A stretch of 47,734 nucleotides of DNA from Gammaproteobacteria bacterium (GTDB lineage Bacteria; Pseudomonadota; Gammaproteobacteria; Steroidobacterales; Steroidobacteraceae), in contig JAJPKM010000047.1 in the NCBI GenBank assembly GCA_021323735.1, positions 1-47,734 of the forward strand, written 5' to 3'. The translations under genes were made by a program, and so were the position numbers. The notes under the pieces are model-generated. The model had not been told where the DNA came from and did not search any database. It saw nothing but the letters and a program-made list of their open reading frames with translations. Shown here piece by piece: positions 1-47,734 of this stretch. The stretch's first letter is position 1. Each line of letters starts with the position of its first letter.

Positions 1-318
1 ATGCGCCGCTACGTCCTCTGGCTCAAAGCCCTTCCCGGAAAGCCAGTATTCGTCGGCTACCCAGCCGGATTCGATTTCCTATTCGTTTACTGGTACCTGA
101 TTCGCTTTGCCGGCGAAAGCCCCTTCAGCTTCTCCGCGCTCGATATCAAAACCTACGCAATGGTCTTGCTGAAGAAGGACTATCGAAAAAGCACTAAGCA
201 CGGCATGCCCAAACATTGGTTCGACTCGCATCCCCATACCCACATCGCTCTCGACGACGCCATCGAACAGGGTGCGCTTTTTTGCAACATGCTTTCTGAA
301 AATCTCAGCGGACCATAG
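1..318 (+). CDS. DEDDh-type 3'-5' exonuclease, C-terminal part (5' partial)
   Basis: The 105 visible residues look like the C-terminal half of a DnaQ/RNase-T-fold exonuclease. An Exo II-like segment ([15 protein letters not shown], about residues 19-33) is followed by an Exo III-like HIALDDA motif near residue 82, where the His and Asp would be the general base and a metal ligand. The N-terminal DxE metal-binding strand expected in this family is absent, so the gene almost certainly begins upstream of the window and the ATG at base 1 is probably internal. It belongs to the accessory stretch that ends at tRNA-Lys. The exact subfamily (Rv2179c-like exoribonuclease or another DEDDh exonuclease) cannot be decided from this fragment. 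Confidence 0.5.
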
Positions 319-496
319 TAGGTCAATCGCAGATCGCCTGTTAGCGGGTCAGATGTCAAAGTGTAACTGCCATCGCTGCCACAGCAGCGTGGCGTTGGCG
401 GGATTTACGGCAGTTAGACGGGAGTTCTTGGTCAGGGTAAAGGGTTTTTCTCGGTAGATCGGGGAGTTGAAGCGCTTCGTGTTGTCGAGCGTGTGA

Positions 497-876
497 CTAC
501 ATGGTGATCGCCTCCAGCAACTGCAACGCTCGATGTTGAGCCGGGTTCGGTGTCGTGGTCATTTGAAAGGCCGAGCCGCGGTTTTTTCCGACGAGCGTCT
601 CGCAGGTATTGCGCACGATGGTGGAGAGTTCGTCGAGCAGCGTGCGAAAACTGTGTACGGGTGACCCGTCTTTGAGTTTGCGAGTGGCGACTTTGTCGAG
701 CGCCGCCTCGGATCGCTCGGCGGCGGCGACCGGATCCCGATGCTTCTTTCGTTCCAGGTCCTCGTCAGTCCGTCGGCAAACATCAACTCGCGCCACGCCT
801 CGCGCATGTGCCATTCGACATAGTAGGCGAGCATGCACAGGAAGATGTGCGCCCGCACGCGTTCCTCCAGTGAGTA
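497..876 (-). pseudogene. IS1634-family transposase remnant, frameshifted C-terminal end
   Basis: Two overlapping minus-strand frames together give the C-terminal end of an IS4-superfamily (IS1634-type) DDE transposase. One frame gives EERVRAHIFLCMLAYYVEWH (from about 867 down to 772). The other continues with DGSPVHSFRTLLDEL and ends with ALQLLEAI before a stop at 497. The frame changes around 757-771. The catalytic N-terminal two thirds are missing. The remnant stops at its 5' side exactly where a copy of the tRNA-Lys 3' end (879-901) begins, so it was probably cut by an integration or excision event. In the roughly 180 bases between the exonuclease stop and this remnant I see no gene; an IS terminal repeat could lie there but I could not identify one. 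Confidence 0.7.
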
Positions 877-878
877 GG

Positions 879-901
879 TGGTGGGCCGTGTAGGGCCCGA
901 A
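879..901. repeat. tRNA-Lys 3'-end copy (outer attachment-site scar)
   Basis: Bases 879-895 read TGGTGGGCCGTGTAGGG, an exact 17-bp match to the 3' terminus, CCA included, of the tRNA-Lys(CTT) gene at 8886-8961. After two mismatches another four bases match. It has the same orientation as the complete gene and abuts the truncated transposase. I infer a decayed att site from integration into tRNA-Lys. Confidence 0.7.
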
Positions 902-1031
902 ATGCGCAAGTAAAGTCCCGCTGATATTGGGGAATTGGGTGGGGCCGGGATGAGGAATTGCCCCGACTGTAGCCCCAATTTTCATATCCAGCCCCGGGTA
1001 TGCGCGTTCTGTTTACGGTTCGCTGCACAAG

Positions 1032-1080
1032 TGGAGGAAAACGTAGACATGAAGCTATCTCTTGTATACACTTTCCTCCA
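1032..1080. promoter_or_regulatory. Inverted repeat upstream of abiEi, candidate autoregulatory operator
   Basis: TGGAGGAAA (1032-1040) and TTTCCTCCA (1072-1080) are a perfect 9-bp inverted repeat separated by 31 bases, ending on the first base of the AbiEi start codon. AbiEi-family antitoxins are known to repress their own promoter by binding inverted repeats just upstream of the gene. The position fits that role; binding itself is inference. Confidence 0.4.
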
Positions 1081-1676
1081 TGACGCGCCAAGCCACGGTT
1101 TCCCGGCCCGCAGGCCTTGCGGCGACTTTCACCTATAGTGAAGCACGCGACGCGGGGATATCAGATCGTCGGCTCTATTCTTACCGGGATCTCGGTTATG
1201 TCGAGGCCATTGGCCGGGGTTTATATCGTTGGGCTGAAGATGTCGATTCCGATCCGAATCTACTTGAGATCGCGCTGCGGGTTCCGCGGGCGACACTGTG
1301 CCTGACGAGCGCCCTGGCTCATTATGATCTGACCGACATTATCCCGCCACGTACCACTTTCGCCATTCCACGCGGCAGTCGGATTCCGAAATTGCACTCG
1401 CCGGTCGAGGTCCATGTCTTTGCGCGCCAGACGTTCGACCTGGGGCGTACGGACTTGAAGATCGCCGGTGGCGTTTCTATAGGATTATATTCAGCCGAAC
1501 GGACGCTGATCGATGTCATTCGATTGCGTCATCGGGAAGGTCCGGAAGTGGCGTGGGAAGCGCTGCGCCGATGGCTGCGTCGCAGATGTTCCCAGCCTGC
1601 CGCCTTGATCAAGATGGCCAAACCTTTCCACGGCGCGGAACGTGCCGTTCGCAATGCCTTGGAAGTCGTCCTATGA
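1080..1676 (+). CDS. Type IV toxin-antitoxin antitoxin, AbiEi family
   Basis: This 198-residue protein (from the ATG at 1080) has the build of AbiEi antitoxins. An N-terminal winged-helix region (TYSEARDAGISDRRLYSY) leads into the conserved GLYRW segment, the region around LTSALAHYDLTD, and a C-terminal domain with SAERTLIDVIRLR. AbiEi proteins repress their operon and counteract the AbiEii nucleotidyltransferase toxin without direct contact (type IV). The toxin gene would be expected immediately downstream, but only a stub remains at 1689-1718. No good Shine-Dalgarno precedes the start, and the inverted repeat at 1032-1080 probably covers the promoter. An orphan antitoxin can act as an anti-addiction factor; that is speculation here. 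Confidence 0.75.
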   Translation: MTRQATVSRPAGLAATFTYSEARDAGISDRRLYSYRDLGYVEAIGRGLYRWAEDVDSDPNLLEIALRVPRATLCLTSALAHYDLTDIIPPRTTFAIPRGSRIPKLHSPVEVHVFARQTFDLGRTDLKIAGGVSIGLYSAERTLIDVIRLRHREGPEVAWEALRRWLRRRCSQPAALIKMAKPFHGAERAVRNALEVVL

Positions 1677-1688
1677 TCCGCGCGACTC

Positions 1689-1718
1689 GTGAAACGACCG
1701 CCGGCCAACACTGCATAA
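1689..1718 (+). pseudogene. Stub of an AbiEii-type toxin gene (first nine codons only)
   Basis: Thirteen bases after the antitoxin stop, a GTG-started frame reads MKRPPANTA and then a TAA. This resembles the conserved N-terminus of AbiEii/AbiGii nucleotidyltransferase toxins (M-K/T-R-P-x-x-N-x-A followed by ASVR and RLLN). The nucleotidyltransferase body is absent from the following sequence. The evidence is short, so this rests on the motif plus its expected position. Confidence 0.4.
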
Positions 1719-1735
1719 GTGTATAGGAGCGGTTC

Positions 1736-1969
1736 GTGAAACCTAGCAGCTTCGCGCGGATTCTCTGTGGCTTGGCGTTGTTCTTGGCGATGTCGGTCAA
1801 CGCCGAGTTGGCTCCCAATCAGGGACGTCCAACGAGGACCTTCGCTGCCCTGCTGAAAGGTAATGTACCCGGGCGCACCAAGATCGTCGGGGAAAGCATA
1901 TCCGATCACGAATGGTTTTGGTCTAAGCGCCATCATCGGGTCGCCGGTCTCAGTTCCGCTGCTCTATGA
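1736..1969 (+). CDS. Small hypothetical protein with a signal-peptide-like N-terminus
   Basis: A GTG start at 1736 is preceded by AGGAG at a 6-base spacing, the best ribosome-binding site in this stretch. The 77-residue product begins with a typical signal peptide (basic KPSSFAR, a hydrophobic run CGLALFLAMSV, then NAELA). The rest, rich in basic residues, matches nothing I recognise. Its stop overlaps the ATG of the AraC gene by 4 bases (ATGA), so it may drive translational coupling of that gene. It could be a truncated exported protein left by the deletion that removed the toxin, or a leader-type ORF. Confidence 0.35.
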   Translation: MKPSSFARILCGLALFLAMSVNAELAPNQGRPTRTFAALLKGNVPGRTKIVGESISDHEWFWSKRHHRVAGLSSAAL

Positions 1970-2802
1970 GTGTTTCGGTGCTTGAGTCGGCCAGCCCCCG
2001 CGATGCGATACCGCCGTTTTGCGGGGCTTCCGAAATCCGGCTTCGAACCGACGATTTTGCCTTTGAGGCCATGCGGGCGACGGGAAGCGAAGACGATGTT
2101 GGCGAGCATACCCACGAGGCGCCGCACTTTTTATTCATGTTGGAAGGCGCCTACGTCTCATCCGCAAAGGATGCGCCCGACGTGGCCTACGGACCCTGCC
2201 TCTTCTTTCATCCTGCTTGGACGACACACCGCGACCGAGTTCTGAGCGGTCATGGCCGTTTTCTGGGCATCAGCTTGTTTCTAGATGTCGAAGGGCATTC
2301 CAAGCCGCTGCAGTCGGCCGCCCCGACTTACATCACCAATGTGGGTTCGATCTACGCAGCGAGGGCGATCGCGCAGGAGCTGCGCCAACCTTCACCGGCC
2401 AAATTCGCCATCGAGGCCGCCGCCTGCCAACTGATCGGTTCGATGGACGTGTCCATCGTCGGGGAGCGCTCGGCGCCTGCGTGGCTGGGGCGGGCCAAGG
2501 ATATGATCGTCGAAGCGTCCTCGGAGCAACTGACGATCTCCGGCATTGCTAGGGACGCGGGTGTTCACCCTGTGTATCTCGCCAGAACGTTTCGGCGGTT
2601 CTTGGGATGCACCCCCGGCGAATATTTGCGGGCGCAGCGCCTAGAGCGCGCGGCCCATCTCCTTGGCCGAAAGCGCCATAGCATCGCGGAGGTGGCCGTA
2701 ATGTCCGGCTTCAGCGATCAAAGCCATCTGACGAAGGTTTTTCGCGCCGCGTTCGGCATGACGCCGGGTTTATACCGGCGTCGGTCCATTCTTAAGAGCT
2801 AG
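1966..2802 (+). CDS. AraC-family transcriptional regulator
   Basis: This 278-residue protein has an N-terminal cupin-like sensor half (GEHTHEAPHFLFMLEGAYVSS, about residues 45-65) and a C-terminal AraC DNA-binding domain with two helix-turn-helix motifs. The first is around LTISGIARDAGVHPVYLART; the second, around HSIAEVAVMSGFSDQSHLTK, ends in the family signature FGMTPGLYRR. The ligand is unknown. The start overlaps the preceding small ORF by 4 bases and has no good ribosome-binding site of its own. It converges with the S41-like peptidase gene, which is a possible but unproven target. Confidence 0.85.
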   Translation: MSVSVLESASPRDAIPPFCGASEIRLRTDDFAFEAMRATGSEDDVGEHTHEAPHFLFMLEGAYVSSAKDAPDVAYGPCLFFHPAWTTHRDRVLSGHGRFLGISLFLDVEGHSKPLQSAAPTYITNVGSIYAARAIAQELRQPSPAKFAIEAAACQLIGSMDVSIVGERSAPAWLGRAKDMIVEASSEQLTISGIARDAGVHPVYLARTFRRFLGCTPGEYLRAQRLERAAHLLGRKRHSIAEVAVMSGFSDQSHLTKVFRAAFGMTPGLYRRRSILKS

Positions 2803-2810
2803 CAGGCGCC

Positions 2811-2950
2811 GACGCTGTCGAGTTAACTTGGTCCGGCAACGACGAAATGGACGAGGCCGAGGGCGACGGGCGGGCCGAACTCCAGCCCGACGGTGCCCTC
2901 AAGGGCCAAATCTGCTTCCACAGCGGCGATGAAGCCAACTTCACTGCCCG
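2811..2950 (+). pseudogene. Fragment of a conserved small hypothetical protein (DEMDE/GDE type)
   Basis: One plus-strand frame between the AraC stop and the peptidase stop reads VELTWSGNDEMDE, then GDGRAELQPDGALKGQIC and FHSGDEANFTAR. The pattern W-x-G-x-DEMDE, GxGxAELxxDG, FHxGDE is one I associate with small uncharacterised proteins often found beside insertion sequences. No start codon or upstream portion is present and the frame then runs antisense into the peptidase gene, so this is probably a C-terminal relic. Family assignment is from memory of the pattern only. Confidence 0.35.
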
Positions 2951-2963
2951 CAGCGAGACTTCT

Positions 2964-4706
2964 TCAACGGCCGTTAGAGGTCGTTGCAAGGCGCTTCAGC
3001 GCGTACTTGGCGTGTTCGCTGCCGGCGTCGAGTTCAACCGCCTTGGTGTAGGCGACCTTCGCCGCCTCCGGCTTGCCATCCGCTTCGAGGCCTTCGCCGA
3101 GACTGTCGAACGCATTGGCGGATTGGGGGTGCGCCTCCGTATTCAGCTGGAAGACTGCGACGGCTTCGCTCTGCTTGCGCTCACCCAGCAATGCATAGCC
3201 GGCGCGATTGAGCCGGCGCTCGTGGTCGGTGATGAAGAGGTGGCGGGGGTCCTGCTCGAATTGCCGGTAAGCAGTCCTGACAGCGTCCAGGCCGGACGGC
3301 GCCGCGGATTGGACGATGTCCTCGAGGCTTGCCGGGGCGGCGTCGCTAAGCGCGATGTCGAGCGTCGGATCACGTCCGGAGGTGAAATCCGAAAACCTCG
3401 GCGTCACGGCGATCTCGGGCGTAGTGGCGGTGCGGTGATCTCGGGGGTCCTTGTCCTGCCACCACAAGGCGGCTAGCGCGACCTCCACATGACTGTTGGG
3501 CAATTCCAGGATCTTCGGATCTCCGAAGAAGTTGACGTTTTGCGCCGTAGGCTCGCCGACGAAGATTGGATCGGCGAAGTTTTCCAGCCGGTCGACGAAA
3601 TTTTGGTCGGCGGAAAAGGTCTTCCGGGAGATCAGAACCCAGATCCCCCCGCGATGGTTGGCCTGCGAACGGATCAGGGTAAGCAGCAGCGGCCGCAGAA
3701 GCGTGTTGTCCCCTCCGCCGTTTCGCCGGATGTCGACGATGATGCGTTGCACGTCATGCTGTCCGAGGTAGTCGGACAAGCTTTTTGCAAACTGCGCCAG
3801 CGTTTCAGCCGGCTCATCGGCGACCCCGCGGAACGCGACGTATACCGCACGTCGCTCCGGCAGCGGTTGGAACCAGAAAATCTTGTCCTTCCGCTGGAAC
3901 GACAAGGGGGCGCCGGGTCCAGACGCTTCAGCCGAAACCCACCCCTCTGGAAGGGGATCAAGGGTAAAATTCAGCAGATTGAACTCGCCAGGATGCACCG
4001 TGGCGCCCAGTGTCAGCGTGCGGCGCATGCCCTCCTTCTCCACGATGAAGGTCGCAGTCTCGTCCGACAGCGACAGATGCAGGCCCTTGAGAACGACGGG
4101 AACGTTCAGAAAATTGTGGGCGGCCCAGGTTCGGACCTCCCCGTCGTTATCAGGATCATGGGGGACGAGCGAACCGATCTTGGCCATCGCGGCGCGCCAG
4201 TCGGTCGATCCGACGCTGATCAGTTTGGCGCCGACCAGATCGGCGTGCCCGCTATCGATGGCCTGGATGTAGACGCCGTCGTCGAATTGGATGAATCGCA
4301 CCGGCGCCTGGGCGAGCTGCAGATCGCTGATGCTGACGCCGCTGTGGCCGTCGCTGATCATCGCCCCGATGCGAATGAATCCGACGAGGGTTTCGTCCGC
4401 GGAAAGGCTCGGAATTTGCGCATCGAACGCCTGCACGGCGGCCTCGAACTGCGCCCGCGTCATGGTGTGAAACAGGTCCTTGTGAATGCGCGGGGCATTG
4501 TCGGCCAGATAGTGAAGGTCAGCTCGCCATTGCGCCGCCGACAGGCTCTTCCAGCTATCGGAGGGCGCACCGGCCTGGGCGGCCAAGCTCCCTGCGAGGG
4601 CTAGGCACGCGGAGACCAAGGCGCTCCCCACGGCCTTTGCCAACCGCCGCCCAAGAACCAGCAAACAAGAAATGGTCCGCTTGGGGGTGCTTTGAACGGG
4701 TGTCAT
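2964..4706 (-). CDS. Secreted S41-like peptidase with C-terminal TPR repeats
   Basis: I place the start at the ATG at 4706, giving 580 residues. A basic N-terminus and hydrophobic stretch (VGSALVSACLALAGSLAAQA) make a Sec-type signal peptide. The central part resembles the S41 (C-terminal processing peptidase-like) fold: MISDGHSGVSI, then VQRIIVDIRRNGGGDN, then ISRKTFSADQNF, where the Ser of TFSADQ would be the nucleophile. After this come TPR-like repeats (RAGYALLGERKQSEAVAVF; AFDSLGEGLEADGKPEAAKV). It is likely periplasmic or exported. The substrate is unknown, and the PDZ domain of classical tail-specific proteases is not evident. The upstream 240 bases hold no other intact gene. Confidence 0.75.
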   Translation of the reverse strand: MTPVQSTPKRTISCLLVLGRRLAKAVGSALVSACLALAGSLAAQAGAPSDSWKSLSAAQWRADLHYLADNAPRIHKDLFHTMTRAQFEAAVQAFDAQIPSLSADETLVGFIRIGAMISDGHSGVSISDLQLAQAPVRFIQFDDGVYIQAIDSGHADLVGAKLISVGSTDWRAAMAKIGSLVPHDPDNDGEVRTWAAHNFLNVPVVLKGLHLSLSDETATFIVEKEGMRRTLTLGATVHPGEFNLLNFTLDPLPEGWVSAEASGPGAPLSFQRKDKIFWFQPLPERRAVYVAFRGVADEPAETLAQFAKSLSDYLGQHDVQRIIVDIRRNGGGDNTLLRPLLLTLIRSQANHRGGIWVLISRKTFSADQNFVDRLENFADPIFVGEPTAQNVNFFGDPKILELPNSHVEVALAALWWQDKDPRDHRTATTPEIAVTPRFSDFTSGRDPTLDIALSDAAPASLEDIVQSAAPSGLDAVRTAYRQFEQDPRHLFITDHERRLNRAGYALLGERKQSEAVAVFQLNTEAHPQSANAFDSLGEGLEADGKPEAAKVAYTKAVELDAGSEHAKYALKRLATTSNGR

Positions 4707-4947
4707 GATCGGCTCGCCTCTGTGGTTTTTGGGACGCACGAGTTCGACGCGCAGCTCAAACGCCCGCACCGTCCGTGCAGCAAGTCAGCCTAGAGGAATT
4801 CGAATCGCAGTCTTGTATGGTTGGAACTACCGACTGGTCCCAGCTGTGCATTCTGGCGTATCGTGGTAAAGGTTTTCCAGGGCAAGGCCAGCGGTGCATG
4901 CGCTGGTAGATAGAAATTAGCTCGTCGTGCGAAAGCCTGGGTTGGGA

Positions 4948-5270
4948 TTACGTCTCCGCCTCTACGTCGGCGTTGACGAGGAGCTTCCAGTCGGCGTCGC
5001 ACGGATGGCACGCGATAGGCTCGGACGGCACAAGGGCCGCCGCCTCGTGGGCGTGCTTGCGCACGTAATCCTTGAGCGATTTTGCCTTCGGCGCTTCGTC
5101 GATGCGGTCCAGAAGATAGCCCAACCTCTGCACCCACGGCATCGGCACAGTTGGAGCAAGGGCGGCGAGCTTGTCCGCTTTGCGGCGAGTTCGGCGAGTA
5201 TCGTGGCGACGGCATCGAGCCCGCCGATCTGCGCCTCGTAGCCGACGAAGGTCTTACCGGAAGTCTTCGG
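4948..5270 (-). pseudogene. AbiEi-family antitoxin remnant (5'-truncated, frameshifted)
   Basis: Minus-strand frames reading toward lower coordinates give TFVGYEAQIGGLDAVATILAELA in one frame and then, after a shift near 5170-5190, PMPWVQRLGYLLDRIDEAP through DADWKLLVNADVEAET to a stop at 4948. This is the C-terminal half typical of longer AbiEi antitoxins (GGL-x-x-VAT-x-L-x-EL; QRLGYLLE; W-x-LLVN). The N-terminal half is missing: the remnant begins only about ten bases from the 45-bp tRNA-Lys repeat at 5281, consistent with disruption by integration. No intact toxin partner follows. Confidence 0.55.
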
Positions 5271-5280
5271 AAGGGGTAGA

Positions 5281-5325
5281 TGGTGGGCCGTGTAGGGATC
5301 GAACCTACGACCAATTGATTAAGAG
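5281..5325. repeat. 45-bp direct repeat of the tRNA-Lys 3' end (att site, left)
   Basis: The 45 bases are identical to 8886-8930, the 3' portion of the tRNA-Lys(CTT) gene from CCA through the anticodon loop. The identity ends abruptly (ACGCA here, TCAAC in the tRNA). The two copies are direct and 3605 bp apart, the arrangement left when an element inserts into a tRNA gene and restores its 3' end. Confidence 0.9.
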
Positions 5326-5464
5326 ACGCAGATATTAACGAGTCATTTTGTTAATAAAAATAATGTGTTATGGCCATATAACTGTGCCACGATTTCCAGA
5401 GTTGTCCGCAGATAAGGCTCTGAATCCATTACTTTCGAGCGCATTCAATGGCACAGGGAATTAA

Positions 5465-5497
5465 TTGAATAACCTAAGCCGATAGGATAATCTATCC
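5465..5497 (+). promoter_or_regulatory. Candidate promoter and palindromic operator of the DUF4160/DUF2442 pair
   Basis: TTGAAT (5465-5470) and TAATCT (5488-5493) are spaced by 17 bases. GATAG-N6-CTATC (5481-5496) overlaps the -10. The -10 lies only five bases before the ATG at 5499, so a transcript from it would be leaderless or nearly so. The surrounding 5326-5498 stretch is clearly AT-richer than its neighbours. Confidence 0.35.
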
Positions 5498-5498
5498 G

Positions 5499-5933
5499 AT
5501 GAGTCGCGTGTTCATATCTGCGGGCACAGGAGCCGGGATTTACGTCTTTTCCGACGATCATTGTCCTGCACATGTCCACGCCCGGCATCGCGGCGAAGGT
5601 TGGATCGCGAGAGTGAGATTTTCTTACCTCGACAGTACGGCAGAACTGATCAGCATCGCCCCGGCCAAGAACATTCCTCTGCAGCGCGTAGTGAACCGTC
5701 TCTTGAGCGATATTCAAGCGCGAGTGCCGGATTGTCGACGTGGCTGGTGGTTGACGCGAGGAACGACTTGTTTGACGAACCAGTGGGCATTGGTGAGCAA
5801 AGCGGGAAAGATCGAGCTTCTCCCGAAACCCACTCCGAATGCGAAACAGATCGCCGAGGCCGAATACGATCCTACCAAGGAACAGATTCACGTGATCTTT
5901 CGGGATGGTACAAAAGTGCAGGTGAAATTATGA
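5499..5933 (+). CDS. DUF4160-type protein, possible toxin-antitoxin component
   Basis: The N-terminal part carries the DUF4160 hallmark (IYVFSDDHCPAHVHAR, about residues 15-30): an acidic-DH pair followed by PxHVH. The 144-residue length exceeds the usual 80-100, because a C-terminal part (about 90-144, ELLPKPTPNAKQIAEAEYDP) has been added, which itself looks DUF2442-like. DUF4160 genes are frequently found paired with DUF2442 genes and have been proposed as toxin-antitoxin-like modules, but no function is established. The next gene overlaps it by 4 bases (ATGA), so the two are translationally coupled. Confidence 0.6.
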   Translation: MSRVFISAGTGAGIYVFSDDHCPAHVHARHRGEGWIARVRFSYLDSTAELISIAPAKNIPLQRVVNRLLSDIQARVPDCRRGWWLTRGTTCLTNQWALVSKAGKIELLPKPTPNAKQIAEAEYDPTKEQIHVIFRDGTKVQVKL

Positions 5934-6379
5934 CCACAAATGTACAGCGGATCAGTGACGCCGAGTACGCAGCGGCGCTTGCCGCCGGCCGAGTTGAGGC
6001 CGAGACCGAGATTCGGGCGCAAGCGGTCCGCTACGTCCCCGAGCGGGATGCCATTGAGATCGTCACGAGCCGCAATGCTGGCTTCTTGATTCCACGACAG
6101 TGGATCGGAGCGCTGCAGGACGTTCCTACCGACGAGTTGAGCAAACTCGAAGTTTGGCCCGACGGATCGGCGATTGAACTCGAGGACCGAGACATTCAGA
6201 TTAGTGTGCATGGGCTCCTGACAGCGATCCTGCCGGCGATGCTGCCCTCGCGGTCCGTTGCAGCGATCTTTGCCAGTCGGGGCGGCCAAGCAACCTCACG
6301 CGCGAAGCGCAAAAGCTCGCGAGCCAACGGTGGTAAGGGTGGTCGGCCTCGAAAAAAATCATCCACCGAAATGGCCTAA
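5930..6379 (+). CDS. DUF2442-type protein, partner of the DUF4160 protein
   Basis: The start is the ATG at 5930 inside the ATGA overlap with the upstream stop, giving 149 residues. The N-terminal 80 residues (RYVPERDAIEIVTSRNAGFLIPR, then LSKLEVWPDGSAIELED) show the DUF2442 pattern in which a short strand motif predicts a small DNA- or partner-binding fold. The C-terminus is strongly basic (SRAKRKSSRANGGKGGRPRKK), suggesting nucleic-acid binding. Its position as second gene of a coupled pair suggests an antitoxin or regulator role; that is inference. Confidence 0.6.
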   Translation: MTTNVQRISDAEYAAALAAGRVEAETEIRAQAVRYVPERDAIEIVTSRNAGFLIPRQWIGALQDVPTDELSKLEVWPDGSAIELEDRDIQISVHGLLTAILPAMLPSRSVAAIFASRGGQATSRAKRKSSRANGGKGGRPRKKSSTEMA

Positions 6380-6414
6380 TCTCGTTGCCACAACTGGGAG
6401 CCGGTCCATTGAGG

Positions 6415-6540
6415 CGGCCGCGCTCGTTTATCGGGCGGATGGAGGCGGGAGAGCAGAGAATCGATGTGATTGAATTTATCGAGATCGTACGGGCGCTTCA
6501 GGGGAATCCGAAGGAGTTGTTTGGGAAATTCGTGGAGTAA
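6415..6540 (+). pseudogene. C-terminal relic of an XRE-type HTH regulator
   Basis: The frame ending at the TAA of 6538-6540 reads SFIGRMEAGEQRIDVIEFIE then IVRALQGNPKELFGKFVE. This matches the recognition helix and C-terminal helices of Cro/C1-type regulators (S-x-x-E-x-GERR-x-DV-x-E). The N-terminal HTH helices are not in frame and no start is available. It sits directly between the DUF2442 gene and the SIR2 gene, so it may be the former antitoxin or regulator of this module. Confidence 0.45.
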
Positions 6541-6561
6541 GGAAATTTCGGAGAAGTTTCA

Positions 6562-7671
6562 GTGAAGACCGTATTCATATTGGGCGCCGGCGCATCCTTT
6601 GAAAGCGGAGCGCCGCTCATGCGCGATTTCATACCGGTTGCCAAGAAACTGCAGGAGCGCAATGTTTTCGGGGCCAGTCATGCCCAGATCCAAGACGTCT
6701 TGAACGCGGCGTACCGGGACTTGCGGACGGTGCAGGCGAAGGCATCGATCGAGTACTTGAACATTGAGGAACTGTTTAGTGCTATAGACATGGGAGCTAT
6801 GCTCGGCGTCTTTGGGTCGCGTGACCCCAAAACATTGGAGGATTTAAGACGCGCAGTGCGCGTGTTCATCTATCGTACCCTCGAGGAGACCGTGCGGGTG
6901 TCACGCACGGACCGCAAGATTCTCCCACCCTCGGGATACGGGGAGCTGGCTCAAATGACCTTCGAGAAGTTGAAGGAGTCCGTCCGGCATGGGAGGCGAG
7001 ACGTATCGTTCATCACCTTTAACTACGACACCTGCCTTGAGTTCGCGCTGGTTAGAACGGGTGTTGGCATCGACTACGGCTTGAGCGAGCCCTGCCTCGA
7101 TGCGGACGAGCAACAATACCAAATCGTAGTTCCGGTCATGAAGCTTCACGGCTCCATCAACTGGACGAGGTGTCCTCAGTGCAAGGTCATTGTAGCCACC
7201 GAGATTGATCCGTGGAGACGAGCTCATTTCATCGATCTTCTCGATCATGCCAAAGAATTGAAACTGGAGCTCGGTAGCCGTATCCCAATGAAGCGCCACG
7301 GTTGCGGCAGCGCCCTCGATCCGGTTCCGATGCTGGTACCGCCAACCTGGAACAAGGCTTCCGATAGTGGCGCGCTGAAGGAGGTGTGGCGACGGGCAGC
7401 GCAGGAACTCGCGCGCGCCGATAACATTGTCGTCATCGGCTACTCATTTCCAGCGACGGACACCTTTTTTAGATATCTGTTTGCACTCGGAACCGACAGC
7501 GAGGTGCATCTTGAGAAATTTGTGGTGATTAACGGAGAACATGGAAGCGAAACTGTGCCGCGCTTCGCCAAGCTCTTAGGTCCCATGTCTCAGCGCGCGC
7601 TTATTCCGCACCATTTCGTATTTGCCGGGGCAAGCGCGCAAGGCGTCATACGGGACGTGCTCCAGGGGTAG
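6562..7671 (+). CDS. SIR2-like domain protein (SIR2_2 type), putative defence effector
   Basis: A GTG start at 6562 follows GGAGA at about 8 bases. The 369-residue protein shows a SIR2/Rossmann-like NAD-binding fold: FILGAGASFESGAP (about 4-17), FITFNYDTCLEFAL (about 151-164), VMKLHGSINWTRC (about 193-205, with the His of KLHGS in the catalytic position), VPPTW and VIGYSFPATDTFF (about 292-304). SIR2 domains of this kind occur in antiphage systems (for example ThsA, DSR, SIR2-HerA), where they deplete NAD. Here the protein is a stand-alone SIR2 domain with no visible sensor domain. It lies inside the tRNA-Lys island and converges with a HEPN protein gene. Confidence 0.75.
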   Translation: MKTVFILGAGASFESGAPLMRDFIPVAKKLQERNVFGASHAQIQDVLNAAYRDLRTVQAKASIEYLNIEELFSAIDMGAMLGVFGSRDPKTLEDLRRAVRVFIYRTLEETVRVSRTDRKILPPSGYGELAQMTFEKLKESVRHGRRDVSFITFNYDTCLEFALVRTGVGIDYGLSEPCLDADEQQYQIVVPVMKLHGSINWTRCPQCKVIVATEIDPWRRAHFIDLLDHAKELKLELGSRIPMKRHGCGSALDPVPMLVPPTWNKASDSGALKEVWRRAAQELARADNIVVIGYSFPATDTFFRYLFALGTDSEVHLEKFVVINGEHGSETVPRFAKLLGPMSQRALIPHHFVFAGASAQGVIRDVLQG

Positions 7672-7851
7672 TGAGCATTGACTGACCAGCAGGCCGGGTT
7701 GGCCCCCGCTAGCAACTTGCAGCGCAGCACGCGAGATCTTTGAAACCTTGCTGGACTCAGGTGCGTTCCGCTCGGCTTCATCGTCGCCGGCTTCCGGCAT
7801 TACTCAATCCTCGTCAAGTTTCAGAATTCGTAGCGGCCTTCGGTGGCTCGG

Positions 7852-8616
7852 TTATGCTCGAGAGGACCGATCCGGTTGTGTGCGCAGCCCGGCGACAGCC
7901 ACCTGCAGACTCCGCTCGGTGTCGTGGATCACCCTACCCTGCAGCGTGTATCGTGACTCTGAGGCCGGCAGCTTTCGGAGTTCTTGAACCGACGAGTTCA
8001 CGCGCACCGTCGCGGGACTTGTGCCATTTTGCAACCAGCCCTGAAGTCTCTTGTGCAGAGCCACTAGATCCGTCACAAGCAACTCCAGCTCCTGAATATT
8101 GGTTTTGGCAAATAGATTGTGGACGTCTTCCGGTTGAGACACCTCGGCATGCGCGAAGATCTGGTTACGGACCTCGCGATAATTGGCTTCATAGATGCGC
8201 CGCCATTCTTTTGCCTCGCGGCGGAATCCCCGGAAGTCCTCGGATGTTGGAATGTGGGTGTCGCTCACGTACGCCTGCACGTCGAGCCCTTCGATGCTGC
8301 TCTTTCGGGTGGCCAACGAGTCCCGGGAGAAGATCTCACGATCAGTCTCGGCAAGCCTAAGCAAAGCGTCAATGTTGTGCTCAGAGTCCTGAGAAAAAAT
8401 TCGCCCGAGGACCATAAACAGCGAAGTCTGCAAGCCACGCAGCGTTGTTAGCCAAAATAAGGGGAAAGAGTTGAAGAGTCGGCGCACGGATTTGTCCTCC
8501 GCCGCCACCGCGTGCAGCGTCAGGTATGTATAGAGGTGCTGGACGGCCTCGTCGGCCTCCCTGCGGAACACCTCCAGTTCATACTCGAAACGCTCTTCCG
8601 GTCTTGGAACGGCCAC
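7852..8616 (-). CDS. HEPN-domain protein, AbiU2-like
   Basis: GGAGG lies 8 bases before a GTG at 8616, which I take as the start (254 residues). The helical protein contains YREVRNQIFAHAEV, an R-x5-H motif (about R150 and H156) that is the catalytic signature of HEPN ribonucleases; the NQ-x-x-AHAE form is typical of the AbiU2-like group. Upstream helices include TLRGLQTSLFMVLGRIF. HEPN proteins act as RNases in toxin-antitoxin, abortive-infection and CRISPR systems. The gene converges on the SIR2 gene. The 180 bases between the two stops contain no convincing gene. Whether the two proteins form one system is open. Confidence 0.6.
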   Translation of the reverse strand: MAVPRPEERFEYELEVFRREADEAVQHLYTYLTLHAVAAEDKSVRRLFNSFPLFWLTTLRGLQTSLFMVLGRIFSQDSEHNIDALLRLAETDREIFSRDSLATRKSSIEGLDVQAYVSDTHIPTSEDFRGFRREAKEWRRIYEANYREVRNQIFAHAEVSQPEDVHNLFAKTNIQELELLVTDLVALHKRLQGWLQNGTSPATVRVNSSVQELRKLPASESRYTLQGRVIHDTERSLQVAVAGLRTQPDRSSRA

Positions 8617-8885
8617 TTTAATGCCCTCCGAACAAATCAACCCCTAAAGCGCGTCGTTAACACGCGTGTCGCCTCCATCCGAACGTGGTCTCCTATCGGC
8701 AAAGCCGCAGGCGCTTGGTCACTCTTTGGTCACTCCCCATAGCCAGAGGGTCCGTCCAAATCACAGCAAACCCTGCTTTTGAAAGCACTTTGCCTCTCGA
8801 ATCGAACTTACGACCAAAAGATTCCGACGGAATCGGGTCATAGGTAGATCCAAGGATTTTAACTCTCTGAAATTAAAAGGGATAT
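8617..8885. other. Gene-free right end of the tRNA-Lys island
   Basis: I see no gene in this stretch. It contains a short direct repeat TTGGTCACTC (around 8717-8738) and a degenerate tRNA-Lys copy (8799-8823), and becomes AT-rich next to the tRNA. An integrase gene would be expected near here in an intact element; none is present in any frame. Confidence 0.6.
8799..8823. repeat. Degenerate copy of the tRNA-Lys T-arm region
   Basis: Twenty-one of 25 bases match 8901-8925 of the tRNA-Lys gene (core ATCGAAC, TACGACCAA, GATT). The copy has the same orientation and lies 102 bp before the complete gene. It is best explained as an older, decayed integration scar. Confidence 0.45.
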
Positions 8886-8961
<76 letters not shown>

Positions 8962-9015
8962 AAAAACCTTTTAAAACCACGCACCTCCCGACTTCGGTCC
9001 CGACCTTTCGAAAGG

Positions 9016-9091
9016 TGGGGTGGACGACGGGACTCGAACCCGCGACGGCCGGAATCACAATCCGGGGCTCTACCAGCTGAGCTACGTCCAC
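9016..9091 (-). tRNA. tRNA-His (anticodon GTG)
   Basis: A complete tRNA of 76 nt with encoded CCA. Acceptor GTGGACG pairs with CGTCCAC, the anticodon loop TTGTGAT gives GTG, and the discriminator is C73. The base before position 1 (9092) encodes the extra G-1 that is diagnostic of tRNA-His and pairs with C73. It lies 24 nt downstream of tRNA-Arg and 54 nt upstream of tRNA-Lys in the same transcript. Confidence 0.95.
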
Positions 9092-9116
9092 CATCGTCGA
9101 ACATCCGACTTCAAGA

Positions 9117-9193
9117 TGGCGCGCCCGGCAGGAATCGAACCTGCAACCGCCGGCTTAGAAGGCCGGTGCTCTATCCGGTTGAGCTACGGGCGC
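9117..9193 (-). tRNA. tRNA-Arg (anticodon TCT)
   Basis: A complete 77-nt tRNA with encoded CCA. Acceptor GCGCCCG pairs with CGGGCGC, the anticodon loop CTTCTAA gives TCT (reads AGA/AGG), and the T-arm contains GGTTCGATTCC. It is the first tRNA of the cluster, about 80 nt after the predicted transcription start. Confidence 0.95.
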
Positions 9194-9282
9194 TTTACTA
9201 ATCAATAAGTTACAGCGCCAATCGTAATCTTTTCAGGCCGACGCTCGGGTCATCAAGCAAACCGAATCGGAAGTGCGCGCGG

Positions 9283-9310
9283 ATTATATAGCAGTTTGCC
9301 GACATTTGAA
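9283..9310 (-). promoter_or_regulatory. Promoter of the Arg-His-Lys tRNA operon
   Basis: On the minus strand TTCAAA (9305-9310) and a perfect TATAAT (9283-9288) are spaced by 16 bases. The sequence just after the -10 is CCGCGCGC, a GC-rich discriminator as found in stringently controlled stable-RNA promoters. Apart from this promoter, 9194-9409 holds nothing I can identify. Confidence 0.65.
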
Positions 9311-9409
9311 GCGCGGCGTTACCGGGCCGGGCCGTGGGGCCGACCACGACCGGCACCGTGCGCCTCGCATCGGCCCATGCCGCCAAGGCGGCGCGAAATG
9401 TTCACCGGC

Positions 9410-9781
9410 TCAGTGAGGGTTGCTTTCCACGGCAAACTTGAGTTTCGCCAGTGCGTGCTCCCACTGCCTGCCGATGAGTTCCAAGGAGCGGCGGGTCTCC
9501 TCCAGTTGCGTCGGCTCAAACTCCCACAGCCGTTCTCGCCCCCTCCTCACGTCACGCACCAATCCCGCGGCCGCGAGCACGCTCAAGTGCTTGGTAATGG
9601 CCTGCCGGGAAATGTCCGTCCCCGACGTCAGCTGCGTGATGGACATGGCGCCGCCCACGCACAGGGCGGTAATGAGCCGAAGGCGCATCTCGTCGCCCAG
9701 CGCGGCGAACACCGGTGCGTGTACCTGTAGCGGCCTAGCCTTGAGGTTCGGCTTACGCCTTGGCGACATGCTTTTTGACAT
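9410..9781 (-). CDS. ArsR-family transcriptional repressor
   Basis: This 123-residue protein is a compact winged-helix regulator. FAALGDEMRLRLITALCVGG (about 25-44), ISRQAITKHLSVLAAAGLV (recognition helix, about 56-74) and RRGRERLWEFEP (wing) are ArsR signatures. No cysteine cluster for metal sensing is evident, so it belongs to the non-metal subgroup that is often encoded beside SRPBCC-domain proteins. The start overlaps the end of the upstream SRPBCC gene by 29 bases, so the two are translationally coupled; an in-frame ATG at 9769 is an alternative. It is the likely ligand of the two palindromes at 10215-10275. Confidence 0.85.
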   Translation of the reverse strand: MSKSMSPRRKPNLKARPLQVHAPVFAALGDEMRLRLITALCVGGAMSITQLTSGTDISRQAITKHLSVLAAAGLVRDVRRGRERLWEFEPTQLEETRRSLELIGRQWEHALAKLKFAVESNPH

Positions 9782-10214
9782 TCTCCATCTGTGCGTCCCA
9801 GCCTGAGTTGTTCAGGCGAAGTACCGTTGGCCGACGCTCCACGGGAATTTGATCCAAGCCCGACTCGACCACCGACAGCATGACGCCGCCATCGACCTCC
9901 TCCAGCTCGAACACCACCAGGGTCGTGGGCTCCTGCGAATAGTCGACGGTCGGATCGATGGCGGCAGGATGCCAGCGCCACGACAGCAGCCGCTCCGGGA
10001 TTACCCGGTCGATCATGACTTCCATGGTCAAGTGCTCGTAACCAGGATAGGTAATCCTGCCTTGGATGGCTTTGCCCGCGGCGAAACTCTTGCCTTTGAA
10101 ATCGACGCCGAACCAATCACCGAATTCTGCGGCATCCGACAGCGCCCGCCAGACGCGCGCGCGGGTCGCCTTGATCAGGACCTTCCTCTCGATGCGATCG
10201 GTAGATGTGTTCAA
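9753..10214 (-). CDS. SRPBCC-domain (AHSA1/START-like) protein
   Basis: The fold is shown by RIERKVLIKATRARVWRAL at the N-terminus, WFGVDFKGKSFAAGK and GRITYPGYEH in the middle, LSWRWHP, and the C-terminal LNNSGWDAQMENVKKHV. This matches AHSA1-like members that bind small hydrophobic ligands. A frame extends to a TTG at 10220, but that codon directly touches AGGAGG. The TTG at 10214 lies 6 bases after AGGAGG and is the better start (153 residues). The gene is first in an operon with arsR. The substrate is unknown; related pairs are linked to stress or xenobiotic response. Confidence 0.8.
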   Translation of the reverse strand: MNTSTDRIERKVLIKATRARVWRALSDAAEFGDWFGVDFKGKSFAAGKAIQGRITYPGYEHLTMEVMIDRVIPERLLSWRWHPAAIDPTVDYSQEPTTLVVFELEEVDGGVMLSVVESGLDQIPVERRPTVLRLNNSGWDAQMENVKKHVAKA

Positions 10215-10275
10215 ATGCAACCTCCTGGATGCATATTAAACGCGCTGGAATGTAAATGCAACCTACCGGTTGCAT
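10215..10275 (-). promoter_or_regulatory. Promoter with two palindromic operators for the SRPBCC-arsR operon
   Basis: ATGCAACCTACCGGTTGCAT (10256-10275) is a palindrome with perfect 8-bp arms. ATGCAACCTCCTGGATGCAT (10215-10234) is an imperfect version. Their centres are 41 bp apart, about four helical turns. On the minus strand the -35 TTGCAT (10256-10261) lies in the outer palindrome. The -10 TAATAT (10233-10238) is 17 bases away and touches the inner palindrome, which also contains the AGGAGG ribosome-binding site. Binding by the ArsR protein would block both transcription and the start region. The 71 bases from here to cysD hold no other clear signal. Confidence 0.6.
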
Positions 10276-10346
10276 ACACGCCTGTTATATTGCCATAGCG
10301 GGGATCGGCTTGACGGCGGCGCTTACGGCCGCGTACTTTTGACCGC

Positions 10347-11270
10347 ATGAACACGCATGCGGCGCCCGGCGTCAGCGCTTTGACGCATCTACAGGGCCTC
10401 GAGTCCGAGAGCATCCACATCATGCGTGAGGTCATCGCCGAGTGCGAAAAGCCCGTCATGCTGTATTCGATGGGCAAGGACAGCGCCGTCATGCTGCATC
10501 TTGCCCGCAAGGCCTTCTTCCCCGGTACCCCGCCCTTTCCGCTGCTGCACGTCGACACGACTTGGAAATTTCGCGATATGTATGCGATGCGCGATCAGGT
10601 CGCCAAGAACAGTGGGATGCAGCTGATCGTGCATCGAAATCCCGACGCCGTGGCGCGCGCCATCAATCCCTTCGATCATGGCGCTCTGCATACCGACCTC
10701 TGGAAAACCGAAGGTCTCAAGCAGGCCCTGACGCAATTCGGATTTGACGCCGCCTTCGGCGGTGCGCGGCGCGACGAAGAGAAATCCCGCGCCAAGGAGC
10801 GCGTTTTCTCATTTCGGTCGGCCAGTCATCGGTGGGATCCGAAAAATCAGCGTCCCGAGCTTTGGAATCTCTATAATCCGCGCAAGCTCAAGGGCGAGAG
10901 CATCCGTGTGTTCCCGCTCTCGAACTGGACGGAACTCGACATCTGGCAGTACATCCACCTGGAAAACATTCCCATCGTGCCGCTGTACTTTGCCGCCCCG
11001 CGGCCGACGGTGCAGCGCGACGGCCTGCTGCTCATGGTGGATGACGAGCGCTTCCGGCTGCGCCCCGGCGAAGTACCTGTTCAGCGTTCGATCCGGTTCC
11101 GCACACTCGGCTGTTACCCTCTCACCGGCGCGGTCGAAAGCAGCGCAATGGCCGTACCGCATATCATCCAGGAAATGCTCTTGACCACGACCTCGGAACG
11201 GCAGGGCCGCGCCATCGACCACGACCAGGCCGCCTCGATGGAGCAGAAGAAACAAGCCGGGTATTTCTGA
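10347..11270 (+). CDS. cysD: Sulfate adenylyltransferase subunit 2 (CysD)
   Basis: CysD is the ATP-pyrophosphatase-type subunit that, with the CysN GTPase, makes adenosine 5'-phosphosulfate from sulfate and ATP. The 307-residue protein carries the PP-loop region ([20 protein letters not shown], about 36-55) and CysD blocks [35 protein letters not shown] and [13 protein letters not shown]. Length and order match the family. The stop overlaps the cysNC start (TGATG), so subunits are made in equal amounts. It starts assimilatory sulfate reduction in the cytoplasm. Confidence 0.95.
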
Positions 11271-13183
11271 TGACGGGTGCGCCGACACATTCCTCGTATG
11301 GGGCGCATGCCCTCGCCGCCCAGGACATCGAGGCCTACTTGCTGCGACACCAGCACAAATCGCTGCTGCGATTCATCACCTGCGGGTCGGTCGACGACGG
11401 CAAATCCACTTTGATCGGGCGCCTGCTGTATGACAGCAAAATGATCTTCGAGGATCAACTAGCGACGTTGACCGCCGACAGCAAGCGCATCGGCACCCAG
11501 GGGCAAGAGATCGACTTCGCGCTGCTGGTCGATGGACTTGCCGCCGAACGCGAACAGGGCATTACGATCGACGTGGCCTATCGATTCTTCGCCACCGAGA
11601 AGCGCAAATTCATCGTTGCCGACACGCCCGGCCACGAACAATACACACGCAACATGGTGACCGGCGCCTCGACCGCGGATCTGGCCATCATTCTCGTCGA
11701 TGCGCGCAAAGGGATTCTGACGCAGACGCGCCGCCACAGTTATCTTGCTCATCTTTTAGGCATCAAGAAGCTGGTGCTGGCCATCAATAAAATGGACTTG
11801 GCCGGCTACTCGGAGGCGCGATTCAGCGCGATCGTGGCCGAGTACCGAAGTTTTGCCGACAGCATCGGCATCCGCGATTTTCTTGCCGTACCCATTTCAA
11901 GTCTGGCCGGCGACAACATCGTCACCTCCTCCGAGAATACGCCGTGGTATCTCGGTCCGCCCCTCCTGTCGCATCTCGAGAACGTCGAGATCGACAGCTC
12001 AGCTTTGCAGTTACGGCCGTTTCGAATGCCGGTGCAATGGGTCAATCGTCCGGACCTCGATTTTCGCGGTTTCGCCGGACTGATTTCCGAAGGCCTCGTG
12101 CGACCGGGCGACGCGGTGCGCGTGCTGCCGTCGGGCAGGACTTCGACGGTGGCGCGGATCGTTACCGCTGATACGGATCTTCGGTCCGCAGCGGCGGGAC
12201 AATCCGTGACCATTACTTTGACCGATGAGCTGGATTGCAGCCGTGGGGATGTGCTCGCCGCGGCCGAGCACCCGCCCGAGGTTGCCGACCAGTTCGAGGC
12301 AGTGCTCGTATGGATGGCCGATGAGCCGCTGCTTCCCGGGCGACCTTATTGGCTGAAACTCGCCACGCAGTGGGTAACCGCAACGATCCACAATCCCAAG
12401 TACCAAATCAACGTCAATACGATGGAGCACCTGGCGGCCAGAACCTTGAGTCTCAACGCCATCGGAATTGCGAATCTATCGACTGACAAGCCGCTGATTT
12501 TCGAGCCCTACGAGAAGAGCCGAGAGCTCGGAGGGTTTATCCTGATCGACAAGATCAGCAACGCCACGGTGGCCGCCGGCATGCTGCACTTCGCATTGCG
12601 CCGCTCCAGCAACATCCATTGGCAGCCGCTCGATATCGATCGCAATGCGCACGCTCGCCTCAAGCACCAGCATCCCCGTCTGCTGTGGTTTACCGGTTTG
12701 AGCGGCTCAGGAAAATCGAGCATCGCGAATCTGGTGCAGAAGAAACTCTATGCGCTCGGCAAGCACAGCTTCCTGCTCGACGGCGACAACGTCCGCCACG
12801 GTCTCAACAAGGATTTGGGGTTCACCGACGCCGATAGGGTCGAGAATATCCGCCGCATCGGTGAAGTCGCCAAGCTCATGACCGATGCCGGACTCATTGT
12901 GTTGGCCGCCTTTATTTCGCCATTCCGCGCGGAGCGGCGCATGGTCCGCGAAATGTCCCTGCCGGGCGAGTTCGTCGAAATCTATGTGGAAACACCGCTC
13001 GAAATCGCAGAGCAGCGCGATGTCAAAGGGCTGTACAAAAAGGCCAGAGCCGGCGAGTTGAAACATTTCACCGGCATCGATTCGCCCTACGAGACGCCCG
13101 AGCACCCGGAAATTCGGGTCAATACGGTAGAAACCACCGCAGAACAAGCTGCGGATGAAATCGTTGCCTACATCATGCGATAA
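11270..13183 (+). CDS. cysNC: Bifunctional sulfate adenylyltransferase GTPase subunit / APS kinase (CysNC)
   Basis: The 637-residue fusion joins two activities. Residues about 30-440 are the CysN GTPase, related to EF-Tu: [10 protein letters not shown]-loop (about 39-47), switch region [26 protein letters not shown] and NKMDL. Residues about 460-637 are the APS kinase CysC, with a second P-loop [38 protein letters not shown], and [17 protein letters not shown]. Together with CysD it converts sulfate to PAPS. Translation is coupled to cysD through a 1-base overlap. The stop lies 14 bases before the tRNA-Pro repeat array, whose hairpins may also end this transcript from the other side. Confidence 0.95.
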
Positions 13184-13197
13184 GTGGTCTAAAGTAT

Positions 13198-13464
13198 TGG
13201 TCGGGGTGACAGGATTACTCGGCGCTACCGCGCCTCGCCCCTCCGGGGCCGCCCGCTGGGCGTTATCCTGTCCGTCGGGGCTCGAATCTAGAACCACTTC
13301 GACACGTCAAACAACTCGGACCGTGTAATTATGGTCGGGGTGACAGGATTATTCGGCCTGCGGCCTCACCCCTCCGGGGCCGCCCGCTGGGCGTTATCCT
13401 GTCCGCCGGGGCTCAAACCTAGGGCCATTTTCCGCACGCCAAACTACTCGTGCCTTTTTATTAT
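13198..13464 (-). repeat. Two tandem repeats (134 and 133 bp) containing the 3' end of tRNA-Pro
   Basis: TGGTCGGGGTGACAGGATT, the last 19 nt of tRNA-Pro (complement), occurs at 13198-13216, 13332-13350 and, in the tRNA itself, 13465-13483. The units between share a long near-identical GC-rich block (from CCCTCCGGGGCC through TTATCCTGTCCG) and diverge more in their remaining part. In each unit GACAGGAT from the tRNA piece (13208-13215, 13342-13349) can pair with ATCCTGTC (13265-13272, 13396-13403), giving a long hairpin with inner GC-rich stems. In the direction of tRNA transcription the repeats are directly downstream, the same layout as the 178-bp rtT repeats after E. coli tyrT. I see no protein-coding gene here. 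Confidence 0.85.
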
Positions 13465-13541
13465 TGGTCGGGGTGACAGGATTCGAACCTGCGACATCTA
13501 CGTCCCAAACGTAGCGCTCTACCAGTCTGAGCTACACCCCG
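13465..13541 (-). tRNA. tRNA-Pro (anticodon TGG)
   Basis: A complete 77-nt tRNA with encoded CCA. Acceptor CGGGGTG pairs with CACCCCG, the D-arm reads GCTCAGACTGGTAGAGC, the anticodon loop TTTGGGA gives TGG, and the T-arm contains GGTTCGAATCC. It lies 56 bases downstream of the CoA transferase stop on the same strand. I found no strong promoter in that gap, so readthrough from the gene or a weak own promoter are both possible. Confidence 0.95.
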
Positions 13542-13597
13542 GGTATCGCTGGGTCCCGACCGGGCGGCAATCCTAACAGGTCGGCGCCCAAGTTTCC

Positions 13598-14779
13598 CTA
13601 CCGCCCTCCGGAGTCGTTTGCCGCCTTCATGGAGCGAATGCTGCCTAAGATAGCGGCGGTATCGGCGCCCAACAGCGGCGAGGCGCCCTGGATACGGCCG
13701 GGGGTTTCCGACAGCTGCACCGGGACGCCGAGCACCTGGATCGGGCCGGCGACCGGGTGCTCCACGGTAGGTGTCATATTGCGCGCGGCCGTTTGCGCAT
13801 CGTCGATGACCTCCTTGAGGTTCCGCACCACGGTGGCGGGTACGCCGTGTTCGCCAAGCAATTTGACCCAGTGCGCGGCCGGACGCGAACGAAACATGGC
13901 CTCGAGGACCGGCTCCAGTACCCCGCGGTTCTTCACGCGCAGCGGGTTGGTCTTGTAGTCAGCGTGCTGCGCAAGATCGGTCCTGCCGATGGCCTCGCAG
14001 AAACTCCTCCACAGCTTGTCGCTCGCCACGGCAAGGGTGATTTCCCGGTCCGCGCAAACGAAATTTCGGTAAGGAACGATCCCCTCGAACAGGGTTCCCA
14101 TGGGTTTGGGCACCACGCCCGACGCCAGATAACGCGCAAAGCTGGGGAGCATCGTGGACATGACGGTATCCATCATGGAAACGTCCACGAATTGCCCGCG
14201 GCCCGTGCGGTGACGCGCCTCGATGGCCATCATCGCGCCGATCAAGGAGAACAGCCCCGCCGTGATGTCCGCAATCGAGTGTCCGGTTTTGACGGTCTCA
14301 CCCGCGGCCGTTCCCGTGATGCTCATCAGCCCCGAGGCCGACTGGATAATCAGATCCATCGCCGGCTCCAGACGTCTCGGTCCTGTCTGCCCATAGCCGG
14401 ATATCGACACATAGATGAGCCGCGGATTCGCCGCAGACAGCGAGGCGTAGTCCAATCCAAGACGATTCATGGTGCCCGGCCTGAAATTCTCGATCACGAT
14501 ATCCGCTTTCGCGGCCAGTTGACGGCAGACATCGAGACCCTCCGGGGTCTTGAGGTCGATCGCCAGGCTTTGTTTCCCGCTGTTGAGCCCCACGAAATAT
14601 GCCGCATCGGGGCCATGAAACGGCGGCCCCCAGGTACGCCCGATATCTCCTTCAGGGCCTTCGACTTTGATCACCTTGGCGCCGTATGCCGCCATCAGCA
14701 TGGTGCAATACGGACCGGCAAGGGCGTGGGAAAAATCCAGAACGGTCAAGCCGTCCAAGGGTGGCGAAGAATTTTTCAT
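13598..14779 (-). CDS. CaiB/BaiF-family CoA transferase
   Basis: This 393-residue protein is a class III CoA transferase, which moves CoA between carboxylic acids. LTVLDFSHALAGPYCTMLMA (about 10-29), GAKVIKVEGPEGDIGR, NSGKQSLAIDLKTPEG, ENFRPGTMNRLGLDY and SGYGQTGP are family hallmarks. The Asp in EPAMDLIIQSASG is the expected catalytic aspartate that forms the acyl anhydride. Length fits the family. The substrate cannot be read from sequence, and the neighbours (tRNA-Pro, DUF883) give no pathway context. The 142 bases upstream hold its promoter region but no recognisable gene. Confidence 0.9.
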   Translation of the reverse strand: MKNSSPPLDGLTVLDFSHALAGPYCTMLMAAYGAKVIKVEGPEGDIGRTWGPPFHGPDAAYFVGLNSGKQSLAIDLKTPEGLDVCRQLAAKADIVIENFRPGTMNRLGLDYASLSAANPRLIYVSISGYGQTGPRRLEPAMDLIIQSASGLMSITGTAAGETVKTGHSIADITAGLFSLIGAMMAIEARHRTGRGQFVDVSMMDTVMSTMLPSFARYLASGVVPKPMGTLFEGIVPYRNFVCADREITLAVASDKLWRSFCEAIGRTDLAQHADYKTNPLRVKNRGVLEPVLEAMFRSRPAAHWVKLLGEHGVPATVVRNLKEVIDDAQTAARNMTPTVEHPVAGPIQVLGVPVQLSETPGRIQGASPLLGADTAAILGSIRSMKAANDSGGR

Positions 14780-14921
14780 CGAGGGATCTTAATCGATTGC
14801 CCTCGCGGTTGTCCCACGCGGCGCACTTCGGACACGTGCGTGCCAATTGCCACCGGCTACGCCCGCCCATCGGTCGCGCGCTCCGAGGAAGCAAGACCCT
14901 CTCGAGCGTTATATTCGATAG

Positions 14922-15245
14922 TCAGTGATGCAGCGAGCGCCGCGTCGCATGCGTCGACAGAATTCCGATGGTGGAAGCCACTAGCACGCCGGTCGCCAGC
15001 GCCACCCAGGGATAGTTGCGCACATAGTCATTCACGGACGCGGCGACGTGCCGAACTTTCACATGCTCCATCGAATCTTCCTCACTCGAAGAGCGGCTCT
15101 CTTTTAGAGCATCCCGAGTTCGCGTCATCGACCGGTGCAGGCGTTCGCGTAATGCCTGGATATCCGGGCCGCGTTCATCAGCCAGCGTGGCGAGCAATTT
15201 CTCGGTTTGGTCGAACAGCTCATTCAGCTTGTGGGTTGAGTCCAT
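14922..15245 (-). CDS. DUF883 (ElaB/YqjD-like) membrane-anchored protein
   Basis: I choose the ATG at 15245 because AGGAGG lies 6 bases upstream, although the frame is open further; this gives 107 residues. The N-terminal part is an acidic helix (LNELFDQTEKLLATLADERG). The C-terminal part has VNDYVRNYPWVALATGVLVA, the conserved RxxPW motif followed by one membrane helix, and a basic tail. YqjD/ElaB proteins bind ribosomes at the inner membrane in stationary-phase E. coli; whether this one does is unknown. A second DUF883 gene lies at 21377. The 185 bases downstream of its promoter side (15246-15430) hold no gene. Confidence 0.8.
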   Translation of the reverse strand: MDSTHKLNELFDQTEKLLATLADERGPDIQALRERLHRSMTRTRDALKESRSSSEEDSMEHVKVRHVAASVNDYVRNYPWVALATGVLVASTIGILSTHATRRSLHH

Positions 15246-15430
15246 CGCTCCTCCTTCCGGCGAATCCTTCCGGCAGACTGGATGCCCGTCTCGAAGCCGC
15301 CCGCCGAAGGCCGCTGCAACACTGGCAATAAACGCGCCCCACCCACAGTGCGGGGATTCGATGCGCCGCGCCATCCCCGCAACGATCGAACGGGTGTCAG
15401 GCCTTTCTGACGGTTGGGAAGACCTCGCGT

Positions 15431-17533
15431 CTACGGTGCGGTCGGAGCGTTCTTACCGTCTTGGTTGGCGCGGTGAATGATGAAGTTGCGGATCGCCGTG
15501 GCATCATCGCGGCTCAGTGCACTCTTGAACGCAGCCATGCCGGCGTCCTTGAGCGCACCGTCCAAAACGATATTATAAAAGAAGTCCATCGCCAGGAAGT
15601 TCGAGGCGCGCAGATCCGGCACGACCCCACCGCCGACGGCATGCTCGCCGTGGCAGGCGCTGCAATACTGATCGTACAAGGGTTCGCCGTGGGCGATGGA
15701 TGTCGCATCGGCAGGTTCGGGCGGCGGATTGATGACCAACACCCGCGGTTCCAATGGCGGCAGCACCGCGGTGCCGCCCAATTTGAAGACCAATAAACGG
15801 CTGACGTTGCGCAAGTTGCCGGACATCGCCGCCGCCTTTCCGCCGCTCAGCGCATAGCTGCCACCCCAGCCGCTCAACACTGCCAGGTATTGTTCGCCAC
15901 CCACCTCGAAGGTGCTCGGCGCCGCAATGATCCCCGACTGAGCGAACATGGACCATAGCTTCTCGCCGGTGTCTGCGCGATATACATTGAAATTGCCGGC
16001 TGCATCGCCCTGAGCCACGATGTTGCCCCGTGTCGTGACCACCCCGCCATTCCAAGGACCCCGGTAAGCCACGCGCCAAGCCTCCTGCTGATGCACCGGA
16101 TCCCAGGCGAGCAAGAACCCCTGGTCCTGCGCCGGAATCGAGGCCAGCGCCACATTGAGATTCCATCCGAGCGGCGCGACCGGGAGCTTGGGCAGCGGAA
16201 TGTAGGTGATCGGCACCTGTTGTGCCGGGATGTACACCAACCCCGTGTCGGGACTGAACGCCATGGGCTGCCAGTTGTGCGCCCCCAAGGGACCCGGTTT
16301 GACGTCCACCGGTTTGCCGGTCTCACTGTAGCGCGCGTCCTTGTTCTCGATCGGGCGCCCACTTTTCACATCCACGCCGCTCGCCCAGGTCACCGGCACG
16401 ATGGGCTTGGCGGAAATCAACGCACCGGACTTTCGATCCAGCACGTAGAAGAATCCGTTTTTATTCGCCTGCATCAGCACATGCCGGATTTTGCCGCCCA
16501 CCTTCAGATCGGCGAGCACCAGCTGCTGAACGGCGTCGAAATCCCACTCCTCACCCGGCGTGGCCTGATAGTGCCAGACGTATTCGCCGGTGTCGGCATT
16601 GAGCGCAACGATGGAAGACAAGTACAGATTGTCGCCCGTGCCGGCGCTGCGGGCCGCGCGCGACCACTGCACACCATTCCCAACCCCGAAGTAAACCAAG
16701 TTCAATAAAGGGTCGAACGAGATGGCATCCCATACCGGTCCGCCCCCACCGAGCTTCCACCACTCCCCGGACCAGGTCTTGGCCGCGCGCGCCATGGCCT
16801 CGTTTTCAAACGGCTTGGAAGGATCGCCCGGTACGGTGAAGAAGCGCCACGCCAACTTGCCGGTCTCGGCATCGTAGGCAGAGATGTAACCGCGGGTGCC
16901 GTACTCCCCGCCGCTGTTGCCGATGATCACGCGCCCTTTGATGACCCGGGGTGCCTGCGTGATGGTGTAGGGTTTGGAGGTATCGACGGTCAGAGTGCTC
17001 CACACCGGGGTTCCCGTCGCCGCATCCAAGGCGATCAGCCGCCCGTCATAGGCGCCGACGAAAATCTTGTGATTCCATGCCGCCACACCGCGATTCCCGA
17101 CATCGCAGCAGGCATTGAGCCCCAGTTCGCGATGTACCTGCGGGTCATAGGCCCAGATCAGGCGGCCTGAGCGCGCGTCATAGGCTTTGACCAGGCTCCA
17201 TGCGGTGGAAATATAAATCACACCGTCGACGATGAGGGGCGTCGCCTCCTGGGCGCGATTGGTGTCAAGGTCTGCAAACCAGGCTAATCCCAAGCTGCCG
17301 GCGTTCTTGTCATTGATGCGCGCCAAGGGGCTGTAGCGCTGCTCGCTGTAGGTACGACCATAGGAAAGCCAGTTGCCGGGCTCCGCATCCGCGTTGGCAA
17401 TTCGCGCGCCGTCGACGGGTTTTCCATTCGGTTCGGCGGCATGTGCCGAACCGCCCGCCAAACCGCTCACCAGCATCCCCACGCACAGGGTTATGCGCGC
17501 ACCATCCAGTGCGTTTCTGCGGCGCGTCGTCAT
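15431..17533 (-). CDS. PQQ-dependent quinohemoprotein alcohol dehydrogenase
   Basis: The ATG at 17533, preceded by GGGGAGAG, gives 700 residues. A signal peptide ends near GGSAHA. The eight-bladed PQQ propeller follows, with the adjacent-cysteine disulfide in NACCDVGNRGVAAW, GGEYGTRGYISAYD (the Glu being a calcium/PQQ ligand), and EEWDFDAVQQLVLAD (catalytic Asp). The C-terminal 100 residues are a cytochrome c domain with YCSACHGEHAVGG (CxxCH). The enzyme oxidises alcohols in the periplasm and passes electrons to heme c and then the respiratory chain. The gene lies 47 bases downstream of the SYLF gene and may be co-transcribed. No PQQ synthesis genes are in the window. Confidence 0.9.
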   Translation of the reverse strand: MTTRRRNALDGARITLCVGMLVSGLAGGSAHAAEPNGKPVDGARIANADAEPGNWLSYGRTYSEQRYSPLARINDKNAGSLGLAWFADLDTNRAQEATPLIVDGVIYISTAWSLVKAYDARSGRLIWAYDPQVHRELGLNACCDVGNRGVAAWNHKIFVGAYDGRLIALDAATGTPVWSTLTVDTSKPYTITQAPRVIKGRVIIGNSGGEYGTRGYISAYDAETGKLAWRFFTVPGDPSKPFENEAMARAAKTWSGEWWKLGGGGPVWDAISFDPLLNLVYFGVGNGVQWSRAARSAGTGDNLYLSSIVALNADTGEYVWHYQATPGEEWDFDAVQQLVLADLKVGGKIRHVLMQANKNGFFYVLDRKSGALISAKPIVPVTWASGVDVKSGRPIENKDARYSETGKPVDVKPGPLGAHNWQPMAFSPDTGLVYIPAQQVPITYIPLPKLPVAPLGWNLNVALASIPAQDQGFLLAWDPVHQQEAWRVAYRGPWNGGVVTTRGNIVAQGDAAGNFNVYRADTGEKLWSMFAQSGIIAAPSTFEVGGEQYLAVLSGWGGSYALSGGKAAAMSGNLRNVSRLLVFKLGGTAVLPPLEPRVLVINPPPEPADATSIAHGEPLYDQYCSACHGEHAVGGGVVPDLRASNFLAMDFFYNIVLDGALKDAGMAAFKSALSRDDATAIRNFIIHRANQDGKNAPTAP

Positions 17534-17580
17534 CGTTTCTCTCCCCAACTTGAGCGCAATTTTTGGAATCGGTCCTTGGT

Positions 17581-18150
17581 TCAGCGCGCTTTATAGGTAA
17601 ATTTCTGTCCGGCCAGGGCAGCGGCATACATCAAGCCGCCCTTGGCGATGGTGAATACCGCCATGCCGTCATTGTAAACGCCGTCGGTGGTGGCGTCGCG
17701 CTGACCGGTGCTGGCGCCTGAGGTGACACCATTGGTGCCGACACTGGCGTTGGCGGCTGCGGTGATGGCGATGGCTTTCGCTCCGGCCGAAAACTCAAAA
17801 CCGCCGGACTCGAATTGATCCAACGCGCGCTTGTCTTGGAAGAAAATGATCTGGCTGTAGGCTTGGCCGCCGGCCTGGAAGCCGACGCTCAGCTGTTTCA
17901 TGGTGGTATCGCCCACCACCTGGTCGTGCAAGTAGACCTGTCCCTTGCCGAAGGCCCCGCCGACGATCAATCCACCCTCGCCGATGCTGGGAAACACGGC
18001 ATAGGCATAGCTGTTTTGAAAAAAGGCGGCGCTCTCCCCGGCATTCTTGAACAGCGCGATGGTGGCGGGATACTTGTCGGCGTCCGCCGCGCCGGCGGCG
18101 GCGGCGAAGAGCGCCAATACGAAACTCAGGACAAGGGCAGTACGATTCAT
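17581..18150 (-). CDS. SYLF-domain (Ysc84-like) lipid-binding protein
   Basis: This 189-residue protein starts with a signal peptide (TALVLSFVLALFAAAAGA). The SYLF core follows: ATIALFKNAGESAAFFQNSY, YAVFPSIGEGGLIVGGAFGKG, GFQAGGQAYSQIIFF and DGMAVFTIAKGGLMYAAAL. SYLF domains bind phosphoinositides in eukaryotes; the bacterial periplasmic members are uncharacterised. It precedes the PQQ dehydrogenase on the same strand and diverges from the amidase gene across a 74-base gap that must hold both promoters. Confidence 0.85.
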   Translation of the reverse strand: MNRTALVLSFVLALFAAAAGAADADKYPATIALFKNAGESAAFFQNSYAYAVFPSIGEGGLIVGGAFGKGQVYLHDQVVGDTTMKQLSVGFQAGGQAYSQIIFFQDKRALDQFESGGFEFSAGAKAIAITAAANASVGTNGVTSGASTGQRDATTDGVYNDGMAVFTIAKGGLMYAAALAGQKFTYKAR

Positions 18151-18224
18151 GGAATGACTCCTCGTGATGGCATGATAGCATCTGGCTTTCGCAATAAAAC
18201 TAACGTAAAGCGGGAAATCATTCG

Positions 18225-19829
18225 ATGGATAGACGCGAATTCTTGGCCGCGGCCGCGGTGGCCGCCACCGCCGGCGCCGAATCGATCACACCCAGTACGG
18301 CAAGCCCTTCTGAACACCCGGGTACCGAACCGCTGGAAGAGCTGTCGCTCGCGGATATCGCAGCCGCCTTTGCCGATGGCCGATGGACTTCGCAGCGCCT
18401 CACGCAAGCCTATCTCAACCGAATCGAACGGCTGGATCGGCGCGGCCCCAACTTAAGAGCGGTGATCGAAACCAATCCCCGCGCGCTTGAAATCGCCGCC
18501 GCCCTCGATGCCGAGCGCCAGGCGCACGGCTCCCGCGGGCCGCTGCACGGGGTCCCGGTTCTCATCAAGGACAATGTCGAGACATCCGATCACATGATGT
18601 CGACTGCCGGTTCATTGGCCTTGCAAGGCTGGTACGCTCCGGAGGATGCGCCTCTGGTCGCGCGCCTAAGGGCCGCGGGCGCGGTGATCTTGGGCAAGAC
18701 CAATTTGAGCGAATGGGCCAATTTCCGTTCGACCCACAGCATCAGCGGCTGGAGCGGCCGCGGCGGCCAATGCCGCAACCCCTATGCCCTCGACCGCACC
18801 TCTTCCGGCTCGAGTTCCGGCTCCGCCGTCGCCGTCTCTGCGAATCTATGCGCCATCGCGGTGGGCACCGAAACCGATGGGTCCATCGTCAGCCCGGCAT
18901 CGATCAACGGCATCGTGGGCTTGAAGCCCACCGTCGGCCTGGTCAGCCGCCGCGGCATCGCACCGATCTCTCACAGCCAGGATACGGCAGGTCCTTTGAC
19001 CCGCAGCGTTCGGGATGCCGCCGTCATGCTGGGCATCATGGCGGGCCTGGATGCCGCCGACGCGGCCAGTGCGGCGGTCGGCGAGCGGTTCGAGACGGAC
19101 TACACCCGGTACCTCGACCCGCACGGTCTGCAGGGAGCGCGCCTAGGTATCGCACGCAAGTTCTTCGCCGACAATGCACCCGTGAACCGCTTCCTGGACG
19201 GCTGCATCGAAACCCTCAAGAGTGCCGGCGCGGTGATCGTCGATCCCGCGGACCTGCCGCTGCACGGTTCGACCGGCGGACCCGAACAGGAGGTGCTGCT
19301 GTACGAATTCAAAGCAGACTTGAACGCTTACCTACGACGCCTGCCGCCCACATTTCCGGTACGCTCCCTCGCCGCGCTGATCCGGTTCAATGAGGCGCAC
19401 CGGGATACGGAAATGCCGCTGTTCGACCAGGAGCTGTTGCATCAAGCCGAGGCCAAGGGCCCTCTCACGGACAAGGCCTACCTGGACGCTCGCGCGGCCT
19501 GCCTCAAGGCCACGCGCAGTCAAGGCATCGACGCGGTATTGGCCGAACACAATCTGGACGCCATGGTCACGCTGACCTCAGGTCCCGCCTGGCTCATCGA
19601 TCCTATCAACGGCGATTCCGACAGCGGGGGATGCTCCTCGCCCGCCGCGATCGCCGGCTACCCGCACATCACCGTTCCCGCCGGACTCTTTCATGGGCTG
19701 CCGATCGGGCTGTCGTTTTTCGGCGCGGCCTTCAGCGAGCCCAAACTCATCAAGCTCGGCTCAGGATTCGAGGCCACAGCGCATGCCCGGATACCGCCGC
19801 GCTTTGCGGCCGGTGTCCAGCGTTCTTAG
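18225..19829 (+). CDS. Amidase-signature hydrolase, exported by the Tat pathway
   Basis: The 534-residue protein begins with MDRREFLAAAAVAATAGA, a twin-arginine signal. The amidase signature follows with its Ser-cisSer-Lys triad: Lys in PVLIKDNVET (about 113-122), cis-Ser in TSSGSSSGSAVAVS (about 191-204), and the nucleophilic Ser in GTETDGSIVSPAS (about 213-225). Such enzymes hydrolyse amides or peptide-like bonds; the exported members are often annotated as amidases of unknown substrate. Its end overlaps the convergent MDR oxidoreductase gene by 4 bases. Confidence 0.9.
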   Translation: MDRREFLAAAAVAATAGAESITPSTASPSEHPGTEPLEELSLADIAAAFADGRWTSQRLTQAYLNRIERLDRRGPNLRAVIETNPRALEIAAALDAERQAHGSRGPLHGVPVLIKDNVETSDHMMSTAGSLALQGWYAPEDAPLVARLRAAGAVILGKTNLSEWANFRSTHSISGWSGRGGQCRNPYALDRTSSGSSSGSAVAVSANLCAIAVGTETDGSIVSPASINGIVGLKPTVGLVSRRGIAPISHSQDTAGPLTRSVRDAAVMLGIMAGLDAADAASAAVGERFETDYTRYLDPHGLQGARLGIARKFFADNAPVNRFLDGCIETLKSAGAVIVDPADLPLHGSTGGPEQEVLLYEFKADLNAYLRRLPPTFPVRSLAALIRFNEAHRDTEMPLFDQELLHQAEAKGPLTDKAYLDARAACLKATRSQGIDAVLAEHNLDAMVTLTSGPAWLIDPINGDSDSGGCSSPAAIAGYPHITVPAGLFHGLPIGLSFFGAAFSEPKLIKLGSGFEATAHARIPPRFAAGVQRS

Positions 19830-20983
19830 GCTGCAAGACCCTTGTTGGGGTTGATGAGATATTTCTGCCCGGTGGCACGCTTGGCATAGCCGGCGATGAT
19901 GTCGGGCCGCAGCGCTTCCGCGAGGGAGATTTCCTGCGAGTAGTGGCTGGCAAATGTCGTTTTGAGCTCGCGGACCACCCGGTCCTTCAGCTCCTGAAAG
20001 GCCAGCGGCCCGATCTTTTCGATGTAGGGTGTCAACAGCCAGCCGCCGACACCCCAGGCCATTCCGTAGTTGCGATTGAGTACCGCGGGACTCATATCCA
20101 GGGCGCCGTACAGGTACACCTGCTTGTGAGTGATCGACCCGTAGCGGCTGTAGACCGTGATGCTTCGATTCAGGGCAGCTTCCATGCAGCCCAAGATCTG
20201 CCCCGCCAGCGGACCACCGCCAATGGCATCGAAGGCCAAGGTCGCGCCCGTCGCCACCAAGGCATCGGTCAGGTCCTTGAGAAACGTGGCCGAATCGGTG
20301 CGGCACACGTGCACGGCTCCCGCCACTCTCAAAATATCCTCTTGCTCCTGCTTGCGGACGATATTCACCAGACCGATCCGGTCGGCGATACAGAGCCGGT
20401 TGAGCATCTGCCCCAGGTTGGATGCCGCGGCCGTATGCACCAGCGCCTTATGGCCTTCCCGGCGCATGGTGCTGATCATTGCCAGCGCGGTCAGGGGATT
20501 GACGAAGGCAGAGGCCCCGTCGGCCGCGCTCGTTCCGTCGGCCAGGACCAGGCATTGATTGACCTTCACGCAGCGATACTGGGAATACATGGCGCCGCCC
20601 AGCACCGCAACAGTCTTGCCGACCAGCGCCTGGGCGGCCTGGGAGGAACCGGCCTCCACCACCAAACCGGCTCCTTCATTGCCGACGGGCATGGGAATGT
20701 CGACGCGCGCCGCCATGGCCTGCAAGGCGTTGGCTGTAATGGGCGTGGTGACCACGGGTAATTGCGCGGTGCCGGACAGCTTCGCCTGGCTCCAATCGGC
20801 ATTCGCCAGCAGCAACGCCAGGTCCGACGGATTGATGGGCGCCGCATCGATTCTGACGATGATCTCATCGGCTTCGGGCTTCGGGATCGAGGTAGTGGCC
20901 AGCGACAGCTCCATCTCGCTGTTTTTCTTGACCAGCGAACGTAACTGCAGGAAGGAGAGGTGGTTTTTTGCGTCCATGCCCAT
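19826..20983 (-). CDS. Zinc-independent MDR oxidoreductase (quinone/enoyl reductase-like)
   Basis: The 385-residue protein shows the medium-chain dehydrogenase pattern: an N-terminal GroES-like part (EIIVRIDAAPINPSDLALLL, VGNEGAGLVVEAG) and a Rossmann part (VHTAAASNLGQMLNRLC, then ATLAFDAIGGGPLAGQIL). The cysteine ligands of catalytic or structural zinc are absent, placing it with quinone oxidoreductase/crotonyl-CoA-type members using NAD(P)H. The start could be the ATG at 20983 or the next in-frame ATG at 20977; neither has a strong ribosome-binding site. The substrate is unknown. Confidence 0.85.
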   Translation of the reverse strand: MGMDAKNHLSFLQLRSLVKKNSEMELSLATTSIPKPEADEIIVRIDAAPINPSDLALLLANADWSQAKLSGTAQLPVVTTPITANALQAMAARVDIPMPVGNEGAGLVVEAGSSQAAQALVGKTVAVLGGAMYSQYRCVKVNQCLVLADGTSAADGASAFVNPLTALAMISTMRREGHKALVHTAAASNLGQMLNRLCIADRIGLVNIVRKQEQEDILRVAGAVHVCRTDSATFLKDLTDALVATGATLAFDAIGGGPLAGQILGCMEAALNRSITVYSRYGSITHKQVYLYGALDMSPAVLNRNYGMAWGVGGWLLTPYIEKIGPLAFQELKDRVVRELKTTFASHYSQEISLAEALRPDIIAGYAKRATGQKYLINPNKGLAA

Positions 20984-21150
20984 AGCATACGGCGGGAACG
21001 GCTCCCGCGGTAGGCCACGGCTTCCGCCCCGCGATTCAGGCCGTGGGCCATGTCCTACGCCGAAGGAGGCGCCTTACCGACTGATTTTGAGCACCCGGTT
21101 CTCGATACTTCTGCCACCTGCTGGCCCCTGCTCTGCATTCGAGGTGCGAA

Positions 21151-21315
21151 ATGCTTCACTACGCCGTGGTTTTCTTTGTCATCGCGCTCATCGCCGCGTT
21201 CTTTGGTTTCGGTGGAATCGCAGCCGGGGCCGCCGGTATCGCCAAGATTCTTTTCATTGTGTTCTTGATCGGTGCCGTGGTCACTTTCCTGATGAGCTTG
21301 GGACGTCGGGTATAG
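21151..21315 (+). CDS. DUF1328 (YtjA-like) small membrane protein
   Basis: A 54-residue [23 protein letters not shown]..., with the DUF1328 arrangement: a hydrophobic helix, the conserved [15 protein letters not shown] turn, a second helix ([16 protein letters not shown]) and a basic end (GRRV). GAGG lies just upstream of the ATG. These peptides are inner-membrane proteins of unknown function, often next to DUF883/CsbD stress genes, as here (DUF883 follows at 21377). Confidence 0.85.
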
Positions 21316-21318
21316 GCC

Positions 21319-21346
21319 CGGCCGGGCAACCTCGGCCGGGCAACCT
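21319..21346. repeat. 14-bp tandem duplication
   Basis: CGGCCGGGCAACCT occurs twice in direct succession (21319-21332, 21333-21346) between the DUF1328 and DUF883 genes. Probably a simple slippage duplication. Confidence 0.7.
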
Positions 21347-21376
21347 CAGGAGAGTATGGGATTTTAGGAGCACGAG

Positions 21377-21715
21377 ATGCATTCAATATCAGATACGGCC
21401 ACAGACACCGCACGCAGTGTCCACGACGTCGCCAATGGCCAGGTGAAGAGTTTTCTCGACAATGTCGAGGATTTGACCAGGGCCTTGAAGAACGTCGACA
21501 CGCCCGATATCGCAAAAGTCAGAGCGAAAGTGCGAATCGCCTTGGCCGCGGCCCAAAGTGCGATGGCCGATACTGCAACACAGCTCCGAGGTCAGGCCCA
21601 GCAGGCAGGCAGGAGAACCGACACTTTTGTGCGCGACAATCCCTGGCAAGTGATTGGCATCGCGGCGATCGTGGGGCTGGCCGTCGGCATTTTTGCCTCA
21701 CGCCGATATGACTAG
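21377..21715 (+). CDS. DUF883 (ElaB/YqjD-like) membrane-anchored protein
   Basis: AGGAG lies 8 bases before the ATG. The 112-residue protein has an amphipathic N-terminal helix region (VKSFLDNVEDLTRALKNVD), an Ala-rich middle (KVRIALAAAQSAMADTATQ) and the typical end TFVRDNPWQVIGIAAIVGLA followed by FASRRYD: an RDNPW motif, one membrane helix and a basic tail. It resembles the 14922-15245 protein in build but not closely in sequence. It likely forms an envelope-stress unit with the DUF1328 gene 61 bases upstream. Confidence 0.85.
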   Translation: MHSISDTATDTARSVHDVANGQVKSFLDNVEDLTRALKNVDTPDIAKVRAKVRIALAAAQSAMADTATQLRGQAQQAGRRTDTFVRDNPWQVIGIAAIVGLAVGIFASRRYD

Positions 21716-21745
21716 CCGGTATGACTAGAGGCGCCTCGTGGCGCT

Positions 21746-21779
21746 GGAATGGCGGCGCCTTCAAGCGCGCCGCCATTCC
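21746..21779. terminator. Hairpin between convergent DUF883 and cysS genes
   Basis: GGAATGGCGGCGC (21746-21758) pairs perfectly with GCGCCGCCATTCC (21767-21779) around an 8-base loop. No T-run follows on either strand. The hairpin covers the last codons of cysS. It could act as a bidirectional transcription stop or protect 3' ends. Confidence 0.4.
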
Positions 21780-23149
21780 GTGCGGCCCCCCGCCTTGTCC
21801 TCGAGAACGATACCCTCCGCCGCCAGCAGATTTCGGATTCGATCCGACTCCGCGAAATCCTTCGCGTTTCGCGCGGCCCGGCGCGAGGACAGCAACTCCT
21901 CCACCTGCTCATCGGACAAACCCTTGTTCACGGCGCTGCGCTTCAGGTAAGTATCCGGGTCTTGCTGCAGCACCCCGAGCGTTGCGGCGAGGGACTTAAG
22001 CGTGGCTGCCGCCACGGCCGTCTTGGCGGTATCGCCCGCCGCCTTCGCGAGATTCAAGCTGCGCGCCACGCCCTGGATGACGGCCAGTGCCTCCGGCGTA
22101 TTGAAGTCATCGTTCATGGCATCGCGGAAACGCTCCACTTCAGCGGCGTCGGCCGATCCTGAGGGCCCGGCGTCTTTCAGCGCTCGGTACAAACCCAGCA
22201 ATGTCTCGTCCGCCTGAGCCAGCTGCGCGGCCGAATAGTTGATCGGACCGCGGTAGTGGCTGCTCAACAGGAAAAAGCGCAATACCTCAGGGTCACGCAA
22301 GGTTTTGAGCACATCGCGCACGGTGAAGAAATTGCCCAGCGATTTCGACATTTTCTCATCGTTGACGCGGACGAAACCATTGTGCATCCACACGCGCACG
22401 AAGGGCGTGCCGCACGCCGCGCAGGACTGCGCGATCTCATTCTCGTGGTGGGGAAATTTCAGGTCCTCTCCCCCGCCATGCAGATCGAAATAGCCGCCCA
22501 ACAGGCTCGTCGACATCGCCGAACATTCTATGTGCCAGCCCGGCCGGCCGGCGCCCCAGGGCGAAGCCCATGAGGGTTCTCCCGGCTTGGCGTGTTTCCA
22601 AAGGACAAAATCCAGCGGATCGAGCTTGGCCTCGTCGATCCGGATGCGCGAACCGGCGCGCAGGTCATCGATCTTCTTGCCCGACAGCCGACCATAGTCC
22701 GCGAACTTTCGCACCGAATACATCACATCGCCGCTGGCGGCTGCGTAGGCGTAACCCTTGTCGATCAGGGTCTGGATCATGTCGATGATCGGCCCGATGT
22801 ACTGCGTGGCCCGCGGTTCCAGATCCGGCTCTTGAAGCCCCAAGGTCTTGCAGTCCTCGTGCATGGCAACGGTGAAGCGCTGCGCCAGATCCGCCCAATT
22901 CTCGCCGTTCGCGGCCGCACGCTCGATGATCTTGTCGTCGATGTCCGTGACGTTGCGCACGTAGGTCACCTTGTAGCCTAGCGAGCGCAAATAGCGCTGG
23001 ACCAGATCGAACGCCACCAACATCCGGGCATGCCCGACGTGGATGTAGTCATAGTTGGTCATGCCGCAGACGTACATGCGGACTTCATTCGGGAAAAGAG
23101 GCTTGAACTCCTCTTTTTCGCCGGTCAGCGAGTTATGGATTTTGAGCAT
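21761..23149 (-). CDS. cysS: Cysteinyl-tRNA synthetase
   Basis: This 462-residue class I synthetase attaches cysteine to tRNA-Cys. Visible motifs are [20 protein letters not shown] (first zinc-ligand Cys, and HVGH in place of HIGH), [13 protein letters not shown] and [19 protein letters not shown] (zinc site and cysteine recognition), and the KMSKS loop in [12 protein letters not shown]. The C-terminal part contains the DALR helical bundle. The start overlaps the gltX stop by 17 bases, so the two synthetases are coupled. Confidence 0.97.
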
Positions 23150-24533
23150 GCGATAGCAACCGATGCGTAACGATTTGCGGTGGAATCAACTTGAGAAGCG
23201 GCGCGAGTTCCGGACCATGTAGCTGCCCCGTCAATGCCACCCGGAGCGGCATGAACAGCTCCGCACCCTTGCGCCCGGTGCGTTCCTTGAGCAGTTTGGT
23301 CAGCACTTTCAGGTCGGCGTCCGACTCTTCGTAGGCAAGCGCGGCCGCCGCGAAAAAATCAGCGCCGGCAGCCGCGACGATGCGCCGCTCCTCCGCATCC
23401 AACGGCTGAAGTTCGCCGCGCACCACCGCGCGCCAGGGAATCGCATCCTGCGGCAACACCACGTTGTGGCGTACCAGTTCGATGAATTCCTGCGGGTCGT
23501 CGGCGGCCAGCCAGGCATGGATATCCCCCGACGACATGCGCGCCAGGGACTCCTTCTGCCAATGCATCAGCTGCGATTCCTCGAAGTGCGCCGGCGCTCG
23601 CCCAAGATGCTCCGGCCGGAAATGAACCGCCATGTCGGCCGCGGTCAGCCAGCCGTCGGTATCGCCGGCGTGCCCTAAGCGAAATAAATGGTTCAGGACC
23701 GCGATACTCAAGAACCCCCGCTCGCGAAACTCATCGGCGCTGGCGCTGCCGTGCCGTTTGGACAGGGGTGCGCCATCCTGGCCCACCAGAAGCCCGACAT
23801 GTCCGTAGGCAGGCGCTCTCATGCCCAGCGCGTCCAAGAGCATGATTTGGCGCGGTGTGTTGGTCAAATGATCATCGCCGCGCAAGACCTGCGTCACGCC
23901 CATGGCGGAATCGTCGACCGCGTTGCAGAAGAAGAACGCCGGCGTGCCGTCTTCTCGGCGAATGATGAAGTCGCCGATATCGTTGGACGCGAATCGCTGC
24001 GGTCCGTGAACAGCATCGATGAACTCGACGGTCAAGTCGGCGGGCACGGCAAACCGTAGCGTCGCTTTCAGCCCGCGCCCTTCCCGCTCGGCACGCTGCG
24101 CCCCCGTCAGCCCACGGCAGGTGCCTGCATAGCGCGGCGGCCGGCCGGCGATCCGTTGCAGTTTTCGCGACAGCTCCAGCTCCTCGGCCGTGCAGTAGCA
24201 GGGGTAGGCCAGTTCGCGCGTCGCCAGCTGCGCGAACAGCGTCCGATAGAATTCGCCCCGCTCGGCCTGCGAGTAGGGACCCGCGGGTCCACCGACATCC
24301 GGCCCCTCGTCCCAATCCAGACCCAGCCACCGCATGTCGGCCATCAACTGGTCGCGAAAACGCAGGTGGCTGCGCTCCGAATCCGTGTCCTCGATCCGCA
24401 AAATGAACTTCCCGCCGGTCTTGCGGGCCCAAAGATGGCTGAAAAGCGCGGTGCGCGCGTTGCCAAGGTGCAGCGAGCCGGTGGGGCTCGGGGCGAACCG
24501 CGTGATCACCGGGGTTTCATGGTTTGAGGACAT
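23133..24533 (-). CDS. gltX: Glutamyl-tRNA synthetase
   Basis: The 466-residue class I synthetase shows [20 protein letters not shown] (HIGH-equivalent HLGN), [13 protein letters not shown], the [10 protein letters not shown] zinc-type segment, and LSKRHGS as KMSKS-equivalent. Full length with an anticodon-binding C-terminal part rules out the shorter GluQ. Two gltX forms (discriminating and non-discriminating) exist; which one this is cannot be judged here. It diverges from the peptidyl-prolyl isomerase gene with only 37 bases between starts. Confidence 0.95.
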
Positions 24534-24570
24534 ATCTCAAGATTGTACCTATTCGAGTAGAATCCCAGGT

Positions 24571-25185
24571 ATGAAACAACTACTACTGGTACTCGGTCTG
24601 CTGGCCACGGCCGCGCAGGGAAGCATCTCGACGGCAGCAGCGGCTGACCCCAAGACTCCCGCCAAGCCCTCGGTCACGGTGGTATCGCCGCAGGTACAGG
24701 TCTTCACTTCGATGGGCAATTTTACGATCGAATTGAACGCCGAACGTGCACCGCTCACCGTGGCGAATTTTCTGGCCTATGTGGACAAGGGGCACTACAC
24801 CAACACCCTGATTCATCGTGCCGTTGCCAATTTTGTCATTCAAGGCGGCGGCTTCAACACCGACTACACGCCAAAACCCGCTCCCGCGACGGTGGTCAAT
24901 GAATCGGGCAACGGCCTGAGCAATATTCGCGGCAGCGTGGGACTCGCTCGCACTACCGAGCCGCACGCCGGCAATGCCCAGTTCTTTGTGAATATCAACG
25001 ACAACGCCGCCCTGGATCCCCAGCAGACCCGATGGGGTTATGCGGTCTTCGGGCGCGTGATCTCCGGCATGGAGGTGGTCGACAAGATCGGCAATGTCGC
25101 CACCGGAGCGCATGGACCCATCAAGGAGGAAACGCCGCTACAACCGGTCATCATCCAGAAAATCGAGCGCGTGCCGGCCCCCTGA
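24571..25185 (+). CDS. Cyclophilin-type peptidyl-prolyl cis-trans isomerase, exported
   Basis: The ATG at 24571 gives 204 residues and a signal peptide (KQLLLVLGLLATAAQGSISTAAAA); an upstream in-frame extension would run antisense through gltX and is rejected. The cyclophilin fold follows: FTSMGNFTIELNAERAPLTV, FHR-like LIHRAVANFVIQGGGF (active-site Arg and Gln), GNAQFFVNINDN and YAVFGRVISGMEVVDKI. It assists folding in the periplasm. The order ppi then lpxH, divergent from a tRNA synthetase gene, is conserved in gammaproteobacteria (E. coli ppiB-lpxH by cysS). Confidence 0.92.
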   Translation: MKQLLLVLGLLATAAQGSISTAAAADPKTPAKPSVTVVSPQVQVFTSMGNFTIELNAERAPLTVANFLAYVDKGHYTNTLIHRAVANFVIQGGGFNTDYTPKPAPATVVNESGNGLSNIRGSVGLARTTEPHAGNAQFFVNINDNAALDPQQTRWGYAVFGRVISGMEVVDKIGNVATGAHGPIKEETPLQPVIIQKIERVPAP

Positions 25186-25293
25186 ACCCGCACCATCCGT
25201 AAACGAACTCGTGCATGAAGGCCAATCCGCCCTTCTCATGGCGTCTCCGCTGCCCATGAATCGCTCCAGCTAAGCACTGCCCGGTATTTCCGC

Positions 25294-26019
25294 GTGGCCA
25301 CGCTATTCATCTCGGATTTGCACATCGACGCCGGCCGACCGCAAATCCTCGATCAATTCTTGAGGTTTCTGCAAGGCGAGGCCCGCGATGCCGAGGCGCT
25401 GTACATCCTGGGCGATCTATTCGAGTCCTGGATCGGCGATGATGCACCCGATGCGGCACAGTCGGCGGCGATTGCCGGGCTGCGCACCCTGACCTTAAGC
25501 GGGGTGCCATGTTTCGTCATGCACGGCAACCGGGACTTCCTCCTGTCGTCGCGATTTTGTGACATGAGCGGCGCCGAGATCCTTCCCGATCCCTTGATCG
25601 TCACGCTGTATGGTGAAGCCGTACTGGTGATGCACGGCGATGCGCTATGTACCGACGATCGAGCCTATCAGCGGTTGCGCGCCACGGTCAGAGATGCCGC
25701 TTGGCAGCAGCAATTCCTGGCCCTGTCGGTGCAAGCGCGCCGCGCGCTCGCCGGTGCCGCCCGCGCCGGCAGCCAGGCCCACACGGCCGCGATGGAATAC
25801 GCCATCACCGACGTCAATGCCGAGAGCGTCGCGATGGCCTTGCGGGCCGCCGCAACCTCCACGCTGCTGCATGGCCATACCCATCGTCCGGCCATCCACG
25901 CACTGCAAGTCGACGGCAGGCCGCGCACCCGCATCGTGCTCGGCGACTGGTACGATCAGGGCAGCGTGCTGCGCTGGGATCAGGCCGGTCCTGAGCTCAA
26001 ATCACTGCAGCGCGCCTAG
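25294..26019 (+). CDS. lpxH: UDP-2,3-diacylglucosamine hydrolase (LpxH)
   Basis: LpxH releases UMP to form lipid X, the fourth step of lipid A synthesis, at the inner membrane face. The 241-residue protein has the two-metal phosphoesterase motifs: FISDLHID (5-12), LGDLFESWIGDD (about 40-51), HGNRDFLLSSRF (about 79-90), MHGDALCTDD and LHGHTHRPAIH. The start is a GTG at 25294. The 108-base gap after the isomerase holds nothing clear. The end overlaps the convergent miaE by 18 bases. Confidence 0.95.
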   Translation: MATLFISDLHIDAGRPQILDQFLRFLQGEARDAEALYILGDLFESWIGDDAPDAAQSAAIAGLRTLTLSGVPCFVMHGNRDFLLSSRFCDMSGAEILPDPLIVTLYGEAVLVMHGDALCTDDRAYQRLRATVRDAAWQQQFLALSVQARRALAGAARAGSQAHTAAMEYAITDVNAESVAMALRAAATSTLLHGHTHRPAIHALQVDGRPRTRIVLGDWYDQGSVLRWDQAGPELKSLQRA

Positions 26020-26664
26020 GAGTCGGCCGGGAGGCTCTCTTCGCCCAGGATCCGGCGGTCCTGAATGAAAGCGAAACACCGGGTCCGGGCTCGCGATCAA
26101 CTGCGCTTCGAGCGCGGCGAACTGAGCGATTCGCTCCTCCAAGTTCACGCCGGCACGGGCTGCCGCCCGTTCTGCGAGGCCAAGATAAAGGCGGTAGTGT
26201 CGTGCCTCCGCCTCGTGCAGACCGCGGAAAAAGCCGCGCAACGGGGCGTCGATGGTATCTCCCAACGCCGCAAAGCGCTCGCAGGAGCGCGCCTCGATGA
26301 AAGCGCCGCAGATCATCAGATCGATCTCTCGTTGCGGCTCGCTGCTCGCCACCAATCGGCGCATGCCTGCCGCATAGCGCCCCGGCGCCAGGCGCTGCGG
26401 TACGATGCTCAAGGCACCGATCATTTTCGCGACCTGTTCATAGTGACGCAGTTCCTCACGCGCCAGACGGGACATTTTACCCGCCAAATCGAGATCCTCT
26501 GCATAGGCGAACATCAAGCTGAGGGCCGTGGAAGCCGCCTTCTTCTCGCAGTTCGCATGATCGATCAGCAATATATCGGGACTGGAACAGGCTTCCTCGA
26601 GCCAATCCTTAGGGGTCGGCGCGCGCAGCAGCGGATGCGCGAAATCGGCCATGAGCGAGCTCAT
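26002..26664 (-). CDS. miaE: tRNA 2-methylthio-N6-isopentenyladenosine-37 hydroxylase (MiaE)
   Basis: MiaE is a diiron oxygenase that hydroxylates the isopentenyl group of ms2i6A37. The 220-residue helical protein shows the iron ligands in DHANCEKKAASTALSLM, REELRHYEQVAKMIG (ExxH), GAFIEARSCERFAAL and EAEARHYRLYLGLAE (ExxH). The length suits the family. The start lies in an ATGA overlap with the upstream kinase gene, and the two are therefore likely co-translated. The partners MiaA and MiaB are not in the window. Confidence 0.92.
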   Translation of the reverse strand: MSSLMADFAHPLLRAPTPKDWLEEACSSPDILLIDHANCEKKAASTALSLMFAYAEDLDLAGKMSRLAREELRHYEQVAKMIGALSIVPQRLAPGRYAAGMRRLVASSEPQREIDLMICGAFIEARSCERFAALGDTIDAPLRGFFRGLHEAEARHYRLYLGLAERAAARAGVNLEERIAQFAALEAQLIASPDPVFRFHSGPPDPGRREPPGRLLGALQ

Positions 26665-27914
26665 GCCGGGTGCTTCAGGCTGCGGATGGCGGTGAGCAAG
26701 TCCTTCGCCGACTGAAATCGATTGTCGGGCGACTTCGCCAGCAAGCCGCGCAGCAGTCCCTCGTAGCGAGCAAATTTCGGCGCTATTTCCGGCAGGTCGG
26801 CGCGCTTGTGCTTGTAGATGACTTCCATGGCAGTCGCGCCGTTGAAAGGTTTGTGGCCGATGAGCATTTCGTAGAACACGACGCCCAGACTGTAAAGATC
26901 GCTGCGCGCATCGATGATCTCCGCATGGCCCTGTTCGGGGCTCATGTAATAGGGAGTGCCGAAAATCTCGCGCGCGCCGGTGAGCGAAATCTCATTTTCA
27001 TTCGCCTTGGCCAGTCCGAAATCGATCAAGCTGACGGTTCCGTCGGGCCGCAGCATCACGTTGGCCGGCTTCAGGTCCCGGTGTAGCACACCCACCGAAT
27101 GAATGGCCTCGAGCGCGCTGGCGATCTGCTCCAGAAGCTGCAAGGCGGTGGCCGGCGTGAGCGGCCGCTTCATACGCTCGCGCAAATCGCCGGCCGGAAA
27201 ATGCTCCATGGCGATATAGGCATGATCGTCGGCGATGCCTAGATCGTAGATGCGGACGACGTTTTTGTGGTTCAGGCCGGCCACGATCTCGTATTCCTGC
27301 AGGAATCGATCGAAGCCGACAATGCGTTCGGACACGTCCGGCACCTGGCTGAAGACCTTGAGCACCACCAGCGTCCCGGCGCGTTCGCTCTCGGCGAGAT
27401 AGATCTTGCACATACCGCCGCTGCCGACCTGCCGGATGCAGCGATGGCCGCGGATCATGACGGTGCCGAACCTGTAGCGTTTTTCGTATTCCGGGCGCGC
27501 GCGCAGCTGTGCGAGGCACTTGCGATGGTCGCTGGATGCGGTGACGATCAGCTTGAGCAACCGCTCGCGGTCGATTTTACGCCCGTACAGGCGGCGCAGG
27601 CCGGCCACCGCCGGCGGCTCGGGGTCGGGTGCATCCTCGAGCAACAACAGCAAGATCGGGGCAAACTCCGCCTTGGCGGCCTGGCCTAAGGCAAATTCCG
27701 TCGCGGCGGCGGTCGGCGGGGCGCTCACGATGATCACGGCGTCGAAACCGACGGCAGCGAAGTCCTCGTCCAGTTTCGGCTCGGCCCCCAAGATGTGCTC
27801 GACGATCGCCGCGTCGGGCCATTGGACCTCGACGTGCTTACGGACCAGCAGCCGATGATCGTCGCGGGTTGCAATCACCAATAGGCGCATAGTGACTACA
27901 CCGAAGCCGGCCAT
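26661..27914 (-). CDS. Ser/Thr protein kinase with N-terminal pseudo-receiver domain
   Basis: Residues about 9-125 resemble a response-regulator receiver (MRLLVIATRDDHRLLVRKHV; FDAVIIVSAPP; RLYGRKIDRERLLKLI). The strand that should carry the phosphorylated Asp reads VIIVSAP, so it cannot be phosphorylated there. Residues about 150-415 are a complete Hanks-type kinase: glycine loop VGSGGMCKIYLAE (163-175), Lys186 in VVLKVF, HRDLKPANVML (268-278), DFGLAKANENE (288-298) and YMSPEQGHAE. No membrane segment is seen. The start may be the ATG at 27914 or the one at 27890. It sits between purF and miaE; targets are unknown. Confidence 0.85.
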   Translation of the reverse strand: MAGFGVVTMRLLVIATRDDHRLLVRKHVEVQWPDAAIVEHILGAEPKLDEDFAAVGFDAVIIVSAPPTAAATEFALGQAAKAEFAPILLLLLEDAPDPEPPAVAGLRRLYGRKIDRERLLKLIVTASSDHRKCLAQLRARPEYEKRYRFGTVMIRGHRCIRQVGSGGMCKIYLAESERAGTLVVLKVFSQVPDVSERIVGFDRFLQEYEIVAGLNHKNVVRIYDLGIADDHAYIAMEHFPAGDLRERMKRPLTPATALQLLEQIASALEAIHSVGVLHRDLKPANVMLRPDGTVSLIDFGLAKANENEISLTGAREIFGTPYYMSPEQGHAEIIDARSDLYSLGVVFYEMLIGHKPFNGATAMEVIYKHKRADLPEIAPKFARYEGLLRGLLAKSPDNRFQSAKDLLTAIRSLKHPA

Positions 27915-27930
27915 CGCCCCCGGCGCAGGC

Positions 27931-29442
27931 CTATAGAATGCTGACGGACTTCAGTGAACGACCGGCGCCCAACCGGCGCTGCTGCTTGGCCTCATCGGAC
28001 CGCTCGCCCTGCAGGCGCTCGAGATATTCCGGCGTCACATCCCCGGTGACGTATTCACCGGAGAAACAGGAAGTATCGAAGTCCTTGATGTTCGCGTTGT
28101 CATGCCGGACCGCATGCTCCAGGTCTTCCAGATCCTGGTAAATCAGCCAGTCGGCGCCGATGATGTCGCGCACCTCCTCATCGGTATGCCCCGCGGCCAC
28201 CAGTTCCGCTGTGTCGGGCATGTCGATTCCGTACACATTCGGATAACGCACCGGAGGCGCCGCGGAAGCAAAGTAAACCTTTCTGGCGCCGGCTTCGCGC
28301 GCCATGTCGATGATTTGCGCGGAAGTCGTGCCGCGCACGATGGAGTCATCCACCAGCAGCACATTCTTGCCGCGGAATTCCAGATCGATCGCATTCAACT
28401 TGCTGCGCACGGATTTGGCGCGCTGCTCCTGTCCGGGCATGATGAAGGTGCGGCCGATGTAGCGGTTCTTGATGAAGCCCTCGCGATACTTGACCCCGAG
28501 CAGTTGCGCCACCTGAACGGCGCTGGTGCGGCTGGTATCGGGAATCGGAATGACCACATCGATGTCGTGCTGCGGCCGTTCACGCTTGATCTTCTCGGCA
28601 AGATGCTCGCCCATGCGCAACCGCGCCTTGTACACCGAAATATTGTCGATAATCGAGTCCGGCCGCGCGAAATACACATACTCGAAGATGCAGGGTGTGT
28701 GCCGCGCCATGGCCACGCATTGCTGCGCATAGAAGCGGCCCTGCTCGTCGATGAACACGGCCTCGCCCGGCGCCACATCGCGCATCATGTCGAAACCCAG
28801 CATGTCCAGCGCCACGCTTTCGGAAGCCAGCATCCACTCGGTACCCTTCTTCGATTCGCGCCGGCCGATGACCAGCGGCCGAATGCCGTTGGGGTCGCGG
28901 AATCCCAGAATGCCGTGGCCGATCACCATCGCCGTGACGGCGTATCCGCCCCGGCAGCGTCGATATACCGCGCTGACCGCCGCGAACACGTCCGCCGGCG
29001 TGACCCGGGGAGTGCCCACACGCTCCAGTTCGGACGCCAGCACGTTGAGCAGTACTTCCGAATCCGAGCCGGTGTTCAGATGCCGGCGGTCCTCCCGCAC
29101 CAGAACTTCCGTGAGCTCGCGCGCATTGGTCAGATTGCCGTTGTGGCCCAAGCAGATGCCGTAAGGCGAGTTGACGTAAAAGGGCTGCGCGTCATGTGCA
29201 CTGTCGGCGCCCGCCGTCGGGTAACGCACATGGCCGATGCCGATATTGCCCTTGAGCTTCAGCATGTGCTTCTGCTGGAACACATCGCGCACCAGTCCTA
29301 AGTCCTTGCGCATGAACAGCTCGCCGTCCTGCGCCGTCATGATGCCGGCGGCATCTTGACCGCGGTGCTGCAATACCGTCAGCGCATCATAGATGCGTTG
29401 ATTGACCGCACTGGTACCGACCATTCCGACGATTCCGCACAT
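27931..29442 (-). CDS. purF: Amidophosphoribosyltransferase (PurF)
   Basis: PurF catalyses the first committed step of purine synthesis, PRPP plus glutamine to phosphoribosylamine. The 503-residue protein starts MCGIVGMVG, so after Met removal Cys becomes the N-terminal nucleophile of the glutaminase domain. Further marks are [19 protein letters not shown] and LGHNGNLTN. The PRPP loop is [20 protein letters not shown] (about 356-375). It is the last biosynthetic gene of the long minus-strand run and lies 12 bases after cvpA, the classic cvpA-purF pair. Confidence 0.97.
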
Positions 29443-29454
29443 GAAAGACCTCCG

Positions 29455-29976
29455 CTACTTCGGTCTGACTTTGACTCCGGTCAATCGCTCGAGCTTTGCC
29501 CACGGTTCGCCTTTCTCCCCCACCATCGCCCGCAGCAAATCGCCGATGGTCTCACCGTATGGAATGAATCTCGATCGACCCCACCATTCCTCGCTGTTCA
29601 GATGCAGCAGTTCGCCGCCGATGACCAACAATCCCACCAGCACCATGCCGCGCACGATGCCGAAAAGAAGTCCGATGACCCGATCCAGTGGACCCAACCC
29701 CATGGTGCGGGTGAAGTAGCTGAGCAGCGTACCCACCACCCAGCCCAGCAGCAGCACCAAGACCAGAACCACCAGCCGGCCGACCCACGGCGCGACAGCC
29801 GCATCGGCGAGCAAACCGCCCAGATGCGGCTCAACGATGGAGCCGAAACGCCAAGCCGCCCAGATGGCCAGGACCCAGAAGGCCACCGAGACTGCCTCTC
29901 GAACGAATCCGCGCAGCACGCCGATCAAAGTTGACCCCAACAGAACCAACAGGATAAGAACGTCCGCCCCGGTCAA
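29455..29976 (-). CDS. cvpA: CvpA-family inner-membrane protein
   Basis: This 173-residue protein has four hydrophobic segments: ADVLILLVLLGSTLIGVLRG, SVAFWVLAIWAAWRFG, GRLVVLVLVLLLGWVVGTLL and GLLFGIVRGMVLVGLLVIG. The first includes the conserved GxxRGxxRE. CvpA is needed for colicin V production and for envelope or bile stress tolerance in enterics; its molecular function is unknown. It lies between the SPOR protein gene and purF in the conserved order. Confidence 0.92.
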   Translation of the reverse strand: MTGADVLILLVLLGSTLIGVLRGFVREAVSVAFWVLAIWAAWRFGSIVEPHLGGLLADAAVAPWVGRLVVLVLVLLLGWVVGTLLSYFTRTMGLGPLDRVIGLLFGIVRGMVLVGLLVIGGELLHLNSEEWWGRSRFIPYGETIGDLLRAMVGEKGEPWAKLERLTGVKVRPK

Positions 29977-30056
29977 TCGCTCGCCTCCTCAACGTCAGGT
30001 GCGCATTCTACCGGACCTGAGGTCCCGCGCCGTCGCTAACCGCCAAAAATGCGAAA

Positions 30057-30785
30057 TCAGCCGGTGGGGGCCACCAGGCTGGCAACATGGCCAATTGACT
30101 TAAGCTTGGCGGCCGTCCGCTCCGCGGCATCGCGATCAGCCATCGGCCCCACACGGACCCGGTAGCGCACCGAAGCGCCTGTTCCACCGGACAATATATA
30201 CACCGCGAATCCCTGGCTCTTCAGCTGATGAGATAAATTCTCGGCGTTCGCACGGCTGGCAAAGCTGCCCAGCTGTACCGCCCATGACGCACGGGAAGAC
30301 ATGGGGGAAGGCCCGGTAGATTCAACGGGCGCGGGCACCGTGAACGCAGGTGCCTTGGGCACGGATATCGCGGTCGACGAGGTCGCTGTCGACGAGGTCG
30401 CTGTCGACGAGACTGCTGCCGATGGGGCCTGCGCGGCTGACGAAATCGGAGCGGCTGTCGCCGCGGAAGGGGGCGACGCGCTACGCGCCTCGGCGTCCCT
30501 GGTGTCGCCCGGTGAGGAATCCGCGGATGCGGCGGATCCCGTCGCTACCGAGGCGGCTGATGCGGGCGATCCCTGTGTCGCGGGGGACTCGGCCTCGGCG
30601 CTCGTCGGCGGCTTGCTGGTGGCCAAATCCACCGTGACATGTCGAGTAGGTTCCGGGGTAATCGCCGCCTGCGGCGTCGGCGGCGCCAGGTGCTTCGGTC
30701 CGGACAGCAGTTCCGGTACGACCAGTACGATGAGCGCGACCAAGATCGATGCCCCGATGAGCCGTTCTTTCACGCGACGATCCAT
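30057..30785 (-). CDS. dedD: SPOR-domain cell-division protein, DedD-like
   Basis: The ATG at 30785, overlapping the folC stop by one base, gives 242 residues; a longer frame would run back into folC. The layout is: cytoplasmic MDRRVKERL, one membrane helix (IGASILVALIVLVVPELL), a long Pro/Ala/Ser/Thr-rich periplasmic linker, and a C-terminal SPOR domain (SWAVQLGSFASRANAENLSH; GFAVYILSG; YRVRVGPMADRDAAERTA). SPOR domains bind denuded septal peptidoglycan, and DedD promotes constriction. The linker has three 15-bp units at about 30365-30410 coding for STATS-type repeats, so linker length may vary between strains. Confidence 0.85.
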   Translation of the reverse strand: MDRRVKERLIGASILVALIVLVVPELLSGPKHLAPPTPQAAITPEPTRHVTVDLATSKPPTSAEAESPATQGSPASAASVATGSAASADSSPGDTRDAEARSASPPSAATAAPISSAAQAPSAAVSSTATSSTATSSTAISVPKAPAFTVPAPVESTGPSPMSSRASWAVQLGSFASRANAENLSHQLKSQGFAVYILSGGTGASVRYRVRVGPMADRDAAERTAAKLKSIGHVASLVAPTG

Positions 30786-32092
30786 TAACGCGAAGTATAT
30801 TCGGGAAGCGCCCCCGGCGGCAGCAATCCGGCAGTTTCCAGCCAATCGAGTGCGGGACCGACCGCATGGAACGACCCGAACACGACGATCCTATCTTGCG
30901 GAGTTGCGGCTCCGAGGGCCGCCGCACAGGCCTCTGCGATGTCGGCCGCTGCGTGCACTCCGGCCGCTTTGCCGCGCACTTCGCGCGCCAGCTCATCACC
31001 GGTTCGTCCCCGGGGACCGTCGAGAGTTGCACACCACCATTCATCGATCGAATCGGCCAATATCGCGGCAATTGTCGCGGCGTCCTTGTCAGCCAAGATG
31101 CCGCACACCGCGAGAGTCCGGCCGGCAATCGGATTCGCGCTCAAGTTGCGCGCCAGCACGCGTGCCGCGTCCGGGTTGTGCGCCACATCCAGCACCCAGT
31201 AGGGCGCTGCCCGCTCCGGTTTGATCAGCTGAAAACGCCCGGCCAGGCGTACCTGGGTAAGCCCCTGCGCCACGGCGGCGGCGCCGATCCTCGCGCCCAA
31301 CCCAAGCTCCTCGAGCGCTGCAATGGCGGCGGCGGCATTGGCGAATTGCATGTCGCCCGCCAGGGCGGGCGCCGGCAGCTGAGGCAGGTTCCACTGCGTT
31401 CCGCGGTAGCGCCAGCCATCGCCTTCCAAGATGTAGTTGTATTCAATGGCGAGCCGCTTCAGAGGCGCACCCAATGCGCGGGCAATGCTTTCCATGACGG
31501 GTGCAGGTTCGCGGCCGCCGATCACGGCCGGCCGGCCGGGGCGAAAGATGCCGGCTTTCTCGCGGGCGATCGCCTCGATCGTATTGCCCAGGTATTCCTG
31601 GTGGTCGAGCCCAATGCTGGTGACCACCGCGACGGTCGGGTCAACCACATTGACGGCGTCGAGCCGCCCGCCCATGCCGATTTCCAGCACCCAGGCATCG
31701 AGATTCGCCGCCTCGAAGATCAACAGGGCCGCCAGCGCATTGAACTCGAAGAAGGTCAGCGCCACCGAGCCGCGTGCCGCTTCGATCTTCTCGAAGGCCG
31801 CCACCAATTCGTCGGTGTGGGCGAGGCGGTCATGAACGCGGATGCGCTCGCGGTAGTCGCGCAGGTGCGGAGACGTGAAGGTACCGACTTTGAGGCCCGC
31901 GGCGCTCAAGATGGCGGCGCAATAGGCGCTCACCGAGCCCTTGCCATTGGTGCCGGCGACGGTGATCACAGGGACCTGCGGCTGCCGCCACCGCAACCGC
32001 TCGAGTACGACCCGCAGCCGATCCAGGCTCAGATCGATGGCTTGCGGGTGCACTTGGGTCTGGTAAGCCAACCACTGCTCGAGACTCCGCAT
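30785..32092 (-). CDS. folC: Folylpolyglutamate / dihydrofolate synthase (FolC)
   Basis: FolC adds glutamate to dihydropteroate and to folates. The 435-residue Mur-ligase-type enzyme contains VITVAGTNGKGSVSAYCAAI (P-loop, about 42-61), the ATP/folate region TFTSPHLRDYRERI, LEIGMGGRLDAVNVV, TSIGLDHQEYLG, AREKAGIFRPGRPAVIG and the C-terminal VLDVAHNPDAARVLA. Length and motifs are regular. It lies 24 bases after accD and overlaps dedD by one base. Confidence 0.95.
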   Translation of the reverse strand: MRSLEQWLAYQTQVHPQAIDLSLDRLRVVLERLRWRQPQVPVITVAGTNGKGSVSAYCAAILSAAGLKVGTFTSPHLRDYRERIRVHDRLAHTDELVAAFEKIEAARGSVALTFFEFNALAALLIFEAANLDAWVLEIGMGGRLDAVNVVDPTVAVVTSIGLDHQEYLGNTIEAIAREKAGIFRPGRPAVIGGREPAPVMESIARALGAPLKRLAIEYNYILEGDGWRYRGTQWNLPQLPAPALAGDMQFANAAAAIAALEELGLGARIGAAAVAQGLTQVRLAGRFQLIKPERAAPYWVLDVAHNPDAARVLARNLSANPIAGRTLAVCGILADKDAATIAAILADSIDEWWCATLDGPRGRTGDELAREVRGKAAGVHAAADIAEACAAALGAATPQDRIVVFGSFHAVGPALDWLETAGLLPPGALPEYTSR

Positions 32093-32116
32093 GGCCGGCC
32101 TGCCTAGGAGCCTGCC

Positions 32117-32980
32117 CTAAGCTGCTGCGGGTTCTTTGCCGCTCAATAAACGCAGCATGGCGCCGATGCGATCGCGCAGCTCGCGGCGGTCGACAATCAT
32201 GTCGAGCGCACCGTGCTCGAGCAGAAACTCGCTGCGCTGGAATCCATCGGGCAAGGTTTCGCGCACGGTCTGCTGAATGACACGCGGGCCGGCGAACCCG
32301 ATCAAGGCCTTCGGTTCGGCGATATTGATGTCGCCGAGCATGGCCAGACTCGCCGACACTCCGCCCATGGTCGGGTCGGTCATGACCGAAATAAAGGGCA
32401 GCCGGGCTTCCGACAAGCGCTTGAGGGCCGCGCTGGTTTTCGCCATTTGCAGCAGCGAATACAGGGCTTCCTGCATGCGAGCGCCGCCGCTGGCCGAGAA
32501 ACATACCAAGGGCATGCGATGTTCCAGACAGTGTTCCACGGCACGCACGAATTTCTCGCCCACCACCGAGCCCATGGACCCACCCAAGAAGCGAAACTCG
32601 AATGCACACGCCACCACATCGAGACCCGCAAGCTTGCCGGCCATGACGATCAATGCATCGCGCTCGGCGGTCTGCTTTTGCGCCTGCACCAGCCGGTCCT
32701 TGTAGCGCTTGGAGTCTTTGAACTTCAATGGATCTTCCGCCTCGACCTTGGCGGCAATCTCCGTGGTGGATCCGGTATCGAGGAATTTCATCAGCCGCTC
32801 GCGCCCGTTGATGCGCATGTGGTGGCTGCACTTGGGACAGACATGCAGGTTCCGCTCGATCTCGGCTTTATACAGCACGGCGTCGCAGGCAGGACACTTG
32901 GTCCACAACCCTTCGGGCACCGAGCGCGTGCGGCGTTCGGTTTTAATCCGCGATGGAACGATGCGCTCAAACCAGGACAT
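32117..32980 (-). CDS. accD: Acetyl-CoA carboxylase carboxyltransferase subunit beta (AccD)
   Basis: AccD with AccA transfers the carboxyl group from biotin to acetyl-CoA to make malonyl-CoA. The 287-residue protein has the N-terminal C4 zinc ribbon ([20 protein letters not shown], then PKCSHH) and the crotonase-fold core ([68 protein letters not shown]). It starts 4 bases after the truA stop. In many relatives trpF/trpB/trpA lie between truA and accD; they are absent here. Confidence 0.97.
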
Positions 32981-32984
32981 CGTT

Positions 32985-33779
32985 CTAGTCTAAACCAATT
33001 TGTGGTTGAGGCGCTGGGATACCGAAATTTGGCGGATATTCCACCCGCCATAGGTACAGGCCGGCGGCCGGCGCAGTGGCGCCCGCGCATCGCCTATCGG
33101 CGCTCATCAGCACACGGGTCATGGCCTCAGCCGGACTGGATTCACGCTGTACGTCGAGGAGCGTGCCGACGATGTTGCGCACCATGTGATGCAGGTAGGC
33201 ATTGGCGGTGATTTGCAACCAGAGGTAATCGCCCTTGCGGGTCACCTCGATGGCATCGACGCGCCTGATGGGGGTTTTCGACTGGCATTCAACCGAGCGA
33301 AATGCAGAAAAATCATGTTCGCCGATCAAGGCCTGCGCCGCCTCATGCATGGCACCGGCGTCCAGGGGGCGATGTACCCACGCGGCCCGCGTCCTCTGCA
33401 AGGCTGAGCGTGCACTGCGGTTCAAGATGGCGTACCGATAGACGCGGCGTGCCGCCCGGTGGCGTGCGTGAAAGCCCATGGTGACTTCGCCGGCCCACTG
33501 CAGGGCAATGGCGGGCGCCAGCTGGGTATTGGCGCCCAACACCCAAGCTCTGGGCGTACGCATGGCATGGGTGTCGAAGTGAATGACTTGACCCACCGCA
33601 TGCACACCCTTATCGGTGCGGCCGGCGCAAATTGCGATGACGGGATGGCCCGCGACGAAGGAAAGCGCGGACTGCACCGCATCCTGAATGGAACTGGAGT
33701 GCTCCTGCGACTGCCAACCGGCATAGTCGGTGCCGTCATACTCGATGATCGCGGCGACTCGCCGGTCTGGATCGGTCAC
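32985..33779 (-). CDS. truA: tRNA pseudouridine(38-40) synthase (TruA)
   Basis: TruA converts U38-U40 of many tRNAs to pseudouridine. The 264-residue protein carries the catalytic Asp (Asp56) in [15 protein letters not shown], preceded by [14 protein letters not shown], and later [28 protein letters not shown] and [13 protein letters not shown]. It is tightly linked to accD (4-base gap) and lies 94 bases after fimV. Confidence 0.96.
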
Positions 33780-33873
33780 ACGGTGCCTGTCCGAGCAGAC
33801 CCAACTTCGTCGGCTCCGCCGCGACTGAAGCGAAATTTACCGCGGTCGCGGCCGAGAATACGCAGACAGGCTC

Positions 33874-36800
33874 CTAGCCGGGCAAATTCTCGATCAATCG
33901 CTGGGCTTCCTGCTTCTGACTCGCCGATCCTTCGCTGACGACTTCCTCGAGAATACTGCGGGCTCCTTCCGGATCGCCCATGTCCATATAAGCCCGCGCC
34001 AGATCCAGCTTGGTTCCTACTTCGCTCATGGTCACCGGCTCGAGTTCCGGAAGCGCAAGCTCCTCGGTCTTGATCTTGCTGGTGCGCGTACTGGAAATCG
34101 TTTTCAGCTTGTTGGTGGCGGCCGCTTCCGATCCATTCAGCGCCTCGCCCACATCCAGATCGACGCGCCGGTTGCGCTGACTACCCTCGAACACCTCGCT
34201 CGAGAACACTTCATCGTCGGCGCGCGGTTGCTGCACCGTATCGCCCGATCCCAAGGCGCCGGCGAGCCGGTCCAGATCCAAGTCGATGCTGTCGGTATTG
34301 AGGCCGCGCAATCGCGAGGTCGAATCGAGGTCCCCCCGATCCGGCTCTTGAACGTCGGAGTATTCCGGCGATTTCAAGCGTGACACCACCGTAGGATCTT
34401 GATTGCCGCGCGGCATCTGCACCGTCGGGGCCGACTCAGGTCCCAAAACGGCGGTCTTGATCTCCTCTTGATCCGTGCCCAAGTCGGCCACGAACGAGGC
34501 TTCCAATTCGCGTTCCAGTTCGGTCAGATCCTTATCGCGAGCCCGGCTTTCGGCCTCGGCCATCATGCGGCGGGATTTTTCATCGAGACCCGCCACCATG
34601 GTCGGCGCATCCGACGGATGATCGGTCTCCTCGAGCCGCGAACTGCTCACCGAGGTGCTTGCGCTTCCCTGCAGATGATCCAGATCCAAGCCCAAATCAT
34701 CGATCGACAGCTCGGCAGTTTGATCCACCTTCTTCGGGGAGATCCGGCCGCGAAGATCGGTCGGCTTCAACGTCGGCGACTCGACGGTGGGCGAGTCGGA
34801 GAAGTTCATCAACTCGGATTCCACGGTCGGCTCATCGCGCGGCGGCATTTCCCGGGTCGGCGAATCGTCCGCTCCGCGCTCCGGCTGATCCAAGGTAAAG
34901 TCCAGATCCGCGGAGGCGTGCAGCCCCGGGGACTCGCCCGTCGCTTCTGTGTCGCTATCCTTGGCGATGGGATGGTCGATGCTACGCTCGCCCTCGGGGT
35001 CACCGAACAAATCGATGTCCACCCGGTTCTCGCCGCCCTCCAGATTCAGATCGACCAGGGCGCCGGCGCCGCGGCCGCTGCCGGTCACGGAAGAGAATAG
35101 CGGCTCGTCGGGGCAGATCTGCTTGCCCATGATGACGATCTTGTCCCACTCCCCGGCCGGTGCACGGTCGCGCGTGGACTCCAAGCCCTTGGCCGTTTGC
35201 AGGAAGGCGTCCTTGTTGCCCCAAACGAAATAAATCTCCAACAGCTTCAAGCGCAGATCGCGCCGATCCGGCTCGCGCTCGAGCGCTATGCGCACCAAAT
35301 CCGCGGCCTGATCATAGAGACCGTAGGCCATGTGGAAGTCCGCCTCGGCCAGGGGATCCCCCTGATCGAGATTGACCGCACTCTCGCTGGACATGGTGTC
35401 ATCAGCTGCCTTCAGATCCGAGGTAGTCTCGCCGTAGTGCTGTACAGGCTCGTTGAAGTCCGGCATGCGGTGCTCGCCGGACTCTTCAACGACGAATGAA
35501 TCATCGCCGCCGCGGCCCGCGCCGACCCGGGCAGCCGGATCGCGAAACTCCGCAATGTCGGTGGAATCCAGACCCGGGAAGTCATTGACGCCACCGGTGG
35601 TTCCGCCCCCGGCCTGGCGACGGCGCCAGGACGCGAAGCCTAAGACGGCGAGCAATGCGACCAGCACCCCGGCGGGCACCCACCAATTCGCAGTAACCCA
35701 ATCGATCCAAGAACCCGAATCGACCGGCACTGCCGGCTTCTTCGCCACCGCCGGTGCCGGCTTCGGTGCAGGAACCGGGGCCGGTGTCGGGGTCGACGTG
35801 TTTTCAGCGGCCGGCGGCAGGGGCGCGGGCGTCGGGCTCGCCGCGGGCTTGGCCGGCTGCGCTTCCACCTTTGCGGGCGTCGGGCTCGTCGCGGGTTTGC
35901 TCGGCTGCGCTTCCACCGCTGCGGGCGTCGGTGCGGGAACCGGCACCTGCGCGACGGGCGCCTGCGGGCGTGGCGCCGGCGCCGGCGTTGAGGGTGTGCC
36001 AAGCTTTCGCTGCAATTCACTCAGCTCGCTGCTCTTGAGATCCAGCAGCCGATGCGTATCGGCCAGTTGAGCCTCCAAATCCTTGACGCGGCCTTTGAGG
36101 GCTTGCGCCTCGCCGCTGGAAGCGCTGTCGCTCGGGCTATTGCTGGCGCCACCGCCGGCACCCGGTGTCACCAATCGCAGATGTCCGCTGGGTGCCGCGG
36201 CATTGCCGCGCCATGCATCCATTTGGCGGTGAACTTCACTCATCGCCTCAGTCTGATTCAACGCCGCTATTTCGTCGCCGCCGGGCACACGCAACACCGC
36301 GCCGCGCCGCAAAATATTGATGTTGCCGCCGAAGGCATCGGGATTCGAGCGATACATGGCGATCATGGTTTGATCGATTTCGGCCTTCGAACCCGCGCGC
36401 AGGCTGTGGGCAATCTTGCTCAAGGTGTCGCCTTGCGCCACACGATAGGTGTCACCCACCAAACTGGAGGGTTCGGTATTGCTCGCGCTCGGCGCGCTGC
36501 CGGCACTTGGCGATGTGCTCGGCGACGTGGACGTGTTCGGCGGCGTGGCTGCGCTCGCTGCGCTGCCGCCCGGGCGGCCGGACGAACGGCGCGCGTGGCG
36601 CGGTGCCGGGGATGATGTTGCGGCATCAGAACTAGGAGTAGCTGGGGCAGCTGCCGGACTTGCCGCCGCGGGAACGGGCGCGGATCGTGCGGGTGGCGTC
36701 GGTGCCGGCGCGGTGGTCGCCGCCGCCACGGGGGCAGCCGTGCTCGCCCGCTCGCCCGGCGTATACACCGGGGGATCGAGCAATACCGTGTACTCGCGCA

Positions 36801-37158
36801 TGAGGCGGCCACGTGCCCAGTTCACTTCCACCAAGAACGTCACGAAGGGTTCGGGGATCGAATCGGTCGAGCGCACTTGCAACACGTCTCGGCCATCTTT
36901 GCTCTTGGCCACTTTGAACGTGATGGTCGACAAGAAGGGCGGCCGTTCGATGCCGTAGCGTGTGAATGCATCCTTGGGCGCGAGCGCGGCACGCAGCGCC
37001 CCCAATTCTTCGGGACCGGCCGCTATGAGGTCGATCTCGGCATTCATCGGCTCGTTCAAGGATGAATTCAGATGAATCTCACCCAGGCCCAATGCCCACG
37101 ACAAGGACGGGGACAGCAGGCATGCCATCAGCATTAAGCGAGGCAGGGTCACAAACAT
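33874..37158 (-). CDS. fimV: FimV-type pilus assembly / polar hub protein
   Basis: The start is the ATG at 37158, with GGGAG 7 bases upstream and a signal peptide directly after it (MFVTLPRLMLMACLLSPSLS); the frame extends 14 codons further. The 1094 residues show: the FimV N-terminal domain (LGLGEIHLNSSLNEPMNAEI), a LysM domain (DTYRVAQGDTLSKIAHSL), a coiled-coil segment (LEAQLADTHRLLDLKSSELS), a Pro/Ala-rich linker with a 48-bp duplicated unit (35825-35920), one membrane helix (WWVPAGVLVALLAVLGFASW), and an acidic cytoplasmic part. It ends in the TPR motif typical of FimV (KLDLARAYMDMGDPEGARSI). FimV works in type IV pilus assembly and cAMP control. Confidence 0.92.
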   Translation of the reverse strand: MFVTLPRLMLMACLLSPSLSWALGLGEIHLNSSLNEPMNAEIDLIAAGPEELGALRAALAPKDAFTRYGIERPPFLSTITFKVAKSKDGRDVLQVRSTDSIPEPFVTFLVEVNWARGRLMREYTVLLDPPVYTPGERASTAAPVAAATTAPAPTPPARSAPVPAAASPAAAPATPSSDAATSSPAPRHARRSSGRPGGSAASAATPPNTSTSPSTSPSAGSAPSASNTEPSSLVGDTYRVAQGDTLSKIAHSLRAGSKAEIDQTMIAMYRSNPDAFGGNINILRRGAVLRVPGGDEIAALNQTEAMSEVHRQMDAWRGNAAAPSGHLRLVTPGAGGGASNSPSDSASSGEAQALKGRVKDLEAQLADTHRLLDLKSSELSELQRKLGTPSTPAPAPRPQAPVAQVPVPAPTPAAVEAQPSKPATSPTPAKVEAQPAKPAASPTPAPLPPAAENTSTPTPAPVPAPKPAPAVAKKPAVPVDSGSWIDWVTANWWVPAGVLVALLAVLGFASWRRRQAGGGTTGGVNDFPGLDSTDIAEFRDPAARVGAGRGGDDSFVVEESGEHRMPDFNEPVQHYGETTSDLKAADDTMSSESAVNLDQGDPLAEADFHMAYGLYDQAADLVRIALEREPDRRDLRLKLLEIYFVWGNKDAFLQTAKGLESTRDRAPAGEWDKIVIMGKQICPDEPLFSSVTGSGRGAGALVDLNLEGGENRVDIDLFGDPEGERSIDHPIAKDSDTEATGESPGLHASADLDFTLDQPERGADDSPTREMPPRDEPTVESELMNFSDSPTVESPTLKPTDLRGRISPKKVDQTAELSIDDLGLDLDHLQGSASTSVSSSRLEETDHPSDAPTMVAGLDEKSRRMMAEAESRARDKDLTELERELEASFVADLGTDQEEIKTAVLGPESAPTVQMPRGNQDPTVVSRLKSPEYSDVQEPDRGDLDSTSRLRGLNTDSIDLDLDRLAGALGSGDTVQQPRADDEVFSSEVFEGSQRNRRVDLDVGEALNGSEAAATNKLKTISSTRTSKIKTEELALPELEPVTMSEVGTKLDLARAYMDMGDPEGARSILEEVVSEGSASQKQEAQRLIENLPG

Positions 37159-37262
37159 TTCTACTCCCAGAATTCTGGTAGGCAAGCGAACAAAGTTCAT
37201 TGTGCTATAGGGGCTTGGAAGCGAATTCTCACTTGCCTTTTACATAAGCCAATAACTATATC

Positions 37263-38288
37263 TCACTGGCATCTATTTACCAAAATCTGGGCGACCGAAA
37301 CTGCGTTATGCGCCGCACATTTCCGAACATTATCAGCCACCACCCAAAAATTTAGACCTCGATCACGGGTCAAATCGGCCCGAATGCGGCCTACATATAC
37401 CTGATCTGGCGCCGTGGCCAATGTGGCGGGCGTCGGAAATTCGGCAAGCGATTCCGCGTCAATGACGCTCAAGCCGCTCCCGCGTTGCAGCACCTGCAGG
37501 GCTTCCCCGACACTCACCGGCCGCTCGAACGAGGCATGCACCGCCAGACTGTGCCCGAAGAACACCGGCACCCGCACTGCCGTGACATTGATGCCCAGTG
37601 AGGGCAAATTCAGCACACGCCGCGTCTCCTCCCACAAACGCCGCTCCTCGCGCGAGACGCCCTCGGCGTCCAGCGTATCCACGAGCGGAATGACGTTGAA
37701 GGCGATCTGCCGGCCGAACGCCCTGCCCCTGGCCTTTTTGCCGCTGAGCATCGCGACTGTTTCGCCGGCCAGTTCGTCCATCGCCCCGCGCCCGCTGCCC
37801 GATACCGCCTGATACGTAGCCACCTCGACACGAGCCAGCCCGGCAAGCCGGTGCAGCGGTGCAAGCACCGTCGCGAGCGCGACGCTGGCGCTTCCCGGCA
37901 GCGCGATCAGGCCGCGCGGCCCTATCGACTCGAGCACGCTGGGATTGACGTCAGCCGCCACCAACGGCACATCGGTCCGCGCGCGAAACGCGGCCGACCC
38001 ATCGATGACCCAGGCGTGCGCCGCCGCAGCCTGCGCGTAGCGCTCCGAGAGCGCCGCACGTCCGCAGAAAAACGCCAAATCGACGCGCGCGAAATCGAAT
38101 GCGGCGACATCCCCCACCGTCAATTTGGCTTCCTCGTCGCTGACGGGTGAACCGGCGCTGCGCTCATCATCGAGCGCGTGCAACTCGGCCATCGGCATTT
38201 TTCGCGCGCGCAGCTCATCGATCACCGCCTCCCCGATCAAGCTCGACACGCCCACCACGGCGATGCGCGGCAATCTGGGGGTGCTCAT
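37263..38288 (-). CDS. Aspartate-semialdehyde dehydrogenase-like protein, Usg type
   Basis: This 341-residue protein has the fold of aspartate-semialdehyde dehydrogenase: [19 protein letters not shown] at the NADP-binding N-terminus, [20 protein letters not shown] and [20 protein letters not shown] with the His of the active site. Where the catalytic Cys is expected (P-N-C), the sequence reads LPGSASVAL: Ser133 replaces it. This points to the Usg-1 group, paralogues near fimV/truA of unknown function, rather than to an active Asd. The start ATG overlaps the aroC stop by 4 bases; an upstream extension would be antisense to nothing real and is rejected. fimV follows after about 100 bases. Confidence 0.8.
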
Positions 38289-39379
38289 CGGCGTGTAATC
38301 ACAGGCGTCGCGCAAACCACGTCGGCGCACTGCGCGCGAAAGCGCAGATAATGGTCCATCAACACCAGCGCCAGCATGGCCTCGGCGATCGGAGTGGCGC
38401 GGATGCCGACGCAAGGATCGTGGCGTCCGGTGGTCACCACCTCGACCGGCTCGCCATCGATGCGGATGGTTTGGCCCGGAATGGTAATGCTGGAAGTCGG
38501 CTTCAATGCCAGGCTCACCACGATATCCTGGCCGGAAGAAATGCCACCCAGAACGCCGCCCGCGTGATTGCTCTTGAATCCGGCCGGAGTCATCTCGTCC
38601 CGGTGCTCGGATCCGTGCTGCTCGACCGACCTGAACCCGGCGCCAATCTCGACGCCTTTCACGGCATTGATGCCCATCATGGCGCTCGCCAAGTCGGCAT
38701 CGAGCCGCTCGAATACCGGCTCGCCCAACCCCGGCGGCACCCCCGCTGCGATGACGGTGACGCGCGCACCGATGGAATCGCCCGCCTCGCGAATGCGCCA
38801 AATATAATCCTCGAGCTCCTGGACGCGTGCCGGATCGGGGCAGAAGAAGGCATTGTCATACGCGGACTGCGGATTCTTGGGTTCGATCACGATCGGTCCC
38901 ATTTGCGCGAGATAACCGTGGATACGGACCTCGAGCCGCTCGCGCAAATATTTGCGTGCGATGGCGCCCGCCGCAACGCGCACGACGGTTTCGCGCGCCG
39001 AGGAGCGTCCGCCGCCCCGATAATCGCGAAAGCCGTATTTCTGCTGGTAGGTGTAATCGGCATGGCCGGGCCGAAACCGATCCTTGATCTTTTCGTAATC
39101 ACGCGAGCGCTGGTCCTCGTTTTGCACCAACAGCGCGATAGGCGTGCCGGTGGTCTTGCCTTCGAACACCCCGGACAGAATGCGCACCGTATCCGGCTCA
39201 CGGCGCTGGCTGGTGTACTGAGAAGTTCCCGGCCGGCGGCGGTCAACATCGCTCTGTAAGTCCGCTTCGGTGAGTTCCAGTCCCGGCGGGCAGCCGTCCA
39301 CCACGCAACCGAGCGCAGGCCCATGGCTTTCCCCGAAACTGGTGACGGTGAATATCCGCCCGAAAGTATTACCCGCCAC
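38285..39379 (-). CDS. aroC: Chorismate synthase (AroC)
   Basis: AroC makes chorismate from EPSP with reduced FMN, the last step of the common aromatic pathway. The 364-residue protein shows [20 protein letters not shown] (about 3-22), [60 protein letters not shown] and GILGG-equivalent [12 protein letters not shown]. Length is standard. It lies 3 bases after prmB and overlaps the Usg-like gene by 4. Confidence 0.97.
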
Positions 39380-39382
39380 GTC

Positions 39383-40429
39383 TTAAGTTCCCATTTCCGC
39401 GTCCAAATCACGCGCCTTCAATACGAACACGCCGCCGCCGCCCATCGCGATTCGCGGCCAGATGAAAGGCAATCGCGGGAATGCACGCAACAGAGCCGCT
39501 TCCGTATTGCCCACCTCGACCACCAGGATACCCTCGTCCGTAAGATGAGTCCGGGCCGCGGCGAAAATCGCCCGCACCGCATCGAGACCATCGTCACCCG
39601 ACGCCAGGCCCAGCGTCGGCTCATGTCGATACTCGGGCGGCAACGTGCGCATTTCAGCGCGCCCCACATAGGGTGGGTTGCTCACGATGATATCGTAACG
39701 GCGGTCCCCAACGGCGCTGAAATAGTCGGAACGCAGCACCGAGACGCGCTTTTCCCACCCGAGACGGCGCACGTTGCGCCCGCAGACCTGCAGCGCGGCG
39801 ACCGAGATATCGACCGCATCCACGCGCGCGCGCGGGAACGCCCGGGCGCACGCCAGCGCAATGGCGCCCGATCCGGTGCCGATATCGATGATGCGGCGAA
39901 CACGCCCGCGCATCCAGGGCGCAAAACGCTGCAGCACGAGTTCGGCGATCGGCGAACGCGGCACCAGCACGCGCTCATCCACGTACAGCTCGAGGCCTGC
40001 GAAGAAAGCTCGATGAGTGAGGTAGGGCAGCGGAATTCGTTCCTGTATGCGCCGCTGCAACAGCGCCTCTATCCGCGTCGCTTGGCGCTGCGTGAGCGGC
40101 AAGGAGTAGGCCGCCGACCCGAGATCATGTGCAAGCCCCGCGACGTAGAACACCAATTCAGCGGCTTCATCGCGCGCATCGGTGGTTCCATGACCGAAGC
40201 ATACCCTCGCAGCACGCAGTGCGCGTGCACTGCGCAGTATGGCCGCACCGACGCTCCGCGCCGCAAACTGAGGCTTAGGCGCATGCTGAGGTTTGCTCGC
40301 GCGCTGAGGTTTGGTCGCACCCTGACGCTTGGCTGCACCCTGAGGTTTGGCTGCACCCTGACGCTTGGCTGCACCCTGAGGTTTGGCCGCGCGGACAGGT
40401 TTGATCGCCGTGTGGGATAATCGGGGCAT
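39383..40429 (-). CDS. prmB: 50S ribosomal protein L3 N5-glutamine methyltransferase (PrmB) with repeat extension
   Basis: PrmB methylates a glutamine of ribosomal protein L3 using SAM. The conserved part starts near FGHGTTDARDEAAELVFYV and includes RIPLPYLTHRAFFAGLELYV, the SAM motif IIDIGTGSGAIALACARAFP and the NPPY motif in IIVSNPPYVGRAEM. From the ATG at 40429 the protein has 348 residues, some 40 more than E. coli PrmB. The extra N-terminal part is seven hexapeptides of the type AK(P/R)QGA. No alternative start codon occurs between the repeats and the conserved part. The ATG overlaps the divergent ATG of the Sco gene. Confidence 0.88.
   Translation of the reverse strand: MPRLSHTAIKPVRAAKPQGAAKRQGAAKPQGAAKRQGATKPQRASKPQHAPKPQFAARSVGAAILRSARALRAARVCFGHGTTDARDEAAELVFYVAGLAHDLGSAAYSLPLTQRQATRIEALLQRRIQERIPLPYLTHRAFFAGLELYVDERVLVPRSPIAELVLQRFAPWMRGRVRRIIDIGTGSGAIALACARAFPRARVDAVDISVAALQVCGRNVRRLGWEKRVSVLRSDYFSAVGDRRYDIIVSNPPYVGRAEMRTLPPEYRHEPTLGLASGDDGLDAVRAIFAAARTHLTDEGILVVEVGNTEAALLRAFPRLPFIWPRIAMGGGGVFVLKARDLDAEMGT
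40262..40387 (-). repeat. Seven 18-bp units coding an AK(P/R)QGA hexapeptide repeat
   Basis: Within the 5' part of prmB seven consecutive 18-bp units encode AKPQGA, AKRQGA, AKPQGA, AKRQGA, TKPQRA, SKPQHA and PKPQFA. The first four alternate as a 36-bp higher-order unit and are nearly identical, so they probably expanded recently; the last three have diverged. The result is a strongly basic, unstructured tail. Confidence 0.85.
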
Positions 40430-41051
40430 GACGTATCGACTGAAACTAATATCCTTGGTACTCGTGAGCATTGCCGCCGCCGGGGGTCTCGCCGCAGCGC
40501 TGGTGTGGGCGCCCTTGCCACCCCGGGAGCTGGCGACCGGTACGCTTCTCGTACCCAGCCGCGCGCTCGCGGAGTTTAGCTTGATCGACCATCAAGGTCG
40601 CGGCTTTGGGTCGGCAAATCTACAGGGCCATTGGTCCTTGATGGTCTTTGGCTATACGAATTGTCCTGATCTCTGCCCCGCGACGCTGACGACGCTGGCG
40701 GCCGTGGGCAAGCGGCTGCGGGCCGCGAAAGCCGCCATGCCCCAGGTCATCTTCATATCCGCCGACGCCAAACGCGACACCCCCGCGCAGCTGGCGAAGT
40801 ACGTCCCGAATTTCGATCCTGATTTCATCGGCCTCACCGCCGCCAATCAGTCGGCTATCGAAGCGGTGGCGAGGAACTGGGGGGTCGCCGTGGCGATCCG
40901 GCCCGCGACCGATGGCGAGTATACCGTGGATCATTCGGGCGCCATTCTAGCCATCGATCCCGCGGGCGATCTGGCAGCCGTTTTGACCGGCCCATTCACC
41001 GTGGACGCGCTCGCGAGCGACATCCAGCGCCTCATCGCCGGGCGTGCATGA
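40428..41051 (+). CDS. Sco1/SenC-family copper chaperone
   Basis: The 207-residue protein starts with a membrane anchor (LKLISLVLVSIAAAGGLAAAL) and continues as a thioredoxin-fold Sco protein. GYTNCPDLCPATL supplies the copper-binding CxxxC (Cys79 and Cys83), and TVDHSGAI the third ligand, His169. Sco proteins deliver copper to the CuA site of cytochrome oxidase or act as thiol reductases in the periplasm. Its stop overlaps the psd start by 4 bases. No oxidase genes are in the window. Confidence 0.9.
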   Translation: MTYRLKLISLVLVSIAAAGGLAAALVWAPLPPRELATGTLLVPSRALAEFSLIDHQGRGFGSANLQGHWSLMVFGYTNCPDLCPATLTTLAAVGKRLRAAKAAMPQVIFISADAKRDTPAQLAKYVPNFDPDFIGLTAANQSAIEAVARNWGVAVAIRPATDGEYTVDHSGAILAIDPAGDLAAVLTGPFTVDALASDIQRLIAGRA

Positions 41052-41893
41052 GATTGAGCCGTCCGTTCGTGTGGTTGCAGTATCTACTGCCCCAGCACGC
41101 CCTGTCGCGCCTCATTCTGCGAGCGACGCGCATACGTAAACCCTGGCTGAAAAATGCCTTGGTACGCGGCTTCCTCAAACTCTACTCGATCGACATGACG
41201 GAGGCGGCCCAAGGCGATCCCTTCAGCTTTGACAGCTTTAACGAATTTTTTACCCGCGCCTTGAAGCCTGGTGTTCGCACGATCGCCGCCGACCAGAACG
41301 CCATTGCGTGTCCGGTGGATGGCACGATCAGCCAAGCAGGCAGCATCGAGGGCCAGCGGCTGTTGCAGGCCAAGGGCCGCACCTACGCCCTGACCGAACT
41401 CCTGGCCGCTCAGCCTTGGGCGGAAGAATTCGAAGGCGGCTCTTTTGCAACCATTTATCTGGCGCCGTTCAACTATCATCGGGTGCACATGCCGGTGCGC
41501 GGAGAACTTAAGGACACCATCTACGTGCCCGGACGCCTGTTCAGCGTCAACTCGGCCACCGCGGCGCATGTACCGAAGCTCTTCGCGCGCAACGAGCGCG
41601 TCCTGACCCTGTTCGACACGGCATTTGGCCGGGTCGTGATGATCATGGTCGGTGCGCTGAACGTGGGCAGCATGGCCACCGTTTGGGCCGGCGATATCAC
41701 GCCCGCGGCGCGCCGAACGATCACCCGGTTGCCCCCCCGGCAACTCGCGCTGGAAAAAGGTGCCGAAATGGGACGCTTCAACATGGGTTCCACGGTGATC
41801 TTGCTGTTTCAGCGGCATCGGGCCCGCTGGAATGCGGATTTACGCACAGGGACCGCCGTCAAGCTGGGCCAATCGCTGGGTACGCTCGAGTGA
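41048..41893 (+). CDS. psd: Phosphatidylserine decarboxylase
   Basis: Psd makes phosphatidylethanolamine at the inner membrane. The 281-residue proenzyme contains SFNEFFTRALKPGVR, CPVDGTISQAGSI, LAPFNYHRVHMPVRG and the C-terminal FNMGSTVILLF. Self-cleavage between Gly247 and Ser248 of MGST (LGST-type) would create the pyruvoyl cofactor on the alpha chain. It is linked by ATGA/GTGA-type 4-base overlaps to the Sco gene before it and epmA after it. The psd-epmA link is also seen in enterics. Confidence 0.95.
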   Translation: MRLSRPFVWLQYLLPQHALSRLILRATRIRKPWLKNALVRGFLKLYSIDMTEAAQGDPFSFDSFNEFFTRALKPGVRTIAADQNAIACPVDGTISQAGSIEGQRLLQAKGRTYALTELLAAQPWAEEFEGGSFATIYLAPFNYHRVHMPVRGELKDTIYVPGRLFSVNSATAAHVPKLFARNERVLTLFDTAFGRVVMIMVGALNVGSMATVWAGDITPAARRTITRLPPRQLALEKGAEMGRFNMGSTVILLFQRHRARWNADLRTGTAVKLGQSLGTLE

Positions 41894-42849
41894 CATGGCG
41901 CCCTGCGGCGACGCACGCCGCCTTGAGACGGCGCGCCCAGATGCTCGATGCCACCCGCGCATTCTTCAAGCATCGCGGTGTTTTGGAAGTCGAGACACCC
42001 ATCTTGAGCGCCGCCACGGTCAGCGACCCGCAGATCGAGTCCTTGGCGACGCAGGTTGCGGGCTTGCCGGGTTGCCGTTATCTCTCTACATCGCCCGAAT
42101 ATGCCATGAAGCGCCTATTGGCCGGCGGCAGCGGCGACATCTATCAGGTCTGCAAAGTGTTTCGCGACGCCGAGCGCGGCCGCTGGCACAACCCGGAATT
42201 CACCATGCTCGAGTGGTATCGCGTGGGATTCGACGATGCAGCGCTGATGGACGAGGTCGAACTGCTGGTCGGGCAGCTGCTGGCGCCGACGCGGCAATTG
42301 CAAACGGCGGAACGCTTGACCTATGCGGCGGCGTTTCAACGCCACGCGGGCGTCGATGCATTCAACTCGAGCGAGGCCGAATTGCGCGCGGCCGCCTTGG
42401 GCTTCGGGGTAAGGTGCGAGGCGGAGCTTGATCGCGACGCCACGCTCGATTTGCTGATGGGACTCATCGTTGGGCCCTGCTTGGGCCGGGAAAAGCCTTG
42501 CTTCATCGTCGACTACCCCGCATCGCAGGCCGCGCTCGCACGCCTGAGGGCTTCAGATCCGCGCGTGTCGGCGCGCTTCGAGCTGTACTTGGACGGACTC
42601 GAATTGGCAAACGGCTTCCACGAGCTGGTGCAGCCTGGAGAGCAGCGCGGCCGTTTCGCGCACGACCTTGACCTGCGGCGTGCCCGCGGCCAGGTCGAAG
42701 TGCCGTTGGACGAGAATCTGCTGGCGGCTCTCGATAATGGCATGCCCGACTGCGCGGGTGTCGCGCTGGGATTCGACCGCCTGGTCGCGATTGCGCTGGG
42801 GGCCGATCGATTGAGCGACGCGATGTCCTTCGACATCGATAGCGCCTAG
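41890..42849 (+). CDS. epmA: EF-P (R)-beta-lysine ligase (EpmA/GenX/PoxA)
   Basis: EpmA is a lysyl-tRNA-synthetase-like enzyme that attaches (R)-beta-lysine to Lys34 of elongation factor P. I place the start at the GTG of 41890, which overlaps the psd stop (GTGA) and yields 319 residues. Class II synthetase motifs are visible: FKHRGVLEVETPILS (motif 1), YLSTSPEYAMKRLLAGGSGD, VFRDAERGRWHNPEFTMLEW (motif 2), ELANGFHELVQPGEQ and GVALGFDRLVAIALG (motif 3). It lacks the tRNA-anticodon domain of LysS. efp, its substrate, converges 11 bases away. The epmB aminomutase gene is not in the window. Confidence 0.93.
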   Translation: MTWRPAATHAALRRRAQMLDATRAFFKHRGVLEVETPILSAATVSDPQIESLATQVAGLPGCRYLSTSPEYAMKRLLAGGSGDIYQVCKVFRDAERGRWHNPEFTMLEWYRVGFDDAALMDEVELLVGQLLAPTRQLQTAERLTYAAAFQRHAGVDAFNSSEAELRAAALGFGVRCEAELDRDATLDLLMGLIVGPCLGREKPCFIVDYPASQAALARLRASDPRVSARFELYLDGLELANGFHELVQPGEQRGRFAHDLDLRRARGQVEVPLDENLLAALDNGMPDCAGVALGFDRLVAIALGADRLSDAMSFDIDSA

Positions 42850-42860
42850 CAGCAGGCGCT

Positions 42861-43430
42861 TCAGCCCTTGCCGCGCGACAGATATTCGCCGGTGCGGGTA
42901 TCGATGCGCAGGATCTCGCCCTCATTGATGAACAGCGGCACCCGGACCATTGCACCGGTTTCCAGCTTCGCGGGCTTCGAGCCGCCGGTTGCCGTATCGC
43001 CACGCACGCCCGGATCGGTCTCGACCACCTTGAGCTCCATGTGCGCCGGCGGCGTGACCTGAAGCGGGACGCCGTTCCACAAGGTAACGACGCAAATGGT
43101 GCCGTCTTTGAGCCATTGGGCACCGTCCCCGACCGCCTCCTTGGAGGCGGTGAGCTGCTCGAAGGTCTCGGGCACCATGAAGTGGAAGAAATCCCCGTCA
43201 CTGTAGAGATACTGCATATCCGTATCGACGACGTCGGCAGCCTCCACCGTGTCACCGGATTTCCAGGTGCGCTCGATGGTGCGCCCGGTCTTCAGGTTGC
43301 GAACCCGTACGCGGTTGAATGCCTGGCCCTTGCCGGGCTTGACCATCTCGTTCTCGACGATGGCATAGGGGTCGCCGTCGATCAGAATCTTCAGGCCGGC
43401 TTTGAATTCGTTTGTGCTGTAGTTAGCCAT
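42861..43430 (-). CDS. efp: Elongation factor P
   Basis: EF-P relieves ribosome stalling at proline runs. The 189-residue, three-domain protein carries the modification loop [12 protein letters not shown] with Lys34 in the expected place, matching the EpmA pathway rather than the rhamnosyl-Arg32 (EarP) type. Conserved segments TFKSGD-like [12 protein letters not shown] and [12 protein letters not shown] are present. GAGG lies 6 bases before the ATG. On the minus strand TATGAT (43457-43462) is a likely -10 with a weak -35. Confidence 0.97.
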
Positions 43431-43456
43431 CGAAGGCCTCGAGTTGAAGGGCGCGT

Positions 43457-43462
43457 ATCATA
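43457..43462 (-). promoter_or_regulatory. Possible -10 element of efp
   Basis: TATGAT on the minus strand, 27 bases before the efp start codon. No good -35 is seen at 16-18 bases, so this is a weak assignment. Confidence 0.3.
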
Positions 43463-43639
43463 GCCGCAACCCCAGGGTTGTTGCCAGTTCGGAGCCTACC
43501 TTAAGTATTCCCCGTGGCCGCGAGCGAGATGGAATACTCGGACAGGCTCCTGCGAATACCTGCTCCGGTATAGACGCCCGTCCCAGAATGACGAAAATCT
43601 GAGGTGGTACACTTTGCGACCAGTCTGCGAGGATACCAG

Positions 43640-45700
43640 GTGAGCGAACAGGGCGCCGTTCCAATGATCGTCATGACGAAGTCCCAGGACCACGTCGAAG
43701 CGATAAACAGCACCCTGCGAAAAGCCGGGCACCCGGTGCATTGCACCTGGTTGCCCGACGCCAGCGATCTCGGCGACGCCCTCACCCAGCTCAATCCGGA
43801 GATGATGTTCGCGTTCATCGAGGAGCTCAGCGTCGACCTGACCTCCATCATGAAGATCAAGCAACAGAGCGTACCGGGCATGCCGGTTCTGGTCGTGCGC
43901 GAGAAAGTCGATGAGGACGCAATCGCCGAGGCGATGCGCTTGGGCTGCCAGGATGTGGTGACGCTGGCAAACCGCAGCCGCTTAGCTGCGGTGGCCAGCC
44001 GCGAGCTGCGCGCCCATCGCCTGGAGCGCGCACTGTCGACGACGCTATCCTCGGCACGAGAGTATCGCGAACAGCTGCAACATTTTCTGGAAGGATCGGC
44101 GGACGCCATTACCCACGTGCAGGAAGGCATCATCGTCGACGCGAACCGCGCGTGGCTGGAATTGTTCGGTTATTCCGAGAACGAGGCACTGAACGGCACG
44201 CCGCTCATGGATTTATTCGAGCAGGAGACCCACCCGGCGCTGAAGGGTGCGCTGGTGGCATGCTTGCAGGGCAAGTGGAGCGGCCATGGTCTGAAAGTGC
44301 AGGCGCTGCTATCAGACGGATCGAGCATGCCGCTCGAATTGGGCCTCACGCGCGCCGACTATGACGACGAACCCGCGGTCCGCATCGCCATCTCGGCGCT
44401 GCATAAAAAGGACCGCAATCTCGAAGGTCAGCTTGCGGATGCCGTCAAGAACGACGCCACGACGGGGTTCTTGCAGCAGCGCCATCTGGTCGCCGCGATA
44501 CGCGCGCGAGCGGCGCACAGCATGCGCGGCGGCGTGCGCCAAATCGCGCATTTGAAACCCGACCGCTTCATCGACATCCAGAATTCCATCGGTGCGATGG
44601 CCAGCGAAGACTTCATGGTGCAGCTCGCCGATCTGCTGCGCTCGCAATTGACGAGCAGCGACCTGTGCGGCCGGTTTGGCGGCAACGGCATCCTGGTGAT
44701 GATGGAACGCGGCACCGCCAAGGACGTCGAGACCTGGGCCGAGAACATCGTCAAGCGCGTGCGTGCCCATGTGTTCGTGATCGAGGATAAGACGCTGTCC
44801 GCGACCATCTCCATGGGCCTTGGGCTGCTGCCATCCGCCAATCCCGACGTAGGCGCCGCCATCACCGATGCCGTCAGCGCCACGCGGCGCGGACGGGAAT
44901 TGGGCGGCAATCAGATGTATGTCGTGGATAAATCCGACACCGATACCCGGGTACAGGCGTACGACAAGATCTGGGTGCGGCACATCAAGAGTGCGTTGAT
45001 GGAGAATCGCTTCCGGCTGGTGCAGCAGCCGATCGCCAGCTTGTTAGGTGAGGACAAGGGCATGTTCGACGTGCTGGTGCGCATGCTGGACGAACAGGGC
45101 AATGAAGTGCTGCCGGCCGAATTCATCGCCGCGGCGGAGCGTAATGACCTGATGAAGAACATCGACCGCTGGGTGGTCGGCGCATCGATGTCCTTCGCGG
45201 CCAACCGCAAGGCAAGCTGTATTTTCGTGCGCCTGTCAAAGGACACCGTACTCGACAAGACCGTGCTGCCCTGGCTCGACACCCAGTTGAAATCCCTGAA
45301 GATCGAACCGAAGCGCCTGTGCATGCAGGTCACCGAGGAACTCGCGAATCAGTACGTGCGCCAGACCCAGGAACTCGCCGAAAGTCTGCGCAAACTGGGC
45401 TTTCGCTTTGCCCTGGAGCATTTCGGCACCGGCCGCGACCCGCTCAAACTGCTGAACGACATCGAGATGAATTTCATCAAGGTCGATGGCTCCTTGATGC
45501 AAGGCCTGTCCACCAATCAGATCCAGCAGCAACGTGTGAAGGGGCTGGTGGAGGCGGCCAAGCGCAAAGGCATAGAGACCGTGGCGGAACGCGTCGAAGA
45601 CGCCAACACCATGGCGGTGCTGTGGCAGCTGGGCATCGAGTTCATCCAAGGGTACTTCGTGAATGCGCCGGAAGACGTCACCATGGCGGGTGAACGGTAG
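43640..45700 (+). CDS. fimX: FimX-like protein: degenerate REC-PAS-GGDEF-EAL
   Basis: A GTG at 43640 preceded by GAGGAT gives 686 residues, close to FimX (about 690). Domains in order: a receiver-like part (about 6-120) without phospho-Asp; a PAS domain (SADAITHVQEGIIVDANRAW, then LELFGYSENEALNG), similar in pattern to P. aeruginosa FimX; a GGDEF domain with FGGNGILVMM in place of GGDEF; and an EAL domain with MFDVLVRM in place of EAL and FALEHFGTG in place of the DDFGTG loop. Both enzymes should therefore be inactive, and the EAL domain likely serves as a c-di-GMP receptor. FimX controls type IV pilus assembly and twitching, fitting fimV in the same window. Confidence 0.75.
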   Translation: MSEQGAVPMIVMTKSQDHVEAINSTLRKAGHPVHCTWLPDASDLGDALTQLNPEMMFAFIEELSVDLTSIMKIKQQSVPGMPVLVVREKVDEDAIAEAMRLGCQDVVTLANRSRLAAVASRELRAHRLERALSTTLSSAREYREQLQHFLEGSADAITHVQEGIIVDANRAWLELFGYSENEALNGTPLMDLFEQETHPALKGALVACLQGKWSGHGLKVQALLSDGSSMPLELGLTRADYDDEPAVRIAISALHKKDRNLEGQLADAVKNDATTGFLQQRHLVAAIRARAAHSMRGGVRQIAHLKPDRFIDIQNSIGAMASEDFMVQLADLLRSQLTSSDLCGRFGGNGILVMMERGTAKDVETWAENIVKRVRAHVFVIEDKTLSATISMGLGLLPSANPDVGAAITDAVSATRRGRELGGNQMYVVDKSDTDTRVQAYDKIWVRHIKSALMENRFRLVQQPIASLLGEDKGMFDVLVRMLDEQGNEVLPAEFIAAAERNDLMKNIDRWVVGASMSFAANRKASCIFVRLSKDTVLDKTVLPWLDTQLKSLKIEPKRLCMQVTEELANQYVRQTQELAESLRKLGFRFALEHFGTGRDPLKLLNDIEMNFIKVDGSLMQGLSTNQIQQQRVKGLVEAAKRKGIETVAERVEDANTMAVLWQLGIEFIQGYFVNAPEDVTMAGER

Positions 45701-45712
45701 GACTGTTCATGG

Positions 45713-45740
45713 CCGACCGTCCGGTGCCGGTCGGGTTCTT
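45713..45740 (+). terminator. Hairpin after fimX, possible terminator
   Basis: CCGACCG (45713-45719) pairs with CGGTCGG (45728-45734), followed by GTTCTT. The T-run is poor, so the call is tentative. It lies in the 39-base gap between the convergent fimX and parC genes. Confidence 0.4.
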
Positions 45741-47734
45741 CAGGCCGCCGACACCTCGAGCCGATCGATCTGCTTGTAGGCGCGCGAAAATCTCTGACGG
45801 CGCTGCCCTTTCCTGTCCTGGAACTGCTTCAGCTCATCGAATTTGAGCTTCATCGGCGCGCTGTTGCCGCTGTAAATCGTCAGCACTTCGCCCGGCGCCA
45901 CCACCGCCATGGCGACCAAGTACTCGTCGCGTTCGGCGGATTTCTTACCCGGAATGCCAAAGAGATTTTGCCCTTTCCCAGCTGTCATCTCTTCGATCTG
46001 ACTCACGGGCAAAGCCAACACCTCGCCGTCGTTGTTGACGAAGATCGCGAGCGCCGCCGCATTGCCCAAGGCTTGCGCGGGCAGCACCAGGGCATTGTCT
46101 GGTACCTTCAGCACCGATTTTCCCTTCTTGTTGCGCGCATACATTTCGCGCAAGCGAACGGCAAATCCGTAGCCGGCATCGCTGGCGAGCAGCCAAAGAT
46201 CGTCGGGCTCGCCGATCAGAACGGCGGCAAAGGTCGCCCCGTCCGGCGGATCGACGGTACCCGACAGCGGCTCGCCATAACCGCGTGCGGCGGGCAACTG
46301 GTGGGCATCCAGACTGTACGCGCGCCCCGTCGAATCGACGAACACGGCCTGTTGCAGATTGCGGCCCTTCGCGGATGCTTGGTACTCATCGCCGCTCTTG
46401 TAGCTCAGGGCGCGCGCATCGATATCGTGGCCTTTGGCGGCGCGCACCCAGCCCAGGCGCGACAACACCACCGTGGTCGGTTCGCTCGAGATCAGGTCCA
46501 CTTCGGCAATGGCCTGCGCGGCCTCGCGCTCCACCAGTTTGGTGCGCCGGGCATCGCCGTATTCTTCCGCATCTTCCAGCAGTTCCTCGCGCACCAGCTT
46601 GCTGAGCCGTGCCTTGCTTTTCAAGATGCGGTCGATTTCGTCCCGCTCCTCCACGAGTTTCTTCTGCTCGTCGCGGATTTTCATTTCTTCCAGCCGCGCG
46701 AGGTGACGCAGCTTGGTTTCGAGGATGGCCTCGGCTTGGGTATCGCTGAGTTTGAAACGCTTGATCAGCACCGACTTCGGCTGATCCTCGGTGCGTACGA
46801 TACGGATCACTTCGTCGAGGTTCAGGAAGGCGATCAGTAAGCCGTCCAGGATATGCAGGCGCGCGGACAGCTTCTCGTGGCGGAACTTCAGGCGTTTGGT
46901 CACCGTGTCCTTGCGGAACTCCAACCACTCGAGGAGCAGCTGCTTCAACCCCATGACGCGCGGACGCCCGTCCAGAGCGATGACGTTCAAGTTGACGCGG
47001 TAATTGCGCTCCAAATCCGTGGTCGCGAACAGATGCACCATCAGGGCCGTCGTGTCGACTCGGTTGGACTTCGGCACGATCACCAGGCGCGTCGGATTCT
47101 CGTGATCCGATTCGTCGCGGATGTCCTCCACCATCGGCAGTTTCTTCTGCTGGATCTGCGCCGCAATCTGCTCCTGAACCTTCGCGCCCGACACTTGGAA
47201 GGGCAGCGCATCGATGACGATCTCCCCATCCTCAATCTCGTAAGTGGCGCGGGCGCGGAAGCTGCCGGTGCCGGTGTCGTACATTTGCACCAGGTCGGCT
47301 CGCGGCGAGACGATCTCCCCGCCGGTGGGCAGATCCGGTCCCTTGACGTGCGCCATCAATTTGCGAGTGGTCAGATCCGGATCATCGAGCAGCGCCACAC
47401 AGGCGTTCGCCACTTCGCGCAAATTGTGCGGCGGGATGTCGGTGGCCATGCCCACCGCTATCCCGGACCCGCCGTTCAGCAGCAGGTTCGGCACCCGCGC
47501 CGGCAGCATGACCGGCTCATCCAATGTGCCGTCGAAATTCGGTGCCCACTCGACCGTGCCCGAGCCCAACTCCTGCAGCAGCAGATCCGCATAGCGCGTG
47601 AGGCGCGATTCGGTATAGCGCATCGCAGCGAAGGACTTGGGATCGTCCGTCGATCCCCAGTTGCCCTGGCCGTCGACGATGGGATAGCGGTAGGAGAAAT
47701 CCTGCGCCATGTGCACCATGGCCTCGTAGCAGGC
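45740..47734 (-). CDS. parC: DNA topoisomerase IV subunit A (ParC), 3' part (cut by window end)
   Basis: ParC cuts and rejoins DNA to decatenate sister chromosomes. The 664 visible residues begin in the breakage domain with [37 protein letters not shown] and YTESRL, the Tyr after AMR being the DNA-linked nucleophile. Then come [20 protein letters not shown] and the coiled coil with the [13 protein letters not shown] gate region. The C-terminal beta-pinwheel domain is short, as in ParC; GyrA would carry a GyrA-box (QRRGGKG), which I do not see. The frame is open through the window edge, so the start, including the quinolone-resistance region, lies outside. Confidence 0.9.

Follow-up and report, generated by a model that had tools for sequence, protein, structure and literature searches.

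The rtT repeats of E. coli and the insertions found within ERIC sequences are old observations that, to our knowledge, have no accepted explanation, and we know of no established mobiliser of the Rickettsia palindromic elements. Cromie et al. and Sharp, both in 1997, reportedly described insertions of ~70 bp within ERIC sequences. Two 1997 papers on insertions in ERIC are cited in PMC3696847, and PMC10969869 presents the Rickettsia elements as short palindromic sequences of ~150 bp that lie in frame in protein genes. The RefSeq annotation of rtT reads "processed from tyrT transcript", and an RtT sRNA is given as up-regulated in the cold in Thioalkalivibrio in PMC8092127.

The array behind tRNA-Pro and its likeness to rtT

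We analyzed a stretch of 47,734 nucleotides (the window) in which an earlier note, made from the sequence alone, had pointed to tandem repeats that each carry the 3' end of a tRNA. The array proved to be real. The gene for tRNA-Pro(TGG), called by ARAGORN at 13465..13541 on the minus strand (T-arm GGTTCGAATCC), is followed by unit 1 of 133 nt (13332..13464, minus) and unit 2 of 134 nt (13198..13331, minus), both delimited by sequence reading; because the tRNA lies on the minus strand, downstream means toward lower coordinates. The tRNA and the two units abut without a gap. The last 19 nt of the tRNA, AATCCTGTCACCCCGACCA (13483-13465), recur exactly at the close of unit 1 (13350-13332) and of unit 2 (13216-13198), and the two units are 90% identical across a 68-nt inner part. 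Read along the minus strand, each unit begins AT-rich, passes through less conserved sequence, and then continues with GACAGGAT, AA, hairpin H2 (CGCCC...GGGCG), hairpin H3 (GCCCC...GGGGC/T), GA, hairpin H4, GARTA, and ATCCTGTCACCCCGACCA. The three-hairpin core occupies 13346..13393 (minus) in unit 1, as H2-H3-GA-H4-GAATA, and 13212..13262 (minus) in unit 2, as H2-H3-GA-H4-GAGTA; both units have a compact form in which an H1/P1 part was not seen.

GACAGGAT is antisense to the 3' strand of the tRNA T-stem and serves as the 5' arm of a putative closing stem, P0, at 13396..13403 (minus) in unit 1 and 13265..13272 (minus) in unit 2. The partner ATCCTGTC is present in both units, so that minus 13403-13396 faces 13349-13342 in unit 1 and minus 13272-13265 faces 13215-13208 in unit 2. 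These are the arms of the fold-back described in the earlier note; the minimum-energy fold contains this stem in unit 2 and lacks it in unit 1.

The end of unit 2 lies 14 nt from the stop codon of a convergent gene (11270-13183), which we judged by eye to be of the cysN/cysC type. A promoter and terminator scan of 13100-13700 returned no promoter-like site and a single terminator-like site, at minus 13154-13137 within the convergent gene, where 0.5 would be expected by chance. At gathering thresholds, Rfam reported four tRNAs and nothing else in the whole window.

Folding energy alone was uninformative as proof of structure, with z scores of only -0.7 to -1.9: folds as good were found in 10 of 200 shuffles for unit 2 (z -1.9), 51 of 200 for unit 1 (z -0.7), and 22 of 200 for both units jointly (z -1.2). 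The predicted structure rests instead on the comparison between related cores. Among nine such cores, 99.2% of 130 cells were paired and 7 cells carried double changes, and neither figure was reached in 500 shuffles. The covariation score was likewise reached by 0 of 500 shuffles, the number of pairs with double changes by 6, and the number of further pair types by 93. Compensatory changes, which the earlier note had proposed to look for in relatives, are present in these cores.

The nine cores, four from the window genome and five from three genomes of its family, with no E. coli sequence among them, were made into a covariance model, R1. A first alignment, A1, was not used for the model, as its long H2 hairpins were mis-aligned. 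The core of unit 1 scores 62.5 bits and that of unit 2 71.1 bits with R1, both being members of its training set. R1 is short, lacks H1, and was trained on related units whose hairpins resemble those of other GC-rich repeats; thus, some weak distant matches may be convergent. Two very weak matches elsewhere in the window (9347-9393, 13.4 bits; 22541-22582, 11.1 bits) are probably due to chance.

At a permissive threshold and in a search space of 501 nt, the Rfam RtT model (RF00391) aligned with unit 2 at 28.1 bits (E 0.002) and with unit 1 at 20.7 bits (E 0.14). Both alignments span model positions 1-130 of 130 and place the closing stem, the hairpins, and the tRNA tail in the same order; that of unit 1 contains many non-standard pairs, and that of unit 2 skips part of the model. 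Because both scores lie under the gathering cut-off of 45 bits, we call the array RtT-like rather than a member of RtT. Like rtT, it consists of tandem units, and each is closed by a copy of the final 19 nt of its tRNA. In another genome of the genus (G004), three units behind tRNA-Gln scored 47.0, 41.3, and 31.9 bits over model positions 1-130, the first above the cut-off. Conversely, all three rttR units of E. coli K-12 were recovered with R1 (41.5 bits, E 3e-11), as was a fourth K-12 unit between tyrT and tyrV (27.6 bits). A 90-nt core segment from window unit 2 gave no BLASTN match in E. coli, and the link is made through covariance models only. As judged from these sequence and model comparisons, the likeness to rtT is more than an analogy, and the window units are related to it by homology. 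The earlier note had expected that the rtT layout on a different tRNA and lineage would point to something recurrent; the layout indeed recurs on many tRNAs and in many lineages, related to rtT by sequence and structure. By analogy with rtT, a discrete RNA made from the window array is plausible.

tRNA targets, tails, and the hairpin core

Among 41 distinct tRNAs examined in the window genome (out of 43 Rfam matches), eight have tail copies within 2 kb, as identified by sequence, and degraded units of Gln-ttg and Arg-acg were detected by BLAST. Units were found at 10 of the 16 tRNAs with the T-arm TTCGAATC and at none of the 25 others (Fisher p 7e-6), a comparison in which four tRNAs, three of the 25 others and Tyr among the six unit-less TTCGAATC tRNAs, had at most 138 nt of downstream sequence.

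We then considered 166 distinct R1 matches from 132 sources, which were picked from the best matches rather than as a random sample and drawn from two alignments (150/152 and 40/40 stored matches). A same-strand tRNA ends at most 700 nt upstream of 89 of them. The tail is identical to the last 18 nt of that tRNA in 58 of the 89 and differs from it by at most 4 mismatches in 73. Among the remaining 16, seven agree over 8-12 nt at the start, beyond which they diverge or cannot be read, one agrees with a tRNA called without CCA, and eight agree over no more than 6 nt. With at most 2 mismatches allowed, the tail fitted its own tRNA in 69 of 89 cases, as compared to 1250 of 16639 draws with the tail of a different tRNA. 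Units thus usually carry the 3' end of their own tRNA. The earlier note had proposed looking in relatives for the same block behind other tRNAs, and it was found there on at least 17 tRNA kinds, the number of anticodons represented by the 73 well-matched tails; tRNA-Lys(ttt) (L240) and tRNA-Glu(ttc) (L223), which stand outside this count, carry units too. TTCGAATC is present in the tRNA of 87 of the 89 matches, the exception being a tRNA-Ser with TTCAAATC and two matches (L104); outside the 89, the tRNA-Glu of L223 has TTCGACTC. For the other 77 matches, no same-strand tRNA was found within 700 nt upstream in the stretch examined, and 17 of these nevertheless end in a tRNA-like CCA tail.

Some loci showed further features. 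Behind tRNA-Ser(cga) of the window genome (L255, C36:28800-34518), two more tail copies, each preceded by hairpins, lie ~5 kb apart and enclose several ORFs, one of which resembles a restriction endonuclease by eye; these copies may mark the borders of an island. In the interval that separates tRNA-Asn from its two units (L053 1329-2540, window genome C14), we noticed ORFs that by eye are IS3/IS481-like transposases, and the same tRNA-Asn region contains an Rfam DUF3800-IX RNA (L006 2543-2613, minus; 38.3 bits, above the cut-off of 36.8). A sub-threshold group I intron match was seen at L076 1755-1950, minus (40.9 bits, cut-off 50, E 3e-7).

The sequence that follows the tRNA is often repeated as well. 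The 12 nt that directly follow the tRNA recur after the unit, with at least 9 of 12 positions identical, in 17 of 45 single-unit loci, as compared to 0.5% of permuted pairs. In the other 28, the flanks behind tRNA and tail do not clearly match, for which we propose decay or another origin. The repeated flank ends at the terminator U-run in L124, L140, and L116, where the antisense tRNA end stands at once or within a few nucleotides; the similarity covers all 45 nt compared in L125, L128, L103, L138, L161, and L182 and stops short of 45 nt in L107, L113, L126, and L167. Where the similarity stops thus varies between loci. In 29 of 72 units, the 3' part of the tRNA recurs in antisense over at least 11 exact nucleotides, about three times the 12% obtained with tRNAs of other amino acids, a control whose background is high because T-arms are alike. 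Closing stems of at least 7 pairs with the unit's own tail were found in 29 of 72 units as compared to 14.9% in permuted controls. The duplications at tRNA sites are long and often include the terminator. A unit therefore looks like a duplication of tRNA nucleotides 59-76 plus flank, with the element between the two copies.

Copies without a tail reveal where the element starts and ends. The conserved part is a hairpin cluster of ~75 nt at the T-loop (A58/A59), shortened to ~50 nt in the compact form of the window. The layout GA-H1-RA-H2-H3-GA-H4-GARYA, with a few variants allowed, was found in 36 distinct stretches within 759 kb of fetched loci (overlaps included, and some of the 36 being near-duplicates) and in none of five dinucleotide shuffles. 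H1 lies outside R1, and every one of its positions 2-7 shows 3-5 pair types; because the layout parse demands pairing, it is the variety of pair types and not the pairing itself that counts as evidence. A looser parse, loose on H1 and with some starts mis-set where the 36-stretch layout is stricter, accommodated 111 of the 166 matches; the median length of the insert is 75 nt, and 44 of the 111 stand immediately after TTCGA or TTCAA.

The core is also found away from tRNA 3' ends. By eye, it sits in two copies of tRNA-Ser, in the D-loop of one (L179) and the anticodon loop of the other (L175), as well as in a second copy of a tRNA-Gln (L137). At L145 and L172, the core lies in frame within a protein gene; two homologues of this gene, on Agarilytica and Shinella plasmids, miss a 25-column in-frame block, and the Agarilytica homologue is annotated beside a recombinase gene. 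We noticed no target duplication by eye at the gene site. Nine of ten places fetched from one genome (L236-L239, L241-L245) lie within repeats that we take to be ERIC, and the tenth (L240) lies behind tRNA-Lys. E. coli E2348/69 carries a similar copy in an ERIC-like repeat (L250, R1 40.4 bits). The window units themselves stand behind tRNA-Pro and not within an ERIC repeat; the H1-H4 layout and length of the ERIC insertion recur in the wider family, whereas the window units are compact and without H1.

Two other dispersed repeats were seen to contain the core, one at L130 and L152-L156 (G390) and one at L230-L235 (G787), and one of the two is of the CGTCATTGCGAGG...CTCGCAATGACG palindrome type. 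A weak R1 match of the window genome (L254, C5:76270-76318, 28.1 bits) lies in a coding-looking region in which CAGGATGGCCCGAGTCAA is present twice.

According to the earlier note, a repeat scattered through the genome without tRNA fragments would be an ordinary dispersed repeat. This was borne out in part: tail-less copies in a gene, in ERIC-like repeats, and in other repeats make it a dispersed element, but in the loci examined it remains concentrated at tRNA genes.

Spread over genomes and strains

R1 matched 28 of 60 genomes in the search of relatives, the window genome included, at E<=1e-3; within the genus, 18 of 23 genomes had a match and 5, incomplete genomes among them, had none. In samples taken across the class and across the phylum, R1 matched at E<=1e-5 at least 96 of 369 class genomes (80 of 272 genera) and at least 58 of 398 phylum genomes. 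Of the latter, 27 do not belong to the class, and a single family accounts for 26 of these; two loci of that family (L213, L214) are by eye the same as two records labelled Zetaproteobacteria. The RtT model passed its cut-off in at least 23 of the 369 class genomes and reached E 1e-4 in at least 56. The wide R1 and RtT searches scored the best 8-16 candidates per genome, so that all these wide-search counts are lower bounds. A pattern scan yielded 20 named loci, with a same-strand tRNA upstream of the match in 15; they include Halopseudomonas laoshanensis, Pseudomonas saudimassiliensis, Marinobacter, Candidatus Thiodiazotropha, one Chromatiales MAG, and two Zetaproteobacteria MAGs. Among 13 closely searched genomes, 12 had 2-16 R1 matches and one had 0. 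A BLASTN search of phages and plasmids with one tRNA-Arg unit gave no match.

Some of these loci deserve mention. Six units that are near-identical by eye follow a tRNA-Tyr at a spacing of 167 nt (L246, G781). L225 and L249 (G776, G466) have three R1 matches each and share a tail, ACCGGGGAC..., that is not a recognised tRNA end, and no tRNA was called upstream within the stretch examined. Units at L003 1492-1584, L008 1497-1594, and L057 1641-1677 have sub-threshold matches to AaHKsRNA22 (RF02902) and whalefall-1 (RF01762), which may be relatives of the units.

Closely related genomes differ in the presence of units. In G008, of the same genus, an identical tRNA-Pro is followed by no unit in the next 500 nt. 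Among 40 of 5391 matching E. coli records, the number of annotated RtT copies ranged from 0 (6 records) to 4. Strain G12 carries no unit at its two tRNA-Tyr genes, Z1323HEC0016 carries a single unit, which follows the second tRNA-Tyr gene, and K-12 carries three units plus one between the tRNA-Tyr genes; the tRNA-Tyr locus is without an adjacent R1 match in some E. coli strains (L251, L252). The allele differences in these strains begin and end at CCA, and their presence and absence can be deletion between repeats, which has the same look as insertion. At the level of the family, empty and filled sites comprise one gene, at the protein level, and the E. coli tyrT/tyrV alleles, which may be deletions. 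No de novo insertion was seen.

Explanations for the family and its place among known systems

We consider it likely that the units are copies of a small non-autonomous mobile element, whose target tRNAs are rescued by duplication and whose arrays are resized by recombination. The element would be ~75 nt long (~50 nt in the compact form of the window) and consist of adjacent hairpins H1-RA-H2-H3-GA-H4 with short spacers and the end GARYA. It would insert mostly at YGA^A-like sites, with a preference for the tRNA T-loop TTCGA^ATC, between A58 and A59. The tRNA 3' part (nucleotides 59-76, often with the terminator) would be duplicated, leaving the real tRNA intact and giving the unit a tRNA 3' end; through this duplication, the tRNA would survive the insertion. 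As an antisense copy of the tRNA 3' part often stands at the start of the element, a unit could fold into a closed multi-hairpin RNA. Recombination between tail repeats would change the number of copies in an array. Transcription running on from the tRNA promoter would yield an rtT-like RNA, and the host would profit from the element secondarily or not at all.

This reading brings together the observed relation to rtT, the target rule in the window genome, the own-tRNA tails, the non-tRNA sites, the one empty and filled site, and the presence and absence in E. coli. From these, we infer mobility, as opposed to inheritance with local copying only, together with the mode of movement, transcription in this organism, and changes in array number. 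The low copy number counts against it, as it is unlike that of a busy transposon. As no protein is encoded in what is seen of the element, its mover would be something else. A Y1 transposase was considered as a required mover and not accepted: it was found in 63 of 96 element-positive as compared to 121 of 273 negative genomes (p 4e-4, uncorrected for genome size and kinship), a positive but weak association, and at E 1e-10 it was absent from 33 of the 96 element-positive genomes, the window genome included.

A bolder version, to which we give little credence, unites rtT RNA with the ERIC insertions and with the tRNA-tail arrays in one protein-less family that moves through RNA: a structured RNA of ~75 nt would enter the loops of tRNAs and hairpin RNAs at YGA^A, and the interrupted precursor would be copied back beside the gene. 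Such copying back may account for duplications that start at A59, can take in the whole terminator, and have the antisense tRNA end in front of them. The flank stops at the U-run in the three loci named above, but elsewhere it runs on or stops earlier, and the pattern is therefore only a hint.

A regulatory small RNA of the rtT type, conserved by selection, processed from the primary tRNA transcript, and acting in translation or stress control, would explain the spread over tRNAs as recruitment rather than parasitism. It agrees with the compensatory changes, with the annotation of rtT as a processed RNA and the cold response in Thioalkalivibrio, and with closing stems that are longer with a unit's own tail than with the tails of other tRNAs. 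We nonetheless regard it as unlikely, considering the five genomes of the genus without a match (incomplete ones among them), the bare tRNA-Pro of G008, the E. coli strains without a match beside the tRNA-Tyr locus, and the similar element in a gene and in ERIC-like repeats.

The tRNA T-loop is a known place of integrase crossover, and tRNA 3' ends are classic attachment sites. The tails could accordingly be the attL and attR scars of tyrosine-integrase islands, as their start in the T-loop, the use of T-, D-, and anticodon loops (by eye), and the 5 kb that separate two tail copies behind a tRNA-Ser of the window genome would suggest. Yet units of ~110-200 nt share a conserved hairpin core, the right junction, where GARYA meets ATCC, is without the 7-nt T-loop, and the element is also found away from tRNAs, which makes this origin very unlikely.

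The decoy for tRNA 3'-processing enzymes suggested in the earlier note, or a variant in which the tails act as spare integration sites that shield the tRNA, fares worse still and is in our judgment highly improbable. The exact tRNA tails including CCA (58/89) speak for it. However, the units have neither the acceptor 5' strand nor the T-loop, and in the rtT-like fold the tail begins within a paired region, as inferred from the model; with no partner strand and a paired start, the tail is not a tRNA-like end. In addition, the tail is broken in 15 of the 89 matches with a nearby tRNA while the hairpin core persists, and the copies in genes, ERIC-like repeats, and D-loops are left unexplained. 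A local accident, in which the tRNA 3' end was simply duplicated in tandem and the hairpins arose by chance, can draw on the real duplication of tail and flank in 17 of 45 single-unit loci but is scarcely tenable, as it is already refuted by the recurrence of the same core at other tRNAs, in other genera, and at E. coli tyrT.

The kind of array seen in the window is already known. We found no description of rtT-like units on many tRNAs in the literature searched, which left most subscription journals outside and is thus weak evidence of novelty; within that limited literature, we met no account that brings together the occurrence on many tRNAs, the T-loop rule, the duplication of antisense copy and flank, and the link to insertions in ERIC and genes. 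If rtT, the ERIC insertions, and the arrays, which stand behind at least 17 tRNA kinds in Gammaproteobacteria and, by record labels, Zetaproteobacteria, are regarded as a single element that follows a simple target rule, they can be tested jointly. Such an element could explain some of the repeated tRNA 3' ends of these genomes, which matters for the annotation of tRNA-linked islands and small RNAs.

Among known systems, the Rickettsia palindromic elements resemble the family, by description only, in being short palindromic inserts in frame in protein genes; they differ in their hosts and in their length of ~150 bp (PMC10969869). The attachment sites of integrases in tRNA genes share the target in tRNA loops and the duplicated tRNA 3' end, whereas our units lack the shared 7-nt overlap at the right end. 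With the ERIC insertions, the agreement extends to R1 and the insert layout, both of which fit the copies in ERIC-like repeats, that of E. coli E2348/69 included; the host site there is ERIC and not a tRNA, and no tRNA tail is present. These core copies are probably the insertions of 1997. RtT/rttR (RF00391) differs from the window array, which lies behind tRNA-Pro, is compact (without P1/H1), and scores under the Rfam cut-off. The two nevertheless have in common tandem units closed by a tRNA 3' end, a closing stem formed by the antisense copy of that end, and the same hairpin module, for which the Rfam consensus reads ...GGCCCGAAGGGCGAGGCGCGAAGCGACGAGUA immediately before AUCC.
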